DNA from: Halobaculum litoreum
GTDB lineage: Archaea > Halobacteriota > Halobacteria > Halobacteriales > Haloferacaceae
Assembly: GCF_030127125.1 (NCBI RefSeq)
Contig: NZ_CP126156.1
Span: 62,001 to 126,000 of the forward strand
DNA length: 64,000 nucleotides
Direction: 5' to 3'
Under the pieces are notes generated by a model that was not told the DNA's origin, did no database searches, and saw nothing but the letters and a program-made list of their open reading frames with translations. The position numbers and the translations under genes are program-made. Positions 1 to 64,000 of this stretch are shown here, piece after piece (the first letter of the stretch is position 1; every line of letters begins with the position of its first letter).

Positions 1-1
1 G

Positions 2-274
2 ACGTACCTCCGCGACGACGTGGCCACGGCGTTGGACGACGACGACCTCGACGCGATCAGACAGGGCGCGGTGTTCGACTCGTTGGAGCGCGACTACTAC
101 GAGCGGCTGTTCTCGGTCGCGGGGGCGTTCCAGGCGACCGTCCGGCGGTTCGAGCGGGCGGTCGTCGTCGAGGTGCCGACCGGCACCGGCGGGGGCGTCC
201 TCGTGAGCCTCGACCGCGACCACGGCGGCTCGGTCGACGCGGTCGTCGACCGCTGCCGGTCGGTCGAGGTCTGA
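2..274 (+). CDS. Conserved haloarchaeal protein of unknown function (5' end outside window)
   Basis: The reading frame is open from base 2 to a TGA at 272-274, so the start lies upstream of the window; the GTG at 20 is probably internal. About 90 C-terminal residues are visible, beginning TYLRDDV and ending RCRSVEV. They are acidic, with a Tyr/Arg-rich middle and a Gly-rich turn followed by a predicted beta strand. The YLRDDV segment reminds me of a family of small haloarchaeal uncharacterised proteins, but I cannot name a function. A TATA-like stretch and an unrelated hydrolase gene follow downstream. Confidence 0.6.
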   Translation, partial: TYLRDDVATALDDDDLDAIRQGAVFDSLERDYYERLFSVAGAFQATVRRFERAVVVEVPTGTGGGVLVSLDRDHGGSVDAVVDRCRSVEV

Positions 275-324
275 ACGGCTCGTCCGGCCGGTACGTTTTC
301 GCCGCCGAGCGCGTACGGACGGGT

Positions 325-1227
325 ATGCCCACGACGCTTCGCGCCGCCCGCGAGCCGGACGACGTCCCCGCGGACGTGCCCGGGGAGTCGACGTTCGTCG
401 AGGCGAACGGCCGCACGTTCCACGTCGTCGAGGCCGGCCCGGCCGACGGCGAGTTGGTCCTGCTGTTGCACGGCTTCCCCGAGTTCTGGTACGGCTGGCA
501 CGACCAGATCCGCCCGCTCGTCAACGAGGGGTACCGCGTCGTCGTCCCCGACCAGCGCGGCTACAACCGCAGCGAGCGCCCGGGCGACGTCGCCGACTAC
601 CGGATCGAGGCGCTGTCGGCGGACGTCGTCGGTCTGATCGACGCGTACGACCGCGAGACGGCCGCGGTCGTCGGCCACGACTGGGGCGGCGTCGTCGGCT
701 GGTGGACGGCGCTGCACAGCCCCGAACGGCTCTCGGCGTTCGTCGCGGTCAACGCGCCCCACCCGACGGTGATCCGGCGCACGCTGTCGGGCGACCCGGC
801 GCAACTGCTCCGCTCGGGGTACGCGCTGTTCTTCCAGGTGCCGAAGGTGCCGGAGGCGGTGATCCGCGCGGCCAACTGGCGCCTGCCGGTGACGATGCTG
901 CGCGAGTCGTCGATGCCGGGCACGTTCTCGACGGCCGACTTCGACCGCTACCGCGCCGCGTGGAACCGCGAGGGGGCGTTTACGGCGATGCTCAACTGGT
1001 ACCGCGCGTCGGGCCGCCACCGTCCCGCCCCGGAGACGGACGAGGTGACGGTGCCGACGCGGGTGATCTGGGGGGTCCACGACCAGTTCCTCAAGCGCCG
1101 GATGGCGTACGACTCCGTCGACTACTGCGCGGACGGCCGGCTCACGACGTTCCAGGAGGCGACCCACTGGGTCCAACACGAACAGCCGATGAAGGTCGCC
1201 GACGCCATCGTCGACGAACTCGCCTGA
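325..1227 (+). CDS. Alpha/beta hydrolase, epoxide hydrolase-like
   Basis: A 300-residue alpha/beta hydrolase of the soluble epoxide hydrolase/haloalkane dehalogenase type. HGFPE (residues 49-53) forms the oxyanion hole. Asp119 in GHDWGG is the expected nucleophile, replacing the Ser of ordinary esterases. A cap region with Trp and Tyr residues follows, and His281 in THWVQHEQP completes the triad. There is no signal peptide, so it is cytosolic. Members open epoxides through a covalent Asp-ester intermediate; the natural substrate cannot be told. The ATG at 325 lies about 27 nt after a T-rich box (TACGTTTTCG, 291-300), fitting a leaderless message. It converges on the ABC1 kinase gene, with only 6 nt between the stops. 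Confidence 0.85.
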   Translation: MPTTLRAAREPDDVPADVPGESTFVEANGRTFHVVEAGPADGELVLLLHGFPEFWYGWHDQIRPLVNEGYRVVVPDQRGYNRSERPGDVADYRIEALSADVVGLIDAYDRETAAVVGHDWGGVVGWWTALHSPERLSAFVAVNAPHPTVIRRTLSGDPAQLLRSGYALFFQVPKVPEAVIRAANWRLPVTMLRESSMPGTFSTADFDRYRAAWNREGAFTAMLNWYRASGRHRPAPETDEVTVPTRVIWGVHDQFLKRRMAYDSVDYCADGRLTTFQEATHWVQHEQPMKVADAIVDELA

Positions 1228-1233
1228 GGGCGG

Positions 1234-3146
1234 CTACTCCTCGCGCTCGTCGGCGACGCCGATGGCGACGCCGGCGTCGTCGTCCCAGTCGCGCCGGCCG
1301 CGGCGCCGCTCGCGCAGGTCGCGGCCGCCGTCGGCGGTCGGTCCCGTCGACTCCTCGTCGTCGTCCGTCGCCGCGCCCCCGCCCGCCTGGTTCACCGACC
1401 CGGGCATCATCGCGTCGACGGTGCCGGGGCCGTCCTCGTCCTCGCCGGGCTCGGCCGCCTGCCGCTCCTTGAGGTTCTGCCGGGTGAACTGCGGCTGGGC
1501 GCGCAGCCCCCGCCGCTCCTTCGTGAACGAGCGGTACAGGAAGAACACCATCGGGAGGGTGGCGACGACGATGGCGACCGAGAGGTAGACGTTGAGCATC
1601 GAGTCGGGCGTCTGGTTGAACGAGTAGATGATCGCCGCCGACAGCCCGCCGACCGCGGTGAGGATCGAGTAGGCGATCCGCTTGGCCAGCCGGTCGAGGA
1701 CGTTGTTCTCGTCGTTCAGCGTGACGTTGACGTTCAGGTCGCCCCGCTGGGCCGTGTCGAGCACGTCGTCGAGCTTCGGCGGGACCGTGAACAGCGCCCG
1801 CGCCGTCCGCCGGGTCTGCTGGGCGGCCTCGCCGGCGAGCCGGCGGGCGGTGTCCTCCAGGTACCCCTGTTCGGAGAGGTACTCGGTGGCGACCTCGATG
1901 AAGTCGAACTCGGGGTCGAGCGTGACACACACGCCCTCCACGACCGTCGCGACGCGCAACACCAGCGCCATGTTCTGCGGCAGGCGCAGCGGGAAGTCGT
2001 AGATGGTCGACTCCACCTGCTCGATCACCTGCTGGACGCGGTACTGCTCGATGTCCTCGCCGCGGACGTCCGCGATGGCCAGCTCCATCACGTCGGCCAT
2101 CACCTGTCGGTCGGCCTCCGGCGACAGCGTCCCCATCTCGACGAGGGCGTCGAGGATGCCGTCGATGTTCTGGTTGGCGACGGCGATGTAGAAGTCGATG
2201 ATCTTCTCCTGGATGAACGGGTCGACGCGGCCGGCCATCCCGAAGTCGTAGAAGATGATCTGTCCCTCCGGCGTCACCGAGAGGTTCCCCCGGGTGGGGG
2301 TCGGCGTGGAACACGCCGTCCTCGGCGATCATCTGGAGGTAGACGCGCTGGAGCGTCGTCGCGAAGCTCGGTCCGGTCGATGCCCATTCGATCGAGCGCG
2401 GCTACGTCGGAGATCTTCGTCCCCGGGAGGTACTCCATCGTGAGCACGCGCGGCCCCGAGGCGCCCGGCTCCGGCTCCGGGATGACGACCCGGTCGTTGC
2501 CCTCGAAGTTCGCCCGGATCTCCCGGAGCACGCGCTGTTCGCGGGCGTAGTCCATCTCCTGGTGGATCGTCTTGTCGAACTCCTCGGCGAGGTTGTCGAG
2601 CGAGAACGCCTGCCCCTGCCCGACGAACCGCGAGAGGAGCGGCACCGACCACTTGATGACGGTGAGGTCGGCCTCGACGAGCTCCTCGATGCCCGGGCGG
2701 CGCACCTTCACGGCGACCTGCTCGCCCTCGTACGTCGCCACGTACACCTGCCCGAGGCTCGCCCCCGAGATCGGTTCGGTGTCGAACTCGTCGAACACCT
2801 CGTCGACGGGGCCGAGCTCCTCCTCCAGCACCGCCTTCGACTCGGGCCACGGCGCCGGCGGCACGTCGTCCTGCAGCGACGACAGCACCTCGATGTAGGA
2901 GGCCGGGAGCACGTCCGGCCGCGTCGAGAGGATCTGCCCGAGTTTGATGAACGTCGGGCCGAGCGTGAGCAGCGTATCGAGCAGCACCTCCGCGCGCTCC
3001 AGCCGCATCTCGCGGGTGACCTCGCGGGACCCCCCGACGACGAGGAAGCGTTTCCGGTCGCGGAGGAGCGCGACGATCAGCGGCAGGAATCGGTAGAGGA
3101 CGACGGGGAACCGTCGATACGCACGCAGTGAGACCAGCGTGACCAC
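1234..3146 (-). CDS. ABC1/UbiB family atypical kinase (two frame breaks)
   Basis: A UbiB/COQ8/ABC1 atypical kinase of about 636 residues after correction. Members support isoprenoid quinone or lipid metabolism. Visible motifs are FIKLGQ of the KxGQ inhibitory helix (about 66-71), the Ala/Gly-rich loop GASLGQVY, the ATP-binding Lys in VAVKVRRPGI, the catalytic HADPHPGN (about 283) and YDFGM as the DFG motif. Two C-terminal hydrophobic helices are likely membrane anchors. The frame breaks twice: one extra base near 2363, and one extra C in the C run at 2287-2291. Removing both restores an unbroken protein, so I suspect sequence errors rather than gene death. The GTG start at 3146 is 6 nt after the hsp20 stop, indicating co-transcription. 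Confidence 0.85.
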
Positions 3147-3151
3147 CCGGG

Positions 3152-3508
3152 TTACGCGTCCGACACCGGGATGGAGTGGTCGGGCGCGGTCGCGCGCTTG
3201 GGGAGCCGCACCGTCAGGACGCCGCGGTCCATCTCGGCGTCGCTCCCCTCGTGGGTCGCGTCCGGCGGCAGCGGGATCTCCGCGTCGAGGAACAGCGGGC
3301 GGTCCTCCTCGACGTAGCTGAACGCGGCGTCGGTCGCCTTCTCGCGGCGCGCCTCGACGTGGAGTCGGCCCCGTTCGAGGCGCACGTCGGTCGTGTCCGC
3401 GCTCGCACCCGGGAGGTCGACGACGAGGAGGTACGAGTCGTCGCTCTCCAACAGATCGGCGAACACCGGCTCGGGGAGGTCCCGGAGCGCCTCTCGTAGC
3501 TTCGACAT
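3152..3508 (-). CDS. Hsp20/alpha-crystallin family small heat-shock protein
   Basis: A 118-residue small heat-shock protein. The alpha-crystallin domain runs from the YLLVVDLPGA strand (about 26-35) through LERGRLHVEA to GVLTVRLPK (about 100-108). The usual variable N-terminus is very short (about 20 residues) and a C-terminal I-x-V-like segment (SIPVSD) is present. Proteins of this family bind unfolding proteins as oligomers without ATP. It is the first gene of a two-gene unit with the ABC1 kinase. The ATG at 3508 is preceded by a purine-poor leader, and no clear heat-shock operator was seen. Confidence 0.9.
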   Translation of the reverse strand: MSKLREALRDLPEPVFADLLESDDSYLLVVDLPGASADTTDVRLERGRLHVEARREKATDAAFSYVEEDRPLFLDAEIPLPPDATHEGSDAEMDRGVLTVRLPKRATAPDHSIPVSDA

Positions 3509-3615
3509 GGACGGGACAAGGGGCGGCGCGTCGAAAAAGGCCGCGGTGACGGCGCCGTCCCGTGCGTGTGAGTGTCTCCCGAGGATTTATGCCGCCGGGA
3601 CAGGTGCGCCCGAGT

Positions 3616-3888
3616 ATGCACGAGGCTGCCGAGGAGCGCGACCGCGAGTCCCCGACCGACCCGGCGGCGACCGCGGGCGTCCCGGTTCGCGTCGAGCCGG
3701 ACGCCGCGGTGGTCGCGGTCGACCCGTGGGTCCCGCCGGACCGTCGCCGGGAGTCGCCGGCGGCGTTCCGCCCGTTCGCGGCGGCACGGGCGCTCGGCGG
3801 GCGACTCCGCGGACTCCTCGGCGGGCGACTCCGCGGACTCCTCGGCGGCGGGCGGTCGGCCGAGCGGCGCCGGGGCACGGAGAAGTAA
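3616..3888 (+). CDS. Small hypothetical protein with Arg/Gly-rich 8-residue repeats
   Basis: A 90-residue protein that I do not recognise. The N-terminus is acidic (MHEAAEERDRES). The middle contains VRVEPDAAVVAVDPW. The C-terminus is basic, with the octapeptide LGGRLRGL repeated twice and a partial third copy, unusual in such an acidic proteome. A TATA-like ATTTATG (3585-3591) lies 25-31 nt before the ATG, typical of a leaderless haloarchaeal gene and the best support for it being real. The basic amphipathic tail could bind a membrane or nucleic acid; that is inference only. Confidence 0.55.
   Translation: MHEAAEERDRESPTDPAATAGVPVRVEPDAAVVAVDPWVPPDRRRESPAAFRPFAAARALGGRLRGLLGGRLRGLLGGGRSAERRRGTEK
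3793..3840 (+). repeat. Two exact 24-bp tandem repeats inside the small gene
   Basis: Two identical 24-bp copies (3793-3816 and 3817-3840), followed by a partial third beginning at 3841. The period is a multiple of three, so copy number can change without breaking the frame. Each copy adds eight residues (LGGRLRGL). Confidence 0.9.
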
Positions 3889-3910
3889 GCCGAGGGGGTC
3901 GACTGGCGGC

Positions 3911-3918
3911 CTTTTTAC
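3911..3918 (+). promoter_or_regulatory. TATA element for moeA1
   Basis: CTTTTTAC lies 23-30 nt upstream of the moeA1 ATG at 3941. This is the spacing expected when transcription starts at or next to the start codon (leaderless mRNA). No Shine-Dalgarno-like run is present. Confidence 0.6.
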
Positions 3919-3940
3919 GCCGGCGCGGCAACGATCCGGT

Positions 3941-5158
3941 ATGAGTCACGACCGCACACGCTCCGGGTTCAAGGAGCGCACGCGCGTCGCCGACGCCCGC
4001 GAGCGCCTGCTCGCGGCGGCGACCCCGCACGGGCGGACGGAGACGGTGCCGCTGACCGCGGCCGACGGCCGCGCCGTCGCCGCGCCGGTCGCGTCGCCGG
4101 TGCCGGTGCCCGGCTACGACCGCGCGGCGATGGACGGGTACGCGGTGCGGGCCGCCGACACCTTCGGCGCGTCCGCCCGCTCCCCCTCGGTGCTGGTCGC
4201 CGACGACGGGGAAGTCGGCCCGGAGGGGGCGGTCCGCGTCCACACGGGCAGCGAGTTGCCGCCCGGCGCCGACGCCGTGGTCATGATCGAACAGGTCGAC
4301 GAGGTCGGCGACGAGGTGGAGGTGTTCGACGCCGTCGCCGAGGGGGAGAACGTCGGGCCGGCCGGCGAGGACGTCGCCGAGGGGCAGACGCTGTACGAGC
4401 CGCCCCACCGCCTGCGCCCCTCGGACCTCGGCCTGCTCAAGTCCGTCGGCCTGACCGAGGTGACGGTCGCCGAGCGCCCCCGCGTGTCGGTGATCCCGAC
4501 CGGCGAGGAGCTGGTCGAGGCCGACCCCGGCCCCGGCGAGGTGATCGAGACGAACGGGCTCACCGTCTCGCGGCTGGCCGAGCGGTGGGGCGCCGACGCG
4601 ACGTACCGCGACATCGTCACGGACGACGAGGCGGCGCTGCGCGAGGCGGTCGAGCGCGACCGCGACCACGACGTGGTCGTCACGACGGGCGGCTCCTCCG
4701 TCGGCGAGCGCGACCTCGTCCCGGAGGTGGTCGACGACCTCGGCGAGGTGCTCGTCCACGGCGTCGCCCTCAAGCCGGGCCACCCGGTCGCGCTCGGCGT
4801 CGTCGGGGACACGCCCGTCGTCATGCTCCCGGGCTACCCGGTCGCGTGCATCGTCAACGCCGTCCAGTTCCTCCGCCCGCTGGTCCGCGAGGTCGGCCGG
4901 CTCCCGCACGAGCCGCACCCGACGCGGCGGGCGACGCTGACGCGGAAGGTGTCCTCCGAACCGGGCGTGCGGACGTTCGCCCGCGTGCGGCTCGCCGACG
5001 GCGACGACGGGACGGAGGCGACGCCGACGCGCGCCTCCGGCTCCGGGATGTTGTCGTCGGTCGCGCTCGCGGACGGCTGGGTCGTCGTCCCCGAGTCGCG
5101 CGAGGGGCTCGACGCCGGCGAGGCCGTCGACGTGGCGCTGTGGGAGGTGAGCGAATGA
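3941..5158 (+). CDS. moeA: Molybdopterin molybdenumtransferase MoeA (first copy)
   Basis: A 405-residue MoeA/gephyrin-E-domain protein, which inserts molybdate (or tungstate) into adenylated molybdopterin. Family motifs: PGYDRAAMDGYAV (about 57-69), TTGGSSVGERD (the MPT-binding MoCF domain), LKPGHPVALGV and LPGYPVACIVN, then a C-terminal domain IV. The ATG at 3941 fits the TATA element 27 nt upstream. It overlaps the second moeA by 4 nt (ATGA), so the two are co-translated. Haloarchaea often carry two MoeA paralogues, possibly one for Mo and one for W; the sequence does not show which is which. Confidence 0.93.
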   Translation: MSHDRTRSGFKERTRVADARERLLAAATPHGRTETVPLTAADGRAVAAPVASPVPVPGYDRAAMDGYAVRAADTFGASARSPSVLVADDGEVGPEGAVRVHTGSELPPGADAVVMIEQVDEVGDEVEVFDAVAEGENVGPAGEDVAEGQTLYEPPHRLRPSDLGLLKSVGLTEVTVAERPRVSVIPTGEELVEADPGPGEVIETNGLTVSRLAERWGADATYRDIVTDDEAALREAVERDRDHDVVVTTGGSSVGERDLVPEVVDDLGEVLVHGVALKPGHPVALGVVGDTPVVMLPGYPVACIVNAVQFLRPLVREVGRLPHEPHPTRRATLTRKVSSEPGVRTFARVRLADGDDGTEATPTRASGSGMLSSVALADGWVVVPESREGLDAGEAVDVALWEVSE

Positions 5159-7100
5159 GCGACCGCAAGGAGTTCCGCGACCTCGCCGAGCCGGAGGAGG
5201 CCCACGAGGCGATCGCCTCGCTGGACCTCGCGCCCGACCCCGAGTCGGTGCCGCTGCGGGAGGCGCGCGGCCGGGTGCTCGCCGAGCGGGTCGACGCCGG
5301 GCTGGACGTGCCGGGGTTCGACCGCGCGTCGATGGACGGGTACGCGGTGCGCGCGCGCGACACGTTCGGCGCCGACGAGGCCGACCCCGCGACGCTGGCG
5401 CTGGTCGGACAGGTCCACGCCGGGAGCGAGCCGACCGTGACCGTCGAGCCGGGCACCTGCGCGGAGATCTCGACGGGCGCCGTCATGCCCGACGGCGCCG
5501 ACGCGGTGGTGATGGTGGAACGGACGACCGAGGTCGCGGGGGCGGGCGCCGACGGCGACGGCGACGCCGTCGAGATCCGCACCTCGGTCGCGCCCGGCGA
5601 CCACGTCATGTTCGCGGGCGCCGACATCGCGGCCGGCGGCCGCGCGCTCGGCCCCGGCACGGAGATCACGCCCCGCGAGATCGGGCTGTTGTCGGCGCTA
5701 GGCGTCGACGAGGTGCCGGTCCGCGGCCGGCCGACGGTCGGGATCGTCTCCACCGGCGACGAGCTCGTCCGCCCGGGCGAGGAGCTCCACAGCGAGCGCG
5801 GCCAGATCTACGACGTGAACAGCTACACCATCGCCGCGGGCGTCGAGGAGGCCGGCGGCGAGGCGCGGCTGTACCCCCACGCGGGCGACGACTACGACGA
5901 GATGGAGCGCCTGCTCGTCGAGGCGAGCGAGGAGTGCGACCTCGTGTTGTCGTCGGGGTCGACCTCCGCCTCCGCGGTCGACGTCATCTACCGCGTCATC
6001 GAGGACCGGGGGGAGCTGCTCCTCCACGGCGTCTCGGTCAAGCCGGGCAAGCCGATGCTCGTCGGGCGCCTCGCCGACTCCGCGTACGTCGGGCTCCCCG
6101 GCTACCCGGTGTCGGCGCTCACCATCTTCCGGACGTTCGTCGCGCCGGCGATCCGGCGGGCGGCCGGCGTCCCCGAGCCGGCGACGGCGACGGCGACCGG
6201 CCGGATGGCCGTCGAGGAGCGCTACTCTGAGGGCCGGATGCGGCTCATGCCCGCCGGCCTGGTGGCGGACGGCGACGGCAACACGCTCGTCTACCCGGTC
6301 GACAAGGGGTCGGGCGCGACGACGAGCCTCGTCGAGGCCGACGGCGTCGTCGTCGTCGACCCGGACACCGAGTACCTCGCGGCCGGCGAGTCGGTCGCGG
6401 TGCAGCTGTTCTCGCCGGAGGTGCGCGCGCCGACGCTGTTCGCCGTCGGCGAGGACGACCCCGCGCTGTCGCGCCTGCTCGACCGCGTCGAGCGCCCCCG
6501 GTACCTCGCGCTCGGCTCCCGCGAGGGCTGCGCCGCCTGCGCGACGGCGTCCCCGACGCGGCCGTCGTCGCGGGCGAACCGGGCCGCGACCCGGTCGCCG
6601 CCCCCGACCCGACGGGCGACGCCGCACCCGAGCCGGCCGACCTCGTCGGCGAGTGGCACCGCGAGTGGGGACTGGTCGTCCCCGCCGGCAACCCCGACGA
6701 CGTGACCGGGCTCGCGGATCTGGTCGACCGCGACCTCCGGTTCGTCAACCGCGACTCGAACTCGGGGCTGCGCACCGACCTCGCGAACGCGCTGGCCGAT
6801 CTGGCCGACGAGCGCGGGACGACCCGTCGGGAGGCGACCGAGGCCGTCGACGGCTTCGACCGCGCCGTGCGGGCCCACGAGTCGCCCGCCCGCCGCGTGC
6901 TCGCGGGCGACGCGGACGTGGGCCTCGGCCTGCGCGCGACGGCCGAGCGGCTCGACACGGGGTTCGTGCCGCTGGGCACCCAGCCGGTGCGGGTGTACGC
7001 CAACCACGCCCGCGCGGGGAAGCCGGGTGTGACGGCGCTGGCGGCGGCGGTCCGCGACGGCGACGACGTGTTCGCGTCGCTGGCGGGGTACGAACGGTAG
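5155..7100 (+). CDS. moeA: MoeA fused to a C-terminal PBP/LysR-substrate-like domain (one frame break)
   Basis: About 648 residues when corrected. Residues 1 to about 420 are a complete MoeA: DRASMDGYAV, SSGSTSASAVDV in place of the usual GGxSxG, VKPGKPMLVG and GLPGYPVSALTIF. A periplasmic-binding-protein-like domain follows, with EWGLVVPAGNPDDV, FVNRDSNSGLR and ADVGLGLRA, similar to ModA or the LysR effector domain. It probably binds a molybdate-like ligand in the cytosol, since no signal peptide is present. The frame breaks near 6525-6528, where one base appears missing; the downstream frame continues from GLRRLRDGV. It overlaps moeA1 by 4 nt. The fusion is known from haloarchaeal MoeA proteins; its role is inferred. 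Confidence 0.88.
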
Positions 7101-7138
7101 AGCGCAGGCGGTCGCCGGCGGGAGCGGTCGACGGCGGC

Positions 7139-8200
7139 TTACGGCGTCGGCGCGGCCTTCTGGAGGGCGGTCTCGGCGATGTTGCCGCCGTAGTCGCCCG
7201 CACGCGAGACGGAGTCGACGATGAGGCCGAGCAGTTGCGCCTGCGCGGGGTCCATGTCGCGCAGGAGTTCGTCGATCCCGCGCGCCCGTTCGTCGACGCC
7301 GCGAACGGCGCCGCGGGCCTCGTTGGCGAGCGTCGTCGCCTCGGCGCTGTCGTCGGCGAACAGCGCCTCCATCGCCCGGTCGACGACCTCGCGGGCGTCC
7401 TCGTCCAGTTCCCGCAGCGCGTCGACGAACTCCTCCGGCAGGTCGAAGCCGTCGCTGTCCGGCATGCGCGGCTCCTCGCCGCCGACGTTCGAGGCCTCGT
7501 CGCTGCCGAGCAGTTCCAGCGTGATGTGTGCGATCTTGGTCGCGTGGTCGGCCACGCGTTCGAGTTGGCGGGCGCTGGAGTGGTAGTCGAAGCACACCTC
7601 CCGCGAGAGGCCGATGTCCTCGGCCGCCTTCGGGGTCCGGAGGGTCGCCCGGAAGATGCGCGAGACGACCATGTACAGGCGGTCGACGTCGTCGTCGCGC
7701 TGGATCACGTCCAACGCCATGTCCTCGTCGGCGGTCGTGAGGGCGTCGACGGCGTCCTCCAGCATCGAGACGGCGATGAGGCGCATCCGCGTCACCGCGT
7801 TGTGGATCGACAGCTCCGAGGAGTCGAGCAGGTCGCGGATCACGACCCGGTCGCGCGTCTCCTCGAGCACCTCCAGCCCGACGAGGCTCTGGACGGAGTC
7901 GCGGATCGTCCGGCGCTGGTCGTTCGTGATCCGCGGCGCCTCCAGCGCGATGATGTCGAAGCCGGAGACGTACATCGTCATCACCGCGCGGGTGAGCTGG
8001 TCGCCCGAGAGGTCGCCGATGTCGAGCGTCCCCTCGGTGCGCTCCTCCTCGCTCACCGGGGTGAGGAACAGCGAGTCGCCCTCCGGGTAGAACTCGACCT
8101 CGGTGCCCGCGCTCACCCCGTTGTCGGTCGCCCAGTCCTTCGGGATGGACACCGTGTACGTCGACCCGCCGGTCACCTGCACCTTCCGTGTCTCGACCAT
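7139..8200 (-). CDS. AbrB-domain PhoU-type phosphate regulator
   Basis: A 353-residue protein. Residues 1-50 are a SpoVT/AbrB swapped-hairpin DNA-binding domain (VQVTGGSTYTVSIPKDW). Two PhoU three-helix repeats follow, with the acidic metal-binding signatures DDDVDRLY and RQLERVADHATKIAHI. PhoU proteins sense phosphate-transporter state. The added AbrB domain suggests that this one binds DNA directly. The start is the ATG at 8200, preceded by a TATA box (8245-8251) and a perfect 17-bp palindrome (8259-8275). A plain PhoU lies 2.6 kb away on the other strand, but no pstSCAB genes are in the window. Confidence 0.88.
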   Translation of the reverse strand: MVETRKVQVTGGSTYTVSIPKDWATDNGVSAGTEVEFYPEGDSLFLTPVSEEERTEGTLDIGDLSGDQLTRAVMTMYVSGFDIIALEAPRITNDQRRTIRDSVQSLVGLEVLEETRDRVVIRDLLDSSELSIHNAVTRMRLIAVSMLEDAVDALTTADEDMALDVIQRDDDVDRLYMVVSRIFRATLRTPKAAEDIGLSREVCFDYHSSARQLERVADHATKIAHITLELLGSDEASNVGGEEPRMPDSDGFDLPEEFVDALRELDEDAREVVDRAMEALFADDSAEATTLANEARGAVRGVDERARGIDELLRDMDPAQAQLLGLIVDSVSRAGDYGGNIAETALQKAAPTP

Positions 8201-8244
8201 CGACCTCACCTCGGGCCGTGCCCGGATTAAATCTGCCGATGCTC

Positions 8245-8251
8245 TATATAT
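8245..8251 (-). promoter_or_regulatory. TATA box of the AbrB-PhoU gene
   Basis: TATATAT, read on the minus strand, about 45-51 nt before the ATG at 8200. It predicts a transcript start near 8220 and a leader of about 20 nt. It is a strong AT-rich island in GC-rich DNA. Confidence 0.65.
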
Positions 8252-8258
8252 CTCTCTG

Positions 8259-8275
8259 CGGTCCTCGGAGGACCG
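8259..8275. promoter_or_regulatory. Perfect 17-bp palindrome, candidate operator
   Basis: CGGTCCTC-G-GAGGACCG: 8-bp arms around one central base, with no mismatch. It sits 7 bp upstream of the TATA box of the AbrB-PhoU gene, where an activator or the gene's own AbrB domain could bind. The function is inferred from position and symmetry. Confidence 0.5.
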
Positions 8276-8406
8276 TCCGACCGCGCCGCGGTTGCTCGCC
8301 GGACCGCGGGCCGACCCACCGCAGCCCGATCGCGTGGCTGCGAGGCGAATCGGGCGTCGGATCGACCCGCGGTTCGGGCCGAACTGTCCCGTTCGTCGTT
8401 CCCGTA

Positions 8407-8437
8407 CCGGATCGATCCGGACTATATATCTATATAC
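8407..8437 (-). promoter_or_regulatory. Second AT-rich promoter-like element with a 14-bp palindrome
   Basis: CCGGATC-GATCCGG (8407-8420) is a perfect palindrome. It is followed by ACTATATATCTATATACT (8421-8438), two overlapping TATA-like stretches just past the lipoprotein stop at 8445. Read on the minus strand it could be a distal promoter for the AbrB-PhoU gene with a leader of about 190 nt, or the 3' boundary of the lipoprotein gene. No gene on the plus strand follows it. Confidence 0.35.
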
Positions 8438-8444
8438 TCCCGGG

Positions 8445-9522
8445 TCACCGGTCGGGGCCGGTCGGGCTGACCGTGACGGCGACGCCGCGCTCGGCCAGCC
8501 GGACGACGACCGGGCCGACGGGGGGACAGACGGCCCAGTCGACGCGCTCCGTCTCGCCGTCGACGGTGACGTCGAACACGTAGCCGGCCGCGGGGGGACG
8601 GCCGCGGGCACCGTCGTCGCGGCGCCGCCGGCGAGGGTGAACGAGCGCGCGAACCGCTCGCGCCCGTCCGCGGCGACGGCGACGGAGAGGGTCGCCTCGG
8701 CTTCCAGGTCGTTCCGGACGCGGAGGTCCCGCACGAGCAGGTCACACAGGAACCGCGGCTCGTCGTCGAGGCGGAGGACGAGCGAGCCGTCGGCGAGCGG
8801 TTGCCACCGGAACGTCGCGGTCGTCCCGCCGTCGACGCCGGCCCGGACGCGAACCGCCGCGCTCGGCACCGCGAGCGGGACCGTCAGTCGGCTCCCGGCC
8901 GGCACGTCCAGCGTGGCCGTCGTGGCCGCCCCGCCGGTGTCCGCCGAGAGCGTGACCCGGCGGGCCGACCCGGGGCGTCGACGAGGAGCGGCACCGTCCC
9001 CCGTCGACGCCGACGAGCCCCCGGGTCCGCCGCCACGAACGGCGCGACCTCGCGCGGGTCGTACAGCGAGAACGCCCGGACCGCCGCGCCGACGCCGACG
9101 CCGAGGTGGGCGCCGCCGTCGCCCGGGTCCCACGTCGTCTCGGTCCCCCGCCCGTCCGCGGCCGTCACGCGGACGGCGTACTCCCGCGCGGCCCCGAACA
9201 CCCCCGGGATCCGGGTCTCCCCGCCGCCCGGAACCCGGACCGTCCGGTCGAGGACCGGCGTCTCCCCCTCCCGGACGGCGACCCGGACGGCCACGGCGTC
9301 GAGCCGCCGGTTCCCGACCACGACGGCCCGAGGCGTCGCCAGCGCGTCGTTCGCCGCCGCGCCGTACGGCGTGGGCGTGGCGGTCGGCGTCGGCGTCGGG
9401 GTGGGCGTCCCCCGCAGCGCCGGGTTCACCGTCCGGGACCGCTCCCCAGAGCCGTCGGCGCCGCAGCCGGCCAGCCCCGCGACTCCTGCCGCGACCGCCG
9501 AGAGGACCGCCCGTCTGAACAT
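8445..9522 (-). CDS. Predicted Tat-type lipoprotein, paralogue A (two frame breaks)
   Basis: About 359 residues when corrected. The N-terminus MFRRAVLSAV is followed by a hydrophobic stretch and the lipobox LAGC (Cys about 18-20), as in haloarchaeal Tat lipoproteins. A Thr/Pro linker (TPTPTPTATPTP) then leads into several predicted beta-sandwich segments. The protein would sit on the outer face of the membrane; its function is unknown. The tandem neighbour is a clear paralogue (shared TVNPALR, DLLxRDxxVxN, RxFTLAGG-like segments, equal length). Single bases appear missing near 8971-8977 and in the G run at 8591-8597; both lie in G/C runs and both restore the paralogue-like frame. Confidence 0.75.
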
Positions 9523-9645
9523 GGTCGCGCTACGGCCGGCGGGCACGTGAAAGCGACCCACCGTCGCTGACGGGGTGTGATCCGGTGTCGTCGGGAGCGC
9601 TCCGGTGGCGTCGGGTGTCGCCGGGGGCGGTCCCGGACCGGCGGG

Positions 9646-10727
9646 TCACTCGACCGCGCGCGACCCGACCGCGATGCCGTCGTCGGTCACGCGGACCGTC
9701 AACGGCCCCCGGGCGGGACACCGGTCGAGCCGACGGCGGACCTCGCGGTCCCCGTGGCTCGCGGCGACGAGGAACTCCCCCGCCGGCGACACCGCCGTCG
9801 GCACGGTGACGCTCCCGCCCGCGACGGGGTACACCGTCCAGTCGAGGCTGGTGCGGCCGTCGGCGACCACCTCCACGTCGACGGCGGCGTCGTCGTCGGT
9901 CGCGTTCTCGACGACCACGTCGCGGATCAGGAGGTCACACACCAGCCGCGGCGGCGAGCCGTGCAGACAGTACAGCGCCCCGTCCTCGCCGGGGAGCCAC
10001 TCCCGTCGGTCGCTCCCCGCGGCGGTGTCGACCGCGACCGACACCGGCCCGTCGGGCATCGACACCGGGACGGGGACCCGCGAGGCGGCCGGCACGCGGA
10101 GGTCGACCCCCGCGGAGCCGTCGCCGTCGGCGAACGAGAGCCGGACGCGACCGCCCTCGCCCGGCGTGTCGACGACGACCGTGCCGGTCGCGGTCGCCCC
10201 GCCGACGACCACCCCGCCGGTCGACCCGACGACGAACTCGGGCGCCGTCGACGGCGGGTAGCTGTCGCGCGTCGCGACGCTCCCCCGAGGTCGATCTCGA
10301 GGTCGCCGCCGCCCGCGCGAGGGGCCCACTCGAAGCGGCCGCGGCGGCGGTCGGTGGTTCGCACCTCCACGTCGTACGTCCGCGCGGCGCCGATGACGGC
10401 GTCGAGCCGGACCCGGTCGGCCGGCGGCACGCGCAGGGTCCGTTCGACGGCCACCGTGTCGCCGTCGGCGATCCGGAGCGCGATCCAGTCGGGGCCGACG
10501 AGCCGGTTCCGGACGACGACCGAGCGGGGACGGTCGAGGCTGTCGGCCGCGGCCGAGCCGTACGCCGGCGGCTCCGGCGTGGGCGTGGCGGTCGGCGTCG
10601 GCGTCCCCGTCGGGGTGTCCCGCAGCGCCGGGTTCACCGTCCGCCGGCCGCCGCTCTCCCCGGACGAACAGCCGGCGAGCCCCGCGAGCGCGGCGACGCC
10701 GGCGGACAGGAACCGCCGTCGATCCAT
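9646..10727 (-). CDS. Predicted Tat-type lipoprotein, paralogue B (one frame break)
   Basis: About 360 residues when corrected. It begins MDRRRFLSAGVAALAGLAGC: a twin-arginine signal (RRRF) with a lipobox ending at Cys20. A TP-repeat linker precedes beta-rich domains (VVVDTPGEGGRVRLSF, PVSVAVDTAAGS). It is the paralogue of the gene at 8445-9522, in the same orientation with a 123-nt gap, so this looks like a tandem duplication. One G appears missing in the run at 10282-10286. The pair is bracketed by two PhoU-family genes, and a link to phosphate supply is possible but not shown. It is not recognisably an ABC substrate-binding protein. Confidence 0.75.
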
Positions 10728-10812
10728 GGACGCGGTACGCGCGGGCCGTACAAGAAGCCCCGCCGCGCTCGCCGTCCCGCGCCGGAGCGGCGGCCGTCGC
10801 CGCACGAACCGA

Positions 10813-10820
10813 ACGTTTAC
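10813..10820 (+). promoter_or_regulatory. TATA element of phoU
   Basis: CGTTTACA ends about 26 nt before the phoU ATG at 10846, consistent with a leaderless transcript. Confidence 0.5.
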
Positions 10821-10845
10821 ACCCCGCGGCGGAACACCGGGACGT

Positions 10846-11517
10846 ATGCCCAGAGAGAAGTACCAGGAACGCCTCGCGGAGCTTCGCGAGGACGTGCTCT
10901 ACATGAGCGAGATCGTCGCCGAGCGGCTCCGCATGGGGATGGACGCGCTCGCCGAGAAGGACGAGGCGCTCGCACAACGGGTCATCGACGAGGACTCCGA
11001 GGTGAACCGCCTGTACCTCGACCTCGAACAGGACTGCGTCGACCTGCTGGCGCTCCAACAGCCCGTCGCCGGCGACCTCCGCTTCGTCACGGCGTCGTTC
11101 AAGATCATCACCGACCTCGAACGCATCGGCGACCTCGCGACCAACCTCGGCGAGTACACCCTCCAGGCCGAGCGCGACGTGTTCCCCGACGTCGACGTCC
11201 AGCGCATCGGCGAGGCCACGCTCGACATGCTCGACGACGCGATGCGCGCGTACGCCGACGAGGACGCCGAGGCGTGTTTCGCCGTCGCCGCGACCGACGA
11301 CGACGTCGACGAGCTGTGTGAGACCGCCTCGACGGACGTGATGCTCGACCTCATCGAGGGGGACGAACTCGACACCGCCGACCCCGAGACGCTGATGGCG
11401 GACGTCTCGCGCCTGCTGCTCACGATCCGCGACCTCGAGCGCGTCGGCGACCACGCGGTCAACATCGCCGCGCGGACGCTGTACATGATCGAGAACGACG
11501 ACGCGCTGATCTACTAA
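10846..11517 (+). CDS. phoU: Phosphate signalling regulator PhoU
   Basis: A 223-residue canonical PhoU: two three-helix bundles with repeated metal-cluster motifs, TDLERIGDLATNLGEY (about 92-107) and RDLERVGDHAVNIAARTLY near the C-terminus. PhoU restrains the Pst phosphate transporter and, in archaea, works without a classical PhoR kinase. The ATG at 10846 has a TATA element 26-33 nt upstream. The gene is convergent with the 11.7-14.8 kb genes. A hairpin-forming repeat begins 3 nt after the stop. It lacks the AbrB domain of the other PhoU protein in this window. Confidence 0.93.
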   Translation: MPREKYQERLAELREDVLYMSEIVAERLRMGMDALAEKDEALAQRVIDEDSEVNRLYLDLEQDCVDLLALQQPVAGDLRFVTASFKIITDLERIGDLATNLGEYTLQAERDVFPDVDVQRIGEATLDMLDDAMRAYADEDAEACFAVAATDDDVDELCETASTDVMLDLIEGDELDTADPETLMADVSRLLLTIRDLERVGDHAVNIAARTLYMIENDDALIY

Positions 11518-11520
11518 CCG

Positions 11521-11640
11521 ACCACTTTTCGCGGGGGCCTCGCGCCCTTCGGGCGCTCGACCCCCGCCAAAACCCGTCGATGATCAAAGGCCGGACCCTC
11601 CCTTCGGTCGGGTCCGGTGAACCGCTCGCTTCGCTCGCGG
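11521..11640 (+). repeat. Palindromic intergenic repeat, left copy
   Basis: The element begins just past the phoU stop with a T run (CTTTT). A hairpin of about 37 nt with a TTCG loop (11532-11568) follows, then CAAAACCCGT and AAAGGCC, a second hairpin (CCGGACCCTCCCTTCGGTC...) and CCGCTCGCTTCGCTCGCGG. An inverted, diverged copy lies at 12490-12598. It may act as a terminator for phoU. No coding frame is evident. Confidence 0.75.
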
Positions 11641-11767
11641 ATGCTATCTCCGCAGTCCCGGCCTACGAGTTGTCGTATTTCGGGCCGCTCTGAAACGTGG
11701 AGCAGTCAGCGATAGATACAGGGCAGGTGGTTAGGGCTGCCGTCTGATCGACTGATGTGAATTGTAC

Positions 11768-12304
11768 TTATCCGCACGAATGCGCGACACTCACACCATA
11801 GGAGGTCCGGGTTGCCCGGTATCCGTTCAGGTCGAGGTCATCACAGTTCATAGTCATATAGGCCTGTATTTGATTTTCCGTTTCGTAGACCGTAATGACC
11901 AGTGCAAAGTTCACTGGGAGGTGTTCCTCGTCGATCTCCGTTCGGTTTGATTCACCGGGCCCGACAGTAAATCGGCCGTGGAAATAGGCTGATTCGGGTA
12001 ATTCGATTCTGTTGTATGTTTGATTTTCACCCGAATATGTTTTTGAACTTCCTTCGGAAATGGGTCCCTCGCTCACTCGGCCATCGTTCATATAGGCGGT
12101 GACATTTGCCGGTCGCTGGACTACAAAGACCTCAAACGTCGTTGTCTCATTGATCGTATTGTTGAACTGAATCCTGACGGGATGATCCTGCTTGGTAGGC
12201 TGGTCAATTGGCAACATACACCCTGCCAAAACAAGGAGTGTACCGAGACCAAGTATTGAGAGAAGGTGCCTTGTGTTGCCAGCACGGGCGGACCGTCCAC
12301 TCAT
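11768..12304 (-). CDS. Low-GC predicted lipoprotein of unknown function
   Basis: 178 residues from the ATG at 12304. The N-terminus is followed by a hydrophobic stretch and the lipobox LAGC (about residue 29). The mature part is rich in Asn, Thr, Ser and Tyr with several N-x-S/T sequons (FNNTINETT), so it is probably exported and glycosylated. GC content is far below that of the neighbours, and A/T-ending codons are common. It sits alone between convergent phoU and cdc48, flanked by inverted repeats, which suggests recent acquisition. An in-frame ATG exists further upstream (12370), but it would bury the signal sequence. I do not recognise the family. Confidence 0.6.
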   Translation of the reverse strand: MSGRSARAGNTRHLLSILGLGTLLVLAGCMLPIDQPTKQDHPVRIQFNNTINETTTFEVFVVQRPANVTAYMNDGRVSEGPISEGSSKTYSGENQTYNRIELPESAYFHGRFTVGPGESNRTEIDEEHLPVNFALVITVYETENQIQAYMTMNCDDLDLNGYRATRTSYGVSVAHSCG

Positions 12305-12489
12305 ATCTCTTCGTTGGGTTACACCCTCGTGAATAGTTACTTCGTACTCATATGTTATGCCGACGATCAAAAACTTCGCAGCTCATATCGATCAGCTACT
12401 TGACCCTCAACTACTCGAAATAACGTTCTACCGATTTTCTCGGGCACACAAATAGAAACCCACCTGCGCTCGCGGTCCACACTACGGTA

Positions 12490-12598
12490 GTTCTGCGAGC
12501 GAGGGCCGAAGGCCCGAGCGAGCGGCCTTTTGGCATGAACGGGTTTTGACGGGGTTCGAGCGCGCCGAAAGCGCGCGAGGACCCCGTTAAAAGAGGTT
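12490..12598 (-). repeat. Palindromic intergenic repeat, right (inverted) copy
   Basis: Read on the minus strand from the cdc48 stop: CTCTTTTAACGGGG, a hairpin with arms GCGCGC around TTTC, CAAAACCCGTTCATG, AAAAGGCC, then a second strong hairpin (GCTCGGGCC-TTC-GGCCCTCGC). Order and spacing match the left copy at 11521-11640 in inverted orientation, with only scattered differences. It likely ends the cdc48 transcript. Confidence 0.75.
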
Positions 12599-14824
12599 CT
12601 ACTGGAAGCCGATCCGGCCGCTCCGGTCGGCGCGGAGGCTGTCGGTGCCGCCGCCCTTGAACTGCTCTTCGATGTCCGCGTAGTAGTCCATGATCGCCTC
12701 CGAGATGGTGGGCCGGACGTTCTCCATCGCCTGCTCGAAGTGGCGCATGTTCACGTCCTCGGCGTCGTCGTCCTCGCGCAGCGCCTGGATGGCGGCCTCG
12801 CGGGCGATCGACTCCAGGTCGGAGCCGACGTAGCCGTCGGTGCGCTCGGCGAGTTCGCGCAGGCTCACGTCCGCCGACAGCGGCGTGTCGCCGGTGTGGA
12901 TCTTGAGGATCTGCTCGCGCCCCTCCTCGTCGGGCTGGCCGATCATCACGAGCCGGTCGAACCGGCCCGAACGGATGAGCGCCGGGTCGATCATGTCCGG
13001 GCGGTTCGTCGCCCCGATCACCATCACGTTGCCCATCTCCTCGAGGCCGTCCAACTCCGTCAGGAGCTGGTTGACGACGCGCTCGGAGACGTTGTTCCCC
13101 ATCTCCTGCCCGCGGCTGGGCGCGAGGCTGTCCAGCTCGTCGAAGAAGATGACGGTGGGCGACACCTGCCGGGCCTTCCGGAACGTCTGCCGGATCGCCT
13201 TCTCGGACTCACCGACCCACTTGCTCAGCAGTTGGGGCCCGCGCACCGAGATGAAGTTCGCGTTCGTCTCGTTGGCGACGGCCTTCGCCATCAGCGTCTT
13301 CCCGGTGCCGGGCGGGCCGTACAGCAGCACGCCCTTCGGCGCCTCGATGCCCATCCGGTCGAACTTCTCGGGCGTCGTCAGCGGCCACTCGACGGCCTCC
13401 TTCACCTGTTGCTGGGCGTCGGCGAGGCCGCCGACGTCCTCCCAGGTGACCTTCGGGAGCTCGACGAGCACCTCCCGCATCGCCGAGGGCTCCACCTCCG
13501 CGAGCGCGCCCTGGAAGTCGTTGCGCTTGACGATCATCCGGTCGACGAGGCTCGGCGGGATGTCCTCCTCGTCGAGGTCGATCTCCGGGAGGTACCTGCG
13601 CAGCGCCTTCATCGCCGCCTCCTTCGTCAGGCTCTCGATGTCCGCGCCGACGAAGCCGTGCGTCTCGTCGGCGAGGTGGTCGAGGTCGACGTCGTCCGAC
13701 AGCGGCATGCCGCGGGTGTGGATCTGGAGGATCTCCTTGCGCCCCACCTCGTCCGGGACGCCGATCTCGATCTCGCGGTCGAAGCGCCCGGGACGGCGCA
13801 GCGCGGGGTCGACGGAGTCGACGCGGTTCGTCGCCGCGATGACGATCACCTGTCCGCGCGTCTCCAGCCCGTCCATCATCGTGAGCAGTTGGGCGACGAC
13901 GCGGCGTTCGACCTCGCCGGTGACGTCCTCGCGCTTGGGCGCGATGGAGTCCAACTCGTCGATGAAGATGATGCTGGGACTCTCGTCTTTCGCGTCCTCG
14001 AATATCTCGCGCAGTTGCTGTTCGGACTCGCCGTAGTACTTCGAGATGATCTCCGGCCCGGCGATGGAGAAGAAACTCGCCGAGGTCTCGTTGGCGACCG
14101 CCTTCGCGAGCAGCGTCTTCCCGGTGCCGGGCGGGCCGTGGAGCAGCACGCCCTGCGGCGGCTCGATCCCCAGTTTCTTGAAGATCTGGGGGTGTTTCAT
14201 CGGCAGTTCGACCATCTCGCGGACGCGCTGGATCTCGCCTTGGAGGCCGCCGATGTCCTCGTAGGTGATGCCGCCGCCGGTCTTCTCGAACCCGGAGATG
14301 GGCTCCTCGCGGAGCTCCACCTCGGTGTCCTCGGTGATGAGGCAGACGCCCTCGGGCTCGGTGTCGACGGCGATCAGCGGGATCGCCTGCCCGGGCGAGC
14401 GCATGAACGGGTGGTTCGTGGACGACATCACGGGGACGATGTCGCGCTCGACGACCGGGCGCTTGAGGATCTGGCGTTTCACCATGCCGGCGGCGTCGGA
14501 TCCGAACTGGACCGAGGCCTCCTCCGGCGGCGCGAGCGTCAGCGACTCGGCCTTCTTCGCCTCGGCCTTGCGGATGGTGACGCGCTCGCCGATGCCGACG
14601 TCGGCGTTCTGGCGCGTGAAACCGTCGATGCGGACGGTGTCGGTGTTCCAGTCCTGCCGGTCGGCGCGCCACACCTTCGCGGCGGTCGTCTCGGCGCCCT
14701 CGATCTCGATGATGTCGCCGGGGGAGAGCTTTAAGTGCAGCAGGGTGTCCGGGTCGAGGCGGGCGATCCCCCTCCCGGAGTCGTTCGGGTACGCCTTCGC
14801 GACTTCGAGTTGGACTTCATTCAT
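12599..14824 (-). CDS. cdc48: CDC48/VAT-type AAA+ ATPase
   Basis: 741 residues. The N-domain (double-psi barrel plus beta-clam, about 1-180) is followed by two AAA modules. Each has Walker A GPPGTGKT (the first after GVLLH, the second after GVLLY) and Walker B ([12 protein letters not shown] and [12 protein letters not shown]); SRH arginines lie in RRPGRFD and IRSGRFD. The hexamer unfolds proteins for the proteasome. The second pore loop KWVGESE is typical. The ATG at 14824 ([15 protein letters not shown]) is chosen by family length. It is divergent from larC with 225 nt between them. Confidence 0.96.
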
Positions 14825-15049
14825 GATGGATGGACGGGTGTTCGTTCGAAATACGTCGGTCCGGACGGCGGTTAAGCCCTCCGTTGCGTGTCGTCGGGCC
14901 GGAACGTCGCTCCCACTGGCCCCCCGGACGGACGTAGGACGTGCTAATCTATCGCACGGTATGGCGTCCGGCTTGAAAACACCACCGGCGTCGACACGCG
15001 GCGGCCGCGTGGCGGTAGCGACTTGTCGTCGGCCCGCGACCCTCCGGCC

Positions 15050-16461
15050 ATGCGAACGATCGCCTTCGACGGCCGGATGGGCGCTTCCGGGGACATGCTG
15101 CTGGGCGCGCTCGTCGCGGCCGGCGCGGACCGCGACGTCCTCGCGCCCGTCGAGGACGCCCTCCCCGTCCGCTACGAGTTCGAGTCGGTGGACCGCAACG
15201 GCATCGCCAGCACCCGCGCGCGCGTCCGCCACCGCGACGCCGACGGCGACGGGGGAGCCGACGCCGGGGACCACGACCACAGTCACGACCACGACCACAG
15301 TCACGACCACGACCACAGTCACGACCACGACCACAGTCACGACCACGACCACAGTCACGACCACGACCACAGTCACGACCACGACCACAGCCACGACCAC
15401 GACCACCACGACCACGACGCCGAGGGACACGGCCCGCAGCGGACGTACGCCGAGGTGGTCGAGTTGGTCGAGGGGATGGCGCTCCCGGCGGGCGTCCGCG
15501 AGGACGCGCTCGCGGTGTTCGAGGTCCTCGGCGAGGCGGAGTCGTCGGTCCACGGGTCGGATCTCGACGCGACCCACTTCCACGAGGTCGGCGCCGACGA
15601 CGCCGTCGCCGACGTGGTCGGCGCGTGCCTGCTGTTCGACGACCTCGACGCCGACCGCGTGGTGACGACGCCGCTGGCGACCGGCGGCGGCGAGGTGGAG
15701 TTCAGCCACGGCGTCTACCCGGTCCCGGTCCCCGCGGTCGTCGAGATCGCCGAGCGCGCCGACTGGTCGCTGCGGGGCGGCCCGGTCGACGCCGAACTGC
15801 TCACCCCCACGGGCGCGGCGATCCTCGCGCACTACGCCGCGGGCGTCGAGCGGCTCCCTCGCTCCGGGTCGAGCAGTCGGGGTACGGCGCCGGCGGCTGG
15901 ACGTTCCCCGACCGGCCGAACGTCCTCCGCGCGCTCGTCGGCGAGGTCGAACGGGGCGGCCTCGTCCGCGACGACGTGGCCGTGCTCGAGACGACCCTCG
16001 ACGACGCGGCCCCGGAGGTGCTGGGCGGCCTGCAGGAGACGCTGGCCGACGCCGGCGCCCGCGACGTGTCGGTCCTGCCGGCGACGATGAAGAAGTCGCG
16101 TCCGGGCCACCTCGTGAAGGTGATCTGCAAGCCCGAGGACGCCGACCGCGTCGCCCGCCGGCTCGCGGTCGAGACGGGCACCCTCGGGATCCGCGAGGGC
16201 GGCGCGAGCCACCGGTGGATCGCCGAGCGCTCCTTCGAGACGGTCGAACTCGCCGTCGACGGCGAGACGTACGAGGTGCCGGTGAAGGTCGCGGGCGACG
16301 GCGACGGCACGGTGTACGACGTGAGCGCCGAGTACGACGACGCCGCCGCGGTCGCCCGCGCGGCGGGTCTCCCGGTCCGCGAGGTGCTCCGCCGGGCCGA
16401 GGCGGCCGCGAGCGACCTGCTCGACGCCGACGCCGCGACCGACCCCGACGACGAGCGATGA
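15050..16461 (+). CDS. larC: LarC-type nickel-pincer cofactor synthase with long His/Asp tract (one frame break)
   Basis: About 470 residues when corrected. LarC inserts nickel into the pyridinium bis-thiocarboxylate cofactor of lactate racemase-type enzymes. The start [19 protein letters not shown] is diagnostic; [11 protein letters not shown] (about 165-175), the conserved [11 protein letters not shown] and [14 protein letters not shown] follow. An insertion of about 49 residues (about 75-123) is almost pure His-Asp-Ser and should bind or store Ni or Zn. One base is missing near 15855-15858; the downstream frame resumes as [14 protein letters not shown]. No larA, larB or larE lies in the window. 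The 3' end overlaps the next gene by 4 nt. Confidence 0.88.
15272..15417 (+). repeat. 18-bp in-frame tandem repeat encoding HDHDHS
   Basis: Seven near-identical 18-nt units (cacgaccacgaccacagt type), followed by a degenerate unit. Third positions barely vary, so the array has expanded recently or been homogenised. It encodes the metal-binding tract of LarC. Confidence 0.92.
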
Positions 16462-16655
16462 GCGACGCTCCCGACGGGGACGAGCGCGACGAGCGCGACG
16501 GGCGCTACGCCTGCGACGACTGCGGCGCCGAGTTCGCGGCCCGCGAGGCGACGCGGACGGCGACGATGGGCGACCTCGACGCCGACACGTGGCAGACGCT
16601 GTGCTGTCCGGCGTGTGGCGCCCGCGTGAAGACGGTGTTCGTGGGCGGCGACTGA
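16458..16655 (+). CDS. Small zinc-ribbon protein
   Basis: 65 residues with two Cys pairs, [10 protein letters not shown] (about 17-26) and CCPACGARV (about 49-57), a classic zinc ribbon. The spacer is acidic. Its ATG overlaps the larC TGA (ATGA), so translation is coupled and a role in metal handling near LarC is plausible. It ends 1 nt before the end of the convergent gene at 16657. One-domain zinc-finger proteins of this size are common in haloarchaea; the partner is unknown. Confidence 0.75.
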
Positions 16656-16656
16656 G

Positions 16657-17425
16657 TCACCCGGCGTCGGTGTCGCCGTCGGCGTCGCCGCCCTCGCGCT
16701 GTTCGGCGACCGCGTCCGCCAGCGTCACCTCGCCGAGCGCGACCCGGCGCGCGAGGTCGTCGCCGATGGTGAGGTCGCCGCCGGAGGCGTCGCGCGACTC
16801 GTTTTTGATCCGCTGGATCTCCCCGGCCGTCGGCTCGACGTCGCGCGTCTCGACGGGCTCGCCCTCCAGCCGGGCGATGTTGACCGCGGCGAGCACGTCC
16901 GCCATCCCCTTCCCGCCGGCCCCCCGCCCCAGCGTCGGGGTCGTCCCCGACTCGTCGACGAGTTCGACCGCGACGTCCTCCAAGGCGTTGACGATCCGGG
17001 CGCTGCGCAGGCGGTCGCCGTCCCCCACGCGCACCAGCGCGTCCGGCTGGTCGGCCACCTCGGCGCGCACCGTCGCGACCGCGTCCGCCAGCGGGACGTG
17101 GAACGCCGCCACGACGGTGTCGCCGGACAGCACGGCGATCCCGGGCCGGTCCCCGGGTCGACGCCGACGACCGTCCGGCCGTCGCCGCCGCGAAGCACGC
17201 CGAGCGCCTCCTCGACCCCGGCGCGGGCGTCGGCAGCGGTGGTCGTCACGTGGTCGACCGGTTCCGCGCGGTAGCTCACGCCGTCGTGGGGCGCGGAGAC
17301 GACGACGGTCGCCCGCTCGGGCAGGTCCGCGCCCGGCTCGCGGGTGGTGAACGTCGCGCCGCGGTCGCGGAGCCGGCGACCGCGGCGTGGTACAGCGCGA
17401 AGTCGTCGGTCGCGACGACGATCAC
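16657..17425 (-). CDS. Predicted RNase H-fold (RuvC/YqgF-like) protein (two frame breaks)
   Basis: About 256 residues when corrected. The second half starts with TVVGVDPGDRPGIAVLSGD, the first-strand Asp-Gly motif of RNase H/RuvC-type folds. The acidic residues in VELVDE and in GMADVLAAVNIA could complete a metal site. The first ~80 residues (VIVVATDDFALYHAAV) look like a separate small Rossmann-like or toprim-like domain. The start is a GTG at 17425. One base seems missing near 17151-17154 and one near 17370-17374, both in G/C runs. Whether it is a nuclease is inference; the substrate is unknown. It faces larC and its zinc-ribbon neighbour. Confidence 0.65.
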
Positions 17426-17572
17426 TGGGTCGTTGGAGGGGGCTCGTCCGGCTTTACCGTGACGCCCGAGCGCGCCGCGCGGGCCACGACCACAAGTAAT
17501 CGCCCGTCGAGTTCTCCGTGTCGATATTCGGGTGGGTAGAGTTAAACGTTGGATCGGGAAGGTCGGATCGAG

Positions 17573-19990
17573 ATGACAGACAGGCCCGGGTCCGGCGTCG
17601 GCGCCCGCCTCGTCCCGAACGCGATCAGGGGGGGGATCCTACGCAAGTTCGCGACGGTGCTCCTCGTGTTGGTGATCGCGGTCGGAGCGGTGGGAGCGTA
17701 CACCGTCGTCGACTCGACGGAGAAGCTCCACGGGGACGTCAACGCACAGATGAAGTCGGTCACGACGCTGCAGGCACAGGAACTCTCCGACTGGATCGGT
17801 CAACGGGAGACCGCCGTTCGGATGATCTCGGAGTACCAGGACGTCCGGGAGGGGAACACGGCGAAACTCAGGCCGGTGTTCACGAGCGAACTGCGCGCGC
17901 TCCCGAACGACGTGCACGCGATCCACTACATCGACACCGAGGCGGGGCGGGTGCTGGCGTCCAGCGACCCCGACGCCGAGGACGCGTCGCTCGCGGGCGC
18001 CAGTCTCGCGTGGGCGCCCGAGACGGTCCCGGTGTCGGCCGAGCGGGCCGCCACCTCGATGGTGTACCGGACCGACGACGGCCGGATGGTCGGGTTCGTC
18101 AGCGCCGTCCCCTCGGCGCCGAATCGCGCGGTCGTCGTCGTCGCGGACGTCGAGCAGATCGCCGCCGGCTTCCGCACGCCCGTCGAGGGCGGCTTCACGC
18201 GGGTGGTCGGTCCGGACGGCACCGTGTTGATGGCCGACGACCAGGGGGCGATGGGCCGCGCGTACCTCGGCGCCGACGGCGCGGCGTTCCAGCGCGCCCT
18301 CGACGGCAACGAGGTCGTCACGGAGGACGCGGCCGTCGAGGAGGCCCTGGACACGGAACTCGTCGTCTCGTACGCCCGGGTCCCCGGCACCACTTGGGTC
18401 GTCGCCGCCCACGCCCCGGCGAGCAGCGCGTACGCGCTCGCGTCGGTGATCCGGTTCGACATCATCGTGCTCGTCGCCACGTCGATCCTCGGGTTCGTCG
18501 TCGCGGGGCTCCTCATCGCCAAGCCGACCGGCGACGCGCTCGACGACCTCGCCGACCGGGCCCGGGCGCTCGGCGGCGGCGACCTCGACGTGACGGTGTC
18601 GACGGGCCGGATCGACGAGATCGGGACGCTGTACGGCGCGTTCGGCGACATGCGCGACGACCTCGACGACCGGATCTCGCAGGTCCGCACGGAGCAACAG
18701 CGCGCCGCCGAGGCGAGGGCCGAGGCCGAGTCGATGGCCGAGTCGCTGGAGCGGCGTGCCGACGACTACGGCGACGCGATGGCGCGGTGTGCCGACGGCG
18801 ACCTCACCGTCCGACTCGACGACGACGCCGACAACGAGGCGCTCCGCGAGATCGCCGTCTCGTTCAACCGCATGGTCGACGACCTCGAGGACACGGTCGG
18901 CACCGTCCGCGCGTTCGCCGACGAGGCCGACGACCGCGCCAGCGCCGTCGCCGCCGGCGCCGACCAGATCGAGGACGCCAGCGAGTCGGTGAGCCGCTCG
19001 ATGACGGAGGTCGCGGGCGCCAGCGACGAGCAGGCCGAGCGGCTCGCCGAGGTCAGCGGCGAGATGGGCGGCCTGTCGGCGACCGTCGAGGAGATCGCCG
19101 CGACCGCCGCGGACGTGACGACCCTCTCGCGCGAGGCGGCCGAAAGCGCCGACACGGCCGGCGCCGCCGCCGAGGACGCCCTCGAGGCGTTCGACGAGGT
19201 CGCGGACCACACCGACCGGACCGCCACGGAGGTCGAACAGGTCGCCGAGGAGATGGCCGAGATCACCGAGGTCGTCGACCTCATCGACGGGATCGCCGAG
19301 CAGACGAACCTGCTGGCGCTGAACGCCTCGATCGAGGCGGCGCGGGCGGGCGAGGAGGGCGACGGCTTCGCGGTCGTCGCCAGCGAGGTGAAGACGCTCG
19401 CGGAGGAGACGAGCGCGGCGACCGACGACATCGCCGCCCGGATCGACCGCCTGCGCGAGGCCTCGGAGGCCGCGGCCGCGGACATGGCGGCCACCGAGTC
19501 CGTCGTCGACGAGGGGGTCGACGTGGTCGAGGACGCCCTCGAGGCCGTCGAGACCGTCGGCGACCGGATCGAGGACACGAACGACGCCGTCGAGTCGATC
19601 GACACCGCCACCGACGACCAGGCGGCCACGACCGAGGAGGTCGTCACGATGGCCGAGGAGGTCACCGACATCGGGGAGCGCACCAGCGGCGAGATCGACG
19701 ACGCCGCCGCGGCCGCGCAAGAACAGACCGCCGCGGTCGCCGAGGTGAGCGCCTCCGCCGAGCGACTCTCCGGCCGCGTCGAGGACCTGCGGGAACTGGT
19801 GCGGCGCTTCGAAGTCTCGGACGTCGACGTCGACGGGGCGGCCGTCGACGGCGAGGTCGCGACCGCGACGGACGACCCCGCCGGCGCCTCCCCCGCCGCC
19901 GACGGGCCGGGGGTCGCGATGACGGACGGCGACGGCTTCGAGTTCGGCGACGACCGCGACGACTCGCCCCCGCGCGGCGGCGACGACTGA
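17573..19990 (+). CDS. Methyl-accepting chemotaxis transducer (haloarchaeal Htr type)
   Basis: 805 residues. TM1 is at about 36-58 ([15 protein letters not shown]). An extracellular Cache-like sensor region runs to about 290, and TM2 ([18 protein letters not shown]) is at about 300. Two HAMP segments follow ([20 protein letters not shown] and [16 protein letters not shown]), then a long coiled coil with the signalling tip [20 protein letters not shown] (about 580-600), which contacts CheA/CheW. Glu/Gln-rich methylation helices flank the tip. The ligand is unknown. The ATG at 17573 is preferred to an in-frame TTG at 17549. No che genes are nearby, so it is an orphan receptor. Confidence 0.93.
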
Positions 19991-20065
19991 ACGACCGCCG
20001 CGCACGGGGCGGGCTCCGAGCCCGCACTCGGGAGGTTTTTGCGGGGTGACGACCGAACCCCGGTC

Positions 20066-20758
20066 GTGACCGAGTTCCTCACGACCGGCAGCGCGGCCGT
20101 CGACGACCTGCTCGGCGGCGGGATCGAGCGGGGTGTCGTCACCCAACTGTACGGCCCGCCGGCGTCGGGGAAGACGAACCTCGCGCTGACCGCGGCCGTC
20201 GAGGTCGCCGCGGCCGGCGGCAGCGTCCTCTACATCGACTCCGAGGACCTCTCGATGGTGCGCTTTCGCGACATCGCGGAGGCCCGCAGCGACGTCCCCG
20301 TCGAGGAGGTCGCCAGCCGGCTCGTCGTCAGCGAGGCGATGAGCTTCGCCGAACAGGGCGAGGCGGTGAAGGACGCCGCCGAACTCGCCGACGGCGTCGA
20401 CCTGATCGTCCTCGACTCCGCCACCGGCTTCTACCGGCTGGAGCGCACCGAGGACTCCCGTGGCGGCGAGTCCGTCCGCGAGGTGGCCCGCCACGTCACC
20501 CAACTGCTGTCGCTGGCGCGCCGGCACGACCTCGGCGTGCTCGTCACGAACCAGGTGTTCACCGACCCCGACGCGGACCGCGACCGACCGCTGGGCGGCA
20601 ACACGCTCGAACACTGGACGGGCGTGATCCTCCGGCTCGAACGGTTCCGCGGCGGCAACCGCCGGGCGACGCTGGAGAAACACCGCTCCCAGCCCGCCGG
20701 CGGCTCCGCGCGCTTCCGGATCACCGACGCCGGCGTCGAGGACGTCGAGGAGCCGTAG
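20066..20758 (+). CDS. radB: DNA repair and recombination protein RadB
   Basis: 230 residues, a RecA-core-only RadA paralogue. Walker A is GPPASGKT (30-37) and Walker B is LIVLDSATGFYRLE. The N-terminal helix-hairpin-helix domain of RadA is absent and the core is short, as in RadB. RadB helps RadA load in homologous recombination. The GTG at 20066 is chosen because VTEFLTTGSAAVDDLLGGGI is the family start; a T-rich box (GGTTTTTG) lies about 30 nt upstream. An S8e gene follows 111 nt downstream. Confidence 0.92.
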   Translation: MTEFLTTGSAAVDDLLGGGIERGVVTQLYGPPASGKTNLALTAAVEVAAAGGSVLYIDSEDLSMVRFRDIAEARSDVPVEEVASRLVVSEAMSFAEQGEAVKDAAELADGVDLIVLDSATGFYRLERTEDSRGGESVREVARHVTQLLSLARRHDLGVLVTNQVFTDPDADRDRPLGGNTLEHWTGVILRLERFRGGNRRATLEKHRSQPAGGSARFRITDAGVEDVEEP

Positions 20759-20869
20759 CCGACGCGAGCCGGGCGGGACGCCCGACCGGCCACGACCCCG
20801 CGGACGACCGCGAGGGGGCGTGAGGTTCGATTCGAGCGATTCAAGTAGCCGCACGGGGTTTCACCTGCT

Positions 20870-21247
20870 ATGAAAGACCAGAGCGGACGCAGGAAGCGAA
20901 AGCGGACGGGCGGTCGGCGGCGACCCTCCAGCAACAAGAAGCGCCACGAGCTCGGCCGCGAGCCCGCCGAGACGACCGTCGGCGAACCCCGGTTCCGCGT
21001 CATCGACTCGCGCGGCACCAAGGAGAAGACCCGCGCGCTGTCGACGAACGTCGCGCAGGTCGCCACCGGCGAGGAGACCGTCGAGGCCGACATCGAGGGC
21101 GTCGACGAGAACCCCTCGAACGTGAACTACGTCCGCCGGAACATCATCACGAAGGGCGCCGTCATCGCCACCAGCGAGGGGCAGGCCCGCGTCACGTCCC
21201 GTCCGGGGCAGACCGGGCAGGTCAACGCCGTCCTCCTCGACGAGTAA
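20870..21247 (+). CDS. rps8e: 30S ribosomal protein S8e
   Basis: 125 residues, full length for archaeal S8e. The basic N-terminus GRRKRKRTGGRRRPSSNKKR binds rRNA and is conserved across the family. The beta-barrel core has NPSNVNYVRRNIITKGA and ends in GQVNAVLLDE. It is one of the few basic-rich proteins here. It is a single gene rather than part of a large ribosomal operon. Confidence 0.97.
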   Translation: MKDQSGRRKRKRTGGRRRPSSNKKRHELGREPAETTVGEPRFRVIDSRGTKEKTRALSTNVAQVATGEETVEADIEGVDENPSNVNYVRRNIITKGAVIATSEGQARVTSRPGQTGQVNAVLLDE

Positions 21248-21271
21248 CGCCGACAGACGCCTATCTCCCGT

Positions 21272-21754
21272 TCACTTCGCTCCCTGAGCGACGGCGCCGT
21301 CTCCCCCTCCCCCGGCGTCCCTCCCGCGCGACCGCCCGAACAGCAGCGGGGCGGCGACCAGCGTCACCGGCACGAGTATCCACACCTGCCCCGCGAGCAC
21401 GTCGTACTGGCCGAGCGTCACCGACACCGGGGTCCCTTCGGCGTACCCGACGAGGAACTCGAACCCAACCGTCATGACCATCCACCCGAGACCGATCGCC
21501 GCGAGTTCCCGCACCGTGTACGCGTCCGGCGTTCGGGCGAAGTAGGCGTACGCGACCGCGAGGATCGCAGCGACGAGAAGCGCCGTGCTGACGACGTGGC
21601 CGGGGTACTCGCCGATCCGGGGGATGATCGCCAGTTCTCGGAAGACGCCGTTGGCGACCGCGAGGACGGCCATGGCGGCCCACGCGACGAGGGGGCGGAG
21701 GATCTTCTTGACGGGCGCGGGCAGGTCGAACGAGCGGGTGAACTGGTTGAACAT
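21272..21754 (-). CDS. Four-helix membrane protein, unknown function
   Basis: 160 residues with about four predicted membrane helices (LVAWAAMAVLAVANGVF, VVSTALLVAAILAVAYAYF, ELAAIGLGWMVMTVGFEFL, VWILVPVTLVAAPLLFG), a short basic loop with PVKKILRP near the N-terminus, and a polar Gly/Asp tail. The RELAAIGLGW segment with an embedded GFEF pattern is reminiscent of small bacterial and archaeal membrane proteins of unknown role. It stands alone, convergent with rps8e, with a 24-nt gap. Confidence 0.7.
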   Translation of the reverse strand: MFNQFTRSFDLPAPVKKILRPLVAWAAMAVLAVANGVFRELAIIPRIGEYPGHVVSTALLVAAILAVAYAYFARTPDAYTVRELAAIGLGWMVMTVGFEFLVGYAEGTPVSVTLGQYDVLAGQVWILVPVTLVAAPLLFGRSRGRDAGGGGDGAVAQGAK

Positions 21755-21869
21755 CGGTTCTCGTGGGTCTGTACGACTGGCGTCCGCTTCCGTTCAGACG
21801 GTGGGTCCCGCGAGTCGAGAATCACCGGCGGGTGATCGGGCGGTCGCTGTCTCCGTCGCTGTTCGTCCC

Positions 21870-22205
21870 TCAGCCGCTCCCCGGCAACGGACAGAGACTC
21901 GCTGTGAACGCGACGACCTCGTCCGTCTCGTTGCGCGCGCCGTGCACGTCGCCGCGCTCGTGGAGGACGACGCCGGGCGCGGCAATCGACTCCGTCTCGT
22001 CGTCGCGGACAACCGTCACCTCGCCGTCGAGGACGTGGAAGACGTTCGTGCTGTCGGCGTGTTCGTGCGGGGACAGCTCCGCGCCGGGGCCGAGCGCGAA
22101 CAGTTTCACGAGCACGTCGTCGCTGACGACGAGTTCCGCCGTCTCCACGGCTCCCGCCGCGGGGTCGAGGTCGGCGAGCGCGTCGGCGAACAGGTCGAGT
22201 GCCAT
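21870..22205 (-). CDS. Cupin-domain protein
   Basis: A 111-residue single cupin. Motif 1 is GAELSPHEHADSTNVFHVLDGE-like, with metal ligands His47 and His49, a Glu-to-Asp/Asn variation and His57. Motif 2 (PGVVLHERGDVHGARN) supplies the last His. Such small cupins bind a metal and a small ligand or serve as isomerases; the reaction cannot be deduced. It is a single gene with no clear operon partner. The start at 22205 gives a helical N-terminus of about 20 residues before the barrel. Confidence 0.8.
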   Translation of the reverse strand: MALDLFADALADLDPAAGAVETAELVVSDDVLVKLFALGPGAELSPHEHADSTNVFHVLDGEVTVVRDDETESIAAPGVVLHERGDVHGARNETDEVVAFTASLCPLPGSG

Positions 22206-22547
22206 GCTCGGTACTCCAGGTCGCGTGACAAAAGCGATGCGGGGGCCGCGGCCGGGCCCCGCGTCGGGGCGCTCGTCGCGTCGCCGTCCCGTGTGGACTC
22301 CCGCGGAGGGCTGTCGTATCCGCCCGCGTCGCGGCGGGCGCCGCGGCGAAACGGGTGACGGCCGGTCCCGTCGTGCCTCTCTCGGTGCCGAGGGTACGAT
22401 AGCCCTCGGTCGCGCGTGTCAGTCGTGCCGACCGTGCCTCGCGGCGGCGGACGGACGCGGCGACGGTCCCCGAAGGGACCGGGCGCCCGTTCCGCGGTCG
22501 GCTTCCGTCGGTCGCTCGTCGCTCGATTCCCGGCGGCGGACGTCGGC
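22206..22547. other. 342-bp intergenic region
   Basis: No convincing coding frame was found. A perfect 7-bp stem with an 8-nt loop (CCGAGGG at 22388-22394, CCCTCGG at 22403-22409) could be a terminator for the secreted-protein gene that ends at 22548 or part of the cupin promoter region. Nothing else stands out. Confidence 0.5.
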
Positions 22548-23444
22548 TTACTTGCCGTTCCCGTTGCCGTTGTTCCCGTTGCCGTTCCCGTTCCCGGGAC
22601 CGGCCTCGTCGTCGTCCCCGCCGTCCTCGTCGTCCTCGTCGTTCTCGTCGTCACCGTCGGCGTCTTTCGGACCGGCGTCCTCGGGCGGGCCGCGCTCCTT
22701 GTCGTCCTTCGGGCCGGCGTCCTCGGGCGGGCCGCGCTCCTTGTCGTCCTTCGGGCCGGCGTCCTCGGGCGGCCCGGCGTCGCCCGGACCGTTCCCGTTG
22801 CCCGCGACGGCGCTGACCGCCTCGCCGACCGAGGAGGCGTCGGTGTCGCCGGCGAAGTAGGCGTTGATCGCCGCGAGCACCGCCCGCGCGTTGTCGGACG
22901 CGTTCGCGGGCAGGGCCAGCTGCGGCCCGCGGACGTCGCGCGTCTCGTTCCCGTCGAGCTCGGTCTCGTTGAGGTCGGTCTCGTTGGTCTCCGTCTCGTT
23001 GAGGTCGGTCTCGTTGGTCGTCGTCTCGTTCGTCTCCGTCCCGTTCTCGGTGCCGTCGTCGACGAGTTCGAAGCCGCCGTCGACGAACGTCAGCGAGCCG
23101 TTGTCGACCGCGTACGTGAACGTGCCCGCCACCTCGCCGTCGTTCACGGTGACGGTGACCTCCTCGGAGGCGTTCACGGCGAACGTGACGCTCCCCTCGG
23201 CGTCGGTGACGCCGACGCCGTCGCCGTCGACGCCGACGGGGGCGCCGGAGACGGCGGTGCCGTTTTCGGTGACGGTGAACGTCACCGTCCCGTTGTCGTA
23301 CGTCGCGACGGCGTCGTAGCCGTCGACGCTCGCGTGCGAGTCGGCGACCGTCGTTCCTGCCCCGGTGCCCGTGGCGGCGGCGCCCACGCCGGCGCTCACG
23401 AGGAGCGAGGCCAGGGCGACCGCGAACAGCGTTCTGGCGTTCAT
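22548..23444 (-). CDS. Secreted, sequon-rich and repeat-rich protein
   Basis: 298 residues. A Sec signal (MNARTLFAVALASLLVSAGVGA) is followed by a carboxypeptidase-like or Ig-like beta domain (APVGVDGDGVGVTDAEGSVT). Next is a stretch of N-x-T sequons spaced every 4-6 residues (NETETNETDLNET), a helical segment ending SAVAGNGNG, a Pro/Asp/Lys tandem repeat of 14 residues, and an acidic Asn/Gly-rich tail (GNGNGNGNNGNGNGK). It is expected to be exported and heavily N-glycosylated. There is no PGF-CTERM or C-terminal helix, so it is released or surface-associated. The function is unknown. Confidence 0.75.
   Translation of the reverse strand: MNARTLFAVALASLLVSAGVGAAATGTGAGTTVADSHASVDGYDAVATYDNGTVTFTVTENGTAVSGAPVGVDGDGVGVTDAEGSVTFAVNASEEVTVTVNDGEVAGTFTYAVDNGSLTFVDGGFELVDDGTENGTETNETTTNETDLNETETNETDLNETELDGNETRDVRGPQLALPANASDNARAVLAAINAYFAGDTDASSVGEAVSAVAGNGNGPGDAGPPEDAGPKDDKERGPPEDAGPKDDKERGPPEDAGPKDADGDDENDEDDEDGGDDDEAGPGNGNGNGNNGNGNGK
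22664..22780 (-). repeat. 42-bp tandem repeat in the secreted protein gene
   Basis: Two exact 42-bp units (22681-22722 and 22723-22764) flanked by partial units. Each encodes GPPEDAGPKDDKER. The frame is kept and third positions are identical, which indicates recent duplication. Confidence 0.9.
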
Positions 23445-23561
23445 CTCACTCCCACCCTGTAACTACCCGATAAAGAAGCGACGCCACGGCGAACCCGAAT
23501 TCCGGGTATTGAACCGCTGTAAAGCCGAATTAACCCCGATTAAGCGCTCGAACCTCCCGGC

Positions 23562-23897
23562 TCAGGCGCCGGCGACCAGTTCGTCGGCGACCACCGCGGC
23601 CGACAGCAGCTCCGGGTCGACCGCGAGGTCCGTCTGTCCCTTGGCGTACTCGGGGAGCGTCTCCGCGGCGTACGCGACCGCGCGCACGTCGGGGTTGCGC
23701 TCCTTGGCAACGGCGATGCCGGTCGCCTCGGCCATGTCGGTGAGGACGAACAGGGCGGCGTCGTCGATGCCGGCGTCCGCCAGCGTGGTGCCGTTGACGG
23801 CGCCCTCGATGCGCGTGACGGCGACGTCGAGCGCCTCGAGTTCGCCGGTGAGGTCCTCGGTGTCGGGGCCGGCGACGATCGCGGAGAGGTCGGTCAT
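23562..23897 (-). CDS. Small Rossmann-like protein linked to pyrG-guaA
   Basis: 111 residues resembling half of a TrkA-N/NAD-binding fold: strand LSAIVAGPDTEDL, then ALDVAVTRIEG, DAALFVLTDMAEATGIAVAK and VRAVAYAAETLPEYA. There is no GxGxxG, so nucleotide binding is doubtful. It lies 88 nt downstream of the GMP synthase subunit gene on the same strand, and haloarchaea keep a protein like this near guaA/pyrG (my recollection; DUF7126 or similar). A regulatory role in nucleotide amination is only a guess. Confidence 0.65.
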   Translation of the reverse strand: MTDLSAIVAGPDTEDLTGELEALDVAVTRIEGAVNGTTLADAGIDDAALFVLTDMAEATGIAVAKERNPDVRAVAYAAETLPEYAKGQTDLAVDPELLSAAVVADELVAGA

Positions 23898-23985
23898 TGT
23901 CGGTGGAAGCGGGCTGGCGGGGATAAGCTTCGTGTCTCGGAACCGCGACGACAGCGGGGTCGGGGCGAGCGCGACCCGCGGACCG

Positions 23986-24902
23986 TTACTCGTACTCGAT
24001 GGTCGCCGGCGGCTTGTGGGTCACGTCGTACACGACGCGCGCGACGTTGTCGTTCTGGCCGGTGATCCGCGACTGGATGCGCTGGAGCGTCTCCCACGGG
24101 AGGTTCTGTGCGCGGGCGGTCATGCCGTCGCGCGACTCCACCGAGCGCACGGAGACGACCCAGCCGTGGACGCGGTTGTCGCCTTTCACGCCGGTCGCCT
24201 TGCCGATGACGGCGGCGAACGCCTGCCACGGTTCGTGCTCGGCGACCTCCTCCTCGACGACGTGACACGCGTCGCGGGCGACCTCCAGTTTCTCCTCGGT
24301 CACCTCGCCGATGATGCGGACCGCGAGGCCGGGGCCGGGGAACGGCATGCGCTCGGAGATGACCGACTCGAGGTCGAGCGCGCGGGCGACCGCGCGGACC
24401 TCGTCTTTGTACAGGTCACGCACCGGCTCGACGATACCGTCGAAGTCGACGACGTCGGGCAGGCCGCCGACGTTGTGGTGGGACTTGATGTTCCCCTCGC
24501 TCTCGATGCGGTCGGGGTAGATGGTCCCCTGCACGAGGTACTCGGCGTCCGTTTCTTTCGCCTCGCGTTCGAACTCGCGGATGAACTGCTCGCCGATGAC
24601 GTGACGCTTCTCCTCGGGGTCGGTGACGCCCGCGAGCGCGTCGAGGAAGCGGTCCTGCGCCTCCACCACTTCGAGCGACTCCATGAAGGAGAACGTCTCG
24701 CGGATCTGGTCGGTCTCGCCCTTGCGCATCAGCCCCGTGTCGACGTACACGGGGGTGAGCTGTTCGCCGATGGCTCGGTACGCGAGCGCCGCGGCGACCG
24801 ACGAGTCGACGCCGCCCGACAGCGCGATGATCGCGTTGGCGTCGCCGATGGCCTCGCTGATCTCCGTCGTCGCCTCGTCGATGAACTCCTCGACGTCCAC
24901 CA

Positions 24903-24903
<1 letters not shown>
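23986..24903 (-). CDS. guaAB: GMP synthase, ATP-pyrophosphatase subunit (subunit B)
   Basis: A 305-residue synthetase half of a two-subunit archaeal GMP synthase. It adenylates XMP and transfers ammonia supplied by the separate glutaminase subunit. The PP-loop is SGGVDSS (29-35). [14 protein letters not shown], the [10 protein letters not shown] segment and the dimerisation tail ending KPPATIEYE are typical. No glutaminase domain is attached, and the glutaminase gene is not in the window. The ATG overlaps the pyrG stop (ATGA), so the two amidotransferase-linked enzymes are co-translated. Confidence 0.95.
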
Positions 24904-27950
<3,047 letters not shown>

Positions 27951-27995
27951 GGCTTTTTACTGTCGTGCGATTCGTTCACGCCTAATGAGGAGGGG
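27951..27995 (+). promoter_or_regulatory. cetZ1 promoter and Shine-Dalgarno
   Basis: A TATA-like GGCTTTTTAC (27951-27960) lies about 45 nt before the ATG, giving a predicted leader of about 20 nt. Within that leader, GGAGGGG (27989-27995) is a strong Shine-Dalgarno 6 nt before the ATG at 28002. Most genes in this window appear leaderless, so this one differs. Confidence 0.6.
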
Positions 27996-28001
27996 AGACG
28001 C

Positions 28002-29183
28002 ATGAAACTAGCACTCATCGGCTTCGGGCAAGCGGGGGGGAAGATCGTCGACAAGTTCGTCGAGTACGATCAGCGTACCGGCAGCGACATCGTTCGCGCG
28101 GCCGTCGCGGTGAACACGGCCAAGGCGGACCTGATGGGCCTCACGAACATCCCGAACGACCAGCGCGTCCTCATCGGACAGTCGCGGGTCAAAGGGCACG
28201 GGGTCGGCGCGGACAACGAGCTCGGCGCGGAAGTCGCCGAGGAGGACATCGACGAGGTGCAGGGCGCCATCGACTCGATCCCGGTCCACGAGGTCGACGC
28301 GTTCCTCGTCGTCGCCGGGCTCGGCGGCGGCACCGGCTCCGGCGGCGCGCCGGTGCTGGCGAAGCACCTGAAGCGCATCTACACCGAACCGGTGTACGGG
28401 CTGGGCGTCCTGCCCGGCTCCGACGAGGGTGGCATCTACACGCTCAACGCGGCGCGTTCGTTCCAGACGTTCGTCCGCGAGGTGGACAACCTCATGGTGT
28501 TCGACAACGACGCGTGGCGCAAGACCGGGGAGTCCGTCTCCGGCGGCTACGACGAGATCAACGAGGAGATCGTCAAGCGGTTCGGCATCCTGTTCGGCGC
28601 CGGCGAGATCGACCAAGGGCAGGAGGTCGCCGAGTCCGTCGTCGACTCCTCGGAGATCATCAACACGCTCGCCGGCGGCGGGGTCTCGACGGTCGGCTAC
28701 GCCAGCGAGGAGGTCGAGGAGGCCGCCGGCGGCGGCGGGCTGCTCTCGCGGCTCACCGGCGACAACGGCGACGACGACCTCGACACCGCCCACACGACCA
28801 ACCGGATCACCTCGCTCGTGCGGAAGGCGGCGCTTGGCCGCCTCACGCTGCCGTGTGAGATCGAGGGCTCCGAGCGCGCGCTGCTGGTCATGGCGGGCCC
28901 GCCCCAGCACCTCAACCGGAAGGGGATCGAGCGCGGCCGCAAGTGGCTCGAGGAGCAGACGGGCTCGATGGAGGTCCGCGGCGGGGACTACCCCGTCACC
29001 GGCTCGGGGTTCGTCGCCTCGGTGATCCTGCTGTCGGGCGTGACGAACGTCCCGCGGATCAAGGAGCTCCAGCAGGTCGCCATCGAGGCGCAGGACAACA
29101 TCGAGGACATCCGGCAGGAGAGCCAGGACAACCTCGACAGCCTCATCAGCGATGACGAGGACGAACTTGAGTCGCTGTTCTAG
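28002..29183 (+). CDS. cetZ1: Tubulin-like cytoskeletal protein CetZ1
   Basis: 393 residues, matching what I remember of Haloferax CetZ1 over nearly the whole length. The tubulin/FtsZ GTP-binding loop is GLGGGTGSGGAP (107-118). MKLALIGFGQAGGKIVDKF is the N-terminal strand-loop, FDNDAWRKTGESV follows, and the C-terminal helix ends DDEDELESLF. CetZ1 polymerises with GTP and controls cell shape and rod development in haloarchaea. The ATG at 28002 has a good Shine-Dalgarno. The 3' end overlaps the next gene by 32 nt in another frame. Confidence 0.96.
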   Translation: MKLALIGFGQAGGKIVDKFVEYDQRTGSDIVRAAVAVNTAKADLMGLTNIPNDQRVLIGQSRVKGHGVGADNELGAEVAEEDIDEVQGAIDSIPVHEVDAFLVVAGLGGGTGSGGAPVLAKHLKRIYTEPVYGLGVLPGSDEGGIYTLNAARSFQTFVREVDNLMVFDNDAWRKTGESVSGGYDEINEEIVKRFGILFGAGEIDQGQEVAESVVDSSEIINTLAGGGVSTVGYASEEVEEAAGGGGLLSRLTGDNGDDDLDTAHTTNRITSLVRKAALGRLTLPCEIEGSERALLVMAGPPQHLNRKGIERGRKWLEEQTGSMEVRGGDYPVTGSGFVASVILLSGVTNVPRIKELQQVAIEAQDNIEDIRQESQDNLDSLISDDEDELESLF

Positions 29184-29943
29184 GCTCACCGCGGTCCTCG
29201 CCGTCTTCGCCCTCCTGCTCGCGGCGGCCGCCCCAGCGGCGGCCGTCTCCGTCGGGCAGACCGACGTTCCCGAAGAGGGTGAGGTGGGGTCGCAGGTGAC
29301 GGCCACGGTGACGCTGACGGAACTGTACGATACCTACGAGACGTGGCAACTCGCCGGGTCGACCGGGCTTCAGGACGTGACGTGGACCGTCACGTTCGTC
29401 AATCAGGCCGGGAACCAGGTGCGCCAGGAGTCGTTCGACGGACAGAACTTCTCCGGCGCGACCGTCGACATCAACGAGGGCACCGCCGAGGTGCGCGTTC
29501 GCGTGACGGGTACTGTGCCCGAAATCGAGGAGTACAGCTACGACCCACAGCAGTCGTTCACGCTGTTCGCACTCGATCAGACCCGCGAGGGCGGCACCTC
29601 GAACGCGCTCTCGAACGTCTCGGCCGCCCAGTACACGGCCGAGAGCCAGGAGGCTCGTGAGGCGCTCGAGTCCGCGCGGGCGGCCATCGACGCCGCGGGC
29701 AACCCCGAAACCGCAGAGACGTCGTTCGCGAGTGCGGTCGACGCGTACGAGGCAGGTAACTTCGACAACGCCATCAGCAACGCCGAACGCGCCGAGACCG
29801 AGGCGAACCAGGCCGAGAGCTCACAACAGCAGACCCAACTCATCATCTACGGCGTCGCGGCAGTCGTCGTGTTGGCGCTCGTCGCGGGCGGGGTCTTCTT
29901 GTTCCTCCGGAGTCGCGACAGCGGCTACGACAAACTCGGCTGA
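29152..29943 (+). CDS. Exported membrane-anchored protein overlapping cetZ1
   Basis: 263 residues. A Sec signal (LTAVLAVFALLLAAAAPAAA, about 12-31) is followed by a beta-sandwich ectodomain of about 110 residues (TVTLTELYDTYETWQLAG, WTVTFVNQAGNQV). An Ala/Glu-rich helical region with likely coiled coil (about 165-222) leads to a C-terminal transmembrane helix (IIYGVAAVVVLALVAGGVFLF) and a short basic tail in the cytoplasm. Its ATG lies inside cetZ1 (32-nt overlap), so its translation is coupled to cetZ1. This position suggests a partner linking the cytoskeleton to the envelope; that is inference. Confidence 0.85.
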   Translation: MTRTNLSRCSRLTAVLAVFALLLAAAAPAAAVSVGQTDVPEEGEVGSQVTATVTLTELYDTYETWQLAGSTGLQDVTWTVTFVNQAGNQVRQESFDGQNFSGATVDINEGTAEVRVRVTGTVPEIEEYSYDPQQSFTLFALDQTREGGTSNALSNVSAAQYTAESQEAREALESARAAIDAAGNPETAETSFASAVDAYEAGNFDNAISNAERAETEANQAESSQQQTQLIIYGVAAVVVLALVAGGVFLFLRSRDSGYDKLG

Positions 29944-29964
29944 GCGTCTCCCTCGTTTTCTGCC

Positions 29965-30600
29965 GTGGCCGACCCCACCGACACGCTCGTTCCGTTCGCG
30001 GCCGACCGCCCGAAGACGCGCCTCTCCGACGTGCTCTCGCCCGCCGAGCGGCGCGCGTTCGCGGACGCGATGCTCGACGACGTGCTCGCGGCCCTGTCGG
30101 CGGCCGGCTTCCGGCCGCGACTGTTGACCACCGAGCCGACCGACCGCGACGTGCCCGAGACCGTCGACGAACGGCCGCTGAGCGACGCGGTCAACGCCGC
30201 CGTCGCGGCACACGACCCGTCGCCCGCGGCGCCGCTGGCGGTCGTGATGGCCGACCTCGCGCTGGCGACGCCGCGGGCGCTCTCGCGGCTGCGCGCGCCG
30301 GGCGACGTGGTGCTCGCGGCGGGACTCGGCGGCGGGACGAACGCGCTGCTCACGCGCCGCCCCGAGTTCCGCGTGGACTACCACGGCGGCTCCTACCTCG
30401 ACCACCTGCGCGCGGCCCGCCGCGTCGACGCGAGCGTCCGCGAGGTTGACTCGCGGCTGCTGGCGACGGACGTCGACGAACGCGCCGACCTCGCGGAAGT
30501 GCTGTCGCACGGCGACGGCGCCGCGCGCGATTGGCTGGTCGACGCGGGCTTCGAGCTCGACACCGGCGACGGGCGGGTGTCGGTCGTGCGGGAGGGGTGA
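29965..30600 (+). CDS. cofC: 2-phospho-L-lactate guanylyltransferase CofC
   Basis: 211 residues, a MobA-like nucleotidyltransferase that activates 2-phospholactate (or phosphoenolpyruvate) with GTP in coenzyme F420 synthesis. Features: LVPFAADRPKTRLSDVLSPAERRAFADAML in the position of the G/K-R nucleotide loop (here A-A-D-R-P-K-T-R-L), VVMADLALATP, and FRVDYHGGSYLDHLRAA near the substrate site. The GTG at 29965 follows the previous stop by 21 nt, so it may belong to the cetZ1 transcript. cofG lies 1 kb downstream in the same orientation. Confidence 0.88.
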   Translation: MADPTDTLVPFAADRPKTRLSDVLSPAERRAFADAMLDDVLAALSAAGFRPRLLTTEPTDRDVPETVDERPLSDAVNAAVAAHDPSPAAPLAVVMADLALATPRALSRLRAPGDVVLAAGLGGGTNALLTRRPEFRVDYHGGSYLDHLRAARRVDASVREVDSRLLATDVDERADLAEVLSHGDGAARDWLVDAGFELDTGDGRVSVVREG

Positions 30601-30624
30601 CCGGTCGGGGCGGGGGTCGCGCGG

Positions 30625-31287
30625 CTACTCCACGTCGAGGCTCGTCACCATCGCCTTCGCCGCCGCGAGTTCGTCCTCGTTGACGCCGTGGCCCATCCCC
30701 TCGTAGATGCGCTCGTCGACCGCCGCGCCCAGCCCCTCCAGCACCTCGGTCGTCTCCTTCACGCGCTCCAGCGGGATGTGCGGGTCGACGTCCGAGCAGC
30801 CGAGGAACACGGGCGTCCCGTCGAGGTCGCCGTCGTAGTCGCGCGGGGTCCCCTCGGGGCCGATGAGCCCCCCGGAGAAGCCGACGAGCCCGCCGTAGCG
30901 GGCGGCGTTGCGCGCCAGCCACTCCGAGGAGAGACACGCCCCCTGCGAGAAGCCGAGCAGGAGGACGTTCTCACGGCCGACGGCGTCGGCGGCGGCGTCG
31001 ACCACGCTCCCGACGAACGCGAGCGCCGAGTCGAGGTGGGGCTGGTTCTTCGTCGGCTCCTCCATGAACGAGTAGGGGTACCACGTGTTGCGGGCGGCCG
31101 ACGGCGCGAGGTACGCGACGCCGTCGGTGCCGAACTCCCCGGCCATCCCGAGGATGCTGTGGGCGGTCGCGCCCCGGCCGTGGACCATCACGACCGCCGC
31201 GTTCGCGTCCGCCAGGTCCGCGCCCGCGTGGCGGACCGGCTGGCCGCCGTGGGGGCCCTCGACGCCCGTCGTGTCGATGTCAGTCAT
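30625..31287 (-). CDS. Alpha/beta hydrolase, phospholipase/carboxylesterase family
   Basis: 220 residues. Catalytic Ser in GFSQGACLS (about 112-120), VVMVHGRGATAHS near the N-terminus as oxyanion hole, CSDVDPHIPLERV containing the acid Asp and the His-Pro loop, and GMGHGVNEDEL with the catalytic His near the C-terminus. This is the YpfH/acyl-protein-thioesterase-like branch and is cytosolic. The natural substrate is unknown. It is antisense to, and between, cofC and cofG. The ATG at 31287 (MTDIDTTG) is preferred to the ATG 12 nt upstream by domain fit. Confidence 0.85.
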   Translation of the reverse strand: MTDIDTTGVEGPHGGQPVRHAGADLADANAAVVMVHGRGATAHSILGMAGEFGTDGVAYLAPSAARNTWYPYSFMEEPTKNQPHLDSALAFVGSVVDAAADAVGRENVLLLGFSQGACLSSEWLARNAARYGGLVGFSGGLIGPEGTPRDYDGDLDGTPVFLGCSDVDPHIPLERVKETTEVLEGLGAAVDERIYEGMGHGVNEDELAAAKAMVTSLDVE

Positions 31288-31547
31288 CGCTCGATGCACC
31301 TCCCGCCACGGGGGAAGCCGTTGTGGTGGCGGAACCCGATCCGGACGGGCCGTACGGTGTGGTCATCGTGTCCGACCGGCGGTCGCCGGCGCGGATAACC
31401 ACTCGCGGACGCCCGCGTCAGGCAGTGACGGCGGTGTTATCGGTTCCTCCACGCGGCACCGTCGTGGCCGTCGCCTCCCCCGCCCGCACCCGCCCCCGCT
31501 CCGCCGCGACCGACTCCCTTTTGCCCCTCCGTCGGCGATTCCACGGC

Positions 31548-32702
31548 GTGTTCCCGGGCGCCGAGGAGTACGGAGTCGACGTGACGGTCGCCGACACGGA
31601 CGTCGAGCGCCTGCTGTCGGTCGGCCCCGGCGACGTCGACGCCGCGCCCGAGTTGACGTTCGCCCGCAACGTGTTCGTCCCGCTGACGACCGCCTGCCGC
31701 TACACCTGCACGTACTGCACCTACTACGACGTGCCCGGCGAGGCGAGCCTCCTGTCGCCCGAGGAGGTGCGCGAGCGGTGTCGCGTCGGCGCCGACGCCG
31801 GCTGCACGGAGGCGCTGTTCACCTTCGGCGACAAGCCCGACGACCGCTACACCGCGATCCACGAGCAACTGGCCGACTGGGGGTACGACTCGATCGTCGA
31901 CTACCACGAGCGCGCCTGCGAGATCGCGCTGGAGGAGGGGCTGCTCCCCCACTCGAACCCCGGCGACCTCACCGAGGCGGAGTTCCGACGCCTGCGCGAC
32001 GTGAACGCCTCGATGGGCGTGATGCTGGAGACGACCGCCGACGTCGACGCCCACGCGGGGGGACGCCGGAAGACGCCCGGCCAGCGCCTCGCCACGATCC
32101 GGGCCGCCGGGGAGGCGCGCGTCCCGTTCACCACGGGCATCCTCGTCGGCATCGGCGAGGACTGGCGCGACCGCGCCGAGTCGCTGCTGGCGATCCGCGA
32201 CCTCCACGAGCGCTACGGCCACGTGCAGGAGGTGATCGTCCAGCCGGTCGTCCCCAACGAGCGCTCCGACTTCGACGCGCCCTCGTCGGCGACGATGCGC
32301 CGGGTGACGGCGATGGCCCGGGCCGCGCTCCCGGCGACGGTGTCGGTGCAGTCGCCGCCGAACCTCGCGCCCGTCAGCGACCTGCTCGACTGCGGCGTCG
32401 ACGATCTGGGCGGCGTCTCGCCGGTGACGGACGACTACATCAACCCCGACTACGCGTGGCCCGCGCTCGACGAACTCCGGGCGATCGCCGACGCCGGCGG
32501 CGTCCCGCTCGCCGAGCGCCTGCCGACCCACGAGCGCTACCTCCCCGCCGCGTACCGCCGGACGGGGTCCGCCGACGGTCGCCGCGAACCGGCCGCCGGG
32601 GAGTGGCTCCACGGCCGGATCCCGGCCGCCCTCGCCGGCGACGACGTCCACGCCGAGCGCTTCCGCGGGGTCGCCCGTCGCGACGGGCCCCTGTCGGTGT
32701 GA
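31548..32702 (+). CDS. cofG: 7,8-didemethyl-8-hydroxy-5-deazariboflavin synthase subunit CofG
   Basis: 384 residues from a GTG at 31548. It is a radical SAM enzyme with cluster motif CRYTCTYC (C-x3-C-x2-C, about 49-56). With CofH it builds the deazaflavin ring of F420. FTFGDKPDDRY, HSNPGDLT, LGGVSPVTDDYINPDYAWP and the usual CofG C-terminus are present. The frame is open much further upstream without an ATG. I chose VFPGAEEYGVDV because homologues start close to it, with a CCTTTTGC box about 30 nt before. cofH is not in the window. Confidence 0.9.
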   Translation: MFPGAEEYGVDVTVADTDVERLLSVGPGDVDAAPELTFARNVFVPLTTACRYTCTYCTYYDVPGEASLLSPEEVRERCRVGADAGCTEALFTFGDKPDDRYTAIHEQLADWGYDSIVDYHERACEIALEEGLLPHSNPGDLTEAEFRRLRDVNASMGVMLETTADVDAHAGGRRKTPGQRLATIRAAGEARVPFTTGILVGIGEDWRDRAESLLAIRDLHERYGHVQEVIVQPVVPNERSDFDAPSSATMRRVTAMARAALPATVSVQSPPNLAPVSDLLDCGVDDLGGVSPVTDDYINPDYAWPALDELRAIADAGGVPLAERLPTHERYLPAAYRRTGSADGRREPAAGEWLHGRIPAALAGDDVHAERFRGVARRDGPLSV

Positions 32703-32778
32703 ACGGCCGCCTCCGGGCCGAACAAGCGTTCAAGCGGCCGGCAAGTTCTTTGGCGCCACTACCCAACCGCCGTGCGAC

Positions 32779-33684
32779 ATGGATCCTGTCGTGGTGCAGA
32801 CGACGGTCGCCGGGTTACAGGAGACGTTGAGCGGCTACGTCACGAACGTGATCGGCTTCGTCGCCGGCTTCGTCCTGACGTACCTGATCGGGAAGTACGC
32901 CGTGGTGCCGCTGGTCCGGCGCGTGCTGGAGCGGCGGGGCTTCGACCGCACCGTGTTGAGCCTCGTGGACAGCGTGATGGGCGCGCTCGTCGTCGTCCTC
33001 GCGATCTCCATCGGCTTCATGGCCGCCGGTTTCCCCCGGTTCCTCACCGCCGCGGCGACGCTCGGCGGCGCGCTCGCGCTGGCGATCGGGTTCGCCGCGC
33101 AGGACCTCATCGGCAACTTCGTCGCGGGCATCTTCATCATCAAGGACAAGCCGTTCGAGGTCGGCGACTGGATCGAGTGGAACGGCAACAGCGGCCGCGT
33201 CGAGGACATCGACCTGCGGGTCTCGCGCGTCCGCACCTTCGACAACGAGCGGATCACCGTCCCGAACGGGGAGCTGGCGAACAACGCCATCACCAACCCG
33301 GTCGCGTACGACACGCTGCGCCAGAAGTTCGTCTTCGGCATCGGCTACGACGACGACATCGACCACGCCACCGACGCGATCGTCGAGGAGGCCGAGCGGG
33401 TCGACGGCATCCTCGACGACCCCGCGCCCTCGGTGCGCGTCACCGAACTGGGCGACTCGGCGGTCGGCCTCCAGAGCCGCTTTTGGATCGACCAGCCCGA
33501 CCGCGCGGACTTCGTGCGTACCCGCTCGCAGTACGTGCAGGCCGTGAAGGAGCGCTTCGACGAGGAGGGGATCGACATGCCGTACGTCCACCGTCAGCTC
33601 ACCGGCGAGGTGGAGGTGCTGGAGTCGGTCGCCGACCAGTCCGTCACGGCCGACGGCGGCAGCGACGCCGCGCCCGGCGAGTGA
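32779..33684 (+). CDS. mscS: Small-conductance mechanosensitive channel (MscS family)
   Basis: 301 residues. Three N-terminal membrane helices end in the pore helix TLGGALALAIGFAAQDLIGNF, the Gly/Ala-packed MscS TM3. The cytoplasmic beta domain follows (FEVGDWIEW, RVRTFDNERITVPNGELANNAI) and the alpha/beta vestibule (TDAIVEEAERVDGIL). It relieves turgor on hypo-osmotic shock, a major stress for a halophile. It is a single gene, with a T-rich box (AAGTTCTTTGG) about 35 nt before the ATG. The tail ends in an acidic low-complexity stretch. Confidence 0.93.
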   Translation: MDPVVVQTTVAGLQETLSGYVTNVIGFVAGFVLTYLIGKYAVVPLVRRVLERRGFDRTVLSLVDSVMGALVVVLAISIGFMAAGFPRFLTAAATLGGALALAIGFAAQDLIGNFVAGIFIIKDKPFEVGDWIEWNGNSGRVEDIDLRVSRVRTFDNERITVPNGELANNAITNPVAYDTLRQKFVFGIGYDDDIDHATDAIVEEAERVDGILDDPAPSVRVTELGDSAVGLQSRFWIDQPDRADFVRTRSQYVQAVKERFDEEGIDMPYVHRQLTGEVEVLESVADQSVTADGGSDAAPGE

Positions 33685-33689
33685 AAGGC

Positions 33690-33722
33690 CGGTGACCGAT
33701 CGGTGACCGGCCGGTGACCGGC
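33690..33722. repeat. Three 11-bp direct repeats after mscS
   Basis: CGGTGACCGAT, CGGTGACCGGC and CGGTGACCGGC in tandem, starting 6 nt past the mscS stop. Each unit holds the inverted pair CGGT/ACCG, so hairpins can form. It may be a terminator or binding array, but there is no other evidence. Confidence 0.6.
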
Positions 33723-33817
33723 CGGCAGCGACCCGGGCGCCTCCCGGTCGTGCGGCCCCCGCCGCCCCCCGGGTCCCGTCAAAAGACACATACCCCAGCG
33801 CGGTTACTGGGCCGGTA

Positions 33818-34750
33818 GTGACCCTCCGTTCGCGCGTTCGGACGCTCGTCGACGCCGCCTACGAGCGCGTGCTGCGGCGGGAGGTCGGCGACGGTCCGGA
33901 CCACGTCGCGATCATCCAGGACGGCAACCGCCGGTACGCCCGCCGCCGCGGCGGCGACGCGCCCGACGGCCACCGCGCCGGCGCCGACACGACCGAGCGC
34001 GTCCTCGACTGGTGTGCGGACCTGGGCGTCGAGGAGCTGACGCTGTACGCGTTCTCGACGGAGAACTTCGACCGCCCGCCCGAGGAGTTGGAGCCGCTGT
34101 TCGACCTGCTGGAGGCGAAGCTCCGGGAGTTCGCCGACGCCGACCGCGTCCACGAGCAGGGCGTCTGTATCCGCGCGCTCGGCGACGTCGACCGCCTGCC
34201 CGAACGCGTGCGCGAGGCGGTCGCGTACGCCGAGGAGCGCACCGCCGACTACGACGGGTTCACGCTCAACATCGCGCTGGCGTACGGCGGCCGCAACGAA
34301 CTGCTCGGGGCGGTGCGGGCGGTCGCGCGCGACGTGGCCGACGGCGACCTCGCCGTCGACGACGTGGGCGTCGCCGAGGTGGAGTCGCGGCTGTACCGCC
34401 GCCCGGTGCGCGACGTGGACCTCATCATCCGCACCGGCGGCGACGAGCGCACCTCGAACTTCCTCCCGTGGCACGCCAACGGCAACGAGGCGGCGGCGTA
34501 CTTCTGTTCGCCGTACTGGCCGGAGTTCTCGAAGGTGGACTTCCTGCGGTCGATCCGCACGTACGAGGCGCGCGAGGAGTCGTGGCGCCGGGCGCGCGCG
34601 AAGCGGGCGGCCGCGCTGGTGCGGTCGCTGGCGGCCGTCGAGTTCGACGAGGCGCGGGCGGTCGCCGCCCGCCTTCGCGAGCGGCTTCCGGTCGAGACCA
34701 GCGGGGCGGAGTTGGACGAGGCGCTCGCCGAGGGGCGGTCGACCGACTGA
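33818..34750 (+). CDS. uppS: Catalytic-type cis-prenyltransferase (polyprenyl diphosphate synthase)
   Basis: 310 residues, starting at GTG 33818. It condenses IPP in cis onto an allylic diphosphate to make the polyprenol carrier lipid. HVAIIQDGNRRYARRR (29-44) carries the catalytic Asp35 and Asn37. LTLYAFSTENFDRP is the second conserved block, and DLIIRTGGDERTSNFLPWHA is region IV-V. The usual ELYF segment is replaced by AAYFCSPYWPEF. The C-terminus (SWRRARAKRAAALV onward) lacks the RXG motif of single-subunit UppS. A second homologue with the opposite gaps lies 360 nt away, suggesting a heteromeric enzyme. Confidence 0.92.
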   Translation: MTLRSRVRTLVDAAYERVLRREVGDGPDHVAIIQDGNRRYARRRGGDAPDGHRAGADTTERVLDWCADLGVEELTLYAFSTENFDRPPEELEPLFDLLEAKLREFADADRVHEQGVCIRALGDVDRLPERVREAVAYAEERTADYDGFTLNIALAYGGRNELLGAVRAVARDVADGDLAVDDVGVAEVESRLYRRPVRDVDLIIRTGGDERTSNFLPWHANGNEAAAYFCSPYWPEFSKVDFLRSIRTYEAREESWRRARAKRAAALVRSLAAVEFDEARAVAARLRERLPVETSGAELDEALAEGRSTD

Positions 34751-34886
34751 CTACGTCAGCAGCCGCGCCACGAACCGCCGGACGCCCGGCGCCGACGCGG
34801 CGGCGACGGGGGCGACGGCGGCGAGCAGGAGTCACGGACGCAGACGAACGGTGAGCGGCCGGGTCGGTGTCGGCGAGCGCCCGCCG

Positions 34887-35051
34887 TCACCGCTGCCTCG
34901 CGGCGGCGTAGCCGACGAGGAACGTCCCGGCGACCGCGAGGAGGCCCGACAGCAGCGGGCCGGCGTCGGCCGTCGACGCGTGTTGGAAGACGACGACGCT
35001 CAGGAGGGTCAGTTGGACGCCGACCGCGGCGACGGCGGTGGAGTGCTCCAT
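34887..35051 (-). CDS. 54-residue membrane microprotein
   Basis: It starts MEHSTAVAAVGVQLTLL at the ATG 35051 and ends VGYAAARQR at a TGA. Two hydrophobic helices (about 8-24 and 32-48) are separated by HASTADAGP. GC3 bias is strong in this frame. It lies between the two cis-prenyltransferase genes on the minus strand, 60 nt downstream of the NgBR-like gene, and may be co-transcribed with it. The family is not recognised. Confidence 0.6.
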   Translation of the reverse strand: MEHSTAVAAVGVQLTLLSVVVFQHASTADAGPLLSGLLAVAGTFLVGYAAARQR

Positions 35052-35111
35052 ACCCTTCGGGACGAGCGCGGGAGGAAGTATCGTCCGGTCGCGTCGACGG
35101 GTGCCCGCCGC

Positions 35112-35734
35112 TCACCGGCCGAACCGGCGCTGCCGGTTCTGGTAGTCGAGCACCGCCCGGAGGTAGTCGCGCTTGCGGAAGTCGCGCCAGTTCACGTCGG
35201 TGAAGTACAGCTCCCGAGTAGACGGACTGCCAGATGAGGAAGTCCGAGAGGCGTTCGGCGCCGGTCTTGATCACGAGATCCGGCTCCTCGGGGAACACGA
35301 GGCGCTCCTCGATGTCCGCCTCCGCGACGGCGTCGGGGTCGAGGTCGCCGGCTTCGACGGCCGCCGCGATGTCGCGGACGGCGGCGGCGAACTCCCGCTT
35401 CCCGCCGAGGCCGATGTTCACCCGGATGGGGGCGTCGGCGCGGGCGGTGTCGTCGGGCGTGCGCACGGCGACGTCGCGGGGGGACGTCGAGGTCCGCGAG
35501 TTCGCGCGCCAGCGTGTCGACGACCGCCTCGTCGAGCACGGAGACGGAGACGGTGACGCGCTCGGCGCCGAACTCGAACGCCCACCCGAGGAACGCCGCC
35601 AGCGTGTCGTAGGCGCCCTGTTCGAGCAGGTCGCGCTCGGTGATGACGAGCGCGACGTGGGCCGGCGGCTCCCCCTCGTTGCGGCGGTGCCGGAGGCCGA
35701 GGTACGCGTCGTACAGTCCCACGGTCGCTCGCAC
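35112..35734 (-). CDS. Non-catalytic, NgBR-like cis-prenyltransferase homologue (two frame breaks)
   Basis: About 206 residues when corrected. The catalytic Asp-Gly-Asn block is gone: the aligned segment reads HVALVITERDLLEQG. The C-terminal half is well conserved: PIRVNIGLGGKREF, DLVIKTGAERLSDFLIWQ, ELYFTDVNWRDFRKRDYL and a terminal QRRFGR with the RXG motif. That pattern matches eukaryotic NgBR/Nus1, the partner of DHDDS. One extra G/C is present at 35478-35483 and one at 35213-35215; removing both gives an unbroken frame. The start is a GTG at 35734, divergent from the DUF92 gene. I infer that it pairs with the protein encoded at 33818-34750. Confidence 0.75.
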
Positions 35735-35887
35735 GTCCACCCCCGGCGGCCGAAAGCTTTCCCCTCCGCTCCCTCCGGTCCGCTCCTTCCGCGCCCTCCG
35801 CACCGCCCCCGACCGGGCCGCGGCGGCCGCGCGGCCGCCTGTGGTCGTCCCGAGACGGTTAAGTGTGCGTCGGGGAAACCACCGCCC

Positions 35888-37355
35888 GTGAGACACCGAC
35901 TCCGGCGCGCGGGGGTTCGCCGTCGTCGCCTCCGCGGTGCTGGCCGCGCCCGCGCTGGGGCCGGCCGCCGCCGCCCCGTTCGCCGCCGTCGCGGTGCTGG
36001 CCGCGTTCGTCGTCGACGAGGGTCGGTTCTTCGAGCTGTTCGCCCGGCCGGGCGACTACGAGGACCGCCGCCTCAACGGCCTCGCGGGGTTCGCGCTCGC
36101 GGCGACGGCGCTGGGCGTGTTGACCGCGCTCCCGCAGGCGCCGATGCCGACGACCGTGTACGCCGCCAGCGTGCTCGCGCTGGCGTACGGCGTCCTCGGG
36201 CGCGAGTTCGTCCGCGAGTCGACGAGCGACGAGTTCGCGACCTCCACCGCGTTCGCGGTGACGGCGTTCGCCGCCGCGACCGTCGGGCAGGTCGCCGTCG
36301 CGGTCGCCGCCGACGCCTTCGCCGTCGCCGCCGTCCCCGAGTACGTGTTCCTCGCGGCCACCGCGGCGCTCGTGGCCGCGCTCCTCCGGTCGGTGCTGTT
36401 CCCCCGCGACGACCCGCTGGTGATGGTGTCGGTGGGGTTCCTGCTGTGGCTGCTGTCGGCGCTCGTGGCCGCCGGCGGCGTGGCGCCGACGCCGACGCTC
36501 GTGGCCGCCGGCCTCGCCGTCACCGTCGGCCTCGGCATCGTCTCGTACGTGCTGGAGACCGCGTCCGTCTCCGGGATGCTCACGGGCGTCCTGCTGGGGT
36601 TCACGACGGTCGTGCTCGGCGGCGTCGGCTGGTTCGCCGTGCTGATCTCCTTCTTCGCCATCGGCGGGCTCGCCGCGAAGTTCCGCTTCGCGGAGAAGGA
36701 CGCCCGCGGCGTCGCCGAGGGGAACGACGGCGCCCGGGGCGCGGGCAACGTCCTCGGCAACTCCGGGGTCGCGCTGGTGGCGGTGCTCGGGTACGCGGCC
36801 GCCCGCGCGGCCGTCCCCGACACGCCGGTGCCCGCCGTCCTCGCGTTCGCGTTCGCGGGGTCGGTCGCGACCGCGATGGCCGACACGCTCTCCTCGGAGT
36901 TCGGGGGCCTGTTCGACTCGCCGCGGCTCGTCACGACGCTGCGACGGGTCGACCCGGGCACAGACGGCGCGGTCACGTGGCAGGGCGAGGTCGCGGGCGT
37001 CGCCGGCGCGGCGCTGGTCGCCGCCATCGCCGCGCTCGCGATGCCGCTCGGCGCGGGCGTCGGCCTCGCGCCGGCCGTCGTCGCCGGCTACCAGGGCGGC
37101 GGGGTGGCCCCCGTCGTCGTCGCCGTCGCCGGCGCGGGGGTCGTCGGTATGACCGTCGACAGCGTGCTCGGCGCGACCGTCGAGGGCGACGACCTGGGGA
37201 ACCAGGCGGTGAACACGCTGGCGACGCTGTCGGGCGCGCTCGCGGGCGTCCTGCTCGCGGTGCTCCTCGGCGCGGCGCCGCTCCCGACGCCGGCGGCGCT
37301 CGCGACGGTCGTCGACGCGCTCGCGGCCGCCGCCGGCGTCGCGACGGTCGCGTGA
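35888..37355 (+). CDS. DUF92 multi-pass membrane protein (VTE6-like; one frame break)
   Basis: About 488 residues with roughly a dozen membrane helices. The DUF92 signature is present: GLAAKFRFAEKDARGVAEGN, then GARGAGNVLGNSGVA, AFAGSVATAMADTLSSEFGG and DDLGNQAVNTL. In plants the DUF92 protein VTE6 is a phytyl-phosphate kinase, so a prenyl-phosphate kinase or cytidylyltransferase-like role fits the neighbouring cis-prenyltransferases. The start is a GTG at 35888 (VRHRLRRAGFAVVAS) once one extra G in the run 35911-35915 is removed. The stop overlaps the GNAT start (GTGA). Confidence 0.85.
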
Positions 37356-37809
37356 CCGTCCGTCGGGGCCGGCCGGCGGACGAACCCGCGCTGCGCCGCC
37401 TCCAGACCCACCTCCGCGAGCCGAGCCCCTCGCTGCTGTCGCACGGCCTCCGCACGGGCGGGGTCCTCGTCGACGCGGCGACGCCGGCGGCCGACACGAC
37501 CGGGGGAACCGGGGGCGGCGACCCCGCCGGCTACCTCCTCGCGGTCGCCGGCGACGGGCTCCACGTCGCGGAGCCGTCGTCCGCCCGGCCCGCCGGCGCG
37601 AGGGTCGGGCGTCGGCGCTGCTCTCGCGGCTGCTCGCGGACGCCACGGGGCCGGTGACCCTCCTCGTCGCCGTCGACAACGGGCCGGCGCGACGGCTGTA
37701 CGACTCGCTGGGGTTCGAGCGGGTCGAGCGTCGGCCGGCGTTCTACGACGACGGGACCGACGCGCTGTTGCTCGTCGGCGACCCCGCTCAGGCGGCCGAC
37801 GACCGGTAG
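37352..37809 (+). CDS. GNAT family N-acetyltransferase (one frame break)
   Basis: About 152 residues when corrected. The GTG at 37352 overlaps the DUF92 stop. Restoring one base after 37573 gives HVAELVVRPARRREGRASAL, the RRxGxA acetyl-CoA loop of GNAT enzymes. NGPARRLYDSLGFERVERRP is the second family motif. It transfers an acetyl group from acetyl-CoA to an amine, perhaps a protein N-terminus or small molecule. Coupling to DUF92 suggests one transcript. It converges with the TVP38 gene, with a 22-nt 3' overlap. Confidence 0.78.
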
Positions 37810-38467
37810 TGGCGGTACGCCGGCCCCGCGAGGAGGAGCAGGCCCGCGAGCCCCGCCGCCGCGACGAGCCACGGGTCGAACACGCTCGCGAGGCCGTCGG
37901 TCGCGATCCGGCCGGCCGAGGCGCCGGCCACGGTGCCGGCGACGGCCCACGGGAGTTCGCCGACGGCGCTGCCGACGACGAACGGCACCGTCCGGACGCC
38001 GGCGAGCCCGGCGGCGACGGAGACGGCGTCGGACGGGAGCGGGAGCAGTCGGGAGGCGGCGATGGAGCGCGTCCCCCAGCGACGGAGACGGCCCGCTCGC
38101 TCGCGCCGACGAGCCGTCCGAGCGCGTCGCTCGCGCGGCCCCCGCCCGCCGCGAACGCGAGACTGCCGTCGTCGGCGCGGCCGCGGCGCGCGAGGAGGTA
38201 CGGCGGCACCGACGTACACACCATCAGCGCGAGCGACAGCGGCGCCGCCGCCAGCCCGAACCCGTAGCCGGCGACGACGGCCACGAGCGTCACCGGCCAC
38301 GCGAGGAACGGCCGGACGACCGCGATGGCGACGAGCACCGCGAGCAGGCGCACGGGGTCGGCCGCGACCCACGCGAGCCGCTCGAGCACCGCCGCCGGCG
38401 ACGTGAGGAGGGCGGCGACGAGGACGGCGGCGACCGCGAGCCCGCCGGCGAGGACGCGACGCTTCAC
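37788..38467 (-). CDS. TVP38/TMEM64 (DedA-like) membrane protein (one frame break)
   Basis: About 226 residues when corrected, with five or six membrane helices. Family features: VRPFLAWPVTLVAVVAGYGFG in the first half, and SRLLPLPSDAVSVAAGLAG followed by VVGSAVGELPWA in the second, the re-entrant motifs of the SNARE-associated/VTT domain. VTT proteins scramble or transport lipids, including polyprenyl phosphate carriers. That is notable beside prenyltransferase and DUF92 genes. One base is missing near 38078-38081, before WGTRSIAASRL. It ends with HYRSSAA, overlapping the convergent GNAT gene. Confidence 0.78.
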
Positions 38468-38585
38468 GTCGGTGATGGGTTCGTCGGCCGAATAAGCGGC
38501 GCGATCCCGGCGGCGAACGCCGGTCGCGGGCGTGCTGCCCGGGTCTCGGGAGGCTTAAGCGCCGCCGCGGGCAACCCCCGGCGAC

Positions 38586-38975
38586 GTGTCCCCGGACGAC
38601 GACGCGCCGATGCGGCCCCGCGAGGAGACGGTCGCGCTCGGCGTCGAACTGCTCGCCCACCTGGAGGACGAGGAGCTGCCGCTGCCGGAGCTGCTCGACC
38701 GGCTGGAGACGGTGACGACGAGCCCGGCCGTCACCCGCGAGGTGCTGGAGGAGGCCGAACGGCGCGGCGTCATCGAGCGCGAGGACGCCGTCGTGCGCGT
38801 CCACGGCTCCGGGGTCGTCCGGTTCGACTCGCAGGTCGTCGCCCGCGAGGGCGACTTCTCGTGCCGGCGCTGTGGCGCGGGGATCACCACGGGCCACTTC
38901 GTGAAGCTCGACGCGGGCGAGTTGGGGCCGTTCGGCTCGTCGTGTATCCGGAAAGTGACGGGCCGCGAGGAGTGA
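38586..38975 (+). CDS. Winged-helix plus zinc-finger small protein (DUF5830-like)
   Basis: 129 residues starting at GTG 38586. Residues 12-75 form a MarR-like winged helix (ELPLPELLDRLETVTTSPAV, REVLEEAERRGVIERED). The C-terminus holds CRRCGAGITTGHF and GPFGSSC, four possible zinc ligands (Cys, Cys, His, Cys). It probably binds DNA or RNA with a structural metal. I connect it to haloarchaeal DUF5830 from memory. It is convergent with the gene at 39007, with a 31-nt gap. Confidence 0.75.
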   Translation: MSPDDDAPMRPREETVALGVELLAHLEDEELPLPELLDRLETVTTSPAVTREVLEEAERRGVIEREDAVVRVHGSGVVRFDSQVVAREGDFSCRRCGAGITTGHFVKLDAGELGPFGSSCIRKVTGREE

Positions 38976-39006
38976 GCCGCGGCCGACCGCCCGAGCGCCC
39001 CCGGCG

Positions 39007-40053
39007 TCAGCGCCCGCGGCGCAGTTCCGCGATCAGCTGTTCGACGAGCTCGTTCTGTCGCTCCAGCTGTTCGGCCTGTCGCTCGACGGTCTCGCGAAGC
39101 GCCGCCACCTCCGCGGCCACGTCGTCGGTGGGTTCGGCCGGCTCGAAGCCGGTGTCGCCGAAGGCGTCGTCGTCGACGGCCGCGTCCGCGGCCGCCGCGG
39201 CGGCGTCGTCCGGCTCGGGGCGCACCTCGGCCGCGGCGGCGGCGCCGGCGCCCGCCGACGCCGACGCCGACTCGCCGGCGTCGTCCACGAGCGGGTCCTC
39301 GCGCGTGCCGGCGTCCGTGTCCACCTCCGCGGGCTCGGCCGACAGCGGGTCGGGCCCGTCGCCGAAGTCGGTGTTGTCGGTCGCGTCGCCGGCGGCGTCC
39401 TCCTCGCCGTCGGCCTCCGCGGAGAGGGCGCGGAACGCCTCCAGCGACCCGACGTCGTAGTGGGCGAGGAGGGCGTTCGTGAGCCGGTCGCGGATCTCGC
39501 GCGCGCTGTCGCTGGGCGCCTTGAACCGCTCGTGGCGGCCGTTGGCCGTGAGAACGATCGAGGTGGCGACGCTCCCCTCCTCGAAGTCGAGGTCGCTCAC
39601 GTCGTCGTAGTGGAACTCCTCGTAGTCGCCGTCCCAGACGGCGGCGCCGACGTGTTTCACGAGGCGCGCGGAGGTGACGACGAGCGTCAGCTCCGAGAAG
39701 CGGAAGGTGCGCTCGACGGTCTCGCCGGGCTCGGTGATGCCGGCCGCGGCGAGGACGCCCGCGAGCACGGGGTGGAGGACTTCGTCGAGTTTGCCGCGCG
39801 GGACCGAGAACGTCCGGTCGTCGTCGAGGCCGTACTCGAGCGAGAACTTCGCCTTCCGGCGCGACTCGGCGACGGCGACGCGCTCGGCGTCGTGGGGGAA
39901 CTCCGCGACGGACTCGTCGGAGAGCAGCCCCTCGGCGCGGTAGATCAGTGTGCGGGTCGGGGTGACGAACAGCTCGTCGTCCCCGCCGAGGTGGACCCGG
40001 GCGACGGGGTCCTCGTCGCCCAGTTCCCCCCGGACCAGTTCCGGCAGGCTCAT
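39007..40053 (-). CDS. Haloarchaeal protein with two PH-like domains and acidic coiled-coil tail
   Basis: 348 residues. Two related beta-rich modules: LFVTPTRTLIYRAEGLLSDE with FPHDAERVAVAESRRKAKFS, then LTLVVTSARLVKHVGA and FHYDDVSDLDFEEGSVATSI. Both resemble the PH-like (bPH/DUF1673-type) folds used for protein or lipid contacts. A long low-complexity acidic Ala/Asp linker (about 215-310) leads to a C-terminal coiled coil (VAALRETVERQAEQLERQNE). It is cytosolic and the function is unknown. There is no operon. The start MSLPELVRGELGDED is clear. Confidence 0.75.
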   Translation of the reverse strand: MSLPELVRGELGDEDPVARVHLGGDDELFVTPTRTLIYRAEGLLSDESVAEFPHDAERVAVAESRRKAKFSLEYGLDDDRTFSVPRGKLDEVLHPVLAGVLAAAGITEPGETVERTFRFSELTLVVTSARLVKHVGAAVWDGDYEEFHYDDVSDLDFEEGSVATSIVLTANGRHERFKAPSDSAREIRDRLTNALLAHYDVGSLEAFRALSAEADGEEDAAGDATDNTDFGDGPDPLSAEPAEVDTDAGTREDPLVDDAGESASASAGAGAAAAAEVRPEPDDAAAAAADAAVDDDAFGDTGFEPAEPTDDVAAEVAALRETVERQAEQLERQNELVEQLIAELRRGR

Positions 40054-40222
40054 GCCTCCGTCTCACCCGCCGCGTGGCTTAAACCCGGCGGGTACGTCGG
40101 TCGCGCGCCCGACACGTCGCCCGGCGCGCGGCCCCTCGACCCGTCGCCTCGGTGTGGCCCGCGGTGGCGTACCGACCGCGGATGAGAAGGTTCAAGAGCG
40201 GGACCGCCCGACGTGAAGACGA

Positions 40223-40371
40223 GCCGGGGTGGCTTAGCTGGACATAGCGCCGCACTCATAGGGTTTCGAGATTCGGTGCGGAACGCCTTGGAAGCCTCCG
40301 CCCCAACGGGGCCCGCCGAGCCTCGTACCTGGGCCATGCGGAGATCGTGGGTTCGGAGCCCACCCCCGGCA
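40223..40371 (+). tRNA. tRNA-Met (CAU), elongator type, with 75-nt intron
   Basis: The acceptor stem GCCGGGG (40223-40229) pairs with CCCCGGC (40364-40370), with A at the discriminator. The D arm is at 40232-40248. The anticodon stem CCGCA (40250-40254) pairs with TGCGG (40337-40341), and the anticodon CAT is at 40257-40259. The T arm is GTGGG/CCCAC with loop TTCGGAG. A 75-nt intron (40261-40335) interrupts the anticodon loop after position 37, as in haloarchaeal elongator tRNA-Met. The mature length is 74 nt; CCA is not encoded. The acceptor pair G1-C72 argues against the initiator. Confidence 0.95.
40261..40335 (+). other. Archaeal tRNA intron (bulge-helix-bulge type)
   Basis: 75 nt between tRNA positions 37 and 38. 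Its ends can fold with the anticodon stem into the bulge-helix-bulge cut by the EndA endonuclease. The interior pairs CTCCGCCCC with GGGGC-like bases. It contains no protein-coding frame. Confidence 0.85.
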
Positions 40372-40754
40372 TCGACACGTTCTCGAACGCGGATCGTCCC
40401 GACGAGCGACGCGGCCGCCCTCCCGCGGCCCGTCGCGTCCCCGACCGAGTGCCCGGTCGACCGCCTCCGATAGCTCCGCGTCCGCGATCGTCCGTTCGAA
40501 CGCGCCGTACGTCCCGCCCCCGTCGGCGGCGACCCAGAACAGCACCCACGGCGGCCCGGCGGCTCGGTGGACGTCTCGTACTGCCCCGTCCGGATCCCGG
40601 GAGCGGTCCGCACCGCCCCCCGAGATCGGGTGATCGGGGGTGAAGCCGACGGTCGACACCGGTCCGGTCCGCGGCGAGAGGCCGCCACAGACTGATAAAG
40701 AGTCGAAGTATTTCGGGACCCCCCTCATGGCCGCGGAGTGCTACTACCGAACAC
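40372..40754. other. 383-bp interval with possible minus-strand gene remnant
   Basis: There is no secure gene. On the minus strand a frame from a GTG at 40659 gives VSTVGFTPDHPISGGG and, further on, PPWVLFWVAADGGGTYGAFE and RTIADAELSEAVDRAL, with good GC3 bias. A TTTATC box (about 40695) lies upstream. The frame then runs on into the tRNA without a stop, so it is either a broken gene with further base errors or chance. An AT-rich patch at 40690-40720 probably holds promoters for both directions. Confidence 0.3.
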
Positions 40755-41057
40755 ATGTCAGAGGACCAATCGGGACGCAACCGACACGCGGACCCCGGGA
40801 GCACACCGGGCCGTGGAGTCGCCGGCGGACGGGCGGTCCCCGACGGCGTCGTCGGAGCGGTGTTGGAGGCGGTCGCGGACGCCCGCGACGCGCCGGTCGA
40901 GTCGCTGACGACCCCGCTGTACGAGGCGGTCGACCCGGAGGCGGTCGAGGCGCTGTTCGTCGGCGGGCGGGGCCACGTCGAGTTCGAGTACGAGGGCGTC
41001 GTCGTTCGCGTCGCCCACGACCGCACGGTGACGGCGAGGCGCGCGGACTCGTCCTGA
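40755..41057 (+). CDS. HalOD1 output-domain protein
   Basis: 100 residues. The segment VVGAVLEAVADARDAPVESL, then PLYEAVDPEAVEALF and HVEFEYEGVVVRVAHDRTV, matches the haloarchaeal HalOD1 output domain, a short domain usually attached to or replacing response-regulator outputs. An N-terminal disordered stretch of about 27 residues precedes it. It likely acts as a stand-alone signalling adaptor. The ATG at 40755 follows an AT-rich promoter region. The gene is monocistronic. Confidence 0.8.
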   Translation: MSEDQSGRNRHADPGSTPGRGVAGGRAVPDGVVGAVLEAVADARDAPVESLTTPLYEAVDPEAVEALFVGGRGHVEFEYEGVVVRVAHDRTVTARRADSS

Positions 41058-41141
41058 CACGGCCGTCGGGGAGGGACCGCCGTCGCGCTCCGGTCGGCGT
41101 CCGCGACGACCCGCCCGACTGGCGGCACCGCGGCGACGGCG

Positions 41142-41288
41142 CTACTCCGCGTCGGCCGCGGGCTCCTCCGCCTCCTCGGAGAGGTGCTCCCACACCTCCG
41201 CACAGCCGCAGCCGTCCTCCAGGTCGTCGAGGTGGGAGGTGTCGACGTCGTCGTCGCCGTACCGCTCGTCGTCCGACTGTTCTGCCAT
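41142..41288 (-). CDS. 48-residue acidic microprotein with CGC motif
   Basis: MAEQSDDERYGDDDVDTSHL at the start (ATG 41288), then DLEDGCGCAEVWEHLSEEAE. It is very acidic, with a single Cys-Gly-Cys and a His that could hold a metal. Small haloarchaeal proteins with this layout are common; the function is unknown. An upstream in-frame ATG at 41336 would add basic residues (RTRLSRSG) that look like non-coding sequence, so I reject it. Confidence 0.65.
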   Translation of the reverse strand: MAEQSDDERYGDDDVDTSHLDDLEDGCGCAEVWEHLSEEAEEPAADAE

Positions 41289-41477
41289 CACGACGACCCA
41301 CGGTCCCGACCGGCTTAACCGAGTCCGCAGGGTCAATCGTGTCCGACGCTCCCCGGTAGCGTACGGGGTTGCCGGTACCTCGCACGCCCCCCGTCGACGG
41401 AACCGACCGCGGGCGGCGCGATCCCCGGGGATCCCCCGTCACCGGAAGCGTCGGCGGTTGCGGACGACGGTGGGGGT

Positions 41478-41855
41478 ATGGCTCGCCGCCGCCTCCCGCG
41501 GAGTATGGGCGTCGCCCTCCGGGTACTCGACGACGGCGCGTGGGTGTCGGTGAACGACGAGCGCCGGGTCAGCGTGAGCGAACTGTGGCGCGTCGCGGGC
41601 GCCGGTGACGGACGGGTCTGCGCGTGCGACTGCGCGGACTTCGTCGTCGAGGGGTTCACCGACGTCGGCGCCGACGGCCGCACCGTCACCGCCGACGTGT
41701 ACGGCCAGTGTATCCGGTGTGGCGAGACGGCGAGCGTCGCTGGCCTCCCGGTCGGGCGCGTCGTCGACGGGACGTTCCGGCCGCTCGCGGCCGACGCGGT
41801 TCGGTCTCCCCGGGGCGGGTCGGCCGGCCGTGCAACGCTTGCCGGTTCCCGGTAG
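41478..41855 (+). CDS. Hypothetical Cys-rich protein
   Basis: 125 residues from ATG 41478, or 116 from ATG 41505. The core MGVALRVLDDGAWVSVND is followed by VCACDCADFVVEGFTDVG and VYGQCIRCGETASV, four or five Cys in C-x-C-x-C and C-x2-C patterns that could bind zinc or iron. The C-terminus is basic and low in complexity. I do not recognise the family. It lies 63 nt upstream of the nitrite/sulfite reductase in the same direction. Confidence 0.6.
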   Translation: MARRRLPRSMGVALRVLDDGAWVSVNDERRVSVSELWRVAGAGDGRVCACDCADFVVEGFTDVGADGRTVTADVYGQCIRCGETASVAGLPVGRVVDGTFRPLAADAVRSPRGGSAGRATLAGSR

Positions 41856-41918
41856 CGCCGGGGAGGATTGACGCGGCGACGCGCGTCATGTAGGTGGGGC
41901 GCGTGGATCGGTCCACGA

Positions 41919-43685
41919 ATGCCCACGGACGTCGAGAACTGGAAGTCGGAGGTGTACGGCAACGAGATCAGGGAGCACCTGTTCGAGTTCGCCGAGGCGG
42001 GGTGGGAGTCGATCCCCGACGACGAACGCGACGCGTGGTTCGAGCGCTTCAAGTGGTGGGGACTGTACCACCAGCGGAACGGCCAGGAGAGCTACTTCAT
42101 GATGCGGATCGGCACGCCGAACGGCGTGTTGGAGCCGGGACAGCTGGAGGTCGTCGCCGACGTCGCCGACGAGTACGCCCGCGGCCCCGCCGACAACCCC
42201 GAGTTCGGCGCGGCGTACTGCGACTGGACCACTCGTCAGTCGATCCAACTGCACTGGATCCGGCTGGAGGACGTCCCCGAGATCTTCGAGACGTTGGAGG
42301 CGAACGGCCTCTCGACCCAGCAGGCGTGTGGCGACTCCTGGCGCAACATCGTCGGCTGTCCCGTCGCCGGCAAGGACGCCAACGAGTTCGTCGACGCGCT
42401 CCCGGTCGCGCTCGACCTCCACGACACGTTCAAAGGCGACGAGGAGTACGCCAACCTCCCGCGCAAGTGGAAGGTGAGCGTCACCGGCTGCGAGGAGGGC
42501 TGCGGGCAGGGCGACATCAACGACCTCGCGTTCGAGCCGGCCGAGAAGGACGGCGTGAAGGGGTTCAACGTCCGCGTCGGCGGCGGCCTCTCGCGCAACG
42601 AACCCCGCCTCGCGCGCTCCATCGACGTGTTCGTCACGCCCGAGGAGGCACAGGAGGTGGCCGCGGGGCTGTCGGCGCTGTTCCGCGAGCACGGCGACCG
42701 CGAGGACCGCTACAACGCCCGGATGAAGTTCCTCACCGACGAGTGGGGCACCGAGAAGATCCGGCGGGTGCTGCAGGAGGAGTACGTCGACGTCGACCTC
42801 TCCACCGCGGGCGAGGACCTCCGCGACGAGTACACGTACAACTCCGGGCGCAACGACGCGGGCCACCACGACCACGTCGGCGTCCACGAGCAGCACGACG
42901 GCAACTACTACGTCGGCCTGAACGTGCTCGTCGGGCGGATGGGCGCCGCCGACACCCGTGAACTCGCGCGCATCGCCGACGAGTACGGCTCCGGCGAGGT
43001 GCGCCTCACCCAGCGCCAGAACGTCATCGTCACCGACGTGCCCGAGGCGAACCTCGACGGCCTGCTCGCGGAGGACCTCCTCGACACGTACGAGCCGGAC
43101 CCGCACCCGTTCATGCGCGGCTCCATCGCCTGCACGGGGACGGAGTTCTGTTCGCTGTCCATCGTCGAGACGAAGAACCGGCAGGTGCGCTACGCCCGCT
43201 GGCTCAAGGACAACGTCGCGGTGCCCGCCGGCGTCGAGGACTTCCACATCCACCTGTCGGGCTGCACGGCGTCGTGTGCGCAGCCCCAGATCGCCGACAT
43301 CAGCCTCCGCGGGATGAAGACCCGGAAGAACGGCGAGGCGGTCGAGGCGCTCGACATCGGCCTCGGCGGCGGCCTCGGCGCCGACCCGCGCTTCGCCGAC
43401 TGGGTCGAACAGCGCGTCCCCGCCGACGAGGTGCCCGGCGCCATCGCGAACCTGCTCGCCACCTTCGCGGAGCGCCGCGAGGGCGACGAGTCGTTCCGCG
43501 ACTTCGTCGAGCGCACCGACGAGGAGACGCTGGCCGCCCTCGTCGAGCCCGAGGAGACGGACTACGAGGACCCGTACATGCACAACACGAAGCTGACGTG
43601 GTACCCGTACGCCGACGCCGACGGGATGGACGACTCGCCGGCGCCCGCCCGCGCCGACGGAACACCCATCACCTCCGACGACTGA
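41919..43685 (+). CDS. Ferredoxin-dependent nitrite/sulfite reductase (siroheme, 4Fe-4S)
   Basis: 588 residues, the usual size. Two NirA/SiR half-repeats. The cluster-siroheme ligands are in CTGTEFCSL (C-x5-C) and GCTASCAQPQ (C-x3-C) in the second half. TRQSIQLHWIRLEDVPEIF and RLTQRQNVIVTDV contain the siroheme-contacting Arg residues. It reduces nitrite or sulfite by six electrons from ferredoxin. No nitrate reductase or transporter genes are nearby, so nitrogen or sulfur use cannot be decided. The ATG at 41919 (MPTDVENWKSEVYG) matches homologues. It is followed 8 nt later by a DUF6360 gene. Confidence 0.93.
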   Translation: MPTDVENWKSEVYGNEIREHLFEFAEAGWESIPDDERDAWFERFKWWGLYHQRNGQESYFMMRIGTPNGVLEPGQLEVVADVADEYARGPADNPEFGAAYCDWTTRQSIQLHWIRLEDVPEIFETLEANGLSTQQACGDSWRNIVGCPVAGKDANEFVDALPVALDLHDTFKGDEEYANLPRKWKVSVTGCEEGCGQGDINDLAFEPAEKDGVKGFNVRVGGGLSRNEPRLARSIDVFVTPEEAQEVAAGLSALFREHGDREDRYNARMKFLTDEWGTEKIRRVLQEEYVDVDLSTAGEDLRDEYTYNSGRNDAGHHDHVGVHEQHDGNYYVGLNVLVGRMGAADTRELARIADEYGSGEVRLTQRQNVIVTDVPEANLDGLLAEDLLDTYEPDPHPFMRGSIACTGTEFCSLSIVETKNRQVRYARWLKDNVAVPAGVEDFHIHLSGCTASCAQPQIADISLRGMKTRKNGEAVEALDIGLGGGLGADPRFADWVEQRVPADEVPGAIANLLATFAERREGDESFRDFVERTDEETLAALVEPEETDYEDPYMHNTKLTWYPYADADGMDDSPAPARADGTPITSDD

Positions 43686-43693
43686 GCGAGTCC

Positions 43694-43981
43694 ATGCCCG
43701 ACCGCCTCATCCGCGTCAACGCCTACACCACGTTCGACCTGCTCGACGGCTTCGCGCGCGGCCACGACTTCGAGGAGGAGAGCGTCGCCGTGTTGAACGT
43801 CACGGCGCCCCGGGAGAACCCGCAGGAGGTCACGCTCGAACTCGAACTCGACAACAGCGGCCTCGACCACCTCCCCGCCCACGCCGAGGGGGTCACCCTG
43901 TCGGCGGCGGAGGCGCGGGAGCTCGCCGACGAACTGGAGACGTACGCCGCCCGCGTCGAGGCGGCCCGCGGCGACGAGTAG
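43694..43981 (+). CDS. DUF6360-like small protein coupled to the reductase
   Basis: 95 residues: LIRVNAYTTFDLLDGFARGH, EEESVAVLNVTAPRENPQEV and LSAAEARELADELETYAARV. There are alternating beta strands and a final helix, with no Cys. It starts 8 nt after the reductase stop, so both are on one mRNA, which suggests an accessory role such as assembly or regulation. I place it in DUF6360 from memory. Its stop is followed by GC-rich repeats (CGCCCCGG). Confidence 0.75.
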   Translation: MPDRLIRVNAYTTFDLLDGFARGHDFEEESVAVLNVTAPRENPQEVTLELELDNSGLDHLPAHAEGVTLSAAEARELADELETYAARVEAARGDE

Positions 43982-44122
43982 GCGCCCCGGCGCCCCGGCG
44001 CCGCGCGCGTCCGCGACCCGCCGACCGCCCCGTCGGCGACCGCACCGACCGCCGCGCTACCGGTTCTCACACCCGAGAGTCGGGGACGAACGCTTTTGGG
44101 TCCCGACCGGGGAGGGCGAGCC

Positions 44123-44359
44123 ATGCTGGTCCGGGAGCGCGACGTCGTCGACTACCTCGGCATCTCGGTAGTGACGCTGCTCGCGTGGCTCCACTTCCCG
44201 TACCGCTTCGCGGTGTACACACAGCTCCAGTACTGGGCGTGGTGGCTCCAGCGGTGGGTGGACACCTCCCCCGAGCAGGCCGTCGGCGTCTCCGTCGTGG
44301 CGGTGGCGGCGGTCGGGGGCGCCTTCCTCGCGGGCATCGTCCGCTCGGCGTCGGCGTAG
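44123..44359 (+). CDS. 78-residue membrane protein
   Basis: Start ATG 44123. Two probable membrane segments: YLGISVVTLLAWLHFPYRFA with aromatic residues (QLQYWAWWLQRW) between, and VGVSVVAVAAVGGAFLAGIV near the end. There is a TATA-like CGCTTTTGGG about 27 nt upstream. The function is unknown. The aldolase gene starts 57 nt after its stop. Confidence 0.65.
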   Translation: MLVRERDVVDYLGISVVTLLAWLHFPYRFAVYTQLQYWAWWLQRWVDTSPEQAVGVSVVAVAAVGGAFLAGIVRSASA

Positions 44360-44415
44360 CGGCAGGCGAGCGGGGGTTCTCACGGCTTCATGTGACGCCG
44401 ACGCGGAGCGTGCGC

Positions 44416-45213
44416 ATGGACGACGACAGCGACGTGAGCGGCCTGCGCGCGACGCTCCGGTCGAACCCCGCGGGCCACTGGCTCTCGATCCCCTCCCCGC
44501 AGGTCGCCGAACGGCTCGCGCTCACCGACGCCGACTTCGTCGTGGTCGACACCGAACACGCCCCGACGGGGATCGAGTCGGTCGAGGCCGCGGTCCGGGC
44601 GGTCGACGCCGCGAACGCCCGCGACGCGGGCGGCGACACCGCCGACACCGCCGCGGTCGTCCGGGTCGCGTGGAACGACCACGTCCGGATCAAGCGCGTG
44701 CTCGACACCGGCGCCGCGGGCGTGATGGCGCCGCAGGTGAGTACCCCGGAGGCGGCCGAGGCGTTCGTCGCGGCGGCGCGGTACCCGCCCGCGGGTCGCC
44801 GCGGCGTCGCCGGCGCCCGCGCGTCGGCGTACGGGCGCGACCTTGACGACTACTACGGGCGCGCGAACCGGGAGGTGGCGACGATCGCGCAGGTGGAGAC
44901 GGCCGAGGCGGTCGCGAACGCCGGCGCCATCGCCGCGGTCGACGGCCTCGACGCGCTGCTCGTCGGGCCGGCGGACCTCTCGGCGGACCTGGGGGTGTTC
45001 GGCGAGTACGGGGCCGACCGCTTCGTCGGGGCCGTCGAGGACGTGTTGGCGGCCAGCGAGGTGCCGGTGGGGACGCTGGCGACGTCGCCCGCGGAGGTGG
45101 AGCGGTGGGCGACGCTCGGGTTCGACTTCCAGATCGTCGGCGTCGACGCGGGCTACCTCGCGGCGGGGGCCGAGGCGGCGCTGGAGCGGTACGAGCGGGT
45201 CGGGGAGGAGTAG
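44416..45213 (+). CDS. HpcH/HpaI-type class II aldolase
   Basis: 265 residues with a TIM-barrel HpcH/HpaI fold. ADFVVVDTEHAPTGIE (about 40-55) carries the conserved Asp-Glu-His, IKRVLDTGAAGVMAPQVSTP the phosphate/substrate loop, AQVETAEAVANAGAIAAVDG the metal-binding Glu, and GPADLSADLG the metal-binding Asp. It cleaves or forms 2-keto-3-hydroxy acids with a divalent metal, perhaps 2-keto-3-deoxy sugar acids or 4-hydroxy-2-oxoheptanedioate. Context gives no pathway. The ATG at 44416 is clear from the family start. Confidence 0.9.
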   Translation: MDDDSDVSGLRATLRSNPAGHWLSIPSPQVAERLALTDADFVVVDTEHAPTGIESVEAAVRAVDAANARDAGGDTADTAAVVRVAWNDHVRIKRVLDTGAAGVMAPQVSTPEAAEAFVAAARYPPAGRRGVAGARASAYGRDLDDYYGRANREVATIAQVETAEAVANAGAIAAVDGLDALLVGPADLSADLGVFGEYGADRFVGAVEDVLAASEVPVGTLATSPAEVERWATLGFDFQIVGVDAGYLAAGAEAALERYERVGEE

Positions 45214-45230
45214 TCGGCCGGTCCGGCGGG

Positions 45231-45407
45231 TCAGACCGCGCGCCCGTCCTCGCTGGTGCCGAGGAGGTACGTGCCGTACGTGAGCAGCGCGGCCGCCGGG
45301 AGCAGCGCCAGCGTCGCGAGCTGGCTCGCCTGCGCCCCGAGCCCCGGGATGAACAGCACGGTGCCGACGAGCATGAGGACGCCGCCGATGATCGCGTTTC
45401 GCTCCAT
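45231..45407 (-). CDS. 58-residue membrane microprotein (DUF7470-like)
   Basis: From the ATG at 45407: MERNAIIGGVLMLVGTVLF, then IPGLGAQASQLATLALLPAA, ending LLGTSEDGRAV. Two helices are joined by a short polar turn. The strict codon bias and the position between convergent ends support a real gene. I associate it with haloarchaeal DUF7470 proteins from memory. The function is unknown. Confidence 0.65.
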   Translation of the reverse strand: MERNAIIGGVLMLVGTVLFIPGLGAQASQLATLALLPAAALLTYGTYLLGTSEDGRAV

Positions 45408-45511
45408 GCAGCGGTGTAGGGGGACGGCGCGTACTAAGGGTTACTTTTCGGGCGGCCCGCGTCGCCGGTTCTCGCGGCGGACGGCCCCGGCGGGGCCCGC
45501 CGCGGCGTCGC

Positions 45512-46105
45512 TCACAGCTCGGGGTCGCGTTCGCCCGCGGGGATCGCCACGTCAAGCCAGTTGTCCGTCGGGGGCAGCGGACACGCGAACGCCTCGGAGA
45601 ACGCGCAGAAGGGCGTGTACGCGAGGTTGAAGTCCAGCGTCACCGCGTCGACGGCCGCGAGGTCGCCCTCCGGGTGGAGGTCCATGTAGCGGCCGCCGTC
45701 GTACGTCTGCTGCCCGGTCGTCTTGTCGCGGAACGGGAGGAACAGCGCGGCCGACCCCTGCGCGCGCAGCGCCGTGAGCGTCTGCTCGACCGGCTCGCCC
45801 GCGGCGTTCGGCACGGCGAACGACAGCGTCGCGACCGCGTGGAACCGTTCGGCGCTGCCGTTGCGGACCGTCAGCTCCACCGCGTCCGGGTCGTCGTGGA
45901 CCTCGACGGCCGCCTCGACGCGGTAGGCGGGGTCGGGGGCGAAGTAGTCGAGCCCGTCGAAGTCGGCGCGGCGCTCGGGGGCGACCGGCGACTGCGGGTC
46001 GTCCGCGAGGAACGCGTCCTTCTCGGCGCGCATCTCGGCGAGGCGCTCGCGCCACGCCTCCTCGTCCGGGTCGTCGGTGTCGGCCGCGGTCGCCTCGTCG
46101 GTCAT
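45512..46105 (-). CDS. DUF1684 family protein
   Basis: 197 residues. The family signature is clear: FLPFRDKTTGQQTYDGGRYM, LDFNLAYTPFCAFSEAFACP and LPPTDNWLDVAIPAGE. An N-terminal helix (WRERLAEMRAEKDAFL) precedes it. DUF1684 proteins are widespread and uncharacterised, with conserved Asn, Tyr and Cys in one pocket. There is no signal peptide, so it is cytosolic. The ATG at 46105 (MTDEATAADTD) is chosen over one 30 nt upstream. Confidence 0.88.
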   Translation of the reverse strand: MTDEATAADTDDPDEEAWRERLAEMRAEKDAFLADDPQSPVAPERRADFDGLDYFAPDPAYRVEAAVEVHDDPDAVELTVRNGSAERFHAVATLSFAVPNAAGEPVEQTLTALRAQGSAALFLPFRDKTTGQQTYDGGRYMDLHPEGDLAAVDAVTLDFNLAYTPFCAFSEAFACPLPPTDNWLDVAIPAGERDPEL

Positions 46106-46264
46106 GGACGCCGCTTGCGCGCGCCGCGGGTTCAATCCCGCGTTCCGCGGCCGCCCTCGCCGAAGCGGCCGCTGGCGGCGCGAGCGCGCGGAGAAGTCGC
46201 GGACGACCCGGAGCCCCGGGCCGCGGTCGTCGAACGGGTCGGAGGCGGCGACGCGGCGGCGCGG

Positions 46265-46858
46265 TTACCGGCGCGCGAGCAGCGCGGCGCCCGCGAGCGC
46301 GACGAGCGCGGCCACGGCGCCGAAGCCGGGCCCGGTCGTCTCGGTGGCGCTCGCGGCCGACTCGGTCGTCGAGTCGGCGGACTCGGTCGCCGTCGCGGTC
46401 GGCGTCGCCGTCGCGGTGGCGGTCTCGGTCGTCTCGACGGTCACGTACGCCGTGTCGCCGATCGGCTGGCCGTTGTCGTTCGTGTACACCGGGTCGGCGG
46501 CGGCGTCGAACGTCTGCGAGCCGTTGTTGGCGTACACCTGTCCGATGACGACCTGACTGCGCGCCAGTTCGGGCGACACCTCGACGGTGACGTCCTCGTG
46601 GCTGCCGGCCTCGAGGTACTCGGAGCTGCCGACGACGCCGCCGGAGGCGTTCAGGACGACGACGAAGCCGCCGTCGGGGAGCGTCGCGGAGGCGACGACG
46701 ACCGACTCGGCGCCGGACTGGTCGTCGACGGAGACGTCCGCGGTGGCGTTCGCGGTCTGTGCGGTCGCGGTGCCGGCGGCGAGGCCGCCCGCGAGGGCGA
46801 CGGCGCCGACCAGCACGGAGAGCAGGACGAGCGCGGGGAGCGTGGTTCGTGCGTTCAT
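46265..46858 (-). CDS. PGF-CTERM surface protein (DUF7282-like ectodomain)
   Basis: 197 residues. Sec signal (ALVLLSVLVGAVALAGGLAA), then a beta domain (GAESVVVASATLPDGGFVVV, HEDVTVEVSPELARSQVVIG, VYANNGSQTFD). A Thr/Ala/Glu mucin-like linker and the sorting signal TGPGFGAVAALVALAGAALL with a final Arg pair follow. PGF-CTERM proteins are cut and lipid-anchored by archaeosortase ArtA. The ectodomain resembles DUF7282. It is a cell-surface protein of unknown role, monocistronic, with the ATG at 46858. Confidence 0.88.
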   Translation of the reverse strand: MNARTTLPALVLLSVLVGAVALAGGLAAGTATAQTANATADVSVDDQSGAESVVVASATLPDGGFVVVLNASGGVVGSSEYLEAGSHEDVTVEVSPELARSQVVIGQVYANNGSQTFDAAADPVYTNDNGQPIGDTAYVTVETTETATATATPTATATESADSTTESAASATETTGPGFGAVAALVALAGAALLARR

Positions 46859-47129
46859 GTGGGGAGACACTCACGGTGTACGGGACACCGGAGTGGGTCG
46901 AAGTCGACGACACGGACGAAAGAATCCGTCGCTCCCGAACGTGGAATACTGGCATACGGCGTGGGGATCGCTACCGAAACGCGGACCGGGATGTCGCCGC
47001 GACACCCGCCCGTGAGTCCGGGGTGACGTCGGCCGCCGGGGACCGCCTCGCGACGGGGGCGACCCGCCCGGCGGGCCGACAGGCCGTCGACGGCGCGGGG
47101 CTTTTGCTCGCGGCCCGCGGCCATCGCGT

Positions 47130-48311
47130 ATGCGCTCGTGTTACGCCTGCGGCCGGACCGCCGAGGGGGCCAGCGGTGCGACTGCGGCGAGCCGCTGTGG
47201 TTCGACGCCGACGCCGCGGGGGTCGACTGGCCGGCCCGCGACGGCGTGTGGGCGTTCGCCGACCTCCTCCCGGTCGCCCGGCCGGCGGACGGGCTGGCCG
47301 CCGCCGCCGGGGGACGCCGCTGGTGCGAACTCCCGACCTCGACGTCGACGGCGCGCGAGTCCACGTGAAAGTGGAGGGGACGAACCCGACGGGCTCGTTC
47401 AAGGACCGCGGGAGCGCCGTCGGCGTCGCGGCCGCCCTCGCCGCCGGCACCGACGCCGTCGGCACCGTCTCCCACGGCAACATGGCCGCCTCGATGGCCG
47501 CCCACGCCGCCGGCGCCGACCTCGACTGCGTCGTGCTCGTCCCGGCGGACATCCCGACGGCGCGGCTCGAGCGGATCGCGACGTACGGTCCGCGGATCCT
47601 CCGCGTCGACGGCGACTACGGCCGGCTGTACCACGACGCGCTGGCACTCGGGCCGGCCGCGGGGGTCGAGTTCGTCAACTCCGACTCCCCCCTCCGCGTG
47701 GCCGGGCAGAAGACGACGACGCTGGAGCTGTTGCGCGCGTTCGCCGCGGGCGAGGCGGGCGCCGACGCGCCCGCCGCCCCCGACGCGGTCGTCATGCCGG
47801 TCAGCAGCGGCGGCCACGCCAGCGCCGCGTGGAAGGCGGTGCGCGAGGCGACGGCGGCGGGCCTGCTCGACGACCCGCCGCGGCTGTACTTCGTGCAGGC
47901 GGCCGCCTGTGCCCCGGTCGCCCGGGCGTACGCCCGCGGCGACGACGCGGTGACGCGGCTCGACGCCGACGCCGTCGGCGAGACGGTCGCGTACTCCATC
48001 GCGAACCCGGACCCGCCGAGCGGCACGCGCGCCCTCGCGGCCGCGCGCGACACCGGCGGCGCCGTCGTCGCCGTCGACGACGCGGCGATCCGCGACGCGC
48101 AGTGCGACCTCGCGGGCGCCGGCCTCCGCGTGGAGGCCGCCTCGGCGACGCCGCTGGCCGCGCTCCGGCGGCTCCGCGCCGAGGGGGCGGTCGACGCCGG
48201 CGAGCACGTCGCGTGCGTCGCCACCGGCGTCGGCTACGGCGGCGGGTCCATGAGCGTCGACGCCGAGACGGTGACGCGGGGGAACTCCGGGCGGCGCTCG
48301 GCGCCGAGTGA
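47130..48311 (+). CDS. thrC: Threonine synthase-like PLP enzyme (three frame breaks)
   Basis: About 394 residues when corrected. The N-terminus has a zinc-ribbon-like CYACGRT and CDCGEPLWF. VEGTNPTGSFKDRGSAVGV carries the Schiff-base Lys. SHGNMAASMAAHAAGADLDC and PVSSGGHASAAWKAV are the PLP phosphate and Gly-rich loops. It converts O-phosphohomoserine to threonine. Single bases appear missing near 47170-47173, in the G run at 47311-47315 and in the G run at 48278-48283, after which the C-terminus reads ELRAALGAE. Three breaks in one gene could mean a pseudogene, but all lie in or next to G/C runs. The ATG at 47130 has TTTTGC about 27 nt upstream. Confidence 0.82.
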   Translation: MRSCYACGRTAEGASGATAASRCGSTPTPRGSTGRPATACGRSPTSSRSPGRRTGWPPPPGDAAGANSRPRRRRRASPRESGGDEPDGLVQGPRERRRRRGRPRRRHRRRRHRLPRQHGRLDGRPRRRRRPRLRRARPGGHPDGAARADRDVRSADPPRRRRLRPAVPRRAGTRAGRGGRVRQLRLPPPRGRAEDDDAGAVARVRRGRGGRRRARRPRRGRHAGQQRRPRQRRVEGGARGDGGGPARRPAAAVLRAGGRLCPGRPGVRPRRRRGDAARRRRRRRDGRVLHREPGPAERHARPRGRARHRRRRRRRRRRGDPRRAVRPRGRRPPRGGRLGDAAGRAPAAPRRGGGRRRRARRVRRHRRRLRRRVHERRRRDGDAGELRAALGAE

Positions 48312-48416
48312 GCCGCGACCGCGCGCGACGGCGCGCCGCCGCCCCCGTTCGCGCCGGCCCGCGCGTGCCTGCCGGAGTCGCCCGGAGTTAAGCCGCCGGC
48401 GGTCGTGGCCCGGACG

Positions 48417-49548
48417 ATGAGCGGGCCCTCGGAGCCGTCGGGGATCGACACGCCGGACCCGGCGGCCGACGCCGCGGTCGGCGCCGACGACAGCACCGCC
48501 GCCGGCGACGGCGACGACGCACCGGGCCTCCCGGACCGCTCGCCGTTCGCACGGCTACGCCGGTGGCTGCTGCTCACCGGCGACCGCCGGGCCGTCGCGG
48601 CGGCGCTGGTGCTCGTGGTGCCCGGCGTCGTGATCCCGCTGTCGGCGTACTCCGCGGTCGACGTGACCGTGCTGTTCACCCGCGCGAACACCGGCCGGCT
48701 GTTCGACACGTTCCTCTCGGGGGTGATCCTGCTCGTCTCCATCGTCGTCTCGGTCGCCTCCCTCGTCGTCTCCCAGGAGCTGTCCCCCGTCGGCCAGCAG
48801 CGCGACCGCATCGAGCGCGCCGCCCGGTTCCGCCGCGACACGGAGGACCTGCTGGAGACGAGCATGGCGCCCGCGAGCGTCGGGGCGTTCCTCCGGGCGG
48901 TCGCGGGCGCGGCGCTGTCGGCCGCGCAGGACCTCCGTGCGGCCGTCGAGGCGAACCCCGGCCACCCGGGGCTCGACGAGGCGACCGCCGGCGACCCGGC
49001 CGCGGAGGCCGAGCGCATCGTGGCGCTGGCGAACGCGGAGTCCGCCCGGACCGCGCGGTCGCTGGAGGGGCCGCGTCGGGCGGCATCGGCGTGTTGCTCG
49101 CGGCGCTGGAGTACGACTACGCCGCCCAACTGCACGGGCTCCGGGCGTTCCGCGCGCGCCGGGGGCGGAACTGCCCGCGGCCGCCGACGAGGCGGTCGGC
49201 GAGATGGAGGAGGCGCTCCAGCGGTTCGCCGCCGCCCGCGAGTTCGTGAAGTCGCTGTACTTCGAGCGGGAGTTCGCCCGGCTGGCGCGCGACCTCCTGC
49301 TCGTCTCCATCCCCGTCATCGTCTGCATCTCGTACGTCATCCTCGCGGTCGACGTCGCGCGGTTGGACGGCACCGTCCTCGGGCTGCCGACGGTGCTGGT
49401 GTTCATGACGGCCGCCTACGCCGTCTCGCTCGCGCCGTTCATGACGCTGGCCGCGTACGTGCTGCGCGCGGCGACGGTCGCGCTGCGGACGCTGTCGGCC
49501 GGCCCGTTCGTGTTGGGCACCGCCGGGGCGTTCGCCGACGACGAGTGA
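48417..49548 (+). CDS. Membrane protein of unknown function, four helices (two frame breaks)
   Basis: About 377 residues when corrected. A disordered acidic N-terminus of about 40 residues precedes two helices (AVAAALVLVVPGVVIPLSAY and TFLSGVILLVSIVVSVASLV). A soluble helical region of about 170 residues follows, starting with SQELSPVGQQRDRIERAARF, then two more helices (LLLVSIPVIVCISYVILAV and VLVFMTAAYAVSLAPFMTLA). The layout recalls DUF2254-type or bestrophin-like proteins but I cannot assign it. One G is missing near 49066-49070 and one base near 49155-49158. It is followed 48 nt later by an HTH-10 regulator. Confidence 0.7.
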
Positions 49549-49596
49549 GCCGGGTCGACCGGATCCCCTTTGTGTTCAGGTGACAGAACCGCGACC

Positions 49597-50259
49597 GTGA
49601 GTCTCGTCGCCGAGTTCCGACTGGTCCACCCCGACATCCCGACCGTCGACGCCTTGGAGCGCACCGACGGGATGGAGCTCACGGCCGAGCAGGTGCTCGC
49701 CGACGACCCCGGGATGCCCATCGTGTTCTTCTGGGCCGATGGGGAGCGCTACGACGCGTTCGAGGCGGGCCTCGACGACGAGGCCGGCATCGCCGCGTGG
49801 GAGCGCATCGAGTCGCTGCCGTCCCGACGGTTCTACCGGGTCGACGTCGACGGCACCGAGTCGGTCGTCATCTACCCGACGGACCTGGCGGTCGGCGCCT
49901 CCCGGCTGGGCTTCTCGGCGACGGCCGCCGGCCTCGACGTGCGGATGCGCTTCCCCGACCGCGAGGCGATGCGGACGTACTTCGCGCGCTGTCGCGAGCA
50001 GGACATCGACGTGTCGCTCGCGCGGCTGTACGGGAGCGAGCACGACGACCCGTTCCCCGGCGTCTCCGAGAAACAGCGCGAGGCGCTGTGCGCCGCCGTC
50101 GAGGCGGGCTACTTCCGCGTCCCGCGGGAGGCGGACCTCGCCGCGGTCGCCGCGGAGCTGGGCGTGTCGACGCAGTCGGCCAGCGAGCGGCTCCGCCGCG
50201 GAACCGCGGCGCTGGTCGGCGATGCGTTCGGCGCGGACGAGCCCCGCGACGGGTCGTAG
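49597..50259 (+). CDS. HTH-10 (bacterio-opsin activator-like) transcription regulator
   Basis: 220 residues starting at GTG 49597. The N-terminal ~150 residues form the usual Bat-associated sensor-like domain (SLVAEFRLVHPDIPTVDALE). The C-terminal HTH-10 begins SEKQREALCAAVEAGYFRVP and includes AAVAAELGVSTQSASERLRR. Such small one-component regulators are numerous in haloarchaea and bind DNA. The target is unknown, but the upstream membrane-protein gene is a candidate. The preceding stretch CCCCTTTGTG about 30 nt upstream may be its TATA. Confidence 0.88.
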   Translation: MSLVAEFRLVHPDIPTVDALERTDGMELTAEQVLADDPGMPIVFFWADGERYDAFEAGLDDEAGIAAWERIESLPSRRFYRVDVDGTESVVIYPTDLAVGASRLGFSATAAGLDVRMRFPDREAMRTYFARCREQDIDVSLARLYGSEHDDPFPGVSEKQREALCAAVEAGYFRVPREADLAAVAAELGVSTQSASERLRRGTAALVGDAFGADEPRDGS

Positions 50260-50306
50260 CGACCGAAGAAGGGTCCGGCGGCGAGCCGCCGGCGGGCGGG
50301 GCGGCG

Positions 50307-51176
50307 TTACAGGAAGTCCTCGATGTGGTCGGCGACCTCGTTGGGCGTGTCGCCGACGGGGACGCCCGCGTCGTTGAGCGCGCCGATCTTCGACTCGGCG
50401 GTGCCGGTGCCGGAGCCGGAGACGATGGCGCCGGCGTGGCCCATGCGCTTGCCCGGCGGGGCGGTGCGCCCGGCGATGAAGCCGGCGACGGGCGTGTCCA
50501 TGTGCTCCGCGATGAACTTCGCGGCCTGCTCCTCGTCCTCGCCGCCGATCTCGCCGCACATGACGACGGCGTCGGTGTCGGTGTCGGCCTCGAACGCCTC
50601 CAGCGCGTCGACGAAGGAGGTCCCGATGATCGGGTCCCCGCCGATGCCGATGGCGGTGGTCTGGCCGATGCCGCGCTCGGTGAGGTTCGAGACGACCTGG
50701 TACGTCAGGGTGCCCGAGCGGGAGACGAGGCCGACGTTGCCGGCCTCGAAGATGTTGCCCGGGAGGATGCCCAGCTTCGCCTCGCCGGGGGTGATGATGC
50801 CGGGGCAGTTCGGGCCCAGCAGGCGCGTGTCGACCTCCGAGAGGCGCTTGTTCACCTTGGCCATGTCCTGCGTCGGGATGCCCTCGGTGATGGCGACCAC
50901 GAGGTCGAGGTCGGTGTCGAGCGCCTCGAAGACGGCGTCGCCGGCGAACGCCGGCGGGACGAACACGACCGAGGCGTCGGCGTCCTCGGCGTCGACGGCC
51001 TCGTCGACGGTGTCGTAGACGGGGACGCCGGCGACCTCCTGGCCGCCCTTCCCGGGCACCGCGCCCGCGACGACGTTCGTGCCGTACTCCAGCATCTGTT
51101 CGGTGTGGAACTTGCCTTCCCCGCCCGTGATGCCCTGCACCACGACGCGAGTGTCGTCGTCGACGAAGATACTCAT
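50307..51176 (-). CDS. sucD: Succinyl-CoA ligase (ADP-forming), alpha subunit
   Basis: 289 residues. CoA-binding Rossmann domain with [36 protein letters not shown], and [18 protein letters not shown] carrying the phosphohistidine. It converts succinyl-CoA to succinate with substrate-level ADP phosphorylation in the TCA cycle. It overlaps sucC by 4 nt (sucC stop TGA, sucD ATG), so the subunits are made together. The C-terminus DHIEDFL is normal for the family. Confidence 0.96.
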
Positions 51177-52318
51177 TGGGTCACCTCCTCAGCGTTCTTG
51201 ACTGCACGTTGGACCGCGTCCTCGAGGGTGCTCTCGACCTGCACGAGGTCCTCGTTGAGGATCTCCATCCCCTCGGCGGCGTTCGTCCCCGCGAGGCGGA
51301 CGACGACCGGCTTGGGGATCTCGTCGAACTGCGCCAGCGCCTCGTTGATCCCCTTGGCGACCTCGTCGCCGCGGGTGATCCCGCCGAAGATGTTGAACAC
51401 GACCGAGTCGACGTTCTCGTCGGCGAACACCATCTCCAGCGCGTTCGCGACGCGCTCGGCCTTGGCGCCGCCGCCGATGTCGAGGAAGTTGGCGGGCGCG
51501 CCGCCGTAGTAGTCGACGAGGTCGAGCGTCGTCATCACGAGCCCGGCGCCGTTGCCGATGATGCCGACGTTGCCCGACAGGCGGACGTAGTCGAAGCCGT
51601 ACTCGTTGGCCTTCGCCTCCAGCTCGTCGCCGGCGGCCTCGTCCTCCATCTCGGCGAGTTCGGGCTGGCGGAACAGCGCGTCCTCGTCGATGTTCATGAC
51701 GGCGTCGGCCGCGACGACCTCCCGGTCGCCCGTGATCATCACGGGGTTGATCTCGACCTCGGAGGCGTCCTTCGACTCGTACAGGTCGTACAGCGTCGTG
51801 AGGATCGAGGCGACGTCCATCGCGACGTCCTTCGGGATGCCGGCCTCGAACACGACCTTGCGGGCCTGATACGGGTGCAGGCCGAACGCGGGGTCGATGT
51901 GCTCGCGGGCGATCTTCTCGGGCGTCTCCTCGGCGACCGACTCGATGTCGACGCCGCCCTCGGTCGACACCATCGCGACGGGCTCGCCCTCGCCGCGGTC
52001 CATCGTGATGCCGACGTACAGCTCGTTCTCGAAGTCGACGCCGGCCTCGACGAGGACCTTGTCGACGGTGTACCCCTTGAGGTCCATCCCGAGGATGGAC
52101 TCGGCGGCCTCGCGCGCCTCCGCCTCGCTCGTGGCGATCTCGATACCCCCGGCCTTCCCACGTCCGCCGACGTGGACCTGCGCCTTGATGGCGGCCGGAT
52201 ACCCGATCTCGTCGACCGCGTCCATGACCTCCTCCACCGTGGACGCGAGCCGCGAGTCCGGGGTCGGGATCCCGGCGTCGGCGAAGACCTGCTTCGCCTG
52301 ATACTCGTGAAGTCTCAT
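51173..52318 (-). CDS. sucC: Succinyl-CoA ligase (ADP-forming), beta subunit
   Basis: 381 residues. [20 protein letters not shown] is the family start. An ATP-grasp domain follows with [15 protein letters not shown] (nucleotide-binding Lys and Gly loop), [20 protein letters not shown] (metal-binding Asn/Asp), [19 protein letters not shown], and [15 protein letters not shown] at the subunit interface. It binds ADP and accepts phosphate from the alpha-subunit His. It is the first gene of the sucC-sucD operon, with the ATG at 52318. Confidence 0.96.
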
Positions 52319-52415
52319 GCGTTCGAATACCGACGCCTCTCCGGGTTAAATCCCGCCGGTTCCGGTCGCGTCCGCCGCCGCCGCCACCCCGTCGCGACGG
52401 GGCGGCTCACGCCGT

Positions 52416-52706
52416 CTACGACCGCTCTGCGAGCACCTGCCCGACGCCCGCGAGCCCCAGCCCCGCGACGCTCGCGAGGAACGGCCACAGCACGAGCGGC
52501 TGGAGCGTCTTCCGGTTGCAGCCGTCGGTGTACGTCAGGGTCGGCGGCCACGACTGCACGCCGGTGATCGCGTAGTCGGCGAGCGCGACGGGGTCGAGGC
52601 AGGCGGCCTCCGTCGAGGCGGCCACCGGGCCGAGGACGACGTACGCGACCGCCCAGACGAGCAGCCCGGCGCCGAACAGGGTCGCGCCGGCGTGCCGGAG
52701 GGACAT
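52416..52706 (-). CDS. Small membrane protein
   Basis: 96 residues with three hydrophobic segments: ATLFGAGLLVWAVAYVVLG, a Cys-containing loop (ACLDPVALADY and YTDGCNRKTLQPL; the two Cys could form an exterior disulfide), and VLWPFLASVAGLGLAGVGQV. Unknown function; no near neighbour suggests one. It lies upstream of sucC on the same strand with a 97-nt gap, and probably has its own promoter. Confidence 0.7.
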   Translation of the reverse strand: MSLRHAGATLFGAGLLVWAVAYVVLGPVAASTEAACLDPVALADYAITGVQSWPPTLTYTDGCNRKTLQPLVLWPFLASVAGLGLAGVGQVLAERS

Positions 52707-52825
52707 ACCCGACGGCTACCGCGGGCGACGGTTTCACTCCACCGGTCGCGGGAGCCGCGACCGTCCGGTGCCCGTCGCTGCCGCGGCCGCGCGGAGTTAA
52801 GTCGCCGGCGCGGGACGTGTCGCCC

Positions 52826-53788
52826 ATGCGCGCAGTCCGCTTCCACGAACACGGCGACGAATCGGTACTGGCGGTGGAGGAGGTCGACCGACCCGAGCCG
52901 GCGCCCGACGAGGTGCTCGTCGAGGTCGCCGCGGCCGGCGTCAACCCCGTGGACACGTACTTCCGCGAGGGGTCGTACGAGCCGTACGGCCTCCCGGCGA
53001 TCCCCGGCGTCGACGCGGCGGGCACGGCCGTCGAGGTGGGGAGCGAGGTCGCGGGCGTCGAGGTCGGCGACCCGGTGTTCGCGACCGGCCTCTCCTCGAC
53101 GATGCCCGGCGGCTACGCCGAGTTCGTCGCGGTGCCCGACGACCGCCTCGCGGTGCTCCCCGGGGGCGCCGACCTCGTCGCCGCCGGCGGCGCGGGCGTC
53201 GCCGCGGTCACGGCGTGGCGGGCGCTCGTCCAGCACGCGACCCTCCGGCCCGCCGAGACCGTCCTGATCCACGGCGGCTCCGGCGGCGTCGGTCACGTCG
53301 CCGTGCAGGTCGCCGCCGCGACCGGCGCCCGCGTCGTCGCGACCGCCGCCGAGGGGTACCACGACGAGGTCGCGGCCCTCGGCGCCGACGCGGTGCTCGA
53401 CTACGACCGCGACGACCTCGCCGAGGCCGTCGGCGAGGCCGCCGGCGACGACGGCGTCGACGTGATCCTCGACCACCGGCTCGACGAGTACCTCGGCTTC
53501 GACGCCGAGGTCGCCGCACAGGGCGCCCGCGTCGTCGGCATCGGCGAGAACGACCCGGCGATCGGGTTCCCCAACTCGGCGGCGGCCCGCGGGAAGGACC
53601 TCTCCGTGCAACTGATGTCGATGTTCAACACGCCGAGCCTCGCGGACGCGCTCGCGGACGTGGCCACCCTGTGGGGCGACGACATCGAGGTCCGGGTCGC
53701 CCACAGCTACGACCTGGCGGGCGCCGCGGAGGCCCAGCGCGCGGTGATGACCGACAGCTTCCTCGGGAAGCTCGTGATCGAGCCGTAG
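52826..53788 (+). CDS. Zinc-independent quinone oxidoreductase (MDR family)
   Basis: 320 residues. AAGVNPVDTYFREGSY (about 36-51) and IPGVDAAGTAVEVGSEV are typical of QOR-type medium-chain dehydrogenases. ETVLIHGGSGGVGHVAVQVA is the NADPH loop. No zinc-ligand Cys are present, so the structural and catalytic zincs are absent. It reduces quinones or alpha,beta-unsaturated carbonyls with NADPH. The ATG at 52826 (MRAVRFHEHG) is preferred to one 9 nt earlier. It converges with the next gene across 4 nt. Confidence 0.92.
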   Translation: MRAVRFHEHGDESVLAVEEVDRPEPAPDEVLVEVAAAGVNPVDTYFREGSYEPYGLPAIPGVDAAGTAVEVGSEVAGVEVGDPVFATGLSSTMPGGYAEFVAVPDDRLAVLPGGADLVAAGGAGVAAVTAWRALVQHATLRPAETVLIHGGSGGVGHVAVQVAAATGARVVATAAEGYHDEVAALGADAVLDYDRDDLAEAVGEAAGDDGVDVILDHRLDEYLGFDAEVAAQGARVVGIGENDPAIGFPNSAAARGKDLSVQLMSMFNTPSLADALADVATLWGDDIEVRVAHSYDLAGAAEAQRAVMTDSFLGKLVIEP

Positions 53789-53792
53789 GCGG

Positions 53793-54397
53793 CTACAGCG
53801 TCGCCGTCTCCGGGTCGGCGGCGTCGAGCGCGGTCACGTCGCAGTAGGCGGCGTCCGCCGGGACGTACACCCGCATGTCGAGGTCGCGGCGCTCGCCGGC
53901 GTCGACGCCGAACTGCCGGCTCTCCACCTTCCACGTGGCGGTGCCGTCCCCGTCGTAGAACACCAGTCGGACGACGCCGTCGCCGGCGTCGCCCTGGTTG
54001 ACGAGCGTCCCCCTGAGCGCGACCGTCCCGTCGGCGTGCTCCCGACGGCGCCGTCGAGCGGTTCGCCGTCGGCTTCCAGCCGGGCGTTCGCGAGGTGGAG
54101 CCGGTCGCTGGCCTCGCGCAGCGAGTCGCGGTACACGCGGAGGCGGTTCTCGACCCCCTCGGCCCAGCGGTCCGCGTCGCCGTCGAGGTACTCGCGCACC
54201 GCGAGCACCCGGCCGTCGATGTCGTCGACCAGCGAGGCACGGCCGCTCCGGTCGCGCCGGGCGTACTCCGCGAGCAGGTCGCGGATCTCGTCGAGGTGGG
54301 CGGGGACCTCCTCGTCGTTGTCGGCGTCGCGCTCGATGCGGTCGAGCATGTCGTACACGTCGATGACCGGCGGCAGGTCGCCGTCCGTCTCGGACAT
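53793..54397 (-). CDS. Two-domain conserved haloarchaeal protein (one frame break)
   Basis: About 201 residues when corrected. The first ~110 residues are helical with repeated Arg/Asp pairs (IDVYDMLDRIERDADNDEEV, SLREASDRLHLANARLEADG). The second part is a beta-sandwich resembling FxLYD/DUF3426-type domains (VALRGTLVNQGDAGDGVVRL, VFYDGDGTATWKVESRQFGV). One G appears missing near 54036-54040, after DGAVG. There is no signal peptide, so it is probably cytosolic. The function is unknown. Confidence 0.7.
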
Positions 54398-54465
54398 ACC
54401 CGCGGTAGGGGCGCGAGCCGGCTAAAGCCACGGCCACAGCGCACAAGTGGGGCCGATCCGGGGGG

Positions 54466-56805
54466 TCAGCCGTCGCCGAACACCGCCGCGAACACCTTCC
54501 GTTGGCCCTTCCGCAGGTGCTGGTGGAGCGTCGGCGCGGCGATGTCGAGCGAGTCGGCCACCTCCTGGGCGGTCGCGTCGCGCGGCCACGAGAAGTAGCC
54601 CGCGTGGTACGACGCCGCCAGCGCCGCGCGCTGGCGCTCGGTCAGGGCGGCCACCGTCGCGCCCACGCGGTCGTCCGTGCGCTCCACCTGCTGGCGCCGC
54701 ACCAGCGACGCGGCCGGGTACGTCTCCCGCATCGCGTCGATCACGACCCGCGCGTCCGTGCTCGGCGAGATCGCCACGGTGAGGCGGTAGTCGCCGTCCT
54801 CGACGACCGCCTCCTCGATCGCGCCGCCGTGGGCGGCGATCGCCGACAACACCGGCAGCCCCGTCACGGTCAGCTCGAAGCGGCGCCGGTCGCCGTCGGC
54901 GCGCACCGTCAGGCGGTCGTACAGCGGGAGCGACTCGACCAGCTCCTCCAGCGTCGCCACGCCGGCGCCCGTCGTCGTCCCGAACACCACGAACGCCTCG
55001 TCGCCGAGCGGGACGGCGTGGTCGAACCGGATCGCGTCGGGCGACGGCGTCACGACCGACGAGTCGAACACGTCCTCGACGAGGAACTCGAGCTCGACGA
55101 CCTCGTCGCTCAACAGCGCGCGCTTGCGGTCGAGGGCGGCGATCGCGTGCCCCACCACCTCGCCGAGTTGGGCGACGACGGCCCGTTCGCGGTCCACGAA
55201 CGCCCGCTCGCGCTCGGAGTAGACGTTCAACACCCCGTAGACGGTCCCCTCGTGGACGATCGGGATCGACGCCGCCGACCGGTAGCCGTGGGCGGCCGCC
55301 TGCGCGGCCCACGGCTCGTGTCGCGGGTCGGCGTCCGCGTGCTGGGTCGTCTGGATCGTGCCCGTTCGGTAGGCGCGCCCCGCCGGCCCCCGGCCGCGCT
55401 CGTCGTCCGGGTCGACGGACACCGTCACCTCCTCCACGTACGCCTCGGCGCCGGCCGCCGCGCGCGGGCGGATCTCCTTGCTCGCGGCGTCGGCCTCGCC
55501 GATCCACGCGAACAGGTACGAGTCGGCCGCCGCCAGCCGTTCGCAGGTGACGCGTTCGATCTCCTCGCGACTGGACCGGTCGACGACCGCCCGCGACACC
55601 TCCCGGACCACGCGGTTGAGGCTGTTGAGCGCGCCGAGTTGGTTCCGCCGTCGCTCGCGCTCGCGCCGGTGGCGGGCGCGGACGACCGCCGAGGCGAGCA
55701 CGTTCGCGACCGACTGGACGAACGCCGCGTCGTGGTCGGCGAGGTCCGCCGGCTCGGTGTCGTGGGTGCCGAGGATCCCCCACGGCGACTCCGGCGGACC
55801 GACGATCGTGCTGATCCCGCTGCGGACGCCGTGGTCGCTGAGCAGCGCGGGCCCGCCGAACCGCGTCTCCGTCGCCAGGTCCTCCACGACGACCGGCTCC
55901 TCGGTCGCCAGCGTGTACGCCGCCTGCGAGTCGTCCTCGACCGCCGACACCGTCGCCGAGCCGACGATCCCCTCGTCCCACCCCACGCCCTGTCGCAACA
56001 GGAGCTCCTCGCCGTCGTCGTCGAGGTCGAGCACCTTGCAGTAGGCGTTGTCGAGGGTGTCGGCCACCACGCGGGTCGCCTCGGCGAACAGGTCGTCGAG
56101 GGCCTCGGGGTCGTCGAGGTCGAGCGCGCGCTGGCCCAACGCGGCGACCGCCTGCTGTTGGGCGATCCGCTCCTCGAGCTCCCGCCGGTACGCCCGGCGC
56201 TGTGTCACCTCCTGAGACATCCCCAGCGCCTCGAACACCTCGCCGTCGTCGTCGCGGACGGGGTAGAAGTGGAAGCGGTACACCCGGTCGTCGATCGACG
56301 CCTCGAACACGGCGGCGTCCCCGGCGAGCGCCCGCTCGTACCCCGGGACCACGACGCTCGCGACCTCCGACGGCAGCGCCGACGCGACCGGCTCGCCCTC
56401 GAGGTCCGCGGGCGTCACGTCGGTGTCCCCCTCGACGGTGCCGCCGAACGTGGTGTACCGCAGGTCCTCGTCGACGAGCGCGAGCGCGCCGTTCGGGAAC
56501 TGCTCGACGAGCGTGCGGTGCTGGTGTCTCGTCCGGTCGCGCCGTCCGTCGGCGTCGTCCCCGTCGTCCCGGGCGGCGTCGGCCGTCCCGTCGGCCTCGA
56601 CGGCCCGCCACCAGACGCGGCCGCCGGAGCCGACCTTCTTCGTCTCGAGGTGGCCGTCGTCGGCCAACCGCCGCAGGCGACCGTACGCTCCCCGGCGACC
56701 GACGTCGAGCCGTTCGGCGACCTCGCTCGTCGTCAGCGGGTGTCCGCGGCGACGGAACGCCGCCAGCGTCTCGCGGTTCGCCCGCGAGGTGACGTGGGGG
56801 GGCAT
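54466..56805 (-). CDS. Bat-like multidomain sensor and transcription regulator
   Basis: 779 residues. Domains in order: N-terminal winged helix (LTTSEVAERLDVGRRGAYGR, about 25-75), a PAS domain (about 115-215, VYRFHFYPVRDDDGEVFEAL), GAF 1 (about 250-390), GAF 2 (about 420-545; RSAASIPIVHEGTVYGVLNV), a Bat-type domain (about 560-690), and the C-terminal HTH-10 (LTERQRAALAASYHAGYFSW, AQEVADSLDIAAPTLHQHLR). No kinase is present. It probably senses small molecules or redox state and regulates transcription directly. DNA-binding domains at both ends are unusual. The ATG at 56805 (MPPHVTSRANRETL) keeps the winged helix intact. Confidence 0.9.
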   Translation of the reverse strand: MPPHVTSRANRETLAAFRRRGHPLTTSEVAERLDVGRRGAYGRLRRLADDGHLETKKVGSGGRVWWRAVEADGTADAARDDGDDADGRRDRTRHQHRTLVEQFPNGALALVDEDLRYTTFGGTVEGDTDVTPADLEGEPVASALPSEVASVVVPGYERALAGDAAVFEASIDDRVYRFHFYPVRDDDGEVFEALGMSQEVTQRRAYRRELEERIAQQQAVAALGQRALDLDDPEALDDLFAEATRVVADTLDNAYCKVLDLDDDGEELLLRQGVGWDEGIVGSATVSAVEDDSQAAYTLATEEPVVVEDLATETRFGGPALLSDHGVRSGISTIVGPPESPWGILGTHDTEPADLADHDAAFVQSVANVLASAVVRARHRRERERRRNQLGALNSLNRVVREVSRAVVDRSSREEIERVTCERLAAADSYLFAWIGEADAASKEIRPRAAAGAEAYVEEVTVSVDPDDERGRGPAGRAYRTGTIQTTQHADADPRHEPWAAQAAAHGYRSAASIPIVHEGTVYGVLNVYSERERAFVDRERAVVAQLGEVVGHAIAALDRKRALLSDEVVELEFLVEDVFDSSVVTPSPDAIRFDHAVPLGDEAFVVFGTTTGAGVATLEELVESLPLYDRLTVRADGDRRRFELTVTGLPVLSAIAAHGGAIEEAVVEDGDYRLTVAISPSTDARVVIDAMRETYPAASLVRRQQVERTDDRVGATVAALTERQRAALAASYHAGYFSWPRDATAQEVADSLDIAAPTLHQHLRKGQRKVFAAVFGDG

Positions 56806-56987
56806 CGCACCCAACCGCGTGGCCCGCGGTGGTGAATGTTCCGCCGCCGGAGTCAACGCGCCACCCACCGTGCAGCCATCCGGCCGGACCTCGTCGTCGT
56901 CCGGTCGCCACCCGGTCGCCGACGGCGGCGAGGATACCTACACAGTTCGCCCCCGACCTTAGGCGCCGGGCCGTGCTTCGTGGATCC

Positions 56988-57331
56988 ATGCCCGCGGACG
57001 AGACACTCCCCGGCTCGACCGACCGACCCCGCACCCGCGGGGACCCGACCGACGTCCCTCCGGCGCTGGCCGGACTCGACGAGAGCGACCGTCACCGGGT
57101 GCTCGCGTCCGCCCGGCGGCGGCACGTGCTGTCGGTGTTGTCGGGGCGGACGCCCCCGTCCCCCTCGCGGCGCTGGCGGCGGCCGTGGTCGCGCGCGAAC
57201 CCGACGCCGACCCCGCCGCGGACGCGGCCCGACGCGACGCCGCGATCTCGTTGCACCACGTCCACCTCCCGCTGCTCGCCGACTTCGGGCTCGTCGAGTA
57301 CGACGCCGGCGAGAACGTGGTCCGCGGCTGA
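56988..57331 (+). CDS. Small winged-helix regulator (DUF7344-like; one frame break)
   Basis: About 114 residues when corrected. LDESDRHRVLASARRRHVLS is the DUF7344-type first helix region. After restoring one base near 57150-57155 the frame continues APVPLAALAAAVVAREPDAD and ISLHHVHLPLLADFGLVEYD, the recognition helix and wing. It resembles haloarchaeal ArsR-like proteins and is a likely DNA-binding repressor. It is divergent from the Bat-like gene across 182 nt, so it could regulate it; that is inference. The ATG at 56988. Confidence 0.75.
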
Positions 57332-57342
57332 GGCGCCCGCGG

Positions 57343-57489
57343 TCAGTTCTTCTTCGCGCGGACGGTCTTCCCGCGTCGAACCATGTCCTCGCAGTGGGGA
57401 CACGCCCGGGGCTGGGCGACGCCCTCCGGCTCGAACACCTTCACGTACCGTTCGGTGACGAAGGACTGGCAGTTCTGGCAAGTGGGCAT
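57343..57489 (-). CDS. 48-residue zinc-ribbon microprotein (DUF7563-like)
   Basis: MPTCQNCQSFVTERYVKVFE, then CPHCEDMVRRGKTVRAKK. Cys4 and Cys7 with Cys30 and Cys33 form a zinc ribbon, with a basic C-terminus. It is too short for an enzyme; homologues in haloarchaea are single-domain zinc proteins of unknown partner. The start at 57489 puts Cys4 close to the N-terminus as expected. It is convergent with the DUF7344 gene, with an 11-nt gap. Confidence 0.78.
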   Translation of the reverse strand: MPTCQNCQSFVTERYVKVFEPEGVAQPRACPHCEDMVRRGKTVRAKKN

Positions 57490-57644
57490 ACGACCCCGGC
57501 GGGGCACCGCGAATAAACGAATTACGGTCGACGGCGTCCGGGTCACCCCCTGACACGCGACGGTCGCACACGCGTGTCGCCGGCGTCGCCGCCCGGCCGG
57601 AATCGACGGCGGGGTTCACGCGTCGCGGGCGCCTGCGTCCACCC

Positions 57645-58019
57645 ATGCGAACCGCGCTGCACTGCTCGGCCGGCGACGTCGACGACCGGCGGCACGCGCT
57701 CGCCAACGCGGCGAACCTCCTGGGCGACGACACGGTCGCGCTCGACGCGCTGGTCGTCGTGTTCAACGGCGACGGCGTCGGCGCCGTCCGCGCCGACTCG
57801 CCCGTCGCCGACGACGTGCGCGGCCTGCTCGCGCGGACGCCCGAGGAGACGGCCGCACCCGACGCGCCGACGGTCGAGGTGTGCGCGTGCGGGAACTCGC
57901 TGGCCGGGCGCGACATCCCCGCGGACGAACTCGTGTACGGCGTCGACGTCGTCTCCAGCGGGATGGGCGAGTTGACCCGGCGGCAGGCCGACGGCTACGC
58001 GTACATCCGGGTGCCGTAG
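57645..58019 (+). CDS. DsrE family protein
   Basis: 124 residues. TALHCSAGDVDDRRHALANA at the N-terminus and VCACGNSLAGRDIPADELVY with the DsrE-region Cys (about 78-80), then GVDVVSSGMGELTRRQADGY at the C-terminus. DsrE/TusD-like folds relay sulfur in tRNA thiolation or sulfur oxidation. A lone copy like this has no assigned role in haloarchaea. The ATG is at 57645. It is convergent with mutY. Confidence 0.8.
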   Translation: MRTALHCSAGDVDDRRHALANAANLLGDDTVALDALVVVFNGDGVGAVRADSPVADDVRGLLARTPEETAAPDAPTVEVCACGNSLAGRDIPADELVYGVDVVSSGMGELTRRQADGYAYIRVP

Positions 58020-58044
58020 CGTCGCCGGCGCCCCCGCGCTCGCC

Positions 58045-58959
58045 TCACCGGCGCAGCGAGGCGACCGTCTCGCCGTCGCGCTCCTCGACCGCGACGAGGC
58101 CGTCGTCCGCGAGGTCGCCGACGAGGTCGCGGAGCCACGCGCGAGACCCCTCGCCGTCGCCGTCGGGGCTGTAGTCGACGCGGATCCGCGGCCCCAAGGC
58201 GTCGAGCGCGAGCGCGTCGTGGTTGCCGAGCGCGCGCACGACCTTCCCGCGCATCTGCCGGCGGCTCCCCTCGAAGCTCGGCTGCTCGGGCACGTCCGGC
58301 GCGGTGAAGTCGCCCGTCTCGTAGGCGCGACACCAGCGCCGCCACGGACAGCCCGCCTCGTCACACCGCGGCGACTGGCCGCAGGCGACGCCGCCCAGCT
58401 CCATGATCGCGTTGTTCCACACGCGCGACTCGCCGGCGGGCATGAGGTCGCTCGCGGCCGCGGCGAACGCCGCGTCGTCGTCGGGGACGCCGAACGCGCG
58501 GTGGAGCACGCGCTTGACGTTCGTGTCGACCACCGCGTCGCCGTTGTCGAACGCGAACGAGGCGACCGCGTTCGCGGTGTACGGGCCGACGCCCATCAGC
58601 TCCTGTAGCTCGTCGGGATCCGTCGGGAACGCGCCGTCGTACGCCTCGACGACCTGCGTGGCGGCCTCGTGGAGGTACTTCGCGCGGTTGTTGTAGCCGA
58701 GCGAGTGGCCCGACCAGAAGGAGACCACGTCGCCGCGGTCGGCCGCCGCGAGCGCCTCCACCGTCGGCCACGTGTCGAGGAAGTCGGCGTACGCCTCCTC
58801 CACCCGGGAGAGTTGCGTCTGCTGGCTCATCACCTCCGAGACGAGGATCCGGTAGGCGTCGTCGGTGCGGCGCCACGGGAAGTCGCGGTGGTCGGCCTCG
58901 TACCACGCGACGAGCGCCTCCCGCACGGCGTCGCGGTCGTCGGGGAGGTGGTCCGTCAT
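58045..58959 (-). CDS. mutY: A/G-specific adenine glycosylase MutY
   Basis: 304 residues. HhH-GPD fold with the catalytic Glu in LVSEVMSQQTQLSRVEEA (about 40) and Asp in AVVDTNVKRVLHRAFG (about 138). GVGPYTANAVASFAF is the helix-hairpin-helix. The 4Fe-4S loop is C-x6-C-x2-C-x5-C in CGQSPRCDEAGCPWRRWC. It removes adenine opposite 8-oxoguanine. The shorter C-terminal part lacks the full NUDIX-like recognition domain and ends in a small winged-helix-like segment. The ATG at 58959 fits the family start. Confidence 0.94.
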   Translation of the reverse strand: MTDHLPDDRDAVREALVAWYEADHRDFPWRRTDDAYRILVSEVMSQQTQLSRVEEAYADFLDTWPTVEALAAADRGDVVSFWSGHSLGYNNRAKYLHEAATQVVEAYDGAFPTDPDELQELMGVGPYTANAVASFAFDNGDAVVDTNVKRVLHRAFGVPDDDAAFAAAASDLMPAGESRVWNNAIMELGGVACGQSPRCDEAGCPWRRWCRAYETGDFTAPDVPEQPSFEGSRRQMRGKVVRALGNHDALALDALGPRIRVDYSPDGDGEGSRAWLRDLVGDLADDGLVAVEERDGETVASLRR

Positions 58960-59052
58960 CGTCGGAGACCGGGCCGCGGGGCGAAAAGCGCTGACGGTTC
59001 GCCCCCCGGGACGACACAAACGCTTTGTCGTCCCCGGCGGTTCGTGGCGACG

Positions 59053-59349
59053 ATGCGACAGGATCTGGTCCTCGCCTCGCTGCTCGCGGGGCTCGCCGTC
59101 GCGGTCCTCCCCGCGGTGTTGACGTTCTACCTCGCCGCCGGGCCGACGATGTGGCTGGCGACCGGCGTCGTCGTCGCCGCGTTCGGGGTCGGCGTCGCGT
59201 ACACCGCCGACGACCGCGACGCGGACGACGCACCCGCGGCGGCACAGAAGACGAACTGCCCGGACTGCGGGTCGCGCGTCCCCGTCGCCGACGCGGCCTG
59301 CGACTACTGCGGGGCCGCGCTCGACGCCCGCGACGACGACGGAGCGTAA
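59053..59349 (+). CDS. Two-helix membrane protein with C-terminal zinc ribbon
   Basis: 98 residues. LASLLAGLAVAVLPAVLTFY and TMWLATGVVVAAFGVGVAYT are transmembrane helices. The cytoplasmic tail has CPDCGSRV and CDYCGAAL, a zinc ribbon. The ATG at 59053 follows CGCTTTGTCG (about 27 nt upstream). The function is unknown; zinc-ribbon membrane proteins of this layout are common in haloarchaea. Confidence 0.75.
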   Translation: MRQDLVLASLLAGLAVAVLPAVLTFYLAAGPTMWLATGVVVAAFGVGVAYTADDRDADDAPAAAQKTNCPDCGSRVPVADAACDYCGAALDARDDDGA

Positions 59350-59381
59350 CGGGTATCCGGCGCCCGCGACACCGGCCGGAC

Positions 59382-59702
59382 ATGGGACTCGACGACCTCG
59401 ACGCGGCCGTGACCGACGCGTACGGCGACCTCGACGACGAGATCGGCGTCGACCTCGACCGCGAGACGAAACACGAGTTGGCGCTGCTGGCGGCGGCGCT
59501 GGGCACCGACCGCGACGAACTCGTCCGTCGGGGGATCCACGCGCTGTTCCGCCGGACGCTCGACACGGGCGACCTCGACTTCCACCTCCGGCAGGCGTTC
59601 GACGTCACCTACGACGAGTACCTCTCGGGGATGACGTACGACGAGATGACGGGGCAGTCGCAGTACCCCACGCCCAGCGACGACCGCCGCTACCAGCAGT
59701 AG
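59382..59702 (+). CDS. Conserved small acidic helical protein
   Basis: 106 residues, mostly helical and charged: ETKHELALLAAALGTDRDEL (about 28-47), VRRGIHALFRRTLDTGDLDF, TYDEYLSGMTYDEMTGQSQY with a C-terminal QYP-type tail. There is a ribbon-helix-helix-like hint (DRDELVRRGIHALF) but no clear N-terminal strand. The function is unknown; it may bind DNA. It follows the zinc-ribbon membrane gene by 32 nt and could share its transcript. Confidence 0.7.
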   Translation: MGLDDLDAAVTDAYGDLDDEIGVDLDRETKHELALLAAALGTDRDELVRRGIHALFRRTLDTGDLDFHLRQAFDVTYDEYLSGMTYDEMTGQSQYPTPSDDRRYQQ

Positions 59703-59782
59703 GCGTCGCCGCGGCGGGACGCCCGGTTCCCCCACGCTGGAATCGTGGCAAGCGCCTTGTCCGCGCCGAGCGACCCGCCCGT

Positions 59783-60271
59783 ATGGCGCTGGACGTCGAG
59801 GTGCCCGACCCGCCGAGCCTGCACGGGCCCCAGCCCCGGGGCGACTACGAGTCGCTGGGCACGCGGGACCCCGATATCGAGGACGACTACCGGCGCGAGG
59901 CGCTCCGGACGGCGCTGCGCGCGGGGGCGTGGCGCGACGCCTTCGCCGAGTGGGCCGAACACACCTACCTCACCGCCGCGGAGTTCGAGACGGCCGCCGA
60001 TCTGGGCCTGTTCGACCGGTTCGACTTCTACTGGGACCCCGCGACCGACGACGTCGGCTACCGCGCCCCGACCGTCCCCGACGACGCCCCCGACGCGTTC
60101 TCCGACGACGCGGCCGGCGGCGTCGACGAGGAGTTGGACGCGCTCGGCCGGACGGTGTCGCAGCTGCTGGAGACGGAGTACCTCGACGGCGCGGACGACG
60201 CCGAGTTCGACTTCTTCACCGAGGAGCGGGAGCGCGAGGCGGAGGCCGAACGCGAGGAGGACGAGGCCTGA
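59783..60271 (+). CDS. Conserved haloarchaeal acidic protein, unknown function
   Basis: 162 residues. EVPDPPSLHGPQPRGDYESL near the N-terminus, AALRAGAWRDAFAEWAEHTY as a helical core with conserved Trp, and FDRFDFYWDPATDDVGYRAP. The C-terminus is a highly acidic helix (EEREREAEAEREEDEA). It is cytosolic and not recognised. Its stop lies 31 nt from the convergent aminotransferase. Confidence 0.7.
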   Translation: MALDVEVPDPPSLHGPQPRGDYESLGTRDPDIEDDYRREALRTALRAGAWRDAFAEWAEHTYLTAAEFETAADLGLFDRFDFYWDPATDDVGYRAPTVPDDAPDAFSDDAAGGVDEELDALGRTVSQLLETEYLDGADDAEFDFFTEEREREAEAEREEDEA

Positions 60272-60301
60272 CCGGAGGCCGAGTCGGCCGGCGCGACCGT
60301 C

Positions 60302-61651
60302 TCAGTTCACGTCGCGCGTCGCCGCGATCAACAGCCGCGCGCCCATGTCGATCTCCCGTTCGGTCACGTCCAGCGGCGGGAGGAACCGGATCACCTTCGA
60401 CCCGCACGCGAGCGTGAGCAGGCCCCGCTTGAGCGCCGCCTCCAACACCGCGTCGCGCAGGTCGGCCGACTCGAACTCGACGGCGAGCATCAGCCCCTTG
60501 CCGCGCACGTCGTCGACGCCGTCGAGGGCGGCGTCGCGGACGGTCTCCACGAACTGCTCGCCGCGGACGACGGCGTTGTCCAGCAGGTCGTACTCGTCGA
60601 TGGCGCGCAGCGTGAACACGCCCTGCGCGGCGGCGACGACGTCCCCGGCGCCCCACGTCGACGAGAGGCGGGCGCGCTCCTCCGGGAAGGTGTCCTCGTT
60701 CGCGATGGTCGCGCCGACGCGCATCCCCTTCGCGCCGGTGATCACGTCCGGCTCGACGGGGTAGTGGTCGGAGGCCCACAGTTCGCCCGTCCGTCCCATG
60801 CCCGACTGGATCTCGTCGGCGATCAGCGGGATGTCGTGTTCGTCGGCGAGGGCGGCCACCTCGGTCATGAACGACTCCGAGGGGAAGCGGTAGCCGCCCT
60901 CCCCCTGGATCGGCTCCATGACGATGTAGGAGGTCTCCTCGGGGTTCACGTGGCCCGTCTTCGGGTCGAGCTTCTTCCGCAGCAGCGACGTGTCGCCGTC
61001 GTCGACGAAGAAGCCGCACGAACACGTCGCGGGCGTACAGCCGGTGTCGTCGCAGTACGGCACGTCGTGGACGCCGGGGACCTCGGGGTAGCGCTTGCGG
61101 TACACCGACTTCGAGCGGTTGAGCGACAGCGCGCCGAGCGTGCGGCCGTGGAACGCGCCGTCGAAGGTGACGCCGTACTTCCCGCCCTCCGAGCGGTCGT
61201 AGCAGATCTTGATGGCGTTCTCGACGGCCTCCGCGCCGGAGTTCGACAGGAACACGGTGTCCAGCCCGTAGTGGCTCGTCCGCTCGGTCAGTTCGTGCAT
61301 CAGGTCGGCGGGCCCCGGCAGGCTCGACTCGCCGGGGTCGGCGCCGTCGGAGACGTAGAAGTCCTGCCCCGCGATCTTCGTCGGGTCGACCATGTCGAAC
61401 TCCGCCATCGGCTCCACGATCTTGGGGTTGTTGTAGCCGAGCGGCGCCGCGGCGACGTGGGAGGTGAAGTCGAGCAGGACGTTGCCGTCGACGTCGGTGC
61501 AGAACGGCCCCTCGGCGTCGGCGGTGATGTCCCACACGAAGTCGTACACGTACGTCGTCGTCGCGGCGACCTCGCGGTGGTACGCCGCCCACTCGCGGGC
61601 CCGCTCCCCGGGCATCTCCGTCACCCGGACGTCCGCGGTGTGTCGATCCAT
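60302..61651 (-). CDS. Class III PLP aminotransferase with Cys-rich insertion
   Basis: 449 residues, the family's usual size. SNSGAEAVENAIKICYDRSE (Gly-Ala loop), FHGRTLGALSLNRSK, LIADEIQSGMGRTGELWA with the PLP-pairing Asp, and ITGAKGMRVGATI with the Schiff-base Lys. It resembles 4-aminobutyrate/ornithine-type enzymes; the substrate is uncertain. Between TLGA and the Lys there is an unusual YCDDTGCTPATCSCGFF block that could form a metal site. The start MDRHTADVRVTEMPGE at 61651 is preferred over a longer frame upstream. Confidence 0.9.
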   Translation of the reverse strand: MDRHTADVRVTEMPGERAREWAAYHREVAATTTYVYDFVWDITADAEGPFCTDVDGNVLLDFTSHVAAAPLGYNNPKIVEPMAEFDMVDPTKIAGQDFYVSDGADPGESSLPGPADLMHELTERTSHYGLDTVFLSNSGAEAVENAIKICYDRSEGGKYGVTFDGAFHGRTLGALSLNRSKSVYRKRYPEVPGVHDVPYCDDTGCTPATCSCGFFVDDGDTSLLRKKLDPKTGHVNPEETSYIVMEPIQGEGGYRFPSESFMTEVAALADEHDIPLIADEIQSGMGRTGELWASDHYPVEPDVITGAKGMRVGATIANEDTFPEERARLSSTWGAGDVVAAAQGVFTLRAIDEYDLLDNAVVRGEQFVETVRDAALDGVDDVRGKGLMLAVEFESADLRDAVLEAALKRGLLTLACGSKVIRFLPPLDVTEREIDMGARLLIAATRDVN

Positions 61652-61765
61652 GCCAGAGAGTGACGATGGGCGAATGAAAAAGGTCGCGGTCGAATTTGGG
61701 ACCGGATCCAACTTCCGCGCGACGAGTGACATCTCGTTCGACCGAGGCCGGGATCCGTCGTGCGT

Positions 61766-63052
61766 TCACACGAGCGTCGCCGCGGCGACGGCCGTGCCGG
61801 CCGCCGCGATCAGCGCGAGGCTGTACGCGGCGACCCGTCGCACGAACGCCCGCGGACCGGCGACCGCCAGCGCCGCCTTGACGGCGACGCTGGAGACGGT
61901 CGCCAGCAACACCGCGACGGTCGCCACGTCGGCGCCGACGGTGCCGCCGCGGTACAACAGCACCGCCGAGGTCGTCGCGCCCGCCGAGGAGACCAGCCCC
62001 GAGAGGGCCGCCGAGACGTACAGCCCCGTCGCGCCGAAGCGGGCCTGTGCGACGCCGCTGACCGCGAGGATGACGAGGAACGCCGCGCCGAACGCCAGCG
62101 CGTTGCGGAGCGAGAACGGCGACTCGATGGCCAGATCCACCCGGGTTCGCCAGTCGGCGGTCGCCGCGGCGACGCCGACGGCGCCGAGCGTCAGCGCGCC
62201 CAGCGGCGCCACGACCCCCACCAGCGGCGGGCCGTCGCCGGTGACGGTGAACGCCAGCGCGATGGCGAGGTTGCGCACCGCCATCGCGGCGTCGGCGAGC
62301 AACACCCCCGCGACGGCGTACGACACCGACTCAACCCGGTCGGTCGCGTGGTCGAGCATCGTCCCGACGACGGCCGTCGAGGAGGCCAGTCCGCCGAGAA
62401 AGCCCGTCACGGCGATGCCGCGGCCCCCGTACGTCCGCACCAGCGCGTAGTTCACCATCCCGATGCCGGCGACCGTGACGACCATGAGCCACGCGACGCG
62501 CGGCTCCAGCGGCACCCCGAACACCGTCCGCTCGCCCGCGGGCAACACGGGGTAGACGACGAACGCGAGGACCGCGAACTCCGTCATCGACCGGAGCTCC
62601 GCCCGCGAGAGGTCGCCCGCGAACGAGTGCAGTTCCCGCTTCAACACCAACAGCGCCGCCGACAACACCGCCACCGTCACGCCCTCGACGACGAAGCCGC
62701 TCGCGACGAGCGCCCCCACGCCGTACGCCGCGAGCAGCGACACCGAGGTCGTGAGCGACAGCGAGCCGTCGGCGCCGTCGCTGAGCCCGCGTGCGGCCAG
62801 CAGCGTGCCCTGCACGACCACCAGCACGCCGCCGACCGCCAACAGCACCCGTCCCACGGCGCTCTCGCTCGCCAGGAGCGTGAACACCGCCCCGACGAGG
62901 CTCGTCAGCGAGAACGTCCGGATCCCCGCGGACTTGTCCGACCACTCGCGCTCCAGCCCGAGGAACAGCCCCAGCGCCGCCGCCAACGCCAGCCTGACGA
63001 CCGGGACGGCGAGCGGGTCGGTCGACACACCGGCGACCGCGACCGGTAGCAT
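61766..63052 (-). CDS. MgtC/SapB-DUF4010 family membrane protein
   Basis: 428 residues with about a dozen helices. The N-terminal MgtC/SapB domain has LGLFLGLEREWSDKSAGIRT (about 22-41) and FSLTSLVGAVFTLLAS. The C-terminal DUF4010 half includes RNALAFGAAFLVILAVSG and GLYVSAALSGLVSSAGATTS. MgtC-like proteins affect Mg2+ homeostasis or membrane potential; DUF4010 fusions are uncharacterised. A TATATATT box lies about 25-34 nt before the ATG at 63052. It is divergent from the AI-2E family gene. Confidence 0.88.
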   Translation of the reverse strand: MLPVAVAGVSTDPLAVPVVRLALAAALGLFLGLEREWSDKSAGIRTFSLTSLVGAVFTLLASESAVGRVLLAVGGVLVVVQGTLLAARGLSDGADGSLSLTTSVSLLAAYGVGALVASGFVVEGVTVAVLSAALLVLKRELHSFAGDLSRAELRSMTEFAVLAFVVYPVLPAGERTVFGVPLEPRVAWLMVVTVAGIGMVNYALVRTYGGRGIAVTGFLGGLASSTAVVGTMLDHATDRVESVSYAVAGVLLADAAMAVRNLAIALAFTVTGDGPPLVGVVAPLGALTLGAVGVAAATADWRTRVDLAIESPFSLRNALAFGAAFLVILAVSGVAQARFGATGLYVSAALSGLVSSAGATTSAVLLYRGGTVGADVATVAVLLATVSSVAVKAALAVAGPRAFVRRVAAYSLALIAAAGTAVAAATLV

Positions 63053-63076
63053 AGAGCTACATACTACTGTATAGCC

Positions 63077-63086
63077 GTATATATTT
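63077..63086 (-). promoter_or_regulatory. TATA box of the MgtC/DUF4010 gene
   Basis: GTATATATTT on the plus strand (AAATATATAC on the minus strand), 25-34 nt before the ATG at 63052. This is leaderless spacing. It is the only strongly AT-rich stretch between the two divergent genes. Confidence 0.65.
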
Positions 63087-63164
63087 CTTCGGGCCGACCG
63101 CCCGCGGTTCCAGCGGATGTCAGGTCCGCGATACGCTTTTGTCGTTCGGCGGACCCGGGTGCGT

Positions 63165-64000
63165 ATGGCCCTCTCCGACATCGACTGGTCGCGCACCGCG
63201 TGGTGGGGCGTCGGCGCCGCCCTCGCGGCCGCGGTGACGTTCATCGTCTACTCGTTCGTCGGTACGTTCGTCTTCGGCGTCTTCATCTACTACGCGACCC
63301 GGCCCGTGTACAACCGGCTCCGCCGCCGCCTCCCGTCGCGGAGTCTCGCGGCCGCGACGGCGCTGTTCGCGATGGTGCTCCCGGCGCTGCTGCTCGTCGG
63401 CTACGCCGTCCTCATCGTCGTCGATCAGGTCCAGCAGCTCGACATCGCCGCGAACGGCTACCTCGACCGGCTCCCCATCGACCCCGGCGACCTGCCGGCG
63501 GTGACCGACCCGGCACAGCTCGCGACGCTTGACTGGCAGCAGTACGTCACCGCCGACACCCTCTCGGGCGCGATGGGGTCGCTGTCGGGCGCCGTCGGGA
63601 CGGTCGCGGTCCTCGGCACCGCGGCCATCCACCTGTTCGTGATGCTGGCGATCGCGTTCTACCTCCTGCGCGACGGCACGAAGCTGGCGCGCTACTTCGT
63701 CCAGTTCACCGACCAGGCGGGCGTCATCGACGCCTACGGCCTCGCGGTCGACCGCGACCTCAAGTCCATCTTCTTCGGCAACATCCTCAACGCCATCGTC
63801 ACCGGCACCATCGGCGTCATCGTCTACTCGCTGCTCAACGTGTTCGCGCCGCAGGGGGGCGCGATCCCGGCGGCCGCGCTCGTGGGCCTGATCGCGGGCG
63901 CGGCGAGCCTGATCCCCATCGTCGGCATGAAACTGGTGTACGTCCCCGTGGTGATCTTCATGGCGGTCCGGGCGGTCGCCAACGACGTGACCGGCGGGCT
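63165..64000 (+). CDS. AI-2E family transporter (3' end outside window)
   Basis: At least 278 residues are visible, with no stop before the window ends. Start ATG 63165: MALSDIDWSRTAWWGVGAAL. Membrane helices include VTFIVYSFVGTFVFGVFIYY and ALFAMVLPALLLVGYAVLIV. The family signature is YLLRDGTKLARYF and GNILNAIVTGTIGVIVY, then AALVGLIAGAASLIPIVGMK, the conserved GLxxxIPxxG. The family includes Na+/H+ antiporters and exporters; quorum signals are not implied here. A CGCTTTTGTC box lies about 27 nt upstream. Confidence 0.9.
   Translation, partial: MALSDIDWSRTAWWGVGAALAAAVTFIVYSFVGTFVFGVFIYYATRPVYNRLRRRLPSRSLAAATALFAMVLPALLLVGYAVLIVVDQVQQLDIAANGYLDRLPIDPGDLPAVTDPAQLATLDWQQYVTADTLSGAMGSLSGAVGTVAVLGTAAIHLFVMLAIAFYLLRDGTKLARYFVQFTDQAGVIDAYGLAVDRDLKSIFFGNILNAIVTGTIGVIVYSLLNVFAPQGGAIPAAALVGLIAGAASLIPIVGMKLVYVPVVIFMAVRAVANDVTGG

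Follow-up and report, generated by a model that had tools for sequence, protein, structure and literature searches.

Inverted Copies of a Hairpin-Forming Gene-End Repeat Around a Low-GC Islet Between phoU and cdc48 in Halobaculum litoreum

In the window, the 64,000-nucleotide stretch of the Halobaculum litoreum genome analysed here, the stop codons of the convergent genes phoU and cdc48 are each followed by a copy of the same palindromic repeat, with a low-GC lipoprotein gene between them. The two repeats appear to belong, as independent copies, to a single Halobacteria family of non-coding repeats that fold into hairpins. In the genus of the window, the family seems to settle directly behind stop codons and to contribute a T run and hairpin of its own. 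A copy most likely works as a gene-end transcription terminator, with T runs provided on both strands, and the family seems to behave as a small transposase-free mobile repeat, as judged from near-identical copies in other genera and, by extension, for the genus of the window. The lipoprotein gene is probably a laterally acquired filling of a tolerated, species-variable site rather than cargo of the repeats. The inverted repeats at the edges of this islet appear to have served as recombination sites: the inner segment has been flipped in some species and has collapsed in another, an outcome that is observed directly and that general recombination at short inverted homology would account for. 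The probability of this reading as a whole is put at about 0.7.

The family, which is apparently undescribed in the literature consulted and in Rfam, combines an evolutionarily conserved fold with a position at gene ends in many genera of one archaeal class. It provides a natural setting in which the origin, movement, and replacement of archaeal terminators can be tested, and it would explain how a small low-GC islet changes its content and flips while both conserved genes remain unharmed.

Anatomy and Fold of the Repeat

In both copies (Table 1), the stop codon is followed by CGACCACTTTT or GAACCTCTTTT, a G+C hairpin, the core CAAAACCCGTNNATGNNNAAAGGCC, and a second hairpin. The core occurs with zero mismatches at 11568-11592 (+) and 12524-12548 (-), where the number expected in the window by chance is 0.00 (100 shuffles), and an inverted match of 60 nt at 75% connects the two copies. 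Under R1, the covariance model of the family, the next full-length window site scores 13.5 bits, and the genome of the window (G000; 3.04 Mb, 86% complete) holds no third copy. The perfect core and the R1 scores confirm the sequence-only reading, made before this analysis, in its claim that the same arrangement stands inverted behind both stops. The copies are inverted only because phoU and cdc48 converge, each copy lying behind its own gene. That reading had also listed the T run, the hairpin, and CAAAACCC as successive parts; all are present, but in each copy the A run of CAAAACCC is base-paired to the T run, which makes the two the arms of a single hairpin. An Rfam scan of 11300-12800 gave no credible match to a curated covariance model. 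Other ACCNCTTTT sites in G000, considered as decayed copies, proved to be unrelated and lie mostly just upstream of starts.

Table 1. Repeat copies, islet parts, and genes at the phoU-cdc48 junction (window positions).
Feature	Position	Strand	Basis
phoU, 223 aa, stop TAA 11515-11517	10846..11517	+	Pfam PhoU, E 2.7e-43
Repeat copy 1, hairpin 1 and core	11519..11590	+	R1 76.0 bits; MFE fold, same pairs
Copy 1 sub-parts	CGAC 11519-11522, CAC, TTTT 11526-11529, G+C stem, AAAA 11569-11572, CCC, GTCG 11576-11579, ATG 11580-11582		
Copy 1 second hairpin (CCGGACCC../..GGGTCCGG) and third palindrome with end GCGGATGCT	11591..11646	+	Sequence
Islet inner flank A	11566..11722	.	blastn, 79-87% identity to relatives
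Low-GC lipoprotein gene, 178 aa, lipobox LAGC	11768..12304	-	ORF
Islet inner flank B, extending into the core of copy 2	12375..12554	.	blastn, about 77-82% identity
Copy 2 second hairpin (GCTCGCTCGGGCC../..GGCCCTCGCTCGC), B-type end	12490..12525	-	Sequence
Repeat copy 2, hairpin 1 and core	12526..12599	-	R1 83.3 bits; MFE fold, z -4.2
Copy 2 sub-parts	GAAC 12599-12596, CTC, TTTT 12592-12589, G+C stem, AAAACCC, GTTC 12540-12537, ATG		
cdc48, 741 aa, AAA ATPase, stop TAG 12601-12599 sharing its G with the repeat	12599..14824	-	Pfam CDC48_N, AAA

Hairpin 1 is composed of a 4-bp outer stem, a 3x3 pyrimidine internal loop (CNC/CCC), a UUUU/AAAA helix, and a G+C stem in which CCU on the 5′ side is invariant, and the MFE folds of both window copies give this same structure. 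The outer stem exists in three versions (GAAC/GTTC, CGAC/GTCG, and CAAC/GTTG) and is fully paired in 85 of 85 non-redundant copies, whereas 10,000 shuffles averaged 55 and never exceeded 68, the 5′ box having been picked by primary sequence alone with pairing ignored. The covariation score is 0.232, as opposed to 0.102 for shuffled sequences and 0.04-0.10 for slid controls. Hairpin 1 is followed by a second hairpin and, in A-type copies, by an additional third; the A-type end of copy 1 is also found in several relatives and in a related copy on a Halobellus plasmid. A two-hairpin module of ~55 bp can be inserted at the ATG joint, as it is in about 23 of the 79 copies from the genomes examined closely, mainly those of the genus Halobaculum and one related genus. 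The korB copy of species G009 contains the module, while that of its sister species G007 lacks it (L137, near 5042, and L261). Tandem modules were seen at L151 and L122.

Distribution and Position Behind Stop Codons

In a covariance model search, 131 of 292 Halobacteria genomes, belonging to 43 of 77 genera, were found to contain 1-13 copies each, and all ten genomes of the genus of the window carry copies. Among the 79 copies, 63 begin at offsets of -2 to +6 nt relative to the stop of an identifiable, acidic, conserved gene, and several further ones follow an unassigned stop, such as that of menB. The first bases of the repeat complete the stop codon in 23 copies (T+GA or TA+G; offsets -2 and -1), as they do for cdc48 in the window. 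The host genes recur across species and include cdc48, phoU, aCPSF1, korB, menB, trxB, and others; apart from phoU and cdc48, which were tested with Pfam, these names are presumptive and come from our reading of the proteins. In G000, aCPSF1 and korB are without the repeat and have no TTTT near the gene end. The gene that resembles aCPSF1, the archaeal termination ribonuclease, itself carries the repeat in six of ten related genomes (L244, L246, L247, L248, L250, and L252). When copies with no upstream gene found were searched with Rfam for preceding non-coding RNAs, only an unrelated tRNA was returned. One orthologous set of copies (L133, L134, L152, L153, and L167) lies behind a conserved GAGGCCGCGTGGCCCGAGCCGCCCAC end, also with no Rfam match.

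Within the genus, the positions adhere so closely to stop codons that they could result from selection or vertical inheritance. The most serious alternative builds on this and regards the repeat as a gene-end RNA or terminator of purely structural nature, vertically inherited, selected, and immobile in the genus, whose hairpins are exchanged among the copies through gene conversion. In its favor are the recurrence of host genes across species, the strong structural covariation, and, for a given gene, some alleles that are 98-100% identical in different species. However, presence at the same gene is patchy, as for aCPSF1, and closely similar, plainly mobile copies exist in other genera, so that this explanation is considered unlikely, with perhaps one chance in several of being correct.

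The Islet Between phoU and cdc48

The islet is the lowest-GC stretch in the window. As the sequence-only reading had recognized, its gene is of much lower GC than its neighbors, with a GC of 0.50 and a GC3 of 0.54, compared with a GC3 of about 0.95 in phoU and cdc48. That reading had envisaged either a gene-less junction in relatives or a gene of similar GC at this locus across the clade. The former is found in G004, the sister of G000 (cdc48 99%), where about 230 bp separate the cores; the lipoprotein gene is absent from the locus in every relative examined. Distant homologues occur elsewhere in the genomes of a few relatives, and the best relatives among the matches listed (44-47%) are located on megaplasmids of other haloarchaea. 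The Gly-Cys of the lipobox is invariant in the family alignment, and a search for the lipoprotein in phages found none. Two further lipoprotein-like ORFs, at 8884-9561 (-) and 9927-10805 (-) just upstream of phoU, have normal high GC, TPTPTP linkers, and similar N-termini, and look like a duplicated pair. Adjoining cdc48, an ORF at 15023-16090 (+) contains a long (HDHDHS)n histidine-aspartate repeat and is perhaps metal-binding.

Inner flanks A and B are common to six species, in one orientation in G000, G003, G007, and G008 and inverted in G002 (judged to be Halobaculum gomorrense DSM 9297) and G009. The centers between them differ, with the lipoprotein in G000, a HalOD1 protein in G003, a small membrane protein in G008, a PALP enzyme in G007 and G009, and a remnant with a different palindrome in G002. 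The palindromic repeat CCTTTTGCTGCG..GCAAAATG..ATCAAAAGC of the G002 islet is also found behind phoU and cdc48 in G027, which suggests that several gene-end repeat families exist. The islet of G010 (L077) holds two low-GC genes of 310 and 245 aa, with no Pfam match for the first 250 aa of the larger protein or for the whole of the smaller one.

G007 and G009, which are sister species with full support, carry the same 1.5-kb segment (93%) in opposite orientations. Islet orientation is also opposite between G000 and G002, with the switch point at CAAAAGGCCG beside the core, and G006 retains a single chimeric hairpin with one arm type from each side and nothing between. Such inversions, the switch beside the core, and the exchange of contents between conserved flanks could point to a dedicated site-specific recombinase that acts on the core CAAAACCCGTTCATG to invert or exchange cassettes at gene ends. 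Yet the crossover point is not fixed, since in G007 and G009 the hairpin itself moved along with the inverted segment, and the documented inversions are only a few, which over species-level divergence require no special enzyme. A non-systematic look at the copies examined also saw no recombinase gene linked to them, and we consider a dedicated enzyme very improbable.

Even less credible is the alternative offered by the sequence-only reading, in which a non-autonomous mobile element, with the inverted repeats as its ends, brought in the lipoprotein gene. The inverted arrangement around a low-GC gene, which is indeed species-specific, speaks for it. That reading supposed that other copies might flank low-GC genes. 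G000 has no other copy, and the 63 other copies studied in relatives are mostly single, with one gene each, no bracketed cargo, and a median downstream GC of 0.70, which is normal; this argues that the repeats are not the ends of a gene-carrying element. The proposal fails on this occurrence of the repeat behind many genes without cargo. In addition, the center of the islet varies among species while the copies remain at the two stops, no second site with the same ends is seen, and none of the lipoprotein homologues (L062-L070) is flanked by the repeat. Another convergent pair with inverted copies, at the etfA-korB junction of G009, was considered as a cargo site but encloses normal-GC DNA.

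The reading preferred here, that of separate repeat copies recombining around a variable islet, keeps much of the other suggestion of the sequence-only reading, in which shared terminators later served as recombination sites. The copies behind many stops and the segment inverted between sister species fit this suggestion, whereas the terminator role is retained as a probable one, against which the shortness of the TTTT tract for a terminator has to be counted.

Hairpin Turnover and Mobility

Between G007 and G009, the palindrome is replaced in situ while the outer stem is kept. By pairwise identity, on which these comparisons rest (regular-expression type naming misassigned some copies), the hairpin interiors are 0.46-0.68 identical at cdc48, phoU, a 353-aa gene, trxB, and aCPSF1, although the gene ends are 94-100% identical, a degree of replacement between sister species that should surprise the specialist. 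At menB, the repeat interior is 57% identical and the last 30 nt before the repeat, the only stretch compared upstream, 83%. The same hairpin is kept only at a 254-aa gene and at korB. Gene conversion and deletion-coupled insertion, as in Haloquadratum, are the candidate mechanisms for this in-place replacement.

Halolamina salifodinae (G277) and other genera contain copies of about 155-195 bp, most of them 96-100% identical, at unrelated positions, with unrelated flanks and sharp borders, often after TACA-like bases. The presence of near-identical copies at unrelated sites indicates that the family is mobile. No target duplication was visible when the flanks of these copies were inspected by eye, and the repeat was sought in viral contigs and phages with no copy found. 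The lack of a Y1 transposase in G000 that could move the repeat in trans counts against mobility there: no Y1_Tnp gene was found in the repeat carriers G000 (86% complete), G003, G005, and G010, and in 60 Y1_Tnp and TnpB loci taken from relatives, model R1 gave no hit at E values up to 1. These two results, together with the low copy number and the missing GTAG tag at the hairpin foot, leave next to no likelihood that the copies are REP/BIME-type repeats mobilized by RAYT (Y1 transposase), even though the repeat is palindromic, extragenic, and often at gene ends.

A bolder proposal, and a doubtful one at present, extends the preferred reading. A mobile hairpin repeat may target gene ends and supply a terminator, and in more than one quarter of copies it also completes the stop codon. 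Its hairpin would be swapped in situ like a cassette, with outer stem and gene left in place. This would constitute a domesticated, exchangeable terminator system of haloarchaea.

Comparison With Known Systems

REP/BIME repeats, which are associated with RAYT transposases, are extragenic palindromes at gene ends (PMC2817692, PMC3733652). They exceed 100 copies per genome, in contrast to the 1-13 copies of the present family, which also has another tag sequence and for which no RAYT dependence was found.

Terminators of Haloferax volcanii consist of a T stretch followed by C just behind the gene, with hairpins near some termination sites (PMC7237163). Both window copies resemble this arrangement in having a T run and C just behind the gene (TTTT in Table 1), and termination at the T run of the repeat would fit the T-stretch-plus-C signal (PMC7237163). 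Unlike those terminators, the T run here is an arm of a conserved palindrome, belongs to a recurrent family, and is missing behind those orthologues that lack the repeat.

The PATEs of Haloquadratum walsbyi are short non-coding mobile haloarchaeal repeats with near-terminal palindromes, which are related to IS605-type transposon ends, and no terminal inverted repeats (PMC3119063). No target duplication has been seen for them, and they are prone to core deletion and are hit by other small repeats (PMC3119063). Compared with the HqIRS PATE and SMR families by their descriptions, the present repeat is similar in its near-terminal palindromes, with hairpins 1, 2, and 3 lying inside the near-identical ~160-bp copies, in the lack of target duplication by eye, and in a length of ~155-195 bp that is too short to encode a transposase. 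It differs in showing no IS605-type link, with no copy near the 60 TnpA/TnpB loci, and in its position at stop codons in the genus of the window, which is not described for PATEs (PMC3119063). Haloquadratum walsbyi also has small mobile repeats (SMR-A), "SwitchRepeats," and deletion-coupled insertions (PMC3119063). There, as here, a given position may hold different repeats, inverted repeats, or unrelated DNA when two strains are compared, and small repeats have inserted inside the palindromes of others (PMC3119063). Those exchanges are seen between strains and genome-wide, whereas the family described here shows repeated replacement of the hairpin, but not of the outer stem, behind the same genes throughout a genus.
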